The notes: generated from the letters alone by a model not told the origin. A stretch of DNA of 45,345 bases from a candidate division WOR-1 bacterium RIFOXYB2_FULL_37_13 (GCA_001771535.1 MEUB01000020.1:1-45345); one strand, 5' to 3'; numbered from the stretch's first letter, positions 1-45,345 are shown. Translations and numbers: made by a program.

Positions 1-75
1 GATACTTTTGATCTGAATCAATCTTTTCATCAATATGACCCATTGATTGATGCTTTAAAATCAGATTTTAAATAA
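1..75 (+). CDS. 3' end of an upstream gene (partial)
   Basis: An open frame runs from the first base to a TAA at 73-75 and would encode the last 24 residues of a protein ending in ALKSDFK. It is too short to assign to a family. It is credible as a gene tail because the next gene has its own promoter starting about 50 nt later. It could also be chance. Confidence 0.3.
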   Translation, partial: DTFDLNQSFHQYDPLIDALKSDFK

Positions 76-122
76 CTATTCAACCTCACAAAACAAAACA
101 GAGCCTTGGACATTTTAAATGA

Positions 123-151
123 TTGACTTTTATATTTCTTGGTGTTACAAT
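123..151 (+). promoter_or_regulatory. Sigma-70-type promoter for vapBC
   Basis: TTGACT at 123-128 and TACAAT at 146-151 are separated by 17 nt, a near-consensus housekeeping promoter. The strong ribosome-binding sequence AAGGAGGGG at 173-181 follows, just before the antitoxin ATG at 186. VapB-type antitoxins usually repress their own promoter, but no clear palindromic operator was found here. Confidence 0.7.
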
Positions 152-185
152 TTACAAAAAAGTAAAACCTTGAAGGAGGGGCATT

Positions 186-431
186 ATGACGACAAAGTTG
201 ACGCAAAAAGGACAAATTGTTATTCCGGTAGAACTTCGCAGAAAATATGATTTAGGAGCCGGGGCTGAAGTTGAACTTGCGGATATAGGCGGAGAGATCG
301 TAATTATTCCTATAGTTATAAAAAATCCTATAGATGAAGCCGTAGGGATAATAAAAGGGAGTAAATCGACAAGAGATATAATGAAAGCGATAAGAGATGA
401 GGAGGCTCGGTTTGAAAAGAAAAAAAGATAA
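186..431 (+). CDS. vapB: VapB/AbrB-type antitoxin
   Basis: This 81-residue protein opens with an AbrB/MazE-type swapped-hairpin DNA-binding domain, recognisable from TKLTQKGQIVIPVELRRKY (residues 3-21) and the following G-A-x-V/E strand. The C-terminal half (about residues 46-81) is charged, as expected for the segment that wraps and blocks a partner toxin. The downstream PIN gene overlaps its 3' end, the usual antitoxin-first order. By family knowledge the protein would neutralise the RNase and repress the operon. A second, decayed copy of this kind of antitoxin lies at 43735. Confidence 0.85.
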   Translation: MTTKLTQKGQIVIPVELRRKYDLGAGAEVELADIGGEIVIIPIVIKNPIDEAVGIIKGSKSTRDIMKAIRDEEARFEKKKR

Positions 432-837
432 CAGATTTGTCTTAGATTCTTTTGCTGTCCTTACTTATTTAAAAGAAGAGAATGGATGGCAAAAGGTTAA
501 GGAGCTTTTTTTGAAGGCAGAGGCAAAGATTATTTTGCTATATATGAATTATATTAATTTGGGAGAAGTTTATTATATAGCTTATCGTGAAAACGGAGCT
601 TCTGTTGCCGACAGGATTTTTTCTTTAATTAAACGCTGGCCTATACAATTTGTGGGGGTTGCTGAAAATATTGCTATAATTGCCGGAAGGATAAAGGCCG
701 AAAATAAGCTTTCTTATGCTGATGCATATGTTGTAGCGACCGCCCTACATAAAAGAGCCAAAATTGTTACGGGTGATCCAGAGTTTAAGTCGGTTGAAGC
801 TATTGTTGGCATAGACTGGCTACCAAAAAACCACTGA
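412..837 (+). CDS. vapC: VapC-type PIN-domain toxin ribonuclease
   Basis: The product is a PIN-fold RNase of about 141 residues. The four acidic metal-binding positions are visible in LDSFAV (D12), NLGEVY (E52), SYADAY (D104) and VTGDPEF (D122), so it looks catalytically intact. I place the start at TTG 412 because GGAGG lies at 401-405 with 6 nt spacing. An in-frame ATG at 397 would add five residues but has no ribosome-binding site. The gene overlaps vapB, implying coupled translation. VapC toxins typically cut tRNA or rRNA; the target cannot be read from sequence. Confidence 0.82.
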   Translation: MKRKKDNRFVLDSFAVLTYLKEENGWQKVKELFLKAEAKIILLYMNYINLGEVYYIAYRENGASVADRIFSLIKRWPIQFVGVAENIAIIAGRIKAENKLSYADAYVVATALHKRAKIVTGDPEFKSVEAIVGIDWLPKNH

Positions 838-900
838 ACTCAAAAATTATCTTAATTTATAGAGAAAAAGGTTTTGCTTTCGTTTTGACTGTCGCTCCCC
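838..900. other. Short intergenic stretch after vapC
   Basis: No gene and no convincing terminator is visible. The stretch is T-rich and contains a second TTGACT-like hexamer near 883, upstream of the stronger promoter that follows. Confidence 0.4.
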
Positions 901-929
901 TTGACTTTTTATTATCATTACCCTAAAAT
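901..929 (+). promoter_or_regulatory. Promoter of the thioredoxin-fold gene, nearly leaderless
   Basis: TTGACT at 901-906 and TAAAAT at 924-929 have the ideal 17-nt spacing. The ATG of the next gene is at 939, only 9 nt beyond the -10 box, and no Shine-Dalgarno sequence fits between them. Transcription would start at or within a few bases of the start codon. Confidence 0.6.
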
Positions 930-938
930 TAGCTTGTA

Positions 939-1424
939 ATGAGGTTTTTATTGTTGGTTGCAATGATAGCCATTATCGCTATCACTCCATGTATTGCGGC
1001 CGCAGTTCCTGTTAAGGGAGGCGTTCCCTCTGCTTTGTCTCTTTTGGATTTATCTAACAGGGCTGTTGACCTCCCTTCTTTTAAGGGCTCTTTTACTATC
1101 CTCTTCTTTTTTGCTTCGTGGAGCAAGTCCTGCGATAAAGAAGTCGAAATGTTAAATGAATTATATGATGCCTATGAAAAGAAGGATCTGCAAATTATTG
1201 GTGTATCTTTTGATAGGGATGCCGATGAAGTCAAGCAATTTGTTAAAGACAAGAAAATAAAATTTGATATCTTTGTTGACAAAAAACTTGTTTCAATTGA
1301 TAAATATGCCATACTTATTTTACCCACCACGTTTACCATAAATAAAAACGGAGAAATTGCCGGTATTTATGTTGACTTTGATTCCAATCTCAAACAGTCC
1401 CTCGCTAAGTTTTTGGGTCATTAA
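939..1424 (+). CDS. Exported thioredoxin-like (TlpA/ResA-type) protein with degenerate active site
   Basis: The 161-residue product begins with a hydrophobic export signal (residues 1-22, cleavage plausible after the AAA run) and continues as a redoxin/AhpC-TSA fold. Visible landmarks are the strand FTILFFFASW before the active site, the GVSFDRD strand and the cis-proline loop LPTTF (P129). TlpA/ResA proteins usually carry WCxxC; here it reads WSKSC (residues 61-65), so only the second cysteine remains. It may act as a monothiol, a peroxiredoxin-like protein or a non-catalytic binder. The stop codon overlaps the convergent HAD gene. Confidence 0.75.
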   Translation: MRFLLLVAMIAIIAITPCIAAAVPVKGGVPSALSLLDLSNRAVDLPSFKGSFTILFFFASWSKSCDKEVEMLNELYDAYEKKDLQIIGVSFDRDADEVKQFVKDKKIKFDIFVDKKLVSIDKYAILILPTTFTINKNGEIAGIYVDFDSNLKQSLAKFLGH

Positions 1425-1942
1425 AAACCTAACTTGTTGGATTCTATTTTTTCCAAAACCCATTTTTCTGCGTTTCTCATCCATTGGCGCAAAAACAATG
1501 TTTCAGGTGACATTGGGGAGACTAATATAGTGTGCATCCCTAATAAGTTTCCCCCCAATATATCCATAAATAACTGATCTCCAACTACCGCAACTTCTTT
1601 TGGTGAAAGCCCCATTTTTTTGCAGGCAGAATTAAAACTAAAAGGGAGCGGTTTCATCGAAAAGGTGGAAAAGGGAAGATTAAGTGTTTTTCCTATATAC
1701 GCAACCCTTGGTTGGTTCATGTTGTTTGACATTAAAAAAATAGAAAACCCTATGTCTTTTAATTTTTCTATAAAAGATAAAAGAACATGTGAGATCTCAA
1801 GCATTTGCCGTGGAAGAAGAGTGTCGTCGATATCCAGGACAAGGCCTTTTATCCCTTGGTGCTTTAAAGCTTTAAAATCGATTTGATAAATTGATTCTAA
1901 TTGTTCTTTTGGTTTTAATTTTTCCAGGATTTGATCAAACAT
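1421..1942 (-). CDS. YqeG-family HAD phosphatase
   Basis: This 173-residue protein matches the YqeG subgroup of HAD-superfamily IIIA phosphatases. Motif I is LDIDDTLLP (nucleophile D37, acid D39), motif II is the S/N of FLMSNN (72-73), motif III is K97 in SMKPLP, and motif IV is VVGDQLFMD (D122, D127). All catalytic positions are present and the length is normal. YqeG proteins have been linked to phosphatidylglycerophosphate dephosphorylation in some lineages, but the substrate here is unknown. It is the last gene of the minus-strand operon and overlaps the DUF4911-like gene by 8 nt. Confidence 0.85.
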   Translation of the reverse strand: MFDQILEKLKPKEQLESIYQIDFKALKHQGIKGLVLDIDDTLLPRQMLEISHVLLSFIEKLKDIGFSIFLMSNNMNQPRVAYIGKTLNLPFSTFSMKPLPFSFNSACKKMGLSPKEVAVVGDQLFMDILGGNLLGMHTILVSPMSPETLFLRQWMRNAEKWVLEKIESNKLGF

Positions 1943-2144
1943 TTTTCAGCTTCATTTTTTTTATCAACTTTTCAAAAGCACCTGTAAAATCAGGAGAGAC
2001 ATGAATATGTAAAGTCGCGAAATCATCTTTTGGCGGTTCCGGCGTTCTTAACGACAACATTCCTTGGAAAGCCTCAAAAAAAGGGGCATAAAATACAACC
2101 TCTTTTTTAGGGACTTTTATGAAGTAATCTTTGCAGTCTTTCAT
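1935..2144 (-). CDS. DUF4911-like small protein
   Basis: A 69-residue protein with the layout of DUF4911: an N-terminal strand (YFIKVPKKE), a helix around AFQGMLSLRT, a second strand (TLHIHVSPDF) and a closing basic helix. The function of that family is not established. It overlaps the upstream gene by an ATGA and the downstream HAD gene by 8 nt, so all three are probably co-translated. The family call rests on pattern recognition. Confidence 0.6.
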   Translation of the reverse strand: MKDCKDYFIKVPKKEVVFYAPFFEAFQGMLSLRTPEPPKDDFATLHIHVSPDFTGAFEKLIKKMKLKNV

Positions 2145-3091
2145 AGTTTTTCTATGTAAAAAAGAGGAATAATAGGCAGCTCTTTATAAATTATTGCATC
2201 AATTTCTTTTAATCTTTTAGTTTGTTCTTCTTTTAGCGCGGGGTCTATTTGAGCCAATTGATCCAATAGAGCATCAACGCGTTCGTTGCTGAAAAAGGTA
2301 AAATTCGCTTCTCCCTTTGAGTAGAGCAAAGGTCTGATTAATGCTTCTGTTTCTGTTTTTCCTGTATTTGTCGGTTTGCAGCTTTTGTCAGGGGAATATC
2401 CGCTTTTTATCGTGCCGTCGTAAGAGGCAAATATTTCCTGATCGTCTGCTTGCGGGATTTTATCGCATCCCAAGGCATGAAAAAGCCTGCTATTTTTATC
2501 TCCGATAAAGATAGAAAGAAAAGGATTTATTTTATACCCCATAAGAAATAAATGATCCTTGCCTGAATTAAGCGCTTTTCCCCAGACGGCGGATTCTTCG
2601 TAAGTGACCTCTTTTAAGTTTATTTTTATTCCTATCTTATTTAAATTGTTTTTTATTGTTTCAGCAATCATTTTTGTCTTTATTCCATCCGTATGCAAAA
2701 GGGTTAATTCTTTTGGACGGTTTTCACCTGAAGCTTTTAAAAGTTGTTTTGCCATGTTGGCGTTGTATGTGATTTCTTTTAAAGTGGTATCATTTCCCTG
2801 CATATTTGGCGGAATAACTCCTATAGGAACTACTTCTTCGCTCATGATTTTTGTCGTTATATACTGCTTGTTTATTGCATGCGCTATTGCTTCACGCGCT
2901 TTTACATTTGAAAAAACATCTTTATGCAGGTTAAATCCCAAAAACCAGACACCATCATATTCCTTGGCAAATGCTAGAGAAGAAAATCCTATTATGAAAA
3001 TGCAGATGCAGAGTAATTTGGTGGATGCCCGCAATATTATTTTACAACAATTGGGCATTGAATATTGGATATTGGTCATTTTCTTTCTCAT
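2141..3091 (-). CDS. Half-length peptide/nickel-type extracellular solute-binding protein (SBP_bac_5)
   Basis: The 316-residue product starts with an export signal (hydrophobic stretch about 26-41, likely cleavage after AFA at 42). It then enters directly the second half of an ABC transporter peptide-binding protein: LGFNLHKDVFSNVKAREAIAHA resembles the mid-protein signature of that family. The C-terminal lobe follows, ending with ELPIIPLFY. Family members are normally 500-600 residues, so the first lobe is missing. The signal may have been recruited to a gene fragment. No permease or ATPase gene is nearby, so a transport role is doubtful. ATG overlaps the fumarase stop as ATGA. Four heptamer repeats lie inside residues 5-14. 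Confidence 0.68.
   Translation of the reverse strand: MRKKMTNIQYSMPNCCKIILRASTKLLCICIFIIGFSSLAFAKEYDGVWFLGFNLHKDVFSNVKAREAIAHAINKQYITTKIMSEEVVPIGVIPPNMQGNDTTLKEITYNANMAKQLLKASGENRPKELTLLHTDGIKTKMIAETIKNNLNKIGIKINLKEVTYEESAVWGKALNSGKDHLFLMGYKINPFLSIFIGDKNSRLFHALGCDKIPQADDQEIFASYDGTIKSGYSPDKSCKPTNTGKTETEALIRPLLYSKGEANFTFFSNERVDALLDQLAQIDPALKEEQTKRLKEIDAIIYKELPIIPLFYIEKL
3050..3077. repeat. Heptanucleotide tandem array (4 units) at the 5' end of the solute-binding gene
   Basis: Four consecutive 7-mers are visible on the plus strand: ATTGGGC, ATTGAAT, ATTGGAT, ATTGGTC. They lie inside codons for the N-terminal NIQYSMPN segment of the minus-strand gene. The consensus resembles the 8-unit array at 43313-43368. 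Confidence 0.7.
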
Positions 3092-3606
3092 TTAAATATA
3101 TCTTCTCCATTAGAATCAGATGCAACAATTACAGGAAAATTTTCAACCTCAATCCTTAATATCGCCTCCGGCCCAAGTTCAGGAAATGCGATCATCTCGG
3201 ATTTTTTAACACATTTTCCAAGCAATGCGGCGACTCCCCCTGTTGCAAGAAAATAGACCGCTTGGTATTTCTTTAAGAGCTCTTTAACTTTTTGACTTCT
3301 TGGCCCTTTACCTATCATTCCTTTTAGTCCGTTTTGCAGCAATGGTTCGACAAAAGCGTCCATCCTGCCTGCAGTGGTAGGGCCGATTGATCCTACTAAC
3401 GATCCTTTTTTCCTAGGGGTTGGTCCAGCATAAAAAATTATCTGGCCATTTAAGTCAAAAGGAAGTTTTTTCCCTTTTGCAATTAATTCAACGAGTTTTT
3501 TATGTGCCTGGTCTCTTGCTGTATATAAAGTTCCGCTAATCAAAACACGATCTCCCGTTTTTAGGGAAGAGATGATATTGCTATCGAGGGGGGGTGCAAG
3601 TGTCAT
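3088..3606 (-). CDS. fumB: Class I fumarate hydratase, beta subunit
   Basis: The 172-residue protein is the C-terminal (beta) half of two-subunit, iron-sulfur class I fumarases. It shows the conserved GDRVLISGTLYTARD entry, a GPTPRKKG turn, GPTTAGRMD and ATGGVAALL, and has the normal length of the separate subunit. With the alpha subunit encoded just upstream it interconverts fumarate and malate in the cytoplasm. The start overlaps the alpha stop by four bases. Members of this family also act on tartrate, but the neighbouring malate dehydrogenase favours fumarase. Confidence 0.9.
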   Translation of the reverse strand: MTLAPPLDSNIISSLKTGDRVLISGTLYTARDQAHKKLVELIAKGKKLPFDLNGQIIFYAGPTPRKKGSLVGSIGPTTAGRMDAFVEPLLQNGLKGMIGKGPRSQKVKELLKKYQAVYFLATGGVAALLGKCVKKSEMIAFPELGPEAILRIEVENFPVIVASDSNGEDIFK

Positions 3607-4439
3607 ATCGTTGCTTCTTTATGCCTGTGAGAGTGGCATTGAAGGTTTATGGCGAGAGGCAGGCTTGCAATATGGCATGGTGCAACTTCAATGTGTACCG
3701 CAAGGGCAGTTATCTTTCCACTAAGCCCCATGGGGCCAACCTCCGTTTCATTTATTTTTTTAAGCAATATCTTTTCAAGATTTGCGATTTTTTTATCTTT
3801 ATTAAAGATATTCATAGGCCGAAGGAGAGCTTTTTTGGCAAGAGTCGCGACGCTGTCAAAAGTTCCACCAAGGCCAATGCCTACAATTAGAGGAGGGCAG
3901 GCTTTTACTCCGTTTTCTTTTATATAGTTAATAATAAGATTGAGAATTTCTTCTTTTGACGCGGTGGGGAGCAGCATCTTCAAAAAACTTGCGTTTTCAG
4001 CTCCGCCCCCTTTTGGCAAAACTATTATCTTGATCTTATCTCCGGGAACAATATCAATGTGAAGATTGGCGGGGGTATTGTCTTTTGTGTTTTCTCTTGA
4101 TAGCGGATTTTTGACTATAGATTTGCGCAGATTTTTATAAGCTTCGGTGACGCCGTCATTTATTGCTTTGTATAAGTTTCCTATAATATGAACGTCTTGC
4201 CCGATTTCAAGAAAGATTGTTGCTGTCCCTGTATCCTGGCATAAAGGCATTTTTTCTTCTCTTGCTATGTTTATATTGTCGATCAGCTCTTTTAAGATGC
4301 TTTTTTCTAAATTCGAAATTCCTTTTTTCTTGTAAGAAATTTTTATCGCCGATTCAACCTCTTTTGGCAGATCACAGGCGGCCTTTGTCAAAAGCTTTGC
4401 AATAGTCTCTTTTATTTTCGAACTGTTAATTTCTCGCAT
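3603..4439 (-). CDS. fumA: Class I fumarate hydratase, alpha subunit
   Basis: The 278-residue alpha subunit carries the 4Fe-4S cluster site. The three cysteines are C67 in PLCQDTG, C181 in KACPPLIVG and C268 in LQCHSHR. The GGGAENAS loop and GIGLGGTFD stretch are also typical. The gene begins inside the 3' end of malate dehydrogenase (28-nt overlap) and ends with ATGA into the beta subunit, so the three enzymes should be made in concert. An oxygen-sensitive class I enzyme fits an anaerobic or microaerobic organism, which is an inference. Confidence 0.92.
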   Translation of the reverse strand: MREINSSKIKETIAKLLTKAACDLPKEVESAIKISYKKKGISNLEKSILKELIDNINIAREEKMPLCQDTGTATIFLEIGQDVHIIGNLYKAINDGVTEAYKNLRKSIVKNPLSRENTKDNTPANLHIDIVPGDKIKIIVLPKGGGAENASFLKMLLPTASKEEILNLIINYIKENGVKACPPLIVGIGLGGTFDSVATLAKKALLRPMNIFNKDKKIANLEKILLKKINETEVGPMGLSGKITALAVHIEVAPCHIASLPLAINLQCHSHRHKEATI

Positions 4440-5341
4440 AATTTTTTTACAGCGTCCGCAGAAGCGTTTAGAGCTTTTTGTTCATCTGGTGTGAGCTTAA
4501 GCTCTATTATCTCTTCAACGCCATTCTTCCCAAGCTTTGCAGGAACTCCGACATAAACATCTTTTAGCCCATATTCTCCGTTAAGATATGCGCATGTTCC
4601 TACGATTTTTTTGCTGTCTTTAACAATTGCTTCTGCCATGGTGGCGGCAGAACTTCCAGGTGCATAATATGCAGAACCTGTTTTTAAGTGTTTTACAATT
4701 TCAGCCCCGCCGTTTTTTGTCCTTTCGACAATATTATCAATTTGTTTTTGAGTCATCTTTTCTGTTATCGGGCGTTTATCTATTGTTGACAGGTTGGGGA
4801 CTGGAACCATTAGATCGCCATGGCTTCCAAGGACTTCTGCATGGATATTTTTTACAGAAGAGCCTGTCATCTCGGATATGAAATATTGCATCCTTGCAGA
4901 ATCAAGGACTGGCGCCATTCCGATCACTTTATTTGGTGAAAGCCCTGAAACCTTATATGCAAGATAAGTCATTGCATCTAGCGGGTTTGTAACTATTATT
5001 AGAATAGTATTTGGCGATTGTTCAACGATATTTTTGACGATTGAAGAAAGTATTTCAGAATTTTTGGCGATCAGATCATCACGGGACATTCCGGGTTTTC
5101 TTGCCAATCCCGCGGTGATTACAACTACATCGGAATTTTGTGTATCTTCATAATCATTTGTCCCTTTAATTTTGGCATTAAACCCTTCAACCGCCCCTGC
5201 CTGCATCATATCGAGCGCTTTTCCTTGAGGTAACCCTTCTACTATGTCGATAAGGACTAAATCCTCAAACCCCATCTGCGCCAAGCGATATACGCATTGA
5301 GCCCCGACATTCCCGGCGCCGACGACTGTTATTTTTGGCAT
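4412..5341 (-). CDS. mdh: NAD-dependent malate dehydrogenase
   Basis: The 309-residue protein is of the LDH-like malate dehydrogenase type. GAGNVG (8-13) and acidic D32 form the NAD site. GLARKPGMSR supplies R81 and R87, and the arginine at 81 distinguishes malate from lactate dehydrogenases. D147, R150 and H174 (in GSHGD) are the catalytic/substrate residues. It oxidises malate to oxaloacetate, or the reverse, next to fumarase. The usual GMAGVLDSAR reads GMAPVLDSAR, a small deviation. Its ATG lies inside the last codons of the giant ATPase gene and no clear Shine-Dalgarno is visible. Confidence 0.93.
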   Translation of the reverse strand: MPKITVVGAGNVGAQCVYRLAQMGFEDLVLIDIVEGLPQGKALDMMQAGAVEGFNAKIKGTNDYEDTQNSDVVVITAGLARKPGMSRDDLIAKNSEILSSIVKNIVEQSPNTILIIVTNPLDAMTYLAYKVSGLSPNKVIGMAPVLDSARMQYFISEMTGSSVKNIHAEVLGSHGDLMVPVPNLSTIDKRPITEKMTQKQIDNIVERTKNGGAEIVKHLKTGSAYYAPGSSAATMAEAIVKDSKKIVGTCAYLNGEYGLKDVYVGVPAKLGKNGVEEIIELKLTPDEQKALNASADAVKKLCEKLTVRK

Positions 5342-8193
5342 AGAGGTATTCTATCATATTTTGTGCCAAACGGATTAAATCCGGCTATGGCTAAATTTTT
5401 ATTAAATCTATCGACCCAAGCGGCAAAAGATCCATCTATTTTAGGGTTTGTTCCATGCGTAAAATTGCTTCGCCCTTCCCAACTATGTGCGGTTTCATGC
5501 CCAGTAAGGCTAACAAGCCAGGAAAACCAGGCATAAGATTTATTCTCTAACGAAAGCCCTGATAAAGCAGGCGGCATTGTAACTAATCTGGGGGTTAAAG
5601 GCTCTTGGTTATACCATATAACGCCATTCCCTCCATAAGCGTTTGCGCTGCGATTTTTAGATTTAAAAATATGCGGGCTAATATCTCCTGCTCCGGCATC
5701 TGCAAGAGTTTGATTTACCATAGCAAGAAACCTTTGTTCATCAGCTGATGGTTCTGTTATTACTTTCCAATCGTCATATTCTTTAACATAGGTTTTTCTA
5801 TCTGCTATTCCTGCTCGTCCCCTTTCTTTCATTTTTTCAGACACTAAACAACTATTAAAAATATCTGGTAATTCTTTTGATTCACTGCTATGCGCAGCTG
5901 TAACAGAATCTCTCAAAGTCCTTAAGCTAATTTTTATACCATCATCGCCTACGACTTCAACAAGAGTTAATAATTTGGCAAGTTTGTTTTCCCCTTCGCC
6001 AAAATATTTAGAAAAATCAACATTAAAAAATTCCCCTTTATTTATAGCTATTGCATCGTCCCTAATCGGCTTTTCTACATAGTCCGCATTTTGAGTTCGT
6101 GATGAAAAATAATTATAAGGAAATCCTTGGAATTCTTTTCTATCAGATAAATGTTGTTTGATTGCTTTACGCGCCGCCAAAATAAAGGCAATTTTCCCGA
6201 TTTTCTTTTCATCCTCAAGGGCGAATCCGCGCCCTCTTGTCGGTTTTTCCAATTCTCCAAGTTCTAAAACACTATCTTCAAAATATTCTTTCAAGCTATC
6301 GGGCAAATATTTAAGATAAGCGGCTTTATTCCCATTCATCCACAAGCCATCATGAGATACGCGCTCCAACCCTTCCTCAACTTCGAGCAGAGAATATGTC
6401 CCTCTGTCAGGCAAAGTAATGCTTTTTATTGATAAAATTTCTTCATTTATAGATGTCCCGTTATGAATTATTTTCATATCACGAACCAATCCAAGATATC
6501 TTTTTAACTGTTTTCCAAATAAATGTTCCGCGGCAAAACCTTTTGCCATAGTATCGTTCTCGTATTTATTTCCAATTTCTTTTACAGTCTGCACCCATGT
6601 TCCAGCCATATTCCCATCTATTTCACGAAAACTTTCAACCTCTACATGGTCAAAAACGCCGTCAACTCTTACGCATCGGCAATAAGCTTCAACAATTTTG
6701 CCGTTTCCTGTGCTACTCTTGAGAACCACTCTATCCGCGTCTTTAAAGACGCTTTTAAAGCCTATTCCAAAACCGCCTGTTGATCTTTTATCCTCGCTCC
6801 TTAGGGATCCAAATTTTTCTCTTTTTTCTATATTAAAAAGGGCTCTTTTTATATCAGAAGCTGTCATTCCTTTGCCGGAATCTTCGTATTCAACGACATG
6901 CTCTATGGTATATCCTCTGTTTCTCAAATAAGAGCTAATCTTCAAAACATTGCTTCCTGCATCGCGGCTGTTTTGTGCGATTTCTCTTGTGCAAATATTG
7001 GATGCCAGTTCCGGTCCCATGATTGTTCCTCGTACTCTTTTTTGCCAATAAGCAGAGTCAACTTTTTTGTTAGAAAAAAGGCTAATTGCTCTTGCTTGAT
7101 AATCAGCGTCTTTAGCTAACCAATCTTTACTCTTTCTATTAATCCAGGCGTAAAAGGCTAAATCGTGTGAAGGAACATCGCTTGGCGGAATTTCATAATC
7201 TGAAGGTTCGCAGTATCTCACAGCCGCAGCTACCTGAAAATCTTCTTCAAGAAAATATGTTACCCATTTTTGGGTTTCATCGCTTCGAAGCAAATCTCTC
7301 CCATTGTGCAGATATTGATAAAAGTCGATAGAATCAAAAAATCGGAATAAACGGCGAATTTCTCTAAAATCCATCGCATTAAAAACTTGTTCCCATCTGT
7401 CAGCAATTCTGCAAAACTCTGCGCTCGACAGCTGTCCAGATGTTTCTTCCCAAACTCTTTCTAAAAATGAAAAATAGCATTCTCGAGCTTCGATCTCTGT
7501 TACTTCCAATCTTTCATGAAGTTTAATTATTTGCTCGCTACCTAATTTTTTAACAGCCCCTGCTCCAAGATAAGAAAAGAGTTCAAGATTAGTATCCGGA
7601 ACATAGTCGCCGCGGACAACACGAACAACCATTTTTTTTCTTCTTTGTTTATACAGCAAAGATTCCGCCTGATCACTAAAGGAGGTTCTTGCGCGAGGTA
7701 ATTCGGGCGGGAGCGAAACCGAAATTTGGTCGCCCGCGGGCGCCGGCAAATAAAGCTCAAGCGAGCCTTCTTTCTCATCCAATTTCAAATATGGTATAAC
7801 CACAACAGTTCCGTCCTGATTAAAAACAATTTTTTTATAAGAATAATCATCATAATCATAAGAAGAAGGCAAGGTCTTTGATTGTGTTTCTAAAAGAAGT
7901 CCATCGTCGGTTATAAGTAATCTGCCATGAGCATCATTAAGCTCTACTTTTTCCCCATTGTTCCCCAAAAACACAATATTATTATTAAAACGACTATAAA
8001 CTAAAAGGCCTTTATCTTTAAAAGTACGGACAAGTTTTTCATCATTAGAAACATATCTACTTTGCAAATTATTTCCAGACAACTCATAAACTTCTGTTAT
8101 TTCTTGACCATGAGTCCTCCTAACACTGCTTACAAGTATTTTTCGCCCACTTGGTAAATTATAGGAATTGGAGCATACCCGTTCAAATTCCAA
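5329..8193 (-). CDS. C-terminal part of giant GHKL ATPase / HExxH protein (second frame)
   Basis: This frame is read as up to 954 residues but is probably not an independent gene. Sensible sequence begins at ILVSSV (residue 19), continuing the upstream frame after an A5 run. Residues about 20-165 are beta-strand repeats (propeller-like) and about 175-380 are mostly helical. Residues about 385-560 form a GHKL/Hsp90-like ATPase with the N-box REIAQNSRDAG (E404, N408), G1 motif YEDSGKGM (438-443) and G2 motif GGFGIGFKS (473-481). Near the end, GHETAHSWEG provides an HExxH motif (899-903) typical of zinc metallopeptidases. The TTG at 8193 has no ribosome-binding site. The stop overlaps the mdh start. 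Confidence 0.8.
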   Translation of the reverse strand: MEFERVCSNSYNLPSGRKILVSSVRRTHGQEITEVYELSGNNLQSRYVSNDEKLVRTFKDKGLLVYSRFNNNIVFLGNNGEKVELNDAHGRLLITDDGLLLETQSKTLPSSYDYDDYSYKKIVFNQDGTVVVIPYLKLDEKEGSLELYLPAPAGDQISVSLPPELPRARTSFSDQAESLLYKQRRKKMVVRVVRGDYVPDTNLELFSYLGAGAVKKLGSEQIIKLHERLEVTEIEARECYFSFLERVWEETSGQLSSAEFCRIADRWEQVFNAMDFREIRRLFRFFDSIDFYQYLHNGRDLLRSDETQKWVTYFLEEDFQVAAAVRYCEPSDYEIPPSDVPSHDLAFYAWINRKSKDWLAKDADYQARAISLFSNKKVDSAYWQKRVRGTIMGPELASNICTREIAQNSRDAGSNVLKISSYLRNRGYTIEHVVEYEDSGKGMTASDIKRALFNIEKREKFGSLRSEDKRSTGGFGIGFKSVFKDADRVVLKSSTGNGKIVEAYCRCVRVDGVFDHVEVESFREIDGNMAGTWVQTVKEIGNKYENDTMAKGFAAEHLFGKQLKRYLGLVRDMKIIHNGTSINEEILSIKSITLPDRGTYSLLEVEEGLERVSHDGLWMNGNKAAYLKYLPDSLKEYFEDSVLELGELEKPTRGRGFALEDEKKIGKIAFILAARKAIKQHLSDRKEFQGFPYNYFSSRTQNADYVEKPIRDDAIAINKGEFFNVDFSKYFGEGENKLAKLLTLVEVVGDDGIKISLRTLRDSVTAAHSSESKELPDIFNSCLVSEKMKERGRAGIADRKTYVKEYDDWKVITEPSADEQRFLAMVNQTLADAGAGDISPHIFKSKNRSANAYGGNGVIWYNQEPLTPRLVTMPPALSGLSLENKSYAWFSWLVSLTGHETAHSWEGRSNFTHGTNPKIDGSFAAWVDRFNKNLAIAGFNPFGTKYDRIPLCQK
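5485..5499 (-). other. HExxH (HETAH) motif codons at the C terminus of the giant protein
   Basis: The codons for H-E-T-A-H sit in a helix-like context (SWLVSLTGHETAHSWEG), which is how zinc-metallopeptidase active sites usually look. The third zinc ligand is not assignable by eye; E906 and H913 are nearby candidates. A catalytic role is inferred, not shown. Confidence 0.45.
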
Positions 8194-10904
8194 ACAAAAA
8201 GGGTTTCTACTTTATTGTCGACTAATTCTAAAAGATGATAACTATCAGAGTCTGGCTCTCTGGCAATAATCAATAGTCGTCCATTAACAACTGAAGCTTC
8301 AAACAAATTATATGTGCCGGAAAATATTGGTCTTAATGAATTATCCGCGATAAATTCTTGTATATTATATTTGTTTTTATCTTCTTCGCCTATCAAAAAT
8401 CTTCGCCCATTTCTTAAAGAATACACGCCAAAATATGGAGTGTTTTGGCTTGATATTGGGTTGTTCAGACTGTCTTTTTCTAATCTGGCAAAAAAGCCTT
8501 TTGTCTCTTTTTCAGGAACATAAGGAATATAAGAAACAAATAATTCATCGCCCACAACTTTGGGATAAATTGTTTTTGCCTCTAAAATTGGCACAAGAGA
8601 TAAATCGTTTTTTATTCTATATAAAGAGCTGTGATTTTGTTCAAATTCAACCACAACATATGTATCTCTATTATGTACAAACACACGACAGTTGCTATTG
8701 TTTGGAACTGATATTGGGGAAAATTTTCCATTTTCAACGACTTCTAAGTGAATATTTGTTATTTTAAAAATTCTTCCACCTATAAAATATAAACACTTTT
8801 CATTGCAGGATAAACCAGCAATAGGCTCTGTTTTTGCCAAATTTAATGTTTTTCTATCTAAAAAAATAATCCTGTCATCAGAAATTAGAGAAACGGTACT
8901 ATTCGAGTCTTTTTGGAGGGTAATTGTATATCCACTTCCTTCTCCAATTTTTCTAATCAAATGGTCTCTAACAGACAAAACGCTTGAAAAAGAATAAGAA
9001 GAATTATGACTAACAATAAACAAACTGCCCTCAACTATCTTAACCTTTGGACGATGATTCGCATCTCTCTTTACTAAATCCCTTACAACATTTTCCAAGC
9101 TCAAATCTGCGGTTTCTTCAGGAAAAATTTTCTTTGCTTCCTCCATGCGAATTTGTAATATAGCAAGAGTCCTATAGGCTTCACCTCTTTCCATACCAGT
9201 AGCTATTAAATAGTTCAAAGAAGTTTCATCTTCACTGGAAGCAATTTCTGATTTTTGCAGGGCTTTTTCTTGCAATTCATCTGCAGCCTCCATAGTTGTT
9301 AATGCCTCTTCCTGACGATTCCCCACATCTAATAATTGATTCGCACAAACAGCCTTATCTGCCATTTTTGCTTTAGCTTCCCACGGAAGCCTTGCTTTTA
9401 CCTTCCAGCCGAGCCTTAATCCATCGCCTCCGTCATATTTTGCGGTGAAACACTGGTTAAGCATTAATTTATTGTCAGCATATTTTCTGTTTACAACAAC
9501 TGCTTTGCCTGCTTCAACATAAACAACGGCATCATCAGTAAAATCGGCAACATACATTAAATGCCCATTTTGGCTATCGTATCCTTTATATTCCGCAAGA
9601 CCTGCTTTTTTTGCGTTAAAATCGTAAAGTCTCCGATCTAAATAAATTTTTCGGGCAGTTGTTTGCAATGCCACAAACGCCTTTTCGTTAGGAACAAAAA
9701 CAACTTCGGCATTTTTTTCTTCTGCTTCAACAGATTTCTTCGTCTCTCTATAAATCCAGTCAATTAAAGTTTGCTTCTCGCCATTTACAAATTCAACCCC
9801 ATCCAACCCAGCAACTAAAGAATTTAAAATCGACCATTTCCGTTCATCTTGCATAGCCAATACTTTCTCAACAATTTTTTTTATTTGGCAAGCTTCCTGC
9901 TCTTTAAAAAACACCTTTTCAGTTCCTTCTCCCCGTTCTAGCCCTTCTCCCATTTCAAATCCCACATTTTCTTCAATGTTTATTTTTTGAGCAGGAACTC
10001 CCTGAATTTCTACTTCGCAAAGAAGAAAACTAACCCTGCCATGAGTATCTTTTTCGACATTATCTTGAGTTCTTTCTTTTAAATAATAACCTGGAGGATA
10101 AGCGCTATCACTATATGCCTTTCTTTGTGTCCTTGAGGTGTTGGATATTGCCAGGTAATTTTTAACCAATATTTCCGCACTCATACCCTGGCCATTGTCT
10201 CTCACAATATACCCCTCATTATCAATTGTTATGTCAATCCTTTTTTCTCCTGCATTGCTCAAGTCGTTGATTAAAATTTTATTCACATAAATCGCGACAT
10301 TCTTTACATATCTTAGCCTGTTTACAAGGCATTCATATAATTGTGCTTTTTCTTCTGCAGTTAATTTTTTAACAACTTTTATCTCTGTTCCCTTGGTAAA
10401 GGTTGGAGCTGAAACTTCTTCTAAAAGAACATCTGTATCCTCTTTTTCTCCTTTTACGCCGGAAAAAACAATTTTTCTTGCAATTGCCTCGCTTTCTATT
10501 TTTGTTGTAACCTCCATTCTTGCAGTTTGATCATCCACAATTCGTTTTAAATTTTGGAATCTGCCCTCGCCATATTCGCCAATAAGTTTAATCCCCAATA
10601 GATTCTCTACAGCATTTATCGCAAGTTCCGACGCTCCCTGTTCTGTTTTTGATGTTTGCTGCAACATAATCGGACCAAGCCCTTCCTCTTTTTGCAGTTG
10701 TCCCCGCGATTTGTAAGTTGAGATTTTTTTTGCAAGCGCTCGGGGCTTAAACAGCGCGGCACAATCTAACGCACTTCTTTTTGTAGAAACATAGCGTGCA
10801 GCTAAAGCAGTAACGAAGCTTAATCGAGGTAGGGATTGGTTAGTGGCGGACATTACAACAGAATGGGTTAAAGATGGCGTAACGCTTGAGATTGAATTTC
10901 CCAT
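8130..10904 (-). CDS. N-terminal part of giant GHKL ATPase protein (first frame)
   Basis: The frame encodes 924 residues, ending at a premature TAA just after an A5 run. Residues about 85-345 look like an unusual GHKL/Hsp90-like ATPase. There is an N-box-like SELAINAVEN (92-101), a glycine-rich GEYGEGRFQNL (109-119), GTEIKV (172-177), and then IVRDNGQGMS (233-242). The DNGQGM motif comes after the glycine-rich loop rather than before it. Residues about 350-600 are mixed alpha/beta. From about 600 on, strand-rich repeats of the type NGRxLI...L continue into the second frame. No Shine-Dalgarno is visible at ATG 10904. No transporter, kinase or receptor domain is seen, and the cellular role is unknown. 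Confidence 0.78.
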   Translation of the reverse strand: MGNSISSVTPSLTHSVVMSATNQSLPRLSFVTALAARYVSTKRSALDCAALFKPRALAKKISTYKSRGQLQKEEGLGPIMLQQTSKTEQGASELAINAVENLLGIKLIGEYGEGRFQNLKRIVDDQTARMEVTTKIESEAIARKIVFSGVKGEKEDTDVLLEEVSAPTFTKGTEIKVVKKLTAEEKAQLYECLVNRLRYVKNVAIYVNKILINDLSNAGEKRIDITIDNEGYIVRDNGQGMSAEILVKNYLAISNTSRTQRKAYSDSAYPPGYYLKERTQDNVEKDTHGRVSFLLCEVEIQGVPAQKINIEENVGFEMGEGLERGEGTEKVFFKEQEACQIKKIVEKVLAMQDERKWSILNSLVAGLDGVEFVNGEKQTLIDWIYRETKKSVEAEEKNAEVVFVPNEKAFVALQTTARKIYLDRRLYDFNAKKAGLAEYKGYDSQNGHLMYVADFTDDAVVYVEAGKAVVVNRKYADNKLMLNQCFTAKYDGGDGLRLGWKVKARLPWEAKAKMADKAVCANQLLDVGNRQEEALTTMEAADELQEKALQKSEIASSEDETSLNYLIATGMERGEAYRTLAILQIRMEEAKKIFPEETADLSLENVVRDLVKRDANHRPKVKIVEGSLFIVSHNSSYSFSSVLSVRDHLIRKIGEGSGYTITLQKDSNSTVSLISDDRIIFLDRKTLNLAKTEPIAGLSCNEKCLYFIGGRIFKITNIHLEVVENGKFSPISVPNNSNCRVFVHNRDTYVVVEFEQNHSSLYRIKNDLSLVPILEAKTIYPKVVGDELFVSYIPYVPEKETKGFFARLEKDSLNNPISSQNTPYFGVYSLRNGRRFLIGEEDKNKYNIQEFIADNSLRPIFSGTYNLFEASVVNGRLLIIAREPDSDSYHLLELVDNKVETLFVWNLNGYAPIPIIYQVGEKYL
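8139..8143 (-). other. A5 run where the two frames of the giant gene meet
   Basis: On the minus strand the first frame reads GGC GAA AAA TAC TTG TAA and the -1 frame reads CGA AAA ATA CTT GTA. Joining at the AAA codon gives VGEK-ILVSSV, which restores the repeat pattern (compare NGRLLIIA just upstream). This points to one lost A (mutation or sequencing error) or to slippage. The joined product would be about 922 + 936 = 1,858 residues. Confidence 0.65.
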
Positions 10905-11157
10905 ACCAGTATATCGTTAAAATGAGAGCAAAATTGCACCCATGCGAGTACTGCATTTTGCAATGCGCTCATCGATAAAATAAGTGCTTGACAAACTTGT
11001 ATGTTGATGTAAAATTATAGAGTACATTTTGTTTGAGTAAGGTCCAAACTTTTTGTGCAGTTTAGCAGCATGTAAAAATCTCTACGCCAAATTTTGTAGC
11101 TAGAGTTTTGGTGGAGGGGTTTTTTCGTGCTTTTTTGTCTTTTAAAATTTATTAAAA
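10905..11157. other. Divergent intergenic region between the giant gene and rpmG
   Basis: This 253-nt gap is the longest gene-free stretch in the window. It holds the rpmG promoter at 10988-11015. It also holds an imperfect palindrome near 10955-10975 (GAG..GCATT-ttgc-AATGC.CTC) and a weak leader hairpin pairing CTCTA at 11080-11084 with TAGAG at 11101-11105, followed by a short T run. A TATACT-like -10 sits on the minus strand only a few bases before ATG 10904, with no good -35. No small gene was found. Confidence 0.5.
10988..11015 (+). promoter_or_regulatory. Main promoter of the rpmG-trnW-secE-nusG-ribosomal run
   Basis: A perfect TTGACA at 10988-10993 is followed 16 nt later by TAAAAT at 11010-11015, directly preceded by TG. 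It is the best promoter found upstream of the 29-kb plus-strand run of expression genes. It leaves an untranslated leader of about 135 nt before rpmG. Confidence 0.6.
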
Positions 11158-11307
11158 ATGAGAGAAATAATTACTTTAGAATGCAAAGAGTGTAAAAATC
11201 GCAATTACACTACGACTAAAAACAAGAAAACGCAGACAAGTCGTATGGAAATGACTAAGTATTGTAAATTTTGTCGAAAGCATACGGAGCATAAAGAGAC
11301 AAAATAA
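11158..11307 (+). CDS. rpmG: Large ribosomal subunit protein L33 (bL33), zinc-binding form
   Basis: A 49-residue protein running from [10 protein letters not shown] to HTEHKETK. Two cysteine pairs, C9/C12 and C36/C39, form the zinc ribbon of the C+ type of L33, which sits near the ribosomal E site. The order rpmG, tRNA-Trp, secE, nusG is the widely conserved one, which supports the call. No Shine-Dalgarno sequence is evident before the ATG, only an A/T-rich stretch. Confidence 0.92.
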
Positions 11308-11324
11308 GGTCTTGAATGGTTCGG

Positions 11325-11397
11325 AGGCGAGTAGCTCAATTGGTAGAGCACCGGTCTCCAAAACCGGCGGCTGCAGGTTCGATTCCTGTCTCGCCTG
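11325..11397 (+). tRNA. trnW: tRNA-Trp (anticodon CCA)
   Basis: A complete cloverleaf can be drawn. The acceptor stem is AGGCGAG/CTCGCCT, the D arm GCTC...GAGC, and the anticodon stem CCGGT/ACCGG around the loop CTCCAAA with anticodon CCA at 11358-11360. The T arm is GCAGG-TTCGATT-CCTGT with one G-U pair, and the discriminator is G at 11397. The 3' CCA is not encoded and must be added enzymatically. It is embedded between rpmG and secE and so is likely cut out of the same transcript. Confidence 0.96.
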
Positions 11398-11422
11398 TGT
11401 TTTATTGGTATAAAAGGTTGTT

Positions 11423-11638
11423 ATGGCTGAACAAAAAAAGAGTTTAGTTAATAAAATTAAAACATATGTGAAAGAGACACAGGCAGAGGCAAAGAAGGTT
11501 GCATGGCCGGATAGAAAGTATGTAATTTCTGCTACTTCAATAATAATAGTGATGGTTTTGGTTCTGTCAGTGATACTTTCGGTTTTGGATTTAGGATTAA
11601 CGCAGATGATTATCTCTTTAACGAGGATGCATTCATAA
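11423..11638 (+). CDS. secE: Preprotein translocase subunit SecE
   Basis: The 71-residue protein is the short, single-span form of SecE. An amphipathic N-terminal helix contains the family signature EAKKVAWPDRK (about 22-32), followed by one membrane segment (about 36-58). It clamps SecY, encoded much later in this run, in the protein-conducting channel. It lies 25 nt after the tRNA and 4 nt before nusG. Confidence 0.93.
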   Translation: MAEQKKSLVNKIKTYVKETQAEAKKVAWPDRKYVISATSIIIVMVLVLSVILSVLDLGLTQMIISLTRMHS

Positions 11639-11642
11639 AATT

Positions 11643-12431
11643 ATGAGTTTTGATAACTTAGAGAACAATGCGGAAGAAAAAAATAATGAGAGTCTTCATG
11701 CCGAAGAAAATAGCCGAGAAGATGAAGATGCCCATATAATAGAAGAGGCCGAGCCTTTGCAAGAAAAAGTGGAAGCCGCGGCAGATGAAGCGATACCTGA
11801 AGAGTTGCCTAAAGAAAGTGGGGAGGAGCTGGAGGCTAAGGGTGAAGAAGTAGTTGAGAATGAATATGCATCGGAGAGTAAGGCGGCGGATAAGGCAGAA
11901 GTTGAGGATAAAAAATGGTATGTTGTTCAAACTTATTCAGGGCAGGAAGATAAGGTAAAACAGGCTGTTGACAATACAATTGAACGATTGGGGTTAAAAT
12001 CTAAAGTTTCTGAAGTTTTAATTCCTGAAGAAGATGTGGTAGAGCTAAAGGGAAAAAAGAGAATAGAAAGAAAAAAGAGGCTTTTTCCCGGATATATATT
12101 TTTGGAAATGGTTTTGACCGATGAAACGTGGCATGAAATCAGACAGACGCCTGGAGTCGCGAGGTTTATTGGTACAAAAACTAAGCCGACCCCTGTTTCT
12201 GACAGGGAAATGCAGCGGGTATTGAAACAAATAGGCGTTAAAGCAGAAAAGCTTGAAATTGCATTTGAAAAAGGTGAGGCAGTTAGGATTATCAGCGGGC
12301 CGTTTCGAGGTTACACGGGAAATATAGACGAAATAAACGCTGACCGTGAAAAGTTAAAAGTTTTGATTAATATTTTTGGAAGAGATACGCCAGTTGAAGT
12401 GAATTTTGAACACGCGGAAAAAATTGTTTAA
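11643..12431 (+). CDS. nusG: Transcription factor NusG with long acidic N-terminal extension
   Basis: Residues about 90-262 are a complete NusG. The NGN domain starts at [13 protein letters not shown] and includes [14 protein letters not shown] and TPGVARFIG. It is followed by a KOW domain ([19 protein letters not shown]). NusG binds the RNA polymerase clamp, modulates pausing and links polymerase to Rho or ribosomal S10. The first 89 residues are extra: glutamate-rich, apparently disordered, with 33 acidic against 7 basic residues by my count. No ATG, GTG or TTG codon close to the NGN domain could give a normal 175-residue protein, so the extension appears real. Confidence 0.93.
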
Positions 12432-12457
12432 CAAAAAGATTATTTAAAGGATTGGAA

Positions 12458-12904
12458 ATGGCAGAACCTAAAAAAGGTAAAAAGAAAAAAGAGGTATTGA
12501 CGAAAATAAAATTGCAAATTCCGGCAGGGAAAGCAAATCCTGCTCCTCCTATTGGTCCGGCGCTTGGCCAGCATGGAATTAATATCATGGAATTTTGTAA
12601 GGCTTACAATGCCCAAACTTCGGATAAAGGTGATACTATTATTCCGGTTGAAATAACTGTTTTTAAGGATCGTACGTTTACATTTATATTAAAAACTCCT
12701 CCAGCGGCTGCACTTATAAGAAAAGCTGCCGGTATTGAAAAGGGCTCCGGCGAACCAAATAAGACAAAAATAGGTAAAATCTCAAGAGAAGCTCTTAAAA
12801 AAATTGCTGAAGTTAAAATTCCGGATTTAAACGCTAATGACTTGGAAGCTGCCATGCAGATAATAGCAGGAACCGCGCGTTCGATGGGAGTTACAGTTGA
12901 GTAA
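12458..12904 (+). CDS. rplK: Large ribosomal subunit protein L11 (uL11)
   Basis: The 148-residue protein shows the proline-rich L11 N-terminal domain ([13 protein letters not shown], near residues 26-38), which binds thiopeptides and contacts translation factors. The RNA-binding C-terminal domain, ending [11 protein letters not shown], follows. I start at ATG 12458 ([13 protein letters not shown]). A TTG two codons upstream is possible but unnecessary. The N-terminal tail is more lysine-rich than usual. Confidence 0.95.
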
Positions 12905-13583
12905 GAAATACGCTGAAAAAGCCAAATTAGTGAATCCTTCTAAAAAATATACTTTAGATGAAGGGATTAATATAGTAAAAGAAACAGCATGGGCAAAATT
13001 CCATGAATCAGTTGATTTAGCTATAAAATTAAACATATCTTCAAAAAAGTCTGAATCTATCCGCGGATTGGTTTCTCTTCCTCATGGAAGTGGCAAAACA
13101 AAGCGCGTGGCAGTTATTACTTCTTCCGATAAAGTGGAAGAAGCAAAAAATATGGGAGCTGATATTTTTGGATCTCAAGACCTGGTTGAAAAGATACAAA
13201 AAGGTTTTTTGGATTTTGATGTTTTGCTGGCTACCCCTGATATGATGGCTTCTATTGGTAAGCTTGGGAAGATTCTCGGGACAAAAGGGCTTATGCCTAA
13301 CCCGAAATCAGGGACAGTTACGTCGGATTTAAAAGCGATTAAAGGGTTTAAGTCGGGAAAAGTAGAGTTTAGGATGGATAAGACAGGGGTTGTTCATTTG
13401 CCTGTTGGGAAAGTAGGTTTTGACTTTCAACAAATCAAAGAAAATTTATTGGCTGCTATAGAAGCAATTAAAAAAAGCAAGCCTTCTTCGGTAAAAGGAG
13501 AATTTTTTGGATCAGTTTCAATTTCTTCAACAATGGGACCTGGAATAAAACTAAATGTTCGCGCCATGGAGGATGGAGAATGA
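12897..13583 (+). CDS. rplA: Large ribosomal subunit protein L1 (uL1)
   Basis: The 228-residue L1 forms the mobile L1 stalk that helps release E-site tRNA. The [13 protein letters not shown] segment and the [11 protein letters not shown]-terminus are diagnostic. The start is a TTG that overlaps the last codons of rplK by 8 nt, a weak start favoured only by coupling to upstream translation. In many bacteria L1 represses the L11-L1 mRNA; no leader mimic was sought successfully here. Confidence 0.95.
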
Positions 13584-14110
13584 CGACAAAAGCCAGGGAA
13601 TTAAAAGAATCAAAAGTAAAAGCTGTTAAAGCTATTAAAGAAAAGATAGATCTTTCAAAGCTGATCATTTTAACTGATTACAGAGGAATGACAGTTAAAC
13701 AGGTTACAGAACTCAAAAAAAAGCTTAGAGAAAATAATGCGGAATTCAGGGTTTGTAAAAACAGTTACTTTGTAAAGGCCTTACCCAAGGAATTGGCCTC
13801 GTTAGAAGAATATCTCAAAGGATCAATTGCTACTGTGTTTGGCAATGAAGAACTCGCTTCTCCCGCAAAGACATTAATTGATTTTATCGAAGAAAATGAA
13901 AAACCTAAAATTATCGCGGGGGTTATTGAGAAAGATATCTGCGGAGAAGGTAAAATAAAAATGTTATCAAAATTACCTTCAAAACAGGTTCTTTTGTCTC
14001 TTGTTGTTGGTGGGCTCAAGGCTCCACTTTACAATGTTGTTTCTGTTTTACAGGGGCCAATTCGCAAGCTGGTTTACGCTTTGGACGCGATAAAAAAGAA
14101 TAAATCTTAA
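13580..14110 (+). CDS. rplJ: Large ribosomal subunit protein L10 (uL10)
   Basis: The 176-residue protein has the L10 RNA-binding N-terminal half (LIILTDYRGMTVKQ; FRVCKNSYF) and the C-terminal helix region (QGPIRKLVYALDAI), which anchors L7/L12 dimers. It starts with ATGA overlapping the rplA stop. The long L10 leader that regulates rplJ in other bacteria has no room here. Confidence 0.94.
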   Translation: MTTKARELKESKVKAVKAIKEKIDLSKLIILTDYRGMTVKQVTELKKKLRENNAEFRVCKNSYFVKALPKELASLEEYLKGSIATVFGNEELASPAKTLIDFIEENEKPKIIAGVIEKDICGEGKIKMLSKLPSKQVLLSLVVGGLKAPLYNVVSVLQGPIRKLVYALDAIKKNKS

Positions 14111-14120
14111 AAGGAGGTGA
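14111..14120 (+). promoter_or_regulatory. Full-length Shine-Dalgarno before rplL
   Basis: AAGGAGGTGA is a complete complement to the usual 16S anti-Shine-Dalgarno tail and is the longest such match noticed in the run. It sits 8 nt before ATG 14129. It also decides the start: an in-frame GTG at 14117 lies inside this site and would add only four residues. It may help supply the several L7/L12 copies each ribosome needs. Confidence 0.75.
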
Positions 14121-14128
14121 GTTGTAAA

Positions 14129-14506
14129 ATGTCTAAAATTGAAGAAGTAATTAGTTTGGTTGAAGGGTTGAGCGTTCTTGAACTTTCGGATTTAGTAAAG
14201 CAAATGGAAGAAAAATTTGGAGTTACAGCAGCAGCTCCAGTTGCAGTTGCAACAGGAGGGGGCGCCGGTGCTGGCGTAGCGGCAGAAGAAGTAAAAGAAG
14301 AATTTGACGTTATTTTGGCTTCATCCGGAGATAAGAAAATTCAAGTTTTAAAGGTTGTGCGTGAAATTACCGGACTTGGCCTGAAAGAGGCCAAAACTCT
14401 TGTTGATTCTGCACCAAAGCCTGTAAAAGAAGGGATTAAAAAAGACGAAGCTGAAGAAATAAAGAAAAAGCTCGAAGCAGAAGGAGCAAAGGTAGAGATT
14501 AAGTGA
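14129..14506 (+). CDS. rplL: Large ribosomal subunit protein L7/L12 (bL12)
   Basis: The 125-residue protein has the three bL12 parts. A dimerising N-terminal helix pair ([19 protein letters not shown]) comes first, then an Ala/Gly-rich hinge (about 35-55). The globular C-terminal domain ([32 protein letters not shown]) recruits GTPase factors. The gene overlaps rpoB by four bases, so the attenuating spacer that often separates ribosomal-protein from polymerase genes is absent. Confidence 0.96.
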
Positions 14507-17500
14507 GAGAAAGTTTATTTGAAGATGCGAGAATAAGAATTCCAGAACCCCCAGATCTTCTGGAGCTGCAAAAGGATTCTTTTGCATGGTTCATGAACGA
14601 GGGGTTGCGGGATGAATTACGCGCTATGTCGCCAATAAAGAGCTATGACGGTGTTCTTGAACTGTTTTTTACGGGTAAAATTTTGGTGGATAAGCCTAAA
14701 TACAGTGAAAGGGATTGCCTTGTTCGTGAAGTGACATATGCTGCTCCTTTGCGCGTAGAAGTGAAACTCGTTAATCGTAAAAATAAAGAAGTCAAGGTTC
14801 AGGAGGTTTTTATAGGAGATTTGCCTTTAATGACCGAACGAGCCACGTTTATTATAAATGGAGCGGAAAGGGTTATTATATCTCAGCTTACTCGCTCTCC
14901 AGGTGTTTATTTTAAATCAAGCAAAAGGGTTGAAAAAATTGGCCGTCATTTGTATTACGCTACAATTATTCCTGATAGGGGATCTTGGCTTGAAATTGAG
15001 ACAGATTCTCATTTTGCCGTATTTGCCAGGATTAATAAGACCCGTAAAATAGGAATTACAACCCTGCTTTGCGCGATTGGAGCGACGGAAAAGGAAATTT
15101 TATCCGCTTTAGCTGAAGGTGAATTTCGTAATCGAACCTTAAAAGAAAGCCCGATTATTTCTGAAGAAGAAGCTCTTATTGAAATTTATAAAAAGCTTAG
15201 ACCCGGAGATCCTGTTACTTTTGATGGAGCAAAAAATTATCTTTATAACCTTTTCTTTAATGCTAAACGTTATGATTTAGGGCGTGTTGGGCGCCATAAG
15301 ATGAATATAAAATTAAACATTAAAGTTGATGAGAATATAATGGTTTTGACCAAAGAAGATATTCTTGGCATGACAAAATATCTTATCCAACTTCACATGG
15401 GAGAAGGTTTAACCGACGATATAGACCATCTTGGAAATCGTCGCATTCGTAGTGTTGGCGAGCTTTTGCAGAGGCAATTCAGAATAGGCTTTACGCGTAT
15501 TGAGAGATTAATTAAGGAACAAATGACTATTAAGGGGCCTTCTGCTACACCTCAGGCCTTAATAAATATTCGACCTCTTTCTGCTGTAATAAAAGAATTT
15601 TTTGGTTCTTCTCAATTATCTCAATTTATGGATCAAACAAATCCATTAGCCGAACTTACCCATAAAAGAAGATTGTCAGCATTAGGCCCAGGCGGACTTA
15701 CTCGTGAACGCGCCGGTTTTGAAGTCCGTGATATTCATCCAAGCCACTATGGACGAATTTGTCCCATAGAAACACCTGAAGGACCAAATGCCGGCCTTAT
15801 TGGTTCACTTTCGACTTACGCAAGAGTGAACAAATATGGCTTTATAGAAACACCTTACTTTAAAGTTGCAAATGGTATTGTTACAAATAAAATTGAATAT
15901 TTAACTGCGGATGTTGAAGATTTATTTCGTATAGCTTCTTGTGATGTTGGGCTTGATCCTTCAAGGCATATAAAAGAGAAGCAGGTTCCTGTAAGATATA
16001 AGAGAGAATTTGTTTTTGCATCTTCAAAAGAAGTTGACTATCTGACTGTTGCTCCTTCTCAAATAATAGGGGTATCAACTGCTATGATTCCATTTGTTGA
16101 GCATGACGATGCAAATAGAGCTATGATGGGAGCTAATATGCAGCGCCAATCTGTTCCTTTACTCAAACCTGAGGCTCCGATTGTCGGGACAGGGCTTGAA
16201 GCAAAGATAGCGGAAGATTCTTATTCCATTGTTAGGGCTAAAAGCAGTGGAAAAGTTTCCAGTGTTACCGCAAATTCTATCGAAGTTACAACAAATGGTG
16301 GAGAAAAAGAAGTTTACGATCTGATTAAATTTTCCAGAAGCAACCAGAATACACTAATACATCAGAGACCCGTAGTCAGCGTTGGAGATAAAGTTTCTGA
16401 AAAAGATTTTTTAGCTGATGGATCTGCTACAGAAGGTGGAGAATTGGCTCTTGGGAAAAATATTCTTGTGGCATTTATGCCATGGGAAGGATATAACTAC
16501 GAAGACGCAATTTTGATTTCCGAAAGACTTGTTCGTGACGATGTATTTACAAGTGTGCATATAGAAAGAATGGAAGTCGAAGTTCGTTCAACTAAATTGG
16601 GAATGGAAGAAATAACAAGAGAAATCCCCAACATTGGGGAAGAGGCATTGAAAAATCTTGATGAACGAGGGATCATTAGAGTTGGGACAGAAGTTCAGGC
16701 CGGGCATATTTTGGTCGGAAAAGTTACTCCGAAGGGAGAAACAGAACTTCCTGCCGAAGAAAAACTTCTTCGCGCTATATTTGGAGATAAAGCGCGCGAT
16801 ATGAGAGATACTTCTCTTAGAGTTCCTCCAGGAGAAGGCGGAAAGGTTATAGATATTCGCGTATTTTCCAGAGAAAAAGGGGATGAGTTAAGTCCCGGGG
16901 TTCATGAACTAATAAGAGTTTATATCGCGCAAATAAGAAAAGTCTCTATTGGAGATAAATTGGCTGGACGTCACGGGAACAAAGGGGTTATAGCAAAGAT
17001 TCTTAAAGATGAAGATATGCCATATTTGCCGGATGGTACGCCTATTGATATTGTGTTAAATCCATTAGGGGTTCCTTCCCGTATGAATATAGGACAGATT
17101 TATGAATTTTTACTTGGATTTGCTGCTGATCATTTTAAGAAAAAATATAAACTTCCTTCTTTTGATGAAATTTATGGAGAAGGGGCTTCAAAGAATAAAG
17201 TTGAAGAACTTTTGGGGAAAGTGAAAGAAGATCTTCCATGGTTTGATGTTTCAGGGAAGGTTCAATTAAGAGATGGAAGAAGCGGAGACCCGTTTGACAG
17301 AAAAGTAGCGGTTGGAAAGATGTATCTGATGAAGCTTATTCATCTTGTTGATGATAAGATGCATGCAAGATCAACCGGCCCATATTCTTTAATTACTCAG
17401 CAGCCATTAGGAGGAAAGGCTCAATTCGGCGGACAAAGATTTGGTGAAATGGAAGTTTGGGCGCTTGAAGCTTATGGCGCGGCTCATACTCTTCAAGAAC

Positions 17501-17736
17501 TTTTGACTGTAAAGTCAGATGATGTTGTTGGCCGTTCAAGAGTTTATGAGTCAATTATTAAAGGAAAACCAATGGGGCAGCCCGGAACTCCAGAATCTTT
17601 TAAGGTATTGATAAAAGAATTAAGAAGCCTTGCTTTGGATGTTAAAACTTTAGATAAAAATGGCAAAGAAGTCAGCATTGAAGAAGACAGTAAGGCTGGC
17701 AAACAAGCTGTGCGCAAGAAAAGAAGGACGGAATAA
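14503..17736 (+). CDS. rpoB: DNA-directed RNA polymerase subunit beta
   Basis: The 1,077-residue beta subunit is short for bacteria, implying that the large lineage-specific insertions are absent. Recognisable blocks include the N-terminal [20 protein letters not shown], the rifampicin-pocket region (about residues 368-405) with wild-type-like [10 protein letters not shown] and [13 protein letters not shown], the active-centre [13 protein letters not shown], and the C-terminal [19 protein letters not shown]. It starts at GTG within GTGA, overlapping rplL. It ends one base before rpoC, so beta and beta-prime are made together. Confidence 0.97.
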
Positions 17737-20700
17737 ATGACTATATTAGAAAGAAATGAAAGCATAGAATTTAATATGATCCAAATAGGGCTGGCTTCGC
17801 CTGAACGTATTTTGGAATGGTCTTTTGGCGAAGTAGAAAAACCGGAAACTATAAATTACCGCACCTTTAAGCCTGAACGCAAAGGGCTTTTTTGTGAAAT
17901 GATTTTTGGTCCCGTAAAAGACTGGGAATGCCATTGCGGAAAGTATAAGAGAGTTCGTTATAGAGGGATTGTTTGTGAGCGATGTGGTGTTGAGGTTACA
18001 ACCTCCAGAGTTAGAAGAGAGAGAATGGCTCACATCAAATTGGCTGTTCCTGTTGCTCATATCTGGTTTTTGAGATCTGTTCCTGGATACATGGGACTTC
18101 TTTTAGACATTACGGGCAGAGGGTTGGAGGAAGTTATTTATTATGATTCTTATATAGTTACAGAAGTTTCCGGAGGATGTAAATTAAAAGTAGGTAAAAT
18201 TTTGCGCGAAGCAGAATATGTTGAAGCATGTGAAAAACATGAAGATGAATTTAAGGCTGAAACTGGAGCAAAGGCTATTCGTGAATTACTGACAAAGCTT
18301 GATCTTCATTCTCTTGCAAGTAGGTTGCGTCGCGATTTTAAGATTTCAGAAGGGCAGAAAAGATTAAAAATTATTAAGAGATTAAGAGTTGTAGAATCAT
18401 TTATAAATTCCGCAAACCGTCCTGAGTGGATGATAATGGATTATTTGCCTGTAATTCCACCTGATCTTCGTCCAATGGTCCAGCTTGAAGGAGGAAGGTT
18501 TGCAACTTCTGATCTTAATGATCTTTATCGAAGAGTTTTAAACCGTAATAATCGCTTAAAAAAGATGATTAACATGGGCGCGCCGGATATGATTATCCGG
18601 AATGAAAAGAGGATGCTGCAGGAAGCGGTTGATGTTTTAATTGATAATGCCAGAAGGAAGCGATCTGTCGTAGGTTCTACGGGCAGGCCGCTTCGTTCTT
18701 TAACTGATATTATTGAAGGGAAACAGGGGCGATTCCGTCAAAATCTTTTAGGTAAACGCGCAGATTATTCAGGTCGATCTGTCATAGTTGTCGGCCCCAA
18801 TTTAAAAATACATCAATGCGGTTTACCCAAAAAAATGGCTCTTGAATTGTTTAAGCCTTTTGTAATTCGCAAACTTGTAGACCGTAATTTTGCTCAAAAT
18901 GTTAAGTCTGCCAAAAGAATGATAGAAAAAGAAGAAATTGTTGTGTGGGATATATTAGAAGAGGTTATTAAAGGACATCCTGTATTATTGAACCGTGCGC
19001 CAACTCTTCACAGGTTGGGTATTCAAGCATTTGAACCTATACTTGTTGAAGGCAAAGCAATTCAACTGCATCCTTTGGTTTGTCCTGCTTTTAACGCGGA
19101 TTTTGATGGTGACCAAATGGCTGTTCACGTTCCTCTTTTAACAGAATCGCAGGTTGAAGCAAGATTGCTTATGCTGGCATCTAACAATGTTCTTTCTCCT
19201 GCATCAGGCAGACCTATAATCACACCTACACAGGATATGGTTCTTGGCACATATTATATGACTTATCTGGATGAAAGCCAGAAACTGGGGTCCGGACATA
19301 TATTTGCAAGTGATTGGGAAGCTATGATTGCCCATGATCTTGGGAAAGTACATTTACACTCTAAAATCAAGGTGAGACATGACGGTGAAATAATTGAAAC
19401 AACAGTTGGTCGAATAAAGTTTAACTTTACCATAACAAAGGTTATAACTCAAAAAGTTTCTGCTGATGAAAAGATAGCATATATTAACAAAGTAGTAGAC
19501 AAGAAAAGCCTGGAAAAACTGATATTGGAGTGTTATCAAAGATTTGGAGCAACAGTTGCATCTCAAGTTGCCGATGAAATTAAGCGTTTAGGGTTTAAAT
19601 ATGCCACAATTGCCGGAGTTTCTATCTCTATTGCTGATCTTAAAGTTCCCGAGAAAAAAACTGAAATTGTCAATAAGGCTAAAGCGGCAGTTGCCGAGTT
19701 GGAATTATTTGCAAAAGAAGGAACTCTATCTCAGAATGAAAAGCTTATTCGTTCTCTTGATATATGGAGCAACGTTACAGAAGAAGTAACAAACGCAATG
19801 CTTGAAGGATTAGATGCGTTAAATTCTGTTTATATGATGGCTTTCTCTGGAGCACGAGGAAATGTTCAACAGGTAAGACAATTGGCAGGGATTCGCGGAC
19901 TCATGGCTGACCCTTCGGGAAACATTATTCCGATTCCAATTCTTACTAACTTTAAAGAAGGCTTAACTGTAACTGAATATTTCATTTCTTCTTATGGAGC
20001 AAGAAAAGGTATAGTTGATACTGCACTTAGAACAGCTGATTCAGGGTATCTTACCCGCCGTTTAGTTGATGTCAGCCAGGATGTTATGATTACGGAAGAT
20101 GAATGTGAAACAGAAGAAGGAGTTGAGCTGTCTTCTGTTCGCGAAGGATATGAAGAAGTGCTTCCTCTTTCTACCCGTGTTATTGGCCGTACACCTATTA
20201 AGAATGTTATAGAGATAATAAGTGGAAAAGTGTTGGCAAAGGCTGGCGTTGAAATTGATGAAAATGTGGCTGAATCAATAAAAGAAGCAGGGATCGAAAG
20301 GGTAACGGTTAGATCACCTTTGACATGTAAAACTAAACGAGGATTATGTCGTGCTTGCTATGGAAAAGATCTTTCTACAGGGAATCCTGTAAATATTGGT
20401 GAGGCTGTTGGAACTATTGCGGCACAAAGTATTGGGGAACCTGGAACTCAGCTTACAATGAGAACTTTTCATATTGGTGGTGTTGCTTTACATAAGGCAA
20501 GCAAAATTCTGATTAAGTGTAAGCATGGCGGTATTGTTACTTTTGGAGAGGGAATTGAAATAAAAAATGCAGAAGATGATCTTGGCAATGCTGCAAAGAT
20601 GGTTACTCGCAGTGGAAATATAATCCTTAAGATTAGAGATAAAAAAGAAGAATATCTTCTTCCTGCGGGAGCTTTTTTGAAAATCAAAGCAAAAGACCAG

Positions 20701-21882
20701 GTTGAAGCAGGGGAAGTGTTGGCAGAATACGATCCGGCTTATGAACATGTTATTTCTTCTGCTCCTGGAAAAGTAAAATATATAGGATTGGAAGTGGTAC
20801 GACGTAAAAAACGCATTGGAGGGAAGGCTCTTTCTGAAATGACAGTGGAAAAAGACGGAGAAATATTTGTTTATAATCCAAAAGTTGAAAAGAGTTATGA
20901 CATTCCTTCAGAGGCAAAGGTTCTGGTAAAAATAGGAGATAAGATTATAGCTGGGGATGAAATTATTTCTTCTGTAATTGCCAAAACTTCAGGGGTTGTT
21001 ATCAGCATAAACAAAGAAAAAGTTGATATCGCACCCGGAGAAAGTTATATTATAGTTGCGTCTTCAAAATTAATGGTAGAAGATGGTGCTTCCATTGATT
21101 CTTATGATGTAATAGCAAAGGTTGAAGCAATTCGCCGAGATCCTTCAAAAACAAAAGATATTATTCAAGGTCTTCCTAAAGTAGAAGAACTTTTTGAAGC
21201 GCGAAGGCCAAAAGATCCCGCGATTCTGTCGGAAATTGAAGGAATTGTTACTATTTCAGACAAAGAAGGCTCTCGCTTAATTACTGTTGCGGGCAAAAAT
21301 GAAGGTAAGGAGTATTTTGTTCCGTATGAAGTTCGCTTGAAAGTTGCCCAGGGAGACAAAGTTGCAGAAGGCGACCAGTTGACAGATGGGCCAATAAATT
21401 CTCATGATCTTTTAAGAATTTTGGGTGTTAAATCTGTGCAAAAACATTTAGTTGATGAAATTCAGAAAATATATAGAGCTCAAGGGGTAACAATTAACGA
21501 TAAACATATAGAAGTAATTGTACGGCAAATGACCAAACGCATGAGGATTTTAAAGCCTGGAGACTCGATCCTTCTTCCAGGAGAACTTATCGACAAGCTT
21601 TCTCTTGAAAAGCTTAATGATGAAGGGAAGGGAGAGCCGGCTGTAGGAGAAGAAGTCCTTTTAGGCATAACAAAAGCATCTTTAACTACGGATAGTTTTA
21701 TTTCTGCTGCTTCTTTCCAGGAAACAGCAAGAGTTTTAACTGATGCTGCGATTCGAGGAAAGATAGATAAAATGTATGGATTAAAAGAAAATGTGATTAT
21801 TGGAAGATTAATACCGGCTGGTACAGGTTTTATAAAATATCGCGATTTGGAATTAACGCCAATGTCAGGGGAGATAGTTTAA
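17737..21882 (+). CDS. rpoC: DNA-directed RNA polymerase subunit beta-prime
   Basis: The 1,381-residue subunit has the N-terminal zinc ribbon (C65, C67, C80, C83) and the catalytic NADFDGD at 453-459, whose three aspartates hold the active-site magnesium. The bridge helix/trigger loop region ([22 protein letters not shown]) and the second zinc site ([15 protein letters not shown]) are also present. Length and order are ordinary for a non-cyanobacterial, unsplit rpoC. Its TAA shares one base with the rpsL ATG, fusing the polymerase and str gene groups. Confidence 0.97.
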
Positions 21883-22259
21883 TGCCAACAATAAATCAAT
21901 TAATAAAGAATGGTCGTAGGAGCAAGAAACGTAAAACAAAATCTCCTGCCCTTAAAGGGAATCCGTTAAAAAGAGGTGTATGTACGCGTGTTTATACTAC
22001 TACGCCTAAAAAACCGAATTCGGCTTTAAGAAAAGTTGCAAAAGTGAGACTTGCGGGGAGCATTGAGGTTATCGCCTATATTCCAGGAGTGGGACATAAC
22101 CTTCAAGAGCATTCTGTCGTTCTGGTTCGGGGTGGGAGAGTGAAGGACTTACCTGGTGTCCGTTATCATATAGTTCGCGGATCATTGGATACAACCGGTG
22201 TTCAAGACCGTAAAACGAGTCGTTCAAAATATGGTGCTAAGCGTCCAAAAAAAGGATAA
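21882..22259 (+). CDS. rpsL: Small ribosomal subunit protein S12 (uS12)
   Basis: The 125-residue S12 lines the decoding centre. It has [18 protein letters not shown] (about 40-57) and the [10 protein letters not shown] loop (91-100), the two sites where streptomycin-resistance changes arise; both read as wild type. Its ATG overlaps the rpoC stop by one base. The KSP rather than KTP near residue 21 is a trivial variant. Confidence 0.97.
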
Positions 22260-22277
22260 TTAAAGGAGAAGAAATAG

Positions 22278-22748
22278 ATGCCAAGATGCGGCAAAGTAAC
22301 AAAAAGAAAATATGAGGGAGATGCGGTTTACGGAAGTATTCTGGTTCAGCGCTTTATAAATAAGCTTATGTATGACGGCAAAAAAAGTCTGGCTGAAAAG
22401 ATAATTTATTTTTCGCTTAAAGAAGCTGAAAAGAAGCTTAATAAAGGGGCTCTTGAAATTTTTGATGCTGTTTTACATAATTTATCTCCTTTGATGGAAG
22501 TAAAATCCCGCCGCGTAGGCGGAGCTACTTATCAAGTGCCTGTTGAAGTTACTTCTGAAAGAGGACGATCATTGGCTATGAAATGGTTAAAAGAAGCTGC
22601 GCGCGAACGAGCGGGGAAAAGTATGGTGGAGAAGCTTTCATCAGAACTTGTTGATGCGTTTCATGGCACAGGTGTTGCCATGAAGAAAAAAGAGGATATG
22701 CATAAAACGGCTGAAGCCAATAAAGCTTTTGCTCATTTTAGGTGGTAA
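22278..22748 (+). CDS. rpsG: Small ribosomal subunit protein S7 (uS7)
   Basis: The 156-residue S7 nucleates the 30S head. Diagnostic parts are the basic N-terminal tail, KFINKLM-like helix ([12 protein letters not shown]), [17 protein letters not shown] and the C-terminal [22 protein letters not shown] precedes the ATG by a normal distance. It is 18 nt from rpsL and 7 nt from fusA. Confidence 0.97.
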
Positions 22749-22755
22749 AAAAATA

Positions 22756-24840
22756 ATGGCAGATACAGATTTAGCTAAATATAGAAATATTGGTTTTGCG
22801 GCGCACATAGATGCCGGAAAAACAACTACAACAGAAAGAGTTCTTTTCTATTCTGGGAAAATACATAAGATTGGCAATGTTGATGAAGGAAATACTACAA
22901 CAGATTGGATGGAACAGGAAAAGGAACGCGGGATTACTATTACATCTGCTGCTATTACAACTTTTTGGAAGGATTATAGGATTAACATTATTGATACTCC
23001 GGGACATGTTGATTTTACGGTTGAAGTTGAGCGTTCCATGAGAGTATTAGATGGCGTTGTTGTTGTTTTTTGTGCTGTAGGAGGAGTTCAACCTCAGTCA
23101 GAAACAGTTTGGCGTCAGGCAACAAAATATAAGGTGCCTAGGATGGTTTTTGTAAATAAGATGGATAGAACCGGAGCAGATTTTTATAGAGTTTATCAGC
23201 AGATAAATGATAGGCTTATGGTTAAAGCCGTTCCTATTCAGATGCCAATAGGAGCAGAGGATAATTATCAGGGTCTAGTTGATCTTGTACGTATGAAAGC
23301 CATTATTTATGAAGATGAATTGGGACTCAAATTTAAAGAGATTGATATCCCTGCGGATCTTTTAAATAGAGCGAAAAGCTTGCATGAAAAAATGGTTGAA
23401 ATTGTTGCAGAAACAGATGATTCTTTACTTGAAAAATATTTAGAGGGAAAACAGCTTACGGAAGAAGAGATTAAGTCAGGAATTAGAAAAGCAACTATTG
23501 CCGCTAAAATTGTTCCAGTAACCTGCGGAAGCGCTTTTAAAAATAAAGGGGTTCAATTTCTTTTAGATTGTATACTTGATTATCTTCCTTCTCCATTGGA
23601 TGTCCCTCCTGTTAAAGGGATAAATCCAAAAACAGGAGAAGAAGAAGAGCGTTTGCCTGATCCAAATCAGCCTTTTTCTGCTCTTGCTTTTAAAATCATG
23701 GCTGATCCATACGTTGGCCGTTTAACTTTTTTCAGAGTGTATTCAGGGATTTTAAAAACAGGTTCTTATGTGATGAATGCTACAAGAGGTTCGCGGGAAA
23801 GGATTGGGCGAATACTTCAAATGCATTCCAATAAAAGAGAAGAATTGCAGGAAGTTTATGCCGGAGATATTGCGGCCGCCGTTGGATTGAAGGACACAAA
23901 GACAGGTGATACTTTGTGCAGCGATGAAAACCAGATTATTTTGGAATCTATAGAATTTCCTGAACCTGTTATTTTTGTTGCAATTGAACCCAAGACAAAA
24001 GCCGATCAGGAAAAGCTTAGCTTATCTCTTTCCAGGCTGGCAGAAGAAGATCCTACTTTTAGAATAAAAACAGATCAAGAGACAGGCCAAACTATTATTT
24101 CCGGAATGGGTGAATTGCATTTGGAAATTATTGTAGACAGACTTCTTCGGGAGTTTAAAGTGGAAGCCAACGTTGGCAAACCTCAGGTTGCTTATAAAGA
24201 AACAATTCGGGGAAGCGCTGAAGTTGAAGGTAAATTTATTCGTCAAACAGGTGGACGCGGTCAATATGGTCATGTTTGGATAACAGTTGAGCCTCTTCCG
24301 TCCGGCAAGGGTTTTGAGTTTGTTAATAACATTGTTGGGGGATCAATTCCTCGTGAATATGTGGCTCCCGTCGAAAATGGGATAAAAGAGGCAATGGCAA
24401 CAGGCGTTATTGCCGGATATCCTGTAATTGATATTAGAGTAACCCTTTTTGATGGTTCCTATCATGATGTTGACTCATCTGAAATTGCATTTAAAATTGC
24501 AGGGTCTATGGCTCTAAAAACCGGTGTAAAAAAGAGTAAGCCTGTAATCTTGGAGCCCATGATGAATGTTGAAGTTACCGTTCCTGAACAGTACATGGGG
24601 GATGTGATGGGAGATTTAAACAGCAGAAGAGGAAAGATTGAAGGGATGGAGAAGAATACAGGGATGCAAATCATAAAATCCAAGGTTCCTTTGGCGAATA
24701 TGTTTGGTTATTCTACGGATTTACGCAGCCGCACTCAAGGGAGAGGAACTTATAGCATGGAATTTTCCTATTATGATGAAGTCCCTAAGAATATAGCAGA
24801 AAATATAATTGCCAAAGTTTCCGGTGCAGTGAAAGAATAG
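22756..24840 (+). CDS. fusA: Translation elongation factor G
   Basis: The 694-residue EF-G carries all GTPase motifs: AHIDAGKTT (16-24), DTPGH (80-84, catalytic H84) and NKMD (134-137). Domains II-V end in [12 protein letters not shown] start at ATG 22756 ([13 protein letters not shown]); the longer open frame back to 22729 runs into rpsG and adds nothing conserved. EF-G drives translocation and ribosome recycling. In many bacteria tuf follows; here rpsJ comes after only 14 nt, so EF-Tu must be encoded elsewhere. Confidence 0.97.
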
Positions 24841-24854
24841 GAAGGGTTAATAGT

Positions 24855-25169
24855 ATGGTAAAAAGACAAAAAATAAGAATAAAGTTAAAGAGTTACGATC
24901 ATGGTTTGCTGGATGAATCAGCTAGAAAAATTGTTGAAACAGCAAAAAGGGCAAAGGCTTCTGTTTCTGGTCCTATCCCTTTGCCGACCGATAAAGAAAT
25001 TTATTGTGTATTGCGGTCTCCTCATGTCGACAAGAAGTCTCGTGAGCATTTTGAGATTCGCACTCATAAACGATTGATCGATATTCATGAACCTCCCAAG
25101 GATACCGTAGACGCATTGATGCAGTTAAATCTTCCTGCGGGGGTAGATGTGGAGATAAAATTAAAATAA
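24855..25169 (+). CDS. rpsJ: Small ribosomal subunit protein S10 (uS10)
   Basis: The 104-residue S10 (NusE) has [15 protein letters not shown] at the start, GPIPLPTDK in the middle and [12 protein letters not shown] in the loop region. Besides its place in the 30S head it binds NusB and the NusG KOW domain. It begins the classical S10 gene order. Confidence 0.96.
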
Positions 25170-25170
25170 T

Positions 25171-25773
25171 ATGAATGGAATAATAGCAAAAAAATTAGGA
25201 ATGACCCAGATATTTGATGACAAAGGTGATGTTATTGTTGTGACAGTTCTTGAAGCCGGTCCTTGCCATGTAGTCGGGATCCGCAATCAGGAGAAAAATG
25301 GCTATAATGCGATACAGCTTGGGTTCCTTGCCGTAAAGAAGCTCAATAAGCCTGAAAGCGGATTTTTAAAAGACAAAAAACTTAGGCATATTGTTGAATT
25401 TAAAGTTGAGAAAGTTGAAGAATATAAAGTTGGGCAGGAAATAAAAGTGGATATTTTCAAACCTGGAGAGATTATAAAGATTTCAGGAACAACTATTGGT
25501 AAAGGGTTTGCAGGAACCACCAAAAGATGGCACCACCATAGAGGGCCTATGACCCATGGCAGTAAATCCCATAGGCTGACAGGATCAATTGGCGCAGGCA
25601 CTACTCCAGGCAGAGTGTATAAGGGTCTTAACATGCCTGGTCGTATGGGAGGAGTCAGAGTTACAAATAGAAGCATAAAAGTAATTAGTGTTGACTTAGA
25701 AAATAATGTTTTAATGGTTAAAGGGACCGTTCCCGGACCAAAAGGAAATATTGTGGAGATTATAAAATCATGA
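25171..25773 (+). CDS. rplC: Large ribosomal subunit protein L3 (uL3)
   Basis: The 200-residue L3 begins GIIAKKLGMTQIFDDKG. Its long central loop reads KGFAGTTKRWHHHRGPMTHGSK, where the finger reaches toward the peptidyl-transferase centre. The GSIGAGTTPGRVYKG block follows. It is one base after rpsJ and overlaps rplD with ATGA. Confidence 0.96.
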   Translation: MNGIIAKKLGMTQIFDDKGDVIVVTVLEAGPCHVVGIRNQEKNGYNAIQLGFLAVKKLNKPESGFLKDKKLRHIVEFKVEKVEEYKVGQEIKVDIFKPGEIIKISGTTIGKGFAGTTKRWHHHRGPMTHGSKSHRLTGSIGAGTTPGRVYKGLNMPGRMGGVRVTNRSIKVISVDLENNVLMVKGTVPGPKGNIVEIIKS

Positions 25774-26390
25774 AATTAAAAATTTATGACATAAAAGGGG
25801 ATAATTCCGGAGAATTAGAAGCAGCTTCTAATATATTTGATGTTAAAGATAATGAAGAAGTAGTTCATTCCACTCTAAGGTGGTTTTTAAACTCGAGACG
25901 TGCGGGAACTCATTCAACTTTAATGAGAGGAGAGGTTTCCGGTGGAGGCATTAAGCCTTGGAAGCAAAAAGGGACAGGAAGAGCAAGAGCTGGAAGCATT
26001 CGTTCTCCTTTATGGCGCCATGGTGGGGTTATTTTTGGACCAAAACCCAGAAAATATGGATTTAATCTTCCAAAGAAAGTCAGAAAACTTGCTTTGAAGG
26101 TTGTTCTTTCTGGCAGGGCAAGAGAAGGGAAGATAAAAATTGCTGAACACTTGGATATAGAGCAACCAAAGACAAAGTTAATGAAAGAAATATTAGAAAA
26201 ATTTGGACTGATTGATAAAAAAGTTTTGGTAATATCGGATAAGATTTCATCTAATCTGGAATTGGCTTCTCGCAACCTAAAAAATCTGAAAGTTGTTAAC
26301 TATAAAAAATTAAATGTTTTTGATTTATTAAATGCTACAGATTTAATTATTACAAAATCTGCAGTTGAAAATTTTAAGGAGATTTTTTAA
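25770..26390 (+). CDS. rplD: Large ribosomal subunit protein L4 (uL4)
   Basis: The 206-residue L4 contains the extended tunnel-lining loop (GGGIKPWKQKGTGRARAGSIRSP and GGVIFGPKPRKY), the macrolide-exit-tunnel contact. The C-terminal globular part binds 23S rRNA. In gamma-proteobacteria L4 represses the S10 operon; no corresponding leader exists here because transcription enters from far upstream. Confidence 0.95.
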   Translation: MKLKIYDIKGDNSGELEAASNIFDVKDNEEVVHSTLRWFLNSRRAGTHSTLMRGEVSGGGIKPWKQKGTGRARAGSIRSPLWRHGGVIFGPKPRKYGFNLPKKVRKLALKVVLSGRAREGKIKIAEHLDIEQPKTKLMKEILEKFGLIDKKVLVISDKISSNLELASRNLKNLKVVNYKKLNVFDLLNATDLIITKSAVENFKEIF

Positions 26391-26671
26391 TGGAACCATA
26401 TCAAATCTTACTTGAACCGATTATTACCGAAAAAGCTTTAGGGGTAAGAACTGAGAATGTTTATGTTTTTAAAGTTCATCCAAAGGCTACAAAGGTTGAC
26501 ATTAAATCTGCAATCCATAAATTATTTAACATTATGCCTGTTTCTGTGAATACTGTTAAAATGAAAGGGAAGCGAAGAGTTTTGGGCAATAAAATCGGTC
26601 GTACATCGTCTTATAAAAAAGCTTATGTAGTTGTCCCTTCCGGCAAAAAAATAGAGGAGCTTGAAGTTTAA
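26390..26671 (+). CDS. rplW: Large ribosomal subunit protein L23 (uL23)
   Basis: The 93-residue L23 shows the N-terminal [11 protein letters not shown], the [21 protein letters not shown] core and the basic loop KMKGKRRV. It sits at the polypeptide exit and docks trigger factor and SRP. Start and stop each share one base with the neighbouring genes. Confidence 0.95.
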
Positions 26672-27501
26672 TGGCACTAGAACAAAAAAGACCAACATCT
26701 CCGGGTACTAGGTTTCAAATTGTTGATACATATGATGATATTACTCAATCTAAACCTGAGAAATCTCTTTGCGTAAGACTCCAGAAAAATTCAGGCAGAG
26801 GTTTTAAAGGTAGAATCTCTTCCCGTCATCGCGGTGGTGGAGCTAAAAAAATATATAGGTTAATAGATTTTAAACGGGACAAGGATAATATTCCCGCGGA
26901 AGTTTTGACTATTGAATATGATCCAAATAGAAATGTCCGTATATCATTAGTAGAATATGCTGACAAAGAAAAGAGATACATTCTTTCTCCTTTAGGCATA
27001 AAAATCGGTGAAAAAATTGAATCGGGGTCTGATGCCGAAATTAAAATAGGAAATTCTTTACCGCTTAAAAATATTCCTCTTGGTTCTATAATTCATAATG
27101 TCGAATTAAAACCTGGGAAAGGCGGACAACTTGCGCGTTCGGCAGGATCGCAAATAAGTCTTCTTGCAAAAGAGGGGGAATATGCGATCATAAAAATGCC
27201 ATCAGGAGAACAAAGGATGATTCACCTTACTTGCAGGGCGACCATTGGTCAGCTTGGGAATCTTGACCATAAGAATATATCCAGAGGAAAGGCCGGTAAA
27301 ACCCGCCACATGGGACGTCGTCCGTTTGTTCGCGGAACAGCAATGAATCCATGTGATCATCCACATGGTGGTGGAGAAGGCAAGTCTGGTATCGGCCGTA
27401 GCAGCCCATTATCAAAATGGGGTAAAAAGACTTTAGGATATAAGACTAGGAGAGGGAAAAGACCTTCTGATAGATTTATTTTAAGGAGGAGGAAAGGATG
27501 A
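26671..27501 (+). CDS. rplB: Large ribosomal subunit protein L2 (uL2)
   Basis: The 276-residue L2 carries the [19 protein letters not shown] core and the C-terminal [19 protein letters not shown] segment, whose histidine lies near the peptidyl-transferase centre. The usual KPYKPTSPG-like N-terminus is varied to [11 protein letters not shown]. The gene ends with a purine-rich stretch that also serves as the rpsS ribosome-binding site. Confidence 0.97.
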
Positions 27502-27782
27502 GCCGTTCACGTAAAAAAGGCCCTTTTGTAGATGATCATTTAATGCAAAAGGTTCAAAAAGCGATCTCTTCAGGAGATAAAAAAATCATAAAAACATGGT
27601 CGAGGCGTTCTACTATTGTACCTGAAATGATAGGGCTTACGCTTGCAGTTCATAATGGGATAAAACATATACCTGTATATATTACGGAATCAATGATAGG
27701 CCATAAATTAGGAGAGTTTTCTCACACAAGAGTATTTCGCGGACATACAGCGCCTACAAAACAGACGGGAGCATTAACATGA
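27498..27782 (+). CDS. rpsS: Small ribosomal subunit protein S19 (uS19)
   Basis: The 94-residue S19 starts [14 protein letters not shown] and has the [22 protein letters not shown] and [16 protein letters not shown] blocks. It contacts S13 in the 30S head and the A-site tRNA region. It overlaps rplB by four bases and rplV by four. Confidence 0.97.
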
Positions 27783-28120
27783 GGTCAAAAGCGCAATTTA
27801 AATGGATTAGAACTTCACCGCTTAAAGTGCGGCGGATTATGAAACTTTTAAGAGGGAAAAAAGTAAATGAGGCACTTGTTGCTTTAAAGTTTATGCCTCA
27901 TAAGACGGCGGTTATTATACATAAACTTATCAAGTCTGCTGCGGCCAGTGCTGTTAAAAATTATAAAATGAGCGAAGAGGCTCTTGTTATTGATGAGCTT
28001 TTTGCAGACGGGGCAGGGATGTTAAAAAGGCACCGTCCTCGCGCGCGCGGAAGGGCTTTTCCTATAAAAAAACGTTTAAGTCATGTTACGGTTTTTGTTT
28101 CCGATAAGGAGGATAAATAG
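27779..28120 (+). CDS. rplV: Large ribosomal subunit protein L22 (uL22)
   Basis: The 113-residue L22 has the [23 protein letters not shown]-terminal block and the tunnel hairpin around [17 protein letters not shown], which contributes to the exit-tunnel constriction. The ATG overlaps rpsS, and the final TAG gives its G to the GTG of rpsC. Confidence 0.95.
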
Positions 28121-28791
28121 TGGGTCAAAAGTGTCATCCGAAAGGATTAAGATTAGGAATTATTGAAGAAGCAGATTCTATTTGGTATGCAAATAAAGCT
28201 GACTATCCGAAGCTGCTTGAAGAAGACAGGCGGATTAGGAAATTTATCAAAGATCAACTTTATAAAGCAGGGATCTCAAAGATAAAAATTTCAAGGCGTG
28301 CGAATCAGATTGAAATTGATATCTATTCTGCGAAACCGGGGTTGATTATAGGACGAGGCGGAAAAGGGGTCTCTATTGTAAGAGATGAAATAGTAAAGCG
28401 AACAGGGAAGCCGATCCAATTAAATGTCCATGAAGATCCAAATCCTGAGACTTCATCTCAACTTGTTGCTGAAAATATTGCTCTTCAGCTTGAAAAAAGA
28501 ATTGCGCATAAGCGCGCAATGAAACAAGCTGTAACCCGAGTTCTTAGAGCAAAGGCTAAGGGTGTAAAAGTGCGGCTGGCGGGACGCTTAGGAGGTTCTG
28601 AAATTGCCAGAAAAGAATGGTATCGTGTCGGCAGAGTTCCTTTGCACACATTGAGAGCAAGAATTGATTATGGATTTTGTGAGGCTATGACAATATATGG
28701 CAAAATAGGTGTAAAGGTTTGGATTTATAAAGGGGATGTATTGCCCCAAAAAGACGTTAAAGCAGGAGATGCCAATGCTACAACCAGGTAA
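28120..28791 (+). CDS. rpsC: Small ribosomal subunit protein S3 (uS3)
   Basis: The 223-residue S3 begins [13 protein letters not shown]. It has a KH-type RNA-binding loop ([11 protein letters not shown]) and a C-terminal domain with [11 protein letters not shown], and helps form the mRNA entry tunnel. The start is GTG with AAGGAGG just upstream. The reading frame extends 17 nt into rplP. Confidence 0.96.
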
Positions 28792-29179
28792 AACAAAATT
28801 TCGTAAAGAGCAAAGGGGAAGGCTTCGCGGCACTGCGGCTACGGGCAATACTTTGCATTTTGGCGAATATGGCATGCAATCTATGGAGACTGCATTTTTA
28901 ACAGTTAATCAAATTGAAGCCGCAAGAAAGGCATTGACTCATTTTTTTAAACGAAGCGGGAAAATATGGGTTAGAGTTTTAGCTGATAAACCTTACTCAT
29001 CAAGACCGGCAGAGACAAGGATGGGAGGGGGAAAAGGGGCTCCGGAATATTTTGTTGCAAGAGTAAGGAGAGGACATATTCTTTTTGAGGTTTCAGGAGT
29101 TAAACAAAATGAAGCTGAAGAAGGTTTTAGATTGGCATCTTTTAAATTACCTGTAAAAGTAAGGTTGGTAAAAGCATAA
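28775..29179 (+). CDS. rplP: Large ribosomal subunit protein L16 (uL16)
   Basis: The 134-residue L16 starts [16 protein letters not shown], matching the family N-terminus, which is why ATG 28775 is preferred to ATG 28769 or longer options. A GGAG lies a normal distance upstream inside rps[22 protein letters not shown] is the conserved loop near the A-site tRNA. Confidence 0.95.
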
Positions 29180-29370
29180 TGAATGATATAAAATTTAAAG
29201 AATTAACAAAAGATGAGCTGTTAAAAGAAATCCAAAGGTTGAGAACAGAAACAAAGACTCTGTATTTTAGCAAAGCCAAGGGAGAAGACAAAAACCCTTT
29301 AAAGCGCAGGCATGTAAAACGTGATATTGCCAGAATTCTTACTACAATGAAAGAAAAAGGTTGGAATTAA
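29179..29370 (+). CDS. rpmC: Large ribosomal subunit protein L29 (uL29)
   Basis: The 63-residue two-helix protein has FKELTKDELLKEIQRLRTE and HVKRDIARILTTMKEK. It lies at the tunnel exit beside L23. Its start shares one base with the rplP stop, and it ends two bases before rpsQ. Confidence 0.93.
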   Translation: MNDIKFKELTKDELLKEIQRLRTETKTLYFSKAKGEDKNPLKRRHVKRDIARILTTMKEKGWN

Positions 29371-29372
29371 TT

Positions 29373-29696
29373 ATGGAAAGAAATCGACGCAGGGTAAAAA
29401 AGGGAATAGTTGTAGGCAGTAAAATGAATAAAACAGTTGTTGTCCAGATTGAAACTGTTTTTTCTCATCCAAAATATAGTAAAGTTGTCAGGGTTTACAA
29501 GAAATTTTTGGTTCATGATGAGAAGGGAGAATCAAAAATCGGAGATCTGGTTCAAATTATGGAAACGAGGCCAATTTCTAAAAGAAAATTTCATAGAATT
29601 GTTAAAGTTTTAGGCCAGGCAAAATTAAAATATAGAGATTTACCAAAAAAGAAAGAAAAAGAAGAGGAAGAAAAGGATGATACAAGCAGAAAGTAG
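29373..29696 (+). CDS. rpsQ: Small ribosomal subunit protein S17 (uS17) with charged tail
   Basis: The OB-fold S17 core is clear ([40 protein letters not shown]). The protein is 107 residues from ATG 29373, against the usual 80-90. The excess is a C-terminal lysine/glutamate tail ([11 protein letters not shown]) that overlaps rplN by 20 nt, so the tail codons double as the rplN ribosome-binding region. Whether the tail matters for the ribosome is unknown. Confidence 0.93.
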
Positions 29697-30048
29697 ATTG
29701 AAAGTAGCGGATAATAGTGGTGCGCGTGAAATTTTGTGCATCAGAGTTAAAGGTTCGAGCGGACGAAGGTACGCCGGACTGGGAGATGTTATTGTTGGAA
29801 CGGTAAAAGACGCGACACCCAGCATGCAGGTCAAAAAATCTGAGATTGTTAATGCTGTTATTGTCCGGCTAAGAAAAAAAGTGCGAAGAAAAGACGGCTC
29901 TTGGATTTCTTTTGATGATAACGCGGTTGTGATAATAAATAAAAATGATGGAAACCCTGTTGGCACGCGTGTTTTTGGTCCCGTTGCCAGAGAGTTAAGG
30001 GACAAAAATTTTATGAAAATTATTTCTCTTGCGCCGGAGGTTGTTTAA
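29677..30048 (+). CDS. rplN: Large ribosomal subunit protein L14 (uL14)
   Basis: The 123-residue L14 has [20 protein letters not shown] and a C-terminal [24 protein letters not shown]. It lies at the subunit interface, where ribosome-silencing factor RsfS docks. The ATG lies inside the 3' end of rpsQ. Confidence 0.96.
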
Positions 30049-30051
30049 AAA

Positions 30052-30384
30052 GTGAAAAAATTAGATACAAAAAACCAGAAATTAAATATTAGAAAGGGCG
30101 ATAAAGTAATGGTTCTTTCCGGAAAAGATAAAGGGAAAAGCGGGAAGATTTTAAAAATAAGCAAGAAATCAGGGCGTGCGGTTGTTGACGCGGTAAATAT
30201 TATCAAGAAACATCAAAAGCCTACCCAGAAATTTCAAGGAGGGATTATTGAGCGTCCTTCAGCATTACATATAAGCAAACTAATGGTGGTTTGTCCCAGA
30301 TGCAACAAGCCGTCTCGCTTGGGACATGACAATGATGGGAGTCGTATTTGCAAGAAATGTGGAGAGGGAATAGATAAGAAATGA
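30052..30384 (+). CDS. rplX: Large ribosomal subunit protein L24 (uL24)
   Basis: The 110-residue L24 contains a KOW motif ([21 protein letters not shown]) and the [10 protein letters not shown] block. Near the C terminus are CPRCNK and CKKCG, two cysteine pairs that could hold zinc. Initiation is at a GTG. The first dozen residues precede the usual family start, so a shorter product is possible. L24 initiates 50S assembly. Confidence 0.93.
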
Positions 30385-30923
30385 AAAATTTAAAAGAAAA
30401 ATATGAAAAAACAGTATTAAAAGAACTTCAAAAAGAGTTTGGGTATAAAAATCATATGGAAGTTCCTCATGTTATTAAGGTAGTTCTTTCTGAAGGGGTC
30501 AAAGAAGGGCCTCAAAACGAAAAATCTGTCGATGTCGCGGCCGCGGAAATGTCTAATATTGCAGGGCAGCATGCGGTTATAAAACGAGCAAAAAAGAGTA
30601 TTGCGAATTTTAAACTTAAAGCTCGCGATCCAATCGGATGCATGGTTACGCTCCGCGGAGAAAAGATGTATCTGTTTTTGAATAAATTGATAAATATAAG
30701 CTTGCCAAAAGTCAGGGATTTTAGAGGTCTATCTCCAAAGTCTTTTGATGGCAGAGGCAATTATTCGTTTGGTATTCAGGAACAATTGATTTTTCCGGAA
30801 GTTGATTATGACAGGGTTGATAAAACAAGAGGCATGAACATTGCGATTGTTACATCTGCAAAAACAGATAAAGAAGCAAAAGCTTTGTTAAGCGGGCTTG
30901 GAATACCTTTTAGGGAGAAATAA
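30381..30923 (+). CDS. rplE: Large ribosomal subunit protein L5 (uL5)
   Basis: The 180-residue L5 has the [13 protein letters not shown] strand, the [24 protein letters not shown] core and the [17 protein letters not shown] block, and binds 5S rRNA. The common NMGVG reads VLSEGV here, a moderate divergence. It overlaps rplX with ATGA. Confidence 0.95.
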
Positions 30924-30925
30924 AT

Positions 30926-31111
30926 ATGGCAAAGAAAGCATGGTTGGAGAGAAAAAGAAAAGGGCCTAAATTTGCGGTTCGTATTAAAAATAGATGTTCA
31001 GCTTGCGGAAGGGCAAGAAGTTTTATCCGTAAATTTGGAGTTTGTCGAATTTGTTTTCGTGCCATGGCTCATAGAGGTGAATTGCCTGGGGTAGTAAAAT
31101 CAAGCTGGTAA
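30926..31111 (+). CDS. rpsZ: Small ribosomal subunit protein S14 type Z (uS14), zinc-binding
   Basis: The 61-residue short S14 has a zinc knuckle formed by C24, C27, C40 and C43 ([17 protein letters not shown]) and ends [11 protein letters not shown]. This is the C+ form found in Gram-positives and many deep lineages, unlike the roughly 100-residue zinc-free form. Confidence 0.96.
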
Positions 31112-31121
31112 GGAGAAGAAA

Positions 31122-31529
31122 ATGAGGGAACCTGTTTCTAATTTAGTTTGTAGTCTGAAAAATGCGTTTTTAAGGAAAAAAGAGATTGTTGATATGCCTT
31201 CTTCAAAATTGAAAGAGGCGATCTGTAAAGTTTTGGTGAGCGAAGGATTTCTTTTAAAATATGAGATATTGACAAAAGGCGGAAAGAATATCCTTAGAGT
31301 TTTTTTGAAATACTCGCCAAATAAATACGGACGTTTGGATAAGCCTCTTATTGAAGACATAAAGCAGATTAGCAGGCCAGGCAGAAGGGTTTACATTGGA
31401 GCGGAGAAGATGCCAAGGGTACAATCAGGATTTGGAATTTCAATTATTTCTTCTCCTTTGGGTGTAATGACGGGTGAGGCGGCTCGTAAGAAAAATGTTG
31501 GCGGAGAAGTTTTGATTTATGTTTATTAA
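31122..31529 (+). CDS. rpsH: Small ribosomal subunit protein S8 (uS8)
   Basis: The 135-residue S8 ends with the diagnostic QSGFGISIISSPLGVMTGEAARKKNVGGEVL. In E. coli S8 is the translational repressor of the spc genes through a site at rplE; the sequence alone does not show such a site here. AAGGAG precedes the ATG. Confidence 0.95.
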   Translation: MREPVSNLVCSLKNAFLRKKEIVDMPSSKLKEAICKVLVSEGFLLKYEILTKGGKNILRVFLKYSPNKYGRLDKPLIEDIKQISRPGRRVYIGAEKMPRVQSGFGISIISSPLGVMTGEAARKKNVGGEVLIYVY

Positions 31530-31544
31530 TTTTAAGGAGGAGTA

Positions 31545-32096
31545 ATGTCAAGAGTAGGGAAATCACCTTTAAAAATGACAAAGGACATAAAAGTTGAAAT
31601 AAAAAACGGCAAAATTATTGTTTCAGGGACAAAAGGGACTTTGAGCATGGAAATACCGGAAACCCTTGAAATAAAAATTGAAGGGGATTTATTGACAGTT
31701 TCCAGAGAAAAAGATAATAAACGTATTAGAGCCTTGAATGGCTTTCTTTGTGCACATATTGCCAATATGTTTAAAGGTGTTTCTGAAGGATTTGAAAAAG
31801 ATTTGGAATTGAATGGTGTTGGTTATCGCGCGGCATTGCAAGGCAATAAACTTGTTTTGTCTTTAGGATATTCCCATCCAGTGGAAGTGGATCCGCCTAA
31901 CGGGATATCTTTTAAAGTAGAAGGCCAGACCAAGGTAAAAGTTTTGGGGATTGATAAACAATTAGTAGGGCAGGTTGCTGCCGATATAAGAGCAGTTAGA
32001 AAAGTTGAACCGTATAAAGGCAAAGGGGTTAAATATGCTGGAGAAGTGGTTCGACGTAAAGCCGGTAAAGCTGCAAAGACAGGAGCTGGAGCATAA
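31545..32096 (+). CDS. rplF: Large ribosomal subunit protein L6 (uL6)
   Basis: The 183-residue protein has the two similar L6 domains, beginning SRVGKSPLKM. The C-terminal KVEPYKGKGVKYAGEVVRRKAGKAAKTG contacts 23S rRNA close to the factor-binding site. AAGGAGGAG stands 5 nt before the ATG, one of the better ribosome-binding sites in this stretch. Confidence 0.95.
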   Translation: MSRVGKSPLKMTKDIKVEIKNGKIIVSGTKGTLSMEIPETLEIKIEGDLLTVSREKDNKRIRALNGFLCAHIANMFKGVSEGFEKDLELNGVGYRAALQGNKLVLSLGYSHPVEVDPPNGISFKVEGQTKVKVLGIDKQLVGQVAADIRAVRKVEPYKGKGVKYAGEVVRRKAGKAAKTGAGA

Positions 32097-32098
32097 TA

Positions 32099-32410
32099 AT
32101 GAATAGAAAGAAAAAAAAGAAAATTTTTGGTAATTCTGAGAGGCTAAGGTTATCTGTTTATAAGAGTTTAAAGCATTTGCATGCGCAAATTATAAACGAT
32201 GATGACAAAAAAACGGTAATAGGGCTTTCAACAAAGATTATAAAAGAGGGGAATAAGACAGAAAAATCTTCTATTCTTGGGAAAGAGATGGCAAAAAAAG
32301 CTATAGAAGCAGGAGTTTTGAAGGTTGTTTTTGATAGGGGTCGATTTAAATACCATGGCCGCATAAAAGCGTTTGCTAATGCTGCTCGCGAGGGAGGCTT
32401 AAGTTTTTAA
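32099..32410 (+). CDS. rplR: Large ribosomal subunit protein L18 (uL18), short form
   Basis: The 103-residue protein has the L18 features [21 protein letters not shown], the mid-protein AKKAIEAGV and the end [26 protein letters not shown]. It is about 15 residues shorter than most relatives because the basic N-terminal tail is reduced to a lysine cluster. It binds 5S rRNA with L5. Confidence 0.93.
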
Positions 32411-32925
32411 TGGCATACGATAAAGAAAATAAAGAACCCAAGGAATTTGAAGAACGAGTTGTTCAAGTTCGCAGAGTAACAAAGGTTGTTAAGGGCGGAA
32501 AAAGAATGGGGTTTCGTGTTTTGGCTGTTGTAGGAGATAAGAAAGGAAGGGTTGGCATAGGATTGGGGAGAGCCTCTGAGGTTTCATCTGCCATAAGAAA
32601 GTCAGTTGAAGCGGCTAAAAAAACTTTGATTGTTGTTCCTCTGATTGGTAAAACCATTCCTCATGAAATAATGGGCAAGCTTGGAGCGAGTTCTGTTTTA
32701 CTTAAACCTGCTCCTTCTGGAAAAGGAGTTATTGCCGGAGGATCAGTCAGAATTGTTTTAGAATTAGCCGGAGTTCATGATATTGTTGGAAAGTCTATTG
32801 GAGCCAGTAATGCCATAAATACAGCAAGAGCTACAATCAACGCTTTGAGCAAGTTAAAAACAAAAGCATCAGTTGAATTATTAAGAGGAAAAACAGTAGA
32901 TGTGAGGTATGTACAAAATGTTTGA
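32410..32925 (+). CDS. rpsE: Small ribosomal subunit protein S5 (uS5)
   Basis: The 171-residue S5 has the double-stranded-RNA-binding N-terminal domain ([21 protein letters not shown]) and the C-terminal domain with [21 protein letters not shown]. It guards translational accuracy near the mRNA entry. In most bacteria rpmD (L30) would follow; here rplO overlaps the end, so L30 is absent from this locus. Confidence 0.96.
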
Positions 32926-33352
32926 TTTAAAATCTTTAAAACCAAAGCCTAAGAAAAAACGCAAACGTGTCGGCAGAGGGACAAGCTCGGGTCATGGTAA
33001 AACTTCCTGCAGAGGGCACAAAGGACAGAAAAGCAGATCCGGAGGAACAAAAGGAGCCCGTTTTGAAGGAGGCCAGACCCCGTTTTACAGAAGGCTGCCA
33101 AAAAAACGAGGATTTAAAAATTATCCATTTCGCGTGGTTTATATTCCTATAAATGTGGAAAAATTAAATAAATTTGACGGAGAAGCAGGTCTTTCACAGT
33201 TTGAAGCTTCCGGTTTTTCCGGTCATGGAGATAGAGTTAAAATTTTAGGAAATGGCAAGTTGGAAAAATCACTTATTGTTACAGCGCATGCTTTTAGTAA
33301 AAAGGCTAAAGAAATTATAGAAAAGGCAGGGGGAAAAATCGTTAAATGTTAG
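32918..33352 (+). CDS. rplO: Large ribosomal subunit protein L15 (uL15)
   Basis: The 144-residue L15 has the long glycine/arginine-rich N-terminal arm ([21 protein letters not shown]) that threads into 23S rRNA, then [21 protein letters not shown] 32918 is chosen because GAGG at 32904-32907 is well placed for it but too close to the alternative ATG 32909. It overlaps rpsE by 8 nt and secY by 7 nt. Confidence 0.94.
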
Positions 33353-34608
33353 ATGCTTTAAAATCAATATTTAATATTGTTGATTTAAGAAAAAAATTTA
33401 TATTTACCGCCCTGATGATTTTGGTCTTCAGATTGGGATCTCATATTCCCGTTTCAGGGGTTGATACGGCAAAGTTGGCTCAGCTTTTCGGGCAAGGAAA
33501 TCTTCTTGGTTTTTTAGATCTTTTTACCGGAGGAGCTTTGCTGCGGTTTTCTATTTTTGCAATGGGAATAGTTCCGTATATCAATGCTTCTATCATAATG
33601 CAGCTTTTGACTATTGTTATTCCTCAGCTTGAGGAATTGGCAAAAGAGGGAGACGCAGGGCGAAAGCAAATTTCCCAATATACCCGTTATCTTACAGTTA
33701 TTCTTGCTGTTTTTCAGTCTATGGGAATGGCTTTTTGGTTGAGGGGAGTTTTGTTTGAAGGAGTTAATTTCCCGATATTTCTTGTAGGTACAGTTGTTTC
33801 TTTAACTGCCGGCTCAGTTTTTGTTATGTGGCTTGGTGAATTAATAACAGAAAGAGGAATTGGAAATGGCGCATCTATGATTATTTTTGTCGGGATTATA
33901 TCTAGAATCCCTTCTTATATCGGACAAACAGTAACTCTTGTAAAAGGAGGAGCAAGTTTGATAGGTGTCACAATCCTTGTTGCTTCTTTGATCCTGATGG
34001 TTGTGGCGATTGTTTTTATCCAGGAAGGGCAAAGAAAGATACCTGTCCAATATGCAAAGAGAGTAGTGGGGCGTAAAATGTACGGAGGGGGAAGTACTTT
34101 TATTCCAATGAGAGTAAACCAGGGCGGCGTAATCCCAATTATTTTTGCTTCTTCCGTATTGCTTTTTCCAGCTACATTGGCGCAATTTATCCCAGTTCCA
34201 TTTATGCAAAAAATTTCGCAATGGTTATCGCCTAGTGGGAATCTTTATTTATGGCTTTATTTTATTCTTATATTTTTCTTTACTTATTTTTATACTGCCA
34301 TTAGCTTTAATCCTAAAGAATTAGCAGAAAATATGAAAAAACATGGAGGTTTTATAACTGGGATCAGACCTGGAGAGCCGACAGCCCAATATCTTGAATA
34401 TGTTGTTTCTCGTTTAACTCTTATTGGCGCGTTGTTTTTAGGGTTGGTGGCGATAATCCCTAACTTCATGGAAGGATTGACTCGCATAACCACTTTCCAG
34501 GGGCTAGGTTCAACCGCTTTGTTGATTGTAGTTGGCGTTGCGATGGATCTTGTTCGACAAATCGAGACACATCTTGTGACAAGGCAATATGAGGGATTAA
34601 TAGCTTGA
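33346..34608 (+). CDS. secY: Preprotein translocase subunit SecY
   Basis: The 420-residue channel protein shows the ten-span SecY plan. The plug region has [20 protein letters not shown], and the cytoplasmic loop before TM5 has [14 protein letters not shown]. The loop with basic residues ([21 protein letters not shown]) reaches the ribosome, and the C terminus has [15 protein letters not shown]. It works with SecE from the start of this run; SecG is not in the window. It overlaps both neighbours. Confidence 0.97.
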
Positions 34609-35237
34609 TATATATATTTTTAGGGCCACCGGGAAGCGGGAAAGGAACCCAGGCAAAAAAACTTGCTGTTAAGCTTAACGTGCCACATGTTGCTGTTGGA
34701 GATATGTTAAGAGAAGCTGTGAATAAAGAAAGTGAAATCGGAAAACAAGTAAAATCTTTTATGGAAGAAGGAAAGCTTGTTCCTGATGAAGTAACTATAA
34801 AATTAACAGAAGAGAGACTTAAAAAAGATGATTGCAAAAATGGATTAATTTTAGATGGGTTTCCAAGATCTGCCAAGCAAGCTCTTGCTTTGGATTTGAT
34901 TTTGGATGGGAAAAATTTTAAAGTTATTTATTTTTATGTTTCTTTAGAGGCTGTTGTAGAAAGAAATTCAGGCCGCTTAAGTTGTAAATGCGGAGCAGTA
35001 TTTCATATTAAATACAATCCTTCCAAAAGAGAGGATATATGTGATAAATGCGGGGAAAAACTTTATCAAAGAAATGATGACAATCCGGAAGTTATAAGAA
35101 ATAGATATAAGGTTTATGAGGAATCAACACGTCCTTTGATTGAATTTTATGAAAAGAAAAATAGATTAGTGAAAATAGAAGCGGAAGGGTCAATTGATGA
35201 TGTTTATAAGAGATTACTTGAAGTTATCGATAAATGA
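34605..35237 (+). CDS. adk: Adenylate kinase, zinc-LID type
   Basis: The 210-residue enzyme interconverts 2 ADP and ATP + AMP. The P loop is GPPGSGKGTQ (7-16), the AMP-site LDGFPRS is at 81-87, and the LID carries four cysteines (C125, C127, C144, C147) expected to bind zinc. The first pair is spaced C-x-C instead of the usual C-x-x-C. Initiation is at a TTG embedded in the secY stop (TTGA), so translation should depend on ribosomes finishing secY. The order secY-adk-map-infA is the common one. Confidence 0.95.
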   Translation: MIYIFLGPPGSGKGTQAKKLAVKLNVPHVAVGDMLREAVNKESEIGKQVKSFMEEGKLVPDEVTIKLTEERLKKDDCKNGLILDGFPRSAKQALALDLILDGKNFKVIYFYVSLEAVVERNSGRLSCKCGAVFHIKYNPSKREDICDKCGEKLYQRNDDNPEVIRNRYKVYEESTRPLIEFYEKKNRLVKIEAEGSIDDVYKRLLEVIDK

Positions 35238-35995
35238 TAACAATTAAAACTCCTGCTGAGATTGAAAAAATCAGGCAGGCTTGCAGGGTTGTTGCGCAGG
35301 TTTTACAGAACATTGAGAAAGAAATAAAAATTGGAATTACAACCGAAGAATTAGATCGTTTTGCGGAAGATTTGATTCTTAAGTGTAATTGTAGCCCCGC
35401 ATTTAAGGGGTATAGGGGATATACTCATTCAACTTGTATTTCTGTGAATTTTCAGGTTGTACATGGAATCCCTTCAAAGCTTAAACTAAAAGATGGAGAT
35501 ATCGTAAGTTTTGATGTAGGGACTGTTTTTGAAGGATATTATGGAGATGGGGCAAGAACCTTTCCTGTAGGAAATGTTTCCGGTGCTGCAAGAAAGCTTT
35601 TATCGACTACAAAAGAAGCGCTGAAAAAAGCTATTTCTCAGGCTAGATACGGAAAGAATCTTGGAGATATTTCTTATACAATTGAAAAAGTTGCTGCTGA
35701 TGCGGGATTTTCGGTTGTTAAAGATCTATTTGGCCATGGAGTTGGGAATCATTTACATGAAGATCCTCTAATTCCTAATTTTGGAAAAAGGGGAACAGGG
35801 GCAAAGTTGAAAGCGGGAATGGTTTTGGCAATTGAACCAATGTTAAACATGGGTAGAAGTAGAGTTATTACTTTAGATGATGGATGGACAGTTGCAACTG
35901 AAGATAGGATGCTTTCGGCTCATTTTGAGGATACTATTGTGGTTACCGATGGTGATCCGGAGATTTTAACGAAAGCTTTTAGCAATAAAGGATAA
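35234..35995 (+). CDS. map: Methionine aminopeptidase, type I
   Basis: The 253-residue enzyme removes the initiator methionine from nascent proteins. The five metal ligands D94, D105, H168, E201 and E232 and the substrate histidine H77 (VVHGIP) are all visible. It overlaps adk with ATGA and is followed by infA after 3 nt. Confidence 0.96.
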   Translation: MITIKTPAEIEKIRQACRVVAQVLQNIEKEIKIGITTEELDRFAEDLILKCNCSPAFKGYRGYTHSTCISVNFQVVHGIPSKLKLKDGDIVSFDVGTVFEGYYGDGARTFPVGNVSGAARKLLSTTKEALKKAISQARYGKNLGDISYTIEKVAADAGFSVVKDLFGHGVGNHLHEDPLIPNFGKRGTGAKLKAGMVLAIEPMLNMGRSRVITLDDGWTVATEDRMLSAHFEDTIVVTDGDPEILTKAFSNKG

Positions 35996-35998
35996 ATA

Positions 35999-36217
35999 AT
36001 GGGGAATAAAGACGTAATTGAATTAGAAGGTGAAATAGTTGAGGCGTTGCCTAGTGCTTTGTTTAGAGTAAAAGTTGAAACAGGACAGATAATTCTGGCT
36101 CATGTTTCTGGAAAAATAAGAAAGCATTTTATACGTATTTTACCTGGGGATAAGGTTAAGGTCGAACTTTCTCCTTATGATTTGACTCGTGGAAGAATAA
36201 CATATAGATCAAGGTAG
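35999..36217 (+). CDS. infA: Translation initiation factor IF-1
   Basis: The 72-residue OB-fold protein reads [20 protein letters not shown] at the start and ends RGRITYRSR, a full-length IF-1. It occupies the 30S A site during initiation. The motif [19 protein letters not shown] is conserved. Confidence 0.96.
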
Positions 36218-36225
36218 GATTAAAA

Positions 36226-36339
36226 ATGAAAGTTAGAGCGTCAGTTAAAAAAATGTGTGACAAATGTAAGATTATACGAAGAAAAGGTGTTGTTAGGGTT
36301 ATTTGTGAAATTCCTAAGCACAAACAGAGACAGGGATAG
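36226..36339 (+). CDS. rpmJ: Large ribosomal subunit protein L36 (bL36), zinc-binding
   Basis: A 37-residue protein, [15 protein letters not shown] to HKQRQG. C11, C14, C27 and H32 form the zinc ribbon of the C+ form. It lies between infA and rpsM, as in most bacteria, and it is the last gene before the palindrome-bearing gap. Confidence 0.95.
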
Positions 36340-36347
36340 GAAGGGAA

Positions 36348-36406
36348 GTGTACAGTAAAAAGGATGTTGTTTTTCTTTACTGTAAACTGTACACGGTAAA
36401 CTGTTA
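36348..36406 (+). repeat. Heptanucleotide array with competing hairpins upstream of rpsM
   Basis: The 94-nt gap (36340-36433) contains four tandem 7-mers at 36379-36406: ACTGTAA, ACTGTAC, ACGGTAA, ACTGTTA. It also holds an inverted copy, GTGTACAGTAAA, at 36348-36359. That left arm can pair either with TTTACTGT (36376-36383, 8 bp) or with ACTGTACAC (36386-36394, 9 bp); the two stems exclude each other. There is no T run, so this is not a standard terminator. The rpsM ribosome-binding site AAGGAG follows at about 36417-36424. Confidence 0.7.
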
Positions 36407-36433
36407 ACTAAAATAAGAAGGAGTAAGTAAAAA

Positions 36434-36814
36434 ATGGCAAGAATAGCTGGGGTGGATCTTCCACCGGAAAAAAGGATTGAAATTGCACTTACATATATTT
36501 ATGGAATAGGCAGGTCTTTGTCTGTCAGAATTCTTAAGGATTCCGGCATTGATTTATCAATGAAATCGAAAGAATTAACAGATGATCAAATATTAAGATT
36601 AAGAGAAGTGCTTAAGGATTATACTGTGGAAGGTGATTTGAGAAAAGATATTTCTCAAAATATAAAGCGTTTAAAAGATATAAATTCTTATCGTGGAAAC
36701 CGCCACAGAAAAAATTTGCCTTGTCGTGGGCAGAGGACTTGTACCAATGCTCGTACAAGGCGCGGTGTCCGTAAAACTGTTGGCGGTAAAAAACAAGAGG
36801 AAAAGAGAGGTTAA
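36434..36814 (+). CDS. rpsM: Small ribosomal subunit protein S13 (uS13)
   Basis: The 126-residue S13 starts [14 protein letters not shown] and has IYGIGRSLS plus the C-terminal [25 protein letters not shown], which contacts tRNA and bridges to the 50S. It opens the alpha-type gene group (rpsM, rpsK, rpsD, rpoA, rplQ). In E. coli this gene's leader is the S4-regulated site; here the equivalent position holds the heptamer array. Confidence 0.96.
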
Positions 36815-36817
36815 AAT

Positions 36818-37204
36818 ATGGCAGAAGTCGTTAAAAAAAGAATAAAAATTAGAAAAGGGATTAGTCGAGGAGTGGCGCACATAAAAGCTACTTTTAATAA
36901 TACCATTATTACAATAACAGAACCAAATGGATCGGCCATTGCTTTTTCTTCTGCTGGAGCCGTTGGCTTTAAGGGAACTAAAAAAGGGACTCCCTTTGCG
37001 GCTCAGTTGGCAGCGGAAGGAGTAGGGCGTAAAGCTCTGGAAGCTGGGGTAAAAGAGGTTGATGTTTTGGTTAAGGGACCCGGATCAGGAAGAGAAACAG
37101 CAATCAGAGCCTTACAGGCTTCAGGGTTGTCTATTTTATCTATTAAAGATGTTACGCCTATTCCGCACAATGGGTGCAGACCTAAAAAAAGGAGGAGAGT
37201 CTAA
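36818..37204 (+). CDS. rpsK: Small ribosomal subunit protein S11 (uS11)
   Basis: The 128-residue S11 has the family blocks [40 protein letters not shown] and the C-terminal [17 protein letters not shown]. It lies on the 30S platform near the E-site mRNA. Confidence 0.97.
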
Positions 37205-37206
37205 AA

Positions 37207-37824
37207 ATGAGCAGATCATCCTCTTCATGTAGACAGTGTAGAAGAGAAAGGCAAAAGCTTTTTTTAAAAGGGGAGCGTTGTTTTACTGCAAAATGCGCGG
37301 TTGAAAGGAGAAATTATCCTCCCGGCCAGCATGGAGCAGCAAAGCCTCGTTTTACGGAATATTCTATAAGGCTTAGAGAAAAACAAAAGGCCAGAAGAAT
37401 TTATGGAATTGTTGAAAAGCAATTTAGAAAATACTTTGAAATTGCGGCAGAAAAATCCGGTGTGACTGGCGATATTTTATTAGAATTATTGGAGAGAAGA
37501 TTGGACAATGTCGTTTTCAGGCTAGGATATGCTCCGTCAAGGCAGGCGGCAAGACAGCTTGTCAGACATGGGCATGTTAAGGTAAACGGCAAAAAAGTTA
37601 ATATTCCTTCATATCAAGTCAAGATTAACGAAGAAATCAGTTTATCTCTTAAATTATCTGTTAAACTGTTGGATTTAAGGCGTGAAGCTTTGAAAGAATA
37701 TGTTCCGCCAGCATGGCTTACAATAACCGGAGATTTTCAAGGAAAAGTTGTTGGTTTGCCGACAAGTGATGATATAGAAAAATTGATTCAAGTTTCATTG
37801 ATAGTTGAGCATTATTCTAAATAA
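37207..37824 (+). CDS. rpsD: Small ribosomal subunit protein S4 (uS4), zinc-binding
   Basis: The 205-residue S4 has the N-terminal zinc motif C8, C11, C25, C30, the NYPPGQHG turn and an S4 RNA-binding domain (RLDNVVFRLGYAPSRQAARQLVRHGHVKVNGK). It is a primary 16S binder and in several bacteria a translational repressor of its own operon. A 66-nt repeat begins immediately after its stop codon. Confidence 0.97.
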   Translation: MSRSSSSCRQCRRERQKLFLKGERCFTAKCAVERRNYPPGQHGAAKPRFTEYSIRLREKQKARRIYGIVEKQFRKYFEIAAEKSGVTGDILLELLERRLDNVVFRLGYAPSRQAARQLVRHGHVKVNGKKVNIPSYQVKINEEISLSLKLSVKLLDLRREALKEYVPPAWLTITGDFQGKVVGLPTSDDIEKLIQVSLIVEHYSK

Positions 37825-37890
37825 CTCTCATCTTGTATCAGGTAATTTGAGGGTTAGTCAGTATGATCCCTCTTCCAAAGGGAGATGGGA
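37825..37890 (+). repeat. 66-nt intergenic repeat element, copy 1 (rpsD-rpoA)
   Basis: The element starts with CTCTCATC directly after the rpsD stop and, 43 nt later, has the hairpin CCCTCTTCC-AAA-GGGAGATGGG with one mismatch. The same two blocks with the same 43-nt spacing recur after rpsI (40244-40309). The rpsD-proximal part can also form an 8-bp stem, AACTCTCA with TGAGGGTT. The element explains why an in-frame ATG at 37863 is not the rpoA start. Confidence 0.65.
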
Positions 37891-37913
37891 ATGGGAAAAA
37901 AGGAGGAAGGCTT

Positions 37914-38864
37914 GTGATAATGTTAGGTGATAAACCGTGGGTTAGATATGAAGAGGAATCAGAGACCTATGGGAGGTTTGTTGTTGAGCCCTTGGAGAGC
38001 GGTTATGCGGCTACTTTGGGGAATGCTTTAAGGAGGGTTTTGCTTTCTTCCTTGCAGGGTGCGGCTATTACATCTGTCCGAATAGAAGGTGTGCCTCATG
38101 AGTTTTCGACCATTGAGAATGCGAAAGAAGATGTTTTGCAAATAATTCTTAATTTAAAGGAAATTTATTTTAGATCTCATTCTGATATGCCGAAAGTTGT
38201 CACATTGAAAGTTAAGAAAAAAGGAGAGGTGACCGCAGGCGAAATAGAACACGATGCGGAAATTGAAATAATCAATCCGGACAAAATAATTGCGACTCTC
38301 GACAGTAATACAAAGCTTGAAATGGAAATGATAATAGAAAAGGGAAAAGGCTATATTCCTTCGGAACGCAATAAAAAACCTAATCTTCCTATAGGATCAA
38401 TTCCTATTGATTCTATTTTTACTCCTGTCCGCAAGGTGAATATGATAACAGAGGAGGTTCGTGTTGGGCAGGAGATAGATCATGATCGTCTTATTCTCCA
38501 TGTCTGGACAAATGGAGCAATTAAGCCGGATGACGCGGTCAGAGAGAGCGCAAAAATATTGGGTAAACATATAGATCTTTTTGTTAATTTGGGTGAACCA
38601 ATGGAAGTTGTCGCTAAGGCTGTTGAGAAAAGAGAAGATGTGGAATCTTCAGTGCTTGAAATGTCGCTTGAAGACCTTGAGCTTTCTGCCAGATCTCTTA
38701 ATTGTTTAAAAAGGGCCAATATTAATACAGTTGGGGAACTTATTTCATTTAGCGAAGAAGAGCTTATGAAATTTAAGAATTTTGGCGGAAAGTCATTGGT
38801 TGAAGTTAAAGAAAAACTTGCTGAGTATAAGTTGAATTTTAAGGGGGGGAGTAATGAGGCATAA
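37914..38864 (+). CDS. rpoA: DNA-directed RNA polymerase subunit alpha
   Basis: The protein is about 316 residues. The N-terminal domain (PLESGYAATLGNALRRVLLSS) dimerises to start polymerase assembly. The C-terminal domain (LSARSLNCLKRANINTVGEL) binds UP elements and activators. I start at GTG 37914 because AAGGAGG at 37900-37906 fits it; ATG 37920 is the alternative. A longer frame from ATG 37863 would translate the intergenic repeat and is unlikely. The end overlaps rplQ by 11 nt. Confidence 0.95.
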   Translation: MIMLGDKPWVRYEEESETYGRFVVEPLESGYAATLGNALRRVLLSSLQGAAITSVRIEGVPHEFSTIENAKEDVLQIILNLKEIYFRSHSDMPKVVTLKVKKKGEVTAGEIEHDAEIEIINPDKIIATLDSNTKLEMEMIIEKGKGYIPSERNKKPNLPIGSIPIDSIFTPVRKVNMITEEVRVGQEIDHDRLILHVWTNGAIKPDDAVRESAKILGKHIDLFVNLGEPMEVVAKAVEKREDVESSVLEMSLEDLELSARSLNCLKRANINTVGELISFSEEELMKFKNFGGKSLVEVKEKLAEYKLNFKGGSNEA

Positions 38865-39204
38865 GCGTAAACTAAAAAAGCTAGGTCGCCCTACTGACCA
38901 GCGTTTAGCCTTGCTAAGAGACGGAGTTTTGGCTCTCATTAAATATGGGAAGATTAAAACTACCGTTACTCGCGCAAAAGAAATTAGGAAAATGGCAGAA
39001 AAGCTTTTAACTTTAGGCAAAAAGGGGACAGTAGCGTCAAGGCGTGAAGCTTATAAAAAACTTGGGGACAGAGATTCGGTTGGGAAATTATTTGAGATAG
39101 CTTCCCGCTTTGCGGAGAGAAACGGTGGATTTACTAGGCAGACAAAAATTGGGGTGCGGCGTGGAGATGCGGTTGCAATAGCGTCTATTGAATTTGTTGA
39201 TTAA
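38854..39204 (+). CDS. rplQ: Large ribosomal subunit protein L17 (bL17)
   Basis: The 116-residue L17 begins [22 protein letters not shown] with [24 protein letters not shown], both typical; the usual GR-x-hxHR is slightly changed. It sits near the tunnel exit. GGGGGGAG inside rpoA acts as its ribosome-binding site. Confidence 0.95.
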
Positions 39205-39218
39205 TTAGGGGAGATAAT

Positions 39219-39644
39219 ATGAAAAAAGGGAAAACTTTTTCAGCGAAAGAGAAAGATATAAAAAGAGAAACATACGTTGTGGATGTAAAAGATAAAATTT
39301 TAGGGCGTATTGCTGCAAGGATTGCGACAGTTCTTCGCGGCAAGCATAAACCTATATTTACGCCACATGTTGATGTCGGAGACAATATAATTGTTATTAA
39401 CGCTAAAGACATTAAGGTTACAGGAAAAAAAGAAGAGAAAAAGATGTATTTTTCACATTCCGGATATCCTGGGGGAGCTAAACTTTTGGCATTTAAAGAT
39501 GTTATGGCTCGCGATCCCCGCAGGCTTTTAACTTTTGCTGTTAAGGGGATGCTGCCAAAAGGGCCATTAGGCAGAAGAATGATAAAAAAAATGACTGTAT
39601 ATCCCGGCTATAAAGAGATCTCTGGTAAGCCATTAGACATTTAG
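39219..39644 (+). CDS. rplM: Large ribosomal subunit protein L13 (uL13)
   Basis: The 141-residue L13 has [27 protein letters not shown], the FSHSGYPGG segment and [15 protein letters not shown]. It is an early 50S assembly protein. The rplM-rpsI pair is separate from the alpha group in many bacteria; here it follows rplQ by 14 nt. Confidence 0.96.
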
Positions 39645-39652
39645 GAGGAGAC

Positions 39653-40243
39653 ATGACTGAGAAGAAGATTATAAAAAAGAAGGATGTTGCTGGAGTCAAA
39701 AAACGGAGTTCAAACCTTAAGCAGGAAGATAAAACGGATGAGAATTTTGTAGAAGAAGATATAAAACAGGATGCTTCTGCTTTAAATAACGACAAAGAAG
39801 GCCTGCCTGCTTTTGTCATGAAAAACGAGAAAAAATTTACAGGAAAACTTCCAAAAGTGTTTCATCGTGGGACAGGAAGAAGAAAAACAGCTATTGCATC
39901 TGTTTACATATACGCGGGAAGAGGAGATATCTTTGTGAATGCAAGGCCATGCAATGAATATTTTTGTAATAGGCCTGTTCTGATTACTACAATTTTTAAA
40001 CCTTTGGAAGAAGTAAAAATGAAAACCAATTTTGATATTAATGCGAGACTTAGCGGAGGAGGGCTTTCTGCCCAAGCAGATGCCTTAAGGCATGGGATCG
40101 CAAGAGCATTAATTAGTTTTAATCCTGAGCTCCGTAAAATATTGAGGCCTCTTGATTTGCTAAAAAGAGATCCTCGAATGAAAGAGCGTAAAAAGTACGG
40201 TCTCAAAAAAGCTAGAAAGGCCTTCCAATATACAAAGAGATAG
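39653..40243 (+). CDS. rpsI: Small ribosomal subunit protein S9 (uS9) with N-terminal extension
   Basis: Residues about 70-196 are S9: HRGTGRRKTAIASVYIYAG, a GGGLSAQADALRHGIARAL core, and the tail ending KKARKAFQYTKR. The final arginine reaches the P-site tRNA. The first ~69 residues are additional, first lysine-rich and then acidic and probably disordered. The ATG at 39653 has an excellent AGGAGGAG site, while the internal M56 has none, so the extension is likely translated. It is the last ribosomal gene of the run. Confidence 0.94.
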   Translation: MTEKKIIKKKDVAGVKKRSSNLKQEDKTDENFVEEDIKQDASALNNDKEGLPAFVMKNEKKFTGKLPKVFHRGTGRRKTAIASVYIYAGRGDIFVNARPCNEYFCNRPVLITTIFKPLEEVKMKTNFDINARLSGGGLSAQADALRHGIARALISFNPELRKILRPLDLLKRDPRMKERKKYGLKKARKAFQYTKR

Positions 40244-40309
40244 CCCTCACCCAATTCTTGGCATTTTGTAGATTGGCAGGTAATAACCCTCTCCCAAAGG
40301 GAGAGGGAG
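40244..40309 (+). repeat. 66-nt intergenic repeat element, copy 2 (after rpsI)
   Basis: CCCTCACC begins directly after the rpsI stop. After the same 43-nt offset as in copy 1 comes the perfect hairpin CCCTCTCCC-AAA-GGGAGAGGG (40287-40307). No T run follows, so a simple intrinsic terminator is not evident. The rest of the gap to 40338 holds only the ribosome-binding site of the aminotransferase gene. Confidence 0.7.
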
Positions 40310-40338
40310 CGTGTAGTAAATAAGAGGGGGATAAGAAT

Positions 40339-41490
40339 ATGTCAAAAAGAAAGCAGATTAAGTATAATTTGATGATTCCTGGTCCTACTCCGATTCCAAC
40401 AAGAGTTTTGTCCGCAATGAATCACGATATGATAGGGCACAGAGGGCCTCTTTTTTCCGCTGTCATGAAAGATGTCATGGAGAAACTAAAATGGGCATTT
40501 GATACAAAAAATGACATTTTTATTTATCCTTCTTCAGGTACCGGTGGCATGGAAGTTGCAGTTGTAAACACTCTTTCTCCAGGCGACAAAGTTATAGTTT
40601 TGAATATCGGAAATTTTGGTTCCCGTTTTGTTAAAATCTGCAAAGCTTACGGTGTTGATGTAAATGATGTTAAATTTGAACGAGGAAAATCGGCTGATTG
40701 CGAGACATTAAGAGCTGAACTTAAAAAAGGAGCTGTAAAAGCAGTCCTTTTTCAACAAAATGAGACTTCTACCGGAGTTATAAATGATGTTGAAGCGCTT
40801 TCTAAAGTTGTAAGAGAAATTCAAAAAGATGCTTTGATTATTGTTGATGCGGTATCAGGCATGATGGCGGCTCCTCTTAAAACTGATGAATGGGATTTGG
40901 ATATTGTTGTTGCAGGATCACAAAAGGCATTTATGGTTCCTCCGGGTGTCTCTGCTGTTTCTATTTCACAACGCGCGTGGAAAGCTCATGAAGCGTCAAA
41001 ATGCTCCAAACACTACTGGGATTTTTCTCTTATGAAAGAGCAAGCTCCCAAAGGGCATACTTATACAACTCCTCCCGAATCACTTATTTTTGGTATGCAA
41101 GAAGGGCTTAAGATGCTACAAGAAGAGGGGAAAGAGAATGTATTTGCACGGCATAAGGCCAATCGTGATTTGGTAAGGGCGGCGGCAAGGGGGCTTGGAC
41201 TTCGACTTTTAGCTGACGACTCATGTGCATCACCTGCCGTAACCGCAATTTTTCCTCCAGAAGGGATTGATGGTGAAGAAATAAGGACTCTTATGAGGGA
41301 AGATTTTAATGTTGAAGTTGCCCCTGGGCAATCGGAGCTTAAGGGAAAAGTTTTCAGGATAGGGCATCTGGGCTATGTCGATTCACTTGATATTATAGGA
41401 GCTTTTGCGGCGCTCGAAGTTTTATTTAAACGCTTAGGAGCCAAGACTAACTTTGGCGCAGGGGTTAAAGCCGCGATGGAACTATTGTAA
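40339..41490 (+). CDS. Class V pyridoxal-phosphate aminotransferase (alanine/serine-glyoxylate type)
   Basis: The 383-residue protein matches the alanine-glyoxylate / serine-pyruvate aminotransferase branch. It has NLMIPGPTPIPTRVL at the start, the PLP-phosphate loop SSGTGGMEVA (65-74), the PLP-nitrogen aspartate D170 in IVDAVSGM and the Schiff-base lysine K196 in AGSQKAFMVPPG. A late VAPGQSELKGKVFRIGHLG block is also typical. In many bacteria such enzymes pair with SerA in serine or glycine metabolism, and serA begins at 44960. The exact amino donor cannot be told from sequence. Confidence 0.85.
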   Translation: MSKRKQIKYNLMIPGPTPIPTRVLSAMNHDMIGHRGPLFSAVMKDVMEKLKWAFDTKNDIFIYPSSGTGGMEVAVVNTLSPGDKVIVLNIGNFGSRFVKICKAYGVDVNDVKFERGKSADCETLRAELKKGAVKAVLFQQNETSTGVINDVEALSKVVREIQKDALIIVDAVSGMMAAPLKTDEWDLDIVVAGSQKAFMVPPGVSAVSISQRAWKAHEASKCSKHYWDFSLMKEQAPKGHTYTTPPESLIFGMQEGLKMLQEEGKENVFARHKANRDLVRAAARGLGLRLLADDSCASPAVTAIFPPEGIDGEEIRTLMREDFNVEVAPGQSELKGKVFRIGHLGYVDSLDIIGAFAALEVLFKRLGAKTNFGAGVKAAMELL

Positions 41491-41525
41491 GCCTGTTTTT
41501 GGGATATAAAAGCTTAGTTTCAGAT

Positions 41526-42314
41526 ATGAGTAAGGTTCTTTTAACTATTCAATATGACGGCTCTTCTTTTTCAGGATACGAGCTTCAGCCCGACAAGCGT
41601 TCTGTTCGGGGTGAGCTAGAAAATGCCCTTTCAAAAATATTTGGCCAAAAAATTGATATAAACGCGGTTTCTCGCACAGATGCAGGTGTTCATGCTATTT
41701 CTCAAATTGTTTCTTTTTCTGTCGACCACAAAATGCCAGCTCAAAAAATCGCGTATATTTTAAACGCTTTTTTACCTCCTGACATAAGGGCGATAGATTC
41801 AAAAGAGATAAAAAGCCGAGAAAAGATCCGTCATCTGGTTAAATATAAGGAATATCAGTATCTTATTTTTAACGGAAAGATACTTCCTCCTTTTTTTAGG
41901 CATTATGTCTGGCATCTTCATCAAAAACTCGATCTTAAAAAAATAAAAAAGGCCGCCAAATATTTTGAAGGGAAATACAACTTTAAATCTTTTTGTGCTT
42001 CACGATCTAATTTATATTTACGAGGAAAAAAGCTTAAAAATTCTGATTTTGTAAGGACTATTTATAAAGTTTCAATTTCAAACAAAAAGATAAACTTATG
42101 GGACGGTTGTTCTATTCCTGTCATCAGCCTTAAGTTTAAAGGGGATGGCTTTTTGTACAAAATGATTCGCAATATTGTGGGGACTTTGGTTGAAGTGGGG
42201 CTTGGCAAGAGAGAGCCGTCAGATATTAAAAAGATAATCGCTAAAAAGAGCAGGAAATATGCGGGAAGATGCGCGCCGGGGGAGGGATTGTGCTTGGTGA
42301 GGGTTTCATTTTGA
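41526..42314 (+). CDS. truA: tRNA pseudouridine38-40 synthase TruA
   Basis: The 262-residue protein has the family opening LLTIQYDGSSFSGY, the catalytic aspartate D52 in SRTDAGVHA, and the late block GDGFLYKMIRNIVGTLVEVG. It isomerises uridines in the tRNA anticodon stem. ATG 41526 gives the normal N-terminus; a TTG at 41499 would add nine residues. No strong ribosome-binding site is visible for either. The gene lies 35 nt after the aminotransferase. Confidence 0.93.
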   Translation: MSKVLLTIQYDGSSFSGYELQPDKRSVRGELENALSKIFGQKIDINAVSRTDAGVHAISQIVSFSVDHKMPAQKIAYILNAFLPPDIRAIDSKEIKSREKIRHLVKYKEYQYLIFNGKILPPFFRHYVWHLHQKLDLKKIKKAAKYFEGKYNFKSFCASRSNLYLRGKKLKNSDFVRTIYKVSISNKKINLWDGCSIPVISLKFKGDGFLYKMIRNIVGTLVEVGLGKREPSDIKKIIAKKSRKYAGRCAPGEGLCLVRVSF

Positions 42315-42327
42315 AAAAACCTACTAA

Positions 42328-42465
42328 TTTGTGGATGTTCCATGCCACAGGGTTATAAGAAAAGACGGTAATATTGGCGGATATGCAAAGGGGAGTGCAA
42401 GGAAAGTTGAGATTTTAAAAACAGAAGGATATTTTTCTCGCGTTTTTCACCACAGCTGTTTTTGA
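42328..42465 (+). pseudogene. 3' remnant of an O6-methylguanine-DNA methyltransferase gene
   Basis: After a stop codon at 42325-42327, the frame reads [22 protein letters not shown] and continues [12 protein letters not shown] to a TGA at 42463-42465. PCHRVI is the alkyl-acceptor motif of Ogt/Ada/MGMT proteins, and DG-x-IGGYAxG...LLxxEG is the conserved block after it. The whole N-terminal part (more than 100 residues) is missing and there is no credible start, so this is a fragment. It probably reflects a deletion between truA and the lost gene. Confidence 0.8.
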
Positions 42466-42478
42466 AAATAAAATACGG

Positions 42479-43591
42479 TTAAACAAATTCCTCAAACACT
42501 AGATTTGCAAGCATAAGTCCGCGTTTTGATAGTTTTATATTGTTTCCTTCATGTTCTAAAAGGTTCGCTTTTATTAATTTTGACATTTTTTCTTCATAGC
42601 CTTTGAATTTTTGAGTTGGAATTCCATCGATAAGGCGGAGACCCATAAAAAGGGTTTCGGATGAATCTTTTCCCGTTGGGGTGGTTCGCGAACCACCCTT
42701 ACAATCGAGGAGAAGATATTCCTCAATCGATTCCGTGTTATTCCATCTTTTTCCGTCTATGTGCGAATGCGCGCCTGCGCCTATGCCCAAATAATTGCCG
42801 TTTTGCCAGTAATTTAAATTGTGCTTGGATTCAAACCCTAGTTCTGCGAAGTTTGAAATTTCGTAATGTTTATAACCATGAGATTTCAAGAAATCCATTG
42901 TGTATTCATACATTTCGGCATCAAGGTCTTCTTCGTAATCTCGCCTTCCTTTGAATGAGAGAGTTTTAAATAACGGCGTTCCTTCTTCTATCTGGAGGTT
43001 GTAAGTTGAGATATGTTTAGGTTCAAGCTTAACTGCTTGTTCCAAGTCATGCTTCCATTCATTAAGTGTTTGGTTTGGAATAGCGAAAATAAAATCTATG
43101 CTGATATTTTTAAACCCTGCCGATTTTGCATCTTCCACGGCTTTATAAATTTGTTTTGAATCATGAATTCTTCCTAAAGTTTTTAAATGTTTATCATTAA
43201 AGCTTTGAGCTCCGAGAGAAATTCTATTTATTCCAAGATTATGCAAAACTTTAAGATATTCTTTGTTTACAGTGCCTGGGTTGGCTTCAATTGAGATTTC
43301 AAGGGAAGAGAAATTAGGAATTAGAGATTTGAGATTAGAAATTAGAGATTGGAAATTAGATATTGAAAGAAGAGAAGGAGTCCCGCCGCCAAAATAGATT
43401 GTTTTTAAATCCGCAATCCGTCCCGATCCGATCGAGGCTAAATCCAAACAATGTATTTCATATATTAATTTATCAACATACGCGCCGATCAATTCTTCTT
43501 TGCCCTCATATGAAACAAAATCACAATAACTGCATTTTTGTTTGCAGAAGGGGATATGGATATAAAGACTTAACGTACTATGCTCTTTCAT
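42479..43591 (-). CDS. hemW: HemW-like radical SAM heme chaperone
   Basis: The 370-residue protein begins YIHIPFCKQKCSYCDF, where C16, C20 and C23 bind the 4Fe-4S cluster. It continues with YFGGGTPSLL, EANPGT, ISLGAQSFN and GIGAGAHSH, all HemW/oxygen-independent coproporphyrinogen oxidase-like blocks. HemW proteins deliver heme, and genuine HemN activity is less likely given the single-cluster CxxxCxxC form. Two repeat elements lie inside the coding sequence in frame, at residues about 75-93 and 298-308. No Shine-Dalgarno precedes ATG 43591; a TATAAT at 43602-43607 suggests a very short leader. Confidence 0.9.
   Translation of the reverse strand: MKEHSTLSLYIHIPFCKQKCSYCDFVSYEGKEELIGAYVDKLIYEIHCLDLASIGSGRIADLKTIYFGGGTPSLLSISNFQSLISNLKSLIPNFSSLEISIEANPGTVNKEYLKVLHNLGINRISLGAQSFNDKHLKTLGRIHDSKQIYKAVEDAKSAGFKNISIDFIFAIPNQTLNEWKHDLEQAVKLEPKHISTYNLQIEEGTPLFKTLSFKGRRDYEEDLDAEMYEYTMDFLKSHGYKHYEISNFAELGFESKHNLNYWQNGNYLGIGAGAHSHIDGKRWNNTESIEEYLLLDCKGGSRTTPTGKDSSETLFMGLRLIDGIPTQKFKGYEEKMSKLIKANLLEHEGNNIKLSKRGLMLANLVFEEFV
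42679..42698. repeat. 20-bp perfect palindrome inside hemW
   Basis: GGGTGGTTCG followed by its exact reverse complement CGAACCACCC. It encodes part of KGGSRTTPTGK (residues 298-308) in a variable linker of HemW just before the conserved ETLFMGLRL block. Its GC-rich composition contrasts with the AT-rich surroundings. Confidence 0.85.
43313..43368. repeat. Heptanucleotide tandem array (8 units) inside hemW
   Basis: Eight consecutive 7-mers with consensus ATTRGAR can be read on the plus strand, starting ATTAGGA at 43313 and ending ATTGAAA at 43368. Because three units equal 21 nt, the protein shows a seven-residue echo: ISNFQSL, ISNLKSL, IPNFSSL. The segment falls between GGGTPSLL and the EANPGT strand, where HemW tolerates variation. 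Confidence 0.8.
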
Positions 43592-43601
43592 TTTTAAATT
43601 G

Positions 43602-43607
43602 ATTATA
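43602..43607 (-). promoter_or_regulatory. Candidate -10 box of hemW
   Basis: TATAAT on the minus strand ends 10 nt before ATG 43591. The -35 region is weak (TTTTTA about 17 nt upstream). If used, the transcript would start within a few bases of the start codon. Confidence 0.4.
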
Positions 43608-43671
43608 AAGCAAATACTACTGCATAAAAAGCTGTTTTTGATTGTATTACAAGTTAATTTTGTAAATTGAC

Positions 43672-43700
43672 TTTACAAGCTTGTTTTTGCATTGTATGAT
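43672..43700 (+). promoter_or_regulatory. Promoter of the decayed vapB locus with palindromic operator
   Basis: TTTACA at 43672-43677 and TATGAT at 43695-43700 are 17 nt apart. The perfect palindrome ACAAGCTTGT (43675-43684) overlaps the -35 and the spacer, where an autoregulatory antitoxin could bind. AAAAGGAG at 43718-43725 precedes the ATG at 43735. Confidence 0.55.
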
Positions 43701-43734
43701 TTTTATCACTTAAGGTGAAAAGGAGTGGATAGCT

Positions 43735-43940
43735 ATGACGGTTGAGACTACTGTTTCTAAAAGAGGACAAACGGCTGTGCCTGCTGATATTTGCAGGAAA
43801 TATGATATAAAAGCAGGACAAAAAATAGCATGGCTTGATTTAGGCAATATAATAACAATAATGCTATCTTAGTTCATAGGGATCCCGAGTTTGATGAACT
43901 AAAAGATATTGTTCGATGCATACATTTGTCTTATACATAA
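43735..43940 (+). pseudogene. Decayed VapBC locus: truncated AbrB antitoxin joined to a PIN-toxin tail
   Basis: ATG 43735 opens a 45-residue AbrB domain (TVSKRGQTAVPADICRKYDI) that stops at 43870-43872, losing the C-terminal toxin-binding part. The next bases, in another frame, read AILVHRDPEFDELKDIV and end at a TAA at 43938-43940. That is the characteristic C-terminal strand of a PIN toxin (compare KIVTGDPEFKSVEAIV in the intact VapC). About 110 toxin residues are missing, so an internal deletion removed the middle of the pair. The short AbrB peptide may still be made. Confidence 0.8.
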
Positions 43941-43954
43941 TTTAGGAGGCTTTT

Positions 43955-44050
43955 GTGAAAAGAGACAAAATTATGGGATATTTGTTGATTCTAGTTGCTT
44001 TATCTGTTTTGGTTTGTGGAATTATTGGTATTATATTAGTTAAGAAATAA
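43955..44050 (+). CDS. 31-residue single-span membrane peptide upstream of fic
   Basis: GTG 43955 with AGGAGG at 43944-43949 begins MKRDKIMGYLLILVALSVL and ends ILVKK. The positive N-terminus (K2, R3, K5), about 21 hydrophobic residues (8-29) and a terminal double lysine indicate one transmembrane helix. It is 4 nt before the fic ATG. I recognise no family. It resembles small toxins or membrane anchors in general form only. Confidence 0.6.
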   Translation: MKRDKIMGYLLILVALSVLVCGIIGIILVKK

Positions 44051-44054
44051 AAAA

Positions 44055-44828
44055 ATGGAAAAAGAAGAAAAACTTAATAATTTATTGATAGAAATCGACC
44101 GAAAAAAAGAAAAGATCGATAAAGCTCAACCTTTGCCAAAAATCGTCTTGGATAAATTGACCGAATATCTAAATATTGAATGGACATACAATAGCAATGC
44201 AATAGAAGGGAACACTATTACCCGTCAAGAGACGATGCTAATCCTAAAAGAAGGGTTAACTATTTCCGGCAAGAGCATGAAGGAACATCTCGAAGTTACT
44301 AATCACAAAAATGCTATCGATTATCTTAAAGAATTATTAACTAAAGTTGAGCCTATTACTCAAAATGATGTAAAAAATATTCATGGACTGATTTTAGAAG
44401 GGATAAACAATAAATATGCCGGTAAATATCGTGATGTTGAGGTTTACATATCTGGTTCAACCCATAAACCACCAAGACCTCAACATCTTGATGTTTTAAT
44501 GCTTGAATTTTCCAGATGGCTTGTTGAGAAACAAGAAAATAATGATGTTCATCCTGTAATATTTGCCGCAGATACCCACTTTAAACTTGTTGATGTACAC
44601 CCTTTTATAGATGAAAATGGTCGTACAGCCAGATTGCTTATGAACCTTATTCTAATGAAATATGGATATCCTATCGCGGTTTTTGAATGCGAATCAGAGA
44701 AGCGCCAGAGATATTATTCCTCTTTAGATTTAGCACATAAAGGAGACCTCCTCAATTTTAAAGTAATGGTTGCTGAATATGTGAATGTTACGGCTGATAA
44801 ATACTTGGAATCGATTCCTAAAAAGTGA
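44055..44828 (+). CDS. Fic-domain protein (probable AMP transferase), self-inhibited class
   Basis: The 257-residue protein has the Fic core motif HPFIDENGRTAR (182-193) with catalytic H182. The usual glycine before NGR is E187 here. An inhibitory-helix motif S-N-A-I-E-G (47-52) precedes the core, fitting Fic proteins kept inactive by an N-terminal glutamate (E51). The beta-hairpin flap (YRDVEVYISGSTHKPP) that positions the target is present. Such enzymes usually attach AMP to a hydroxyl on a target protein. It may form a unit with the small membrane peptide. Its target is unknown. Confidence 0.85.
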   Translation: MEKEEKLNNLLIEIDRKKEKIDKAQPLPKIVLDKLTEYLNIEWTYNSNAIEGNTITRQETMLILKEGLTISGKSMKEHLEVTNHKNAIDYLKELLTKVEPITQNDVKNIHGLILEGINNKYAGKYRDVEVYISGSTHKPPRPQHLDVLMLEFSRWLVEKQENNDVHPVIFAADTHFKLVDVHPFIDENGRTARLLMNLILMKYGYPIAVFECESEKRQRYYSSLDLAHKGDLLNFKVMVAEYVNVTADKYLESIPKK

Positions 44829-44887
44829 CTTTCTCTCAATTACGGCAAGGGACAATACATTAAATACACATATCTCATCTCGTAACC

Positions 44888-44917
44888 TTCCGCGACATTC
44901 CGCAACCTCCCGCATCT
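44888..44917. repeat. Three direct repeats of period 10 upstream of serA
   Basis: TTCCGCGACA, TTCCGCAACC and TCCCGCATCT follow each other exactly 10 bp apart, ending 13 bp before the -10 box. Spacing near one helical turn would place the repeated core on one DNA face. This could be an operator or just a dispersed repeat. Confidence 0.5.
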
Positions 44918-44927
44918 TTTATAATTG

Positions 44928-44936
44928 TGATATAAT
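44928..44936 (+). promoter_or_regulatory. Extended -10 promoter of serA
   Basis: TGATATAAT is an extended -10 element (TGnTATAAT); no good -35 hexamer lies at the expected distance. AAAGGAG at 44945-44951 then precedes ATG 44960. Confidence 0.5.
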
Positions 44937-44959
44937 TTGACCAAAAAGGAGAAATCCAT

Positions 44960-45345
44960 ATGAAAGTATTAGCTTCTGATAAGATTGCGGAAATTGGTCT
45001 TCTGATGTTTAAAAACGCGGGGATTGAGGCGGATATGAAGACGGGGCTTTCTGAAGATGAAATTGTAAAAATTATTCCACAATATGACGCGCTGATTGTC
45101 CGATCCGAAACGAAAGTTACTCCTAAAATTATTGAAGCCGGAAAAAACCTTAAAATTATAGGAAGGGCAGGGGTTGGCGTCGACAATGTTGATCTTTCAA
45201 CTGCTACAAAAAACGGGGTTATTGTTGTCAATTCCCCTGAAGGAAATACTGTTGCGGCGGCGGAACACTCGTTTGCAATGCTCCTTTCCATGGCTCGCCA
45301 AATTCCTCAAGCTTACAGCAAACTTAAAAGTGGCGTTTGGGATAA
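44960..45345 (+). CDS. serA: D-3-phosphoglycerate dehydrogenase, 5' part (partial)
   Basis: The window ends after 128 codons. The visible part is the N-terminal substrate-binding domain: VLASDKIAEIGL, DALIVRSETKV, the IIGRAGVGVDNVD motif (66-78) and the start of the nucleotide-binding domain after NSPEGNTVAAAEH. It catalyses the first step of the phosphorylated serine pathway. Whether it has the C-terminal ACT/ASB domains is outside the window. Confidence 0.92.
   Translation, partial: MKVLASDKIAEIGLLMFKNAGIEADMKTGLSEDEIVKIIPQYDALIVRSETKVTPKIIEAGKNLKIIGRAGVGVDNVDLSTATKNGVIVVNSPEGNTVAAAEHSFAMLLSMARQIPQAYSKLKSGVWD

Follow-up and report, generated by a model that had tools for sequence, protein, structure and literature searches.

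The DNA analyzed here (the window) is an entire contig, C20, of 45,345 bases, taken from a 1.79-Mb draft genome that is 96.7% complete. Two long open reading frames, ORF1 and ORF2, overlap on its minus strand, which raises the question of whether they encode a single giant protein and, if so, what that protein might do. Coordinates of the features discussed below are collected in Table 1.

Table 1. Features of the ORF1-ORF2 locus, in window coordinates.
Feature	Position	Strand	Basis or remark
ORF1, 924 aa; GHKL ATPase with permuted segments, then the first part of the middle region	8130-10904	-	N-terminal half
ORF2, 954 aa; middle region, canonical GHKL ATPase, and candidate protease (HExxH) domain	5329-8193	-	C-terminal half
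Frame change by -1 at a run of five A	8139-8143	-	probable frame break
GHKL-1 segment A (ORF1 aa 76-105), helix carrying the N-box (ELAINAVE, 10605-10628)	10590-10679	-	profile comparison
GHKL-1 segment C (ORF1 aa 106-217), G2 loop GEYGEG at 10563-10580	10254-10589	-	normally after the G1 box and lid
GHKL-1 segment B (ORF1 aa 218-288), G1 box DNGQGM at 10182-10199 and lid-like stretch	10041-10253	-	displaced to the domain end
Conserved region behind GHKL-1 (ORF1 aa 289-530); possible middle-domain equivalent	9315-10040	-	alignment
Strand-rich variable middle, containing the frame break; looks propeller-like by eye only	7744-9314	-	
Conserved linker before GHKL-2 (ORF2 aa 151-390); probably helical, by eye	7024-7743	-	
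GHKL-2 (ORF2 aa 390-595), canonical order	6409-7026	-	Pfam and family profile
GHKL-2 N-box REIAQNSRD	6961-6987	-	
GHKL-2 G1 DSGKGM	6865-6882	-	
GHKL-2 G2 GGFGIGF	6757-6777	-	
TRGR motif behind GHKL-2; candidate catalytic-arginine loop	6229-6240	-	T and the second R shared by all seven proteins
C-terminal domain with HETAH (5485-5499; ORF2 residues 899-903)	5332-6051	-	aligned HExxH

The two frames stand in a -1 relation, and both are open across 8130-8211. Within this overlap, a codon-usage score built from the genes of the window favors the ORF1 frame from 8212 to 8144 (+9.6 vs -4.4), and from 8143 onward the ORF2 frame is preferred. Because codon preference switches frame there, the change can be placed at the run of five A, in agreement with an earlier note, made from the sequence alone, that had joined the two frames at 8139-8143. 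Judged by sequence, ORF1 and ORF2 are one gene split by a frame change near this point, and the break probably reflects an assembly error, a recent mutation, or slippage in the A run. A programmed frameshift is not favored, as the A run differs from a classical slippery heptamer and the relatives are all unbroken. The stop codon that ends the ORF1 frame (8130-8132) and a possible TTG start for ORF2 (8193) would fit a copy that in its own genome yields two functional proteins, or is a dead gene, rather than making one chain. We consider this fairly unlikely, given that the break is the only one within 5.6 kb and leaves the catalytic motifs complete on either side, that codon usage is normal in both halves alike, that the three causes just named account for the break equally well, and that the relatives described below are single-chain in six of six cases.

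Six unbroken relatives were found, each a single chain, with lengths ranging from 1,599 to 2,102 residues. Two are paralogs in the window's own genome (1,802 and 1,780 aa, from open frames of 1,803 and 1,781), and these same two were matched by searches with ORF1 and with ORF2. The ORF2 search also identified two copies in another genome of the same taxonomic family (open frames of 1,611 and 1,775 aa) and two in a genome from another family of the phylum (2,106 and 1,649 aa); the four proteins in these two genomes measure 1,599, 1,770, 2,102, and 1,623 aa. All seven proteins, including the joined window copy, were aligned end to end, and they have a common order of parts: a GHKL ATPase (GHKL-1), a variable middle, a second GHKL ATPase (GHKL-2), and a C-terminal HExxH. 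The parts proposed in the earlier note therefore stay together, and its one-chain reading survives because the six homologs are single chains, none of them occurring as two separate proteins. We regard it as very likely that two GHKL ATPases and a zinc-protease-like site sit on one chain throughout the family.

GHKL-2 is the more conventional of the two ATPases. It has ExxxNxxD, DxGxG, and GxxGxGF motifs in the canonical order, it matches Pfam HATPase_c_3 (PF13589) at E=7.7e-9 (36.1 bits against a cut-off of 25), and its family profile matches the Hsp90 N-domains of the PDB at E=4.7e-10. The complete GHKL ATPase that had been read in ORF2 from REIAQNSRDAG, DSGKGM, and GGFGIGFKS is thus borne out. 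In both proteins of genome G053 (two of the seven) the G1 box of GHKL-2 is degraded, and because of this, these two modules may have lost ATP hydrolysis.

For the N-terminal ATPase, the earlier note had picked out DNGQGM in ORF1, correctly, and had overlooked the N-box, the G2 loop, and the order in which the motifs occur. To our knowledge, one motif order is common to all GHKL ATPases, among them gyrase B, Hsp90, histidine kinases, and MutL, and runs N-box, G1 (DxGxGM), lid, G2 (GxxGxG). In GHKL-1, the order is N-box, G2, G1 in all seven proteins, with 16-20 residues from the start of the N-box to the start of G2 and with G1 lying 127-140 residues beyond G2. The residues that define the motifs (E, N, G-G-G, and D-G-G-M) are invariant in 7/7 across variants of the N-box (ELAINAVE in the window copy; ELVSNAVD and ESVCNAID [G053]), of G2 (GEYGEG, GRFGVG), and of G1 (DNGQGM, DHGVGM, DSGTGM). 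After G2, segment C continues with strands, the stretch GTEIKVVKK, a helix, and a strand. Compared with the PDB, the GHKL-1 family profile matched Hsp90 N-domains (E=1.6e-7), and the match to HtpG came in two inverted pieces, query 218-272 aligning with HtpG 44-99 and query 106-195 with HtpG 111-191; TRAP1 likewise aligned in two inverted pieces.

The GHKL-1 alignment was cut into segments A, C, and B, and all six possible orders were compared by hhalign against an HtpG N-domain alignment whose sequences were gathered from the same phylum. The native order, A-C-B, aligned in three pieces with a best E of 2.3e-6, and the restored order, A-B-C, gave one alignment of 171 columns at E 4.4e-15; the other four orders all scored below the restored one, the best of them reaching 5.5e-11. 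With the canonical GHKL-2 of the same family as template, restoring the order improved the match from 1.2e-7 to 1.3e-14. When the insertion point of segment B was scanned along A+C, both templates gave a single sharp peak at residues 102-107, which is the canonical site. As a control, the same swap in the canonical GHKL-2 worsened its match from 5.1e-15 to 8.8e-10. Profile-profile comparison was the approach that discriminated between orders; HMMER scoring of single rearranged sequences did not, its local matches being split. These comparisons argue that GHKL-1 is almost certainly segment-permuted, in that the G1 box and lid, which normally separate the N-box helix from G2, have been transferred to the end of the domain. 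Single-sequence structure models made from the window sequence had a pLDDT of 39 for GHKL-1 and 35 for the C-terminal domain, values too low for a fold to be read from them.

Because its motifs are conserved throughout, the permuted GHKL-1 would be expected still to bind ATP. Permutations are able to break catalysis, and GHKL-1 could conceivably be an ATPase-dead scaffold or pseudo-protomer that leaves the canonical GHKL-2 as the sole motor. This is improbable: E, N, GxxGxG, and DxGxGM are retained by GHKL-1 in 7/7, and it is GHKL-2 that lacks a clear G1 box in 2/7, the opposite of what a dead GHKL-1 predicts. A natural and conserved permutation of a nucleotide-binding GHKL-1 would imply that the order of GHKL motifs is not required by the fold, and the domain would offer a direct way of finding out which connections are indispensable in the ATP pocket and lid. 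Annotation pipelines depend on the shared GHKL motif order, and it is because of an altered order that permuted domains would escape annotation; the Pfam matches obtained here for such a domain were weak and sub-threshold. The open-access literature that we searched yielded no description of a permuted GHKL or Bergerat domain, and one may exist elsewhere. The components of the protein are of known kinds; what appears to be undescribed, as far as that literature shows, is how they are combined and, most of all, the permutation in the GHKL core.

Among 383 genomes from across the bacteria, the family as a whole was found in three, with three, two, and two copies, and of these 383 only the same three yielded the permuted domain. 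Two weak matches to the N-box plus G2 proved by sequence to be DegT-type aminotransferases, and the remaining candidates were canonical GHKL proteins. A search of 339 further genomes from a different region of the tree, run without a positive control, returned no match to the permuted domain at E<=1e-8.

Between the two modules lie 250-570 residues that are strand-rich and poorly conserved. The strand repeats and propeller that the earlier note had seen in this region are not established: a Pfam search of the middle gave no match in any member, and self-similarity relative to shuffles indicated weak repetition, with z=3.0 for the window's protein as against 0.7-1.8 for the relatives, which leaves a beta-propeller without statistical support. 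A PESRN or TRGR motif is conserved behind each ATPase and resembles by eye the catalytic-arginine loop of the Hsp90 middle domain (SRN or TRxR vs SRE). An Hsp90 middle domain was nonetheless not supported at either position, as hhalign of the regions behind the two ATPases against HtpG gave values below 1%. A C-terminal dimerization domain of the Hsp90 type was likewise not recognizable, and PF00183 had no match in genome G000.

The C-terminal domain contains exactly one HExxH in each of the seven proteins, aligned in all of them and located 47-61 residues before the C-terminus. The H, E, and H of this motif and a third histidine downstream are invariant in 7/7; over the remainder of the alignment, identity to the window copy is ~19-26%. 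In the window, the third histidine is ORF2 aa 913 (HETAH to His, 5455-5499). The resulting HExxH...HG pattern is SprT-like, every member having the third His ligand that accompanies HExxH in SprT-like proteins, and in three members this residue has an HGxxF-like context (HGSRF, HGKRF, and HGATF). Profile comparison with SprT-like sequences gave 64-79% probability and a pairwise E of ~1e-5 for an alignment of the motif only, which takes in the HExxH, the third His, and the subsequent Phe. A YgjP-like profile gave 53-68% with the HExxH alone aligned, SprT being the better of the two zincin profiles compared. Searches of Pfam and the PDB with this domain gave no significant match, and the SprT/SPRTN family (PF10263) went unmatched in Pfam at every threshold applied. 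The likeness is local. Stand-alone SprT proteins are small. Overall, the invariant residues make a zinc-dependent hydrolase site at the HExxH likely, and the possible protease of the earlier note stands to that extent; assignment of the candidate protease domain to SprT is unproven.

A SprT-like HExxH...HGxxF pattern, with SprT as the best profile match, could also point to an HExxH that acts on DNA-protein crosslinks or DNA-bound proteins, in the manner of SPRTN/SprT, with the GHKL modules closing as a clamp around DNA like those of MutL, GyrB, or MORC. The GHKL clamps of MutL, MORC, and gyrase do act on DNA. We consider such a role quite unlikely here, as both GHKL domains score best against Hsp90, the best 60 PDB matches of the GHKL-1 and GHKL-2 profiles consisting only of Hsp90-type chaperones, and no DNA-binding domain was recognized.

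Both ATPases resemble the N-domain of HtpG/Hsp90 (PF00183 with HATPase_c_3, PF13589) by profile, and GHKL-2 shares its canonical order. Unlike HtpG/Hsp90, these proteins have two modules per chain, the first evidently permuted, and a fused HExxH domain. Sacsin, too, is a giant protein in which Hsp90-like ATPases occur more than once on the chain; available excerpts describe three Hsp90-like repeats (PMC9880540, PMC3710099) and a middle-domain equivalent that is recognized by structure only (PMC9880540). In our searches, GHKL-2 matched P_loop_sacsin at E=9.2e-9 and a paralog matched SACS at 9.5e-5, both under the curated cut-offs, with SACS reaching at most 22.7 bits against a required 32.8, and the sacsin partner domains UBL, DnaJ, and HEPN had no match. 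The family differs from sacsin further in its protease-like C-terminus and in its apparent permutation, none being described for sacsin in those excerpts.

As to how such a chain might work, we propose that the two Hsp90-type modules would close on each other within one chain, like the protomers of an Hsp90 dimer, that the variable middle region would bind a client, and that ATP-driven closure would present this client to the C-terminal metalloprotease. The protein would then be a stand-alone quality-control machine, a chaperone-protease, in bacteria whose class showed no HtpG, and, if true, an energy-driven protease with an Hsp90-type engine in place of an AAA+ ring. Taken as a whole, the picture of a rare giant family in which two Hsp90-type ATPases, the first permuted, and a metalloprotease-like domain form a clamp that hands clients to the protease seems to us evenly poised. 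ATP-coupled proteolysis in itself has, at best, the same standing, and perhaps a little less. The most specific version, a working permuted Bergerat ATPase that pairs with its canonical partner as an intramolecular "Hsp90 dimer" to drive the fused metalloprotease, is possible though doubtful.

The earlier note had left the role between a chaperone-protease and a defense machine. GHKL ATPases occur in defense systems, and Tiamat TmtA and MzaB are, like the proteins described here, large and built around an Hsp90-like GHKL core; the PADLOC profiles for TmtA and MzaB matched ORF2 (E=2.9e-5) and ORF1 (0.03), respectively. Together with a patchy distribution, several divergent copies per genome, and a variable middle, this might suggest an effector for conflict with phages or other bacteria that is gated by ATP, its clamp sensing an invader signal and unleashing the metalloprotease on proteins of the cell. 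The PADLOC matches, however, extend over only ~55 residues of the GHKL core and show neither a permuted domain nor an HExxH in TmtA or MzaB, and there was no full-length match accompanied by partner genes for Tiamat or MZA. Every locus of the family, rather than lying in a defense-type neighborhood, is a solitary gene amid unrelated housekeeping genes, with different neighbors each time (mdh/fumarase and the rpoB region, pyrC/rnc and a comM-like gene, galT, rpsB-tsf and rpoN, and hem genes). Three scans of viral contigs found no relatives, which also speaks against a viral origin. A conflict effector is thus unlikely, defense lacking positive support, and a chaperone-protease role is the likeliest of those considered. 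HtpG was found in none of the 31 genomes of the window's class, whereas many other phylum members encode it; since G053 has a normal HtpG too, the family is not simply an HtpG replacement.

The two unbroken paralogues of the window's giant gene in the same genome (loci L008 and L009) lie on one contig, with ~11 kb between them. Despite this shared contig, the two copies are strongly diverged in sequence, and the C-terminal half of the L009 protein is 62% identical to its relative from a different genus (L011). Because of this divergence and cross-genus identity, we consider them, on sequence grounds, to be old paralogues. Both proteins from G053, a genome of another family of the same phylum (L012 and L013), carry a degraded G1 box (DPAGM, ENSGRV) in the second, canonical GHKL domain, whereas their permuted GHKL domain retains every motif.

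Matches to HSP90 (PF00183) were present in many phylum members outside the window's class and in none of the 31 genomes within it; judged by this model, absence of HtpG appears to be class-wide.

Coordinates of the features discussed are listed in the table below. Histidine kinases are also found near the relative in genome G001, alongside the probable HMG-CoA reductase.

Distant GHKL proteins were also seen outside the giant-protein family. The deltaproteobacterial locus looks like an undescribed multi-GHKL operon, in which the three adjacent genes encode 610, 635, and 611 aa and two of the three products are clear canonical GHKL ATPases. The N-terminal part of the Oceanihabitans sediminis protein is possibly a metal-binding, HD-like region.

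Within the window, the small gene pair resembles a VapBC-like module by eye, the first gene reading as an AbrB-type antitoxin and the second as a PIN-domain toxin. The solute-binding protein has a signal-like N-terminus and may be truncated: of the 368 positions in the SBP_bac_5 model, it aligns solely to 197-346, in the latter half.

Coordinates of giant-protein copies, distant GHKL loci, and neighboring genes
Locus	Positions	Strand	Feature
L008	4153-9561		Unbroken giant-protein copy
L009	6095-11437		Unbroken giant-protein copy
L010 (G001)	14803-15999	-	Probable HMG-CoA reductase (by eye)
L025 (deltaproteobacterial MAG)	4991-12128		Probable AAA-type ATPase (545 aa), then three adjacent genes
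L026 (O. sediminis)	8972-11458		GHKL protein (828 aa)
Window	186-837	+	Two small overlapping genes
Window	2141-3091	-	Solute-binding protein
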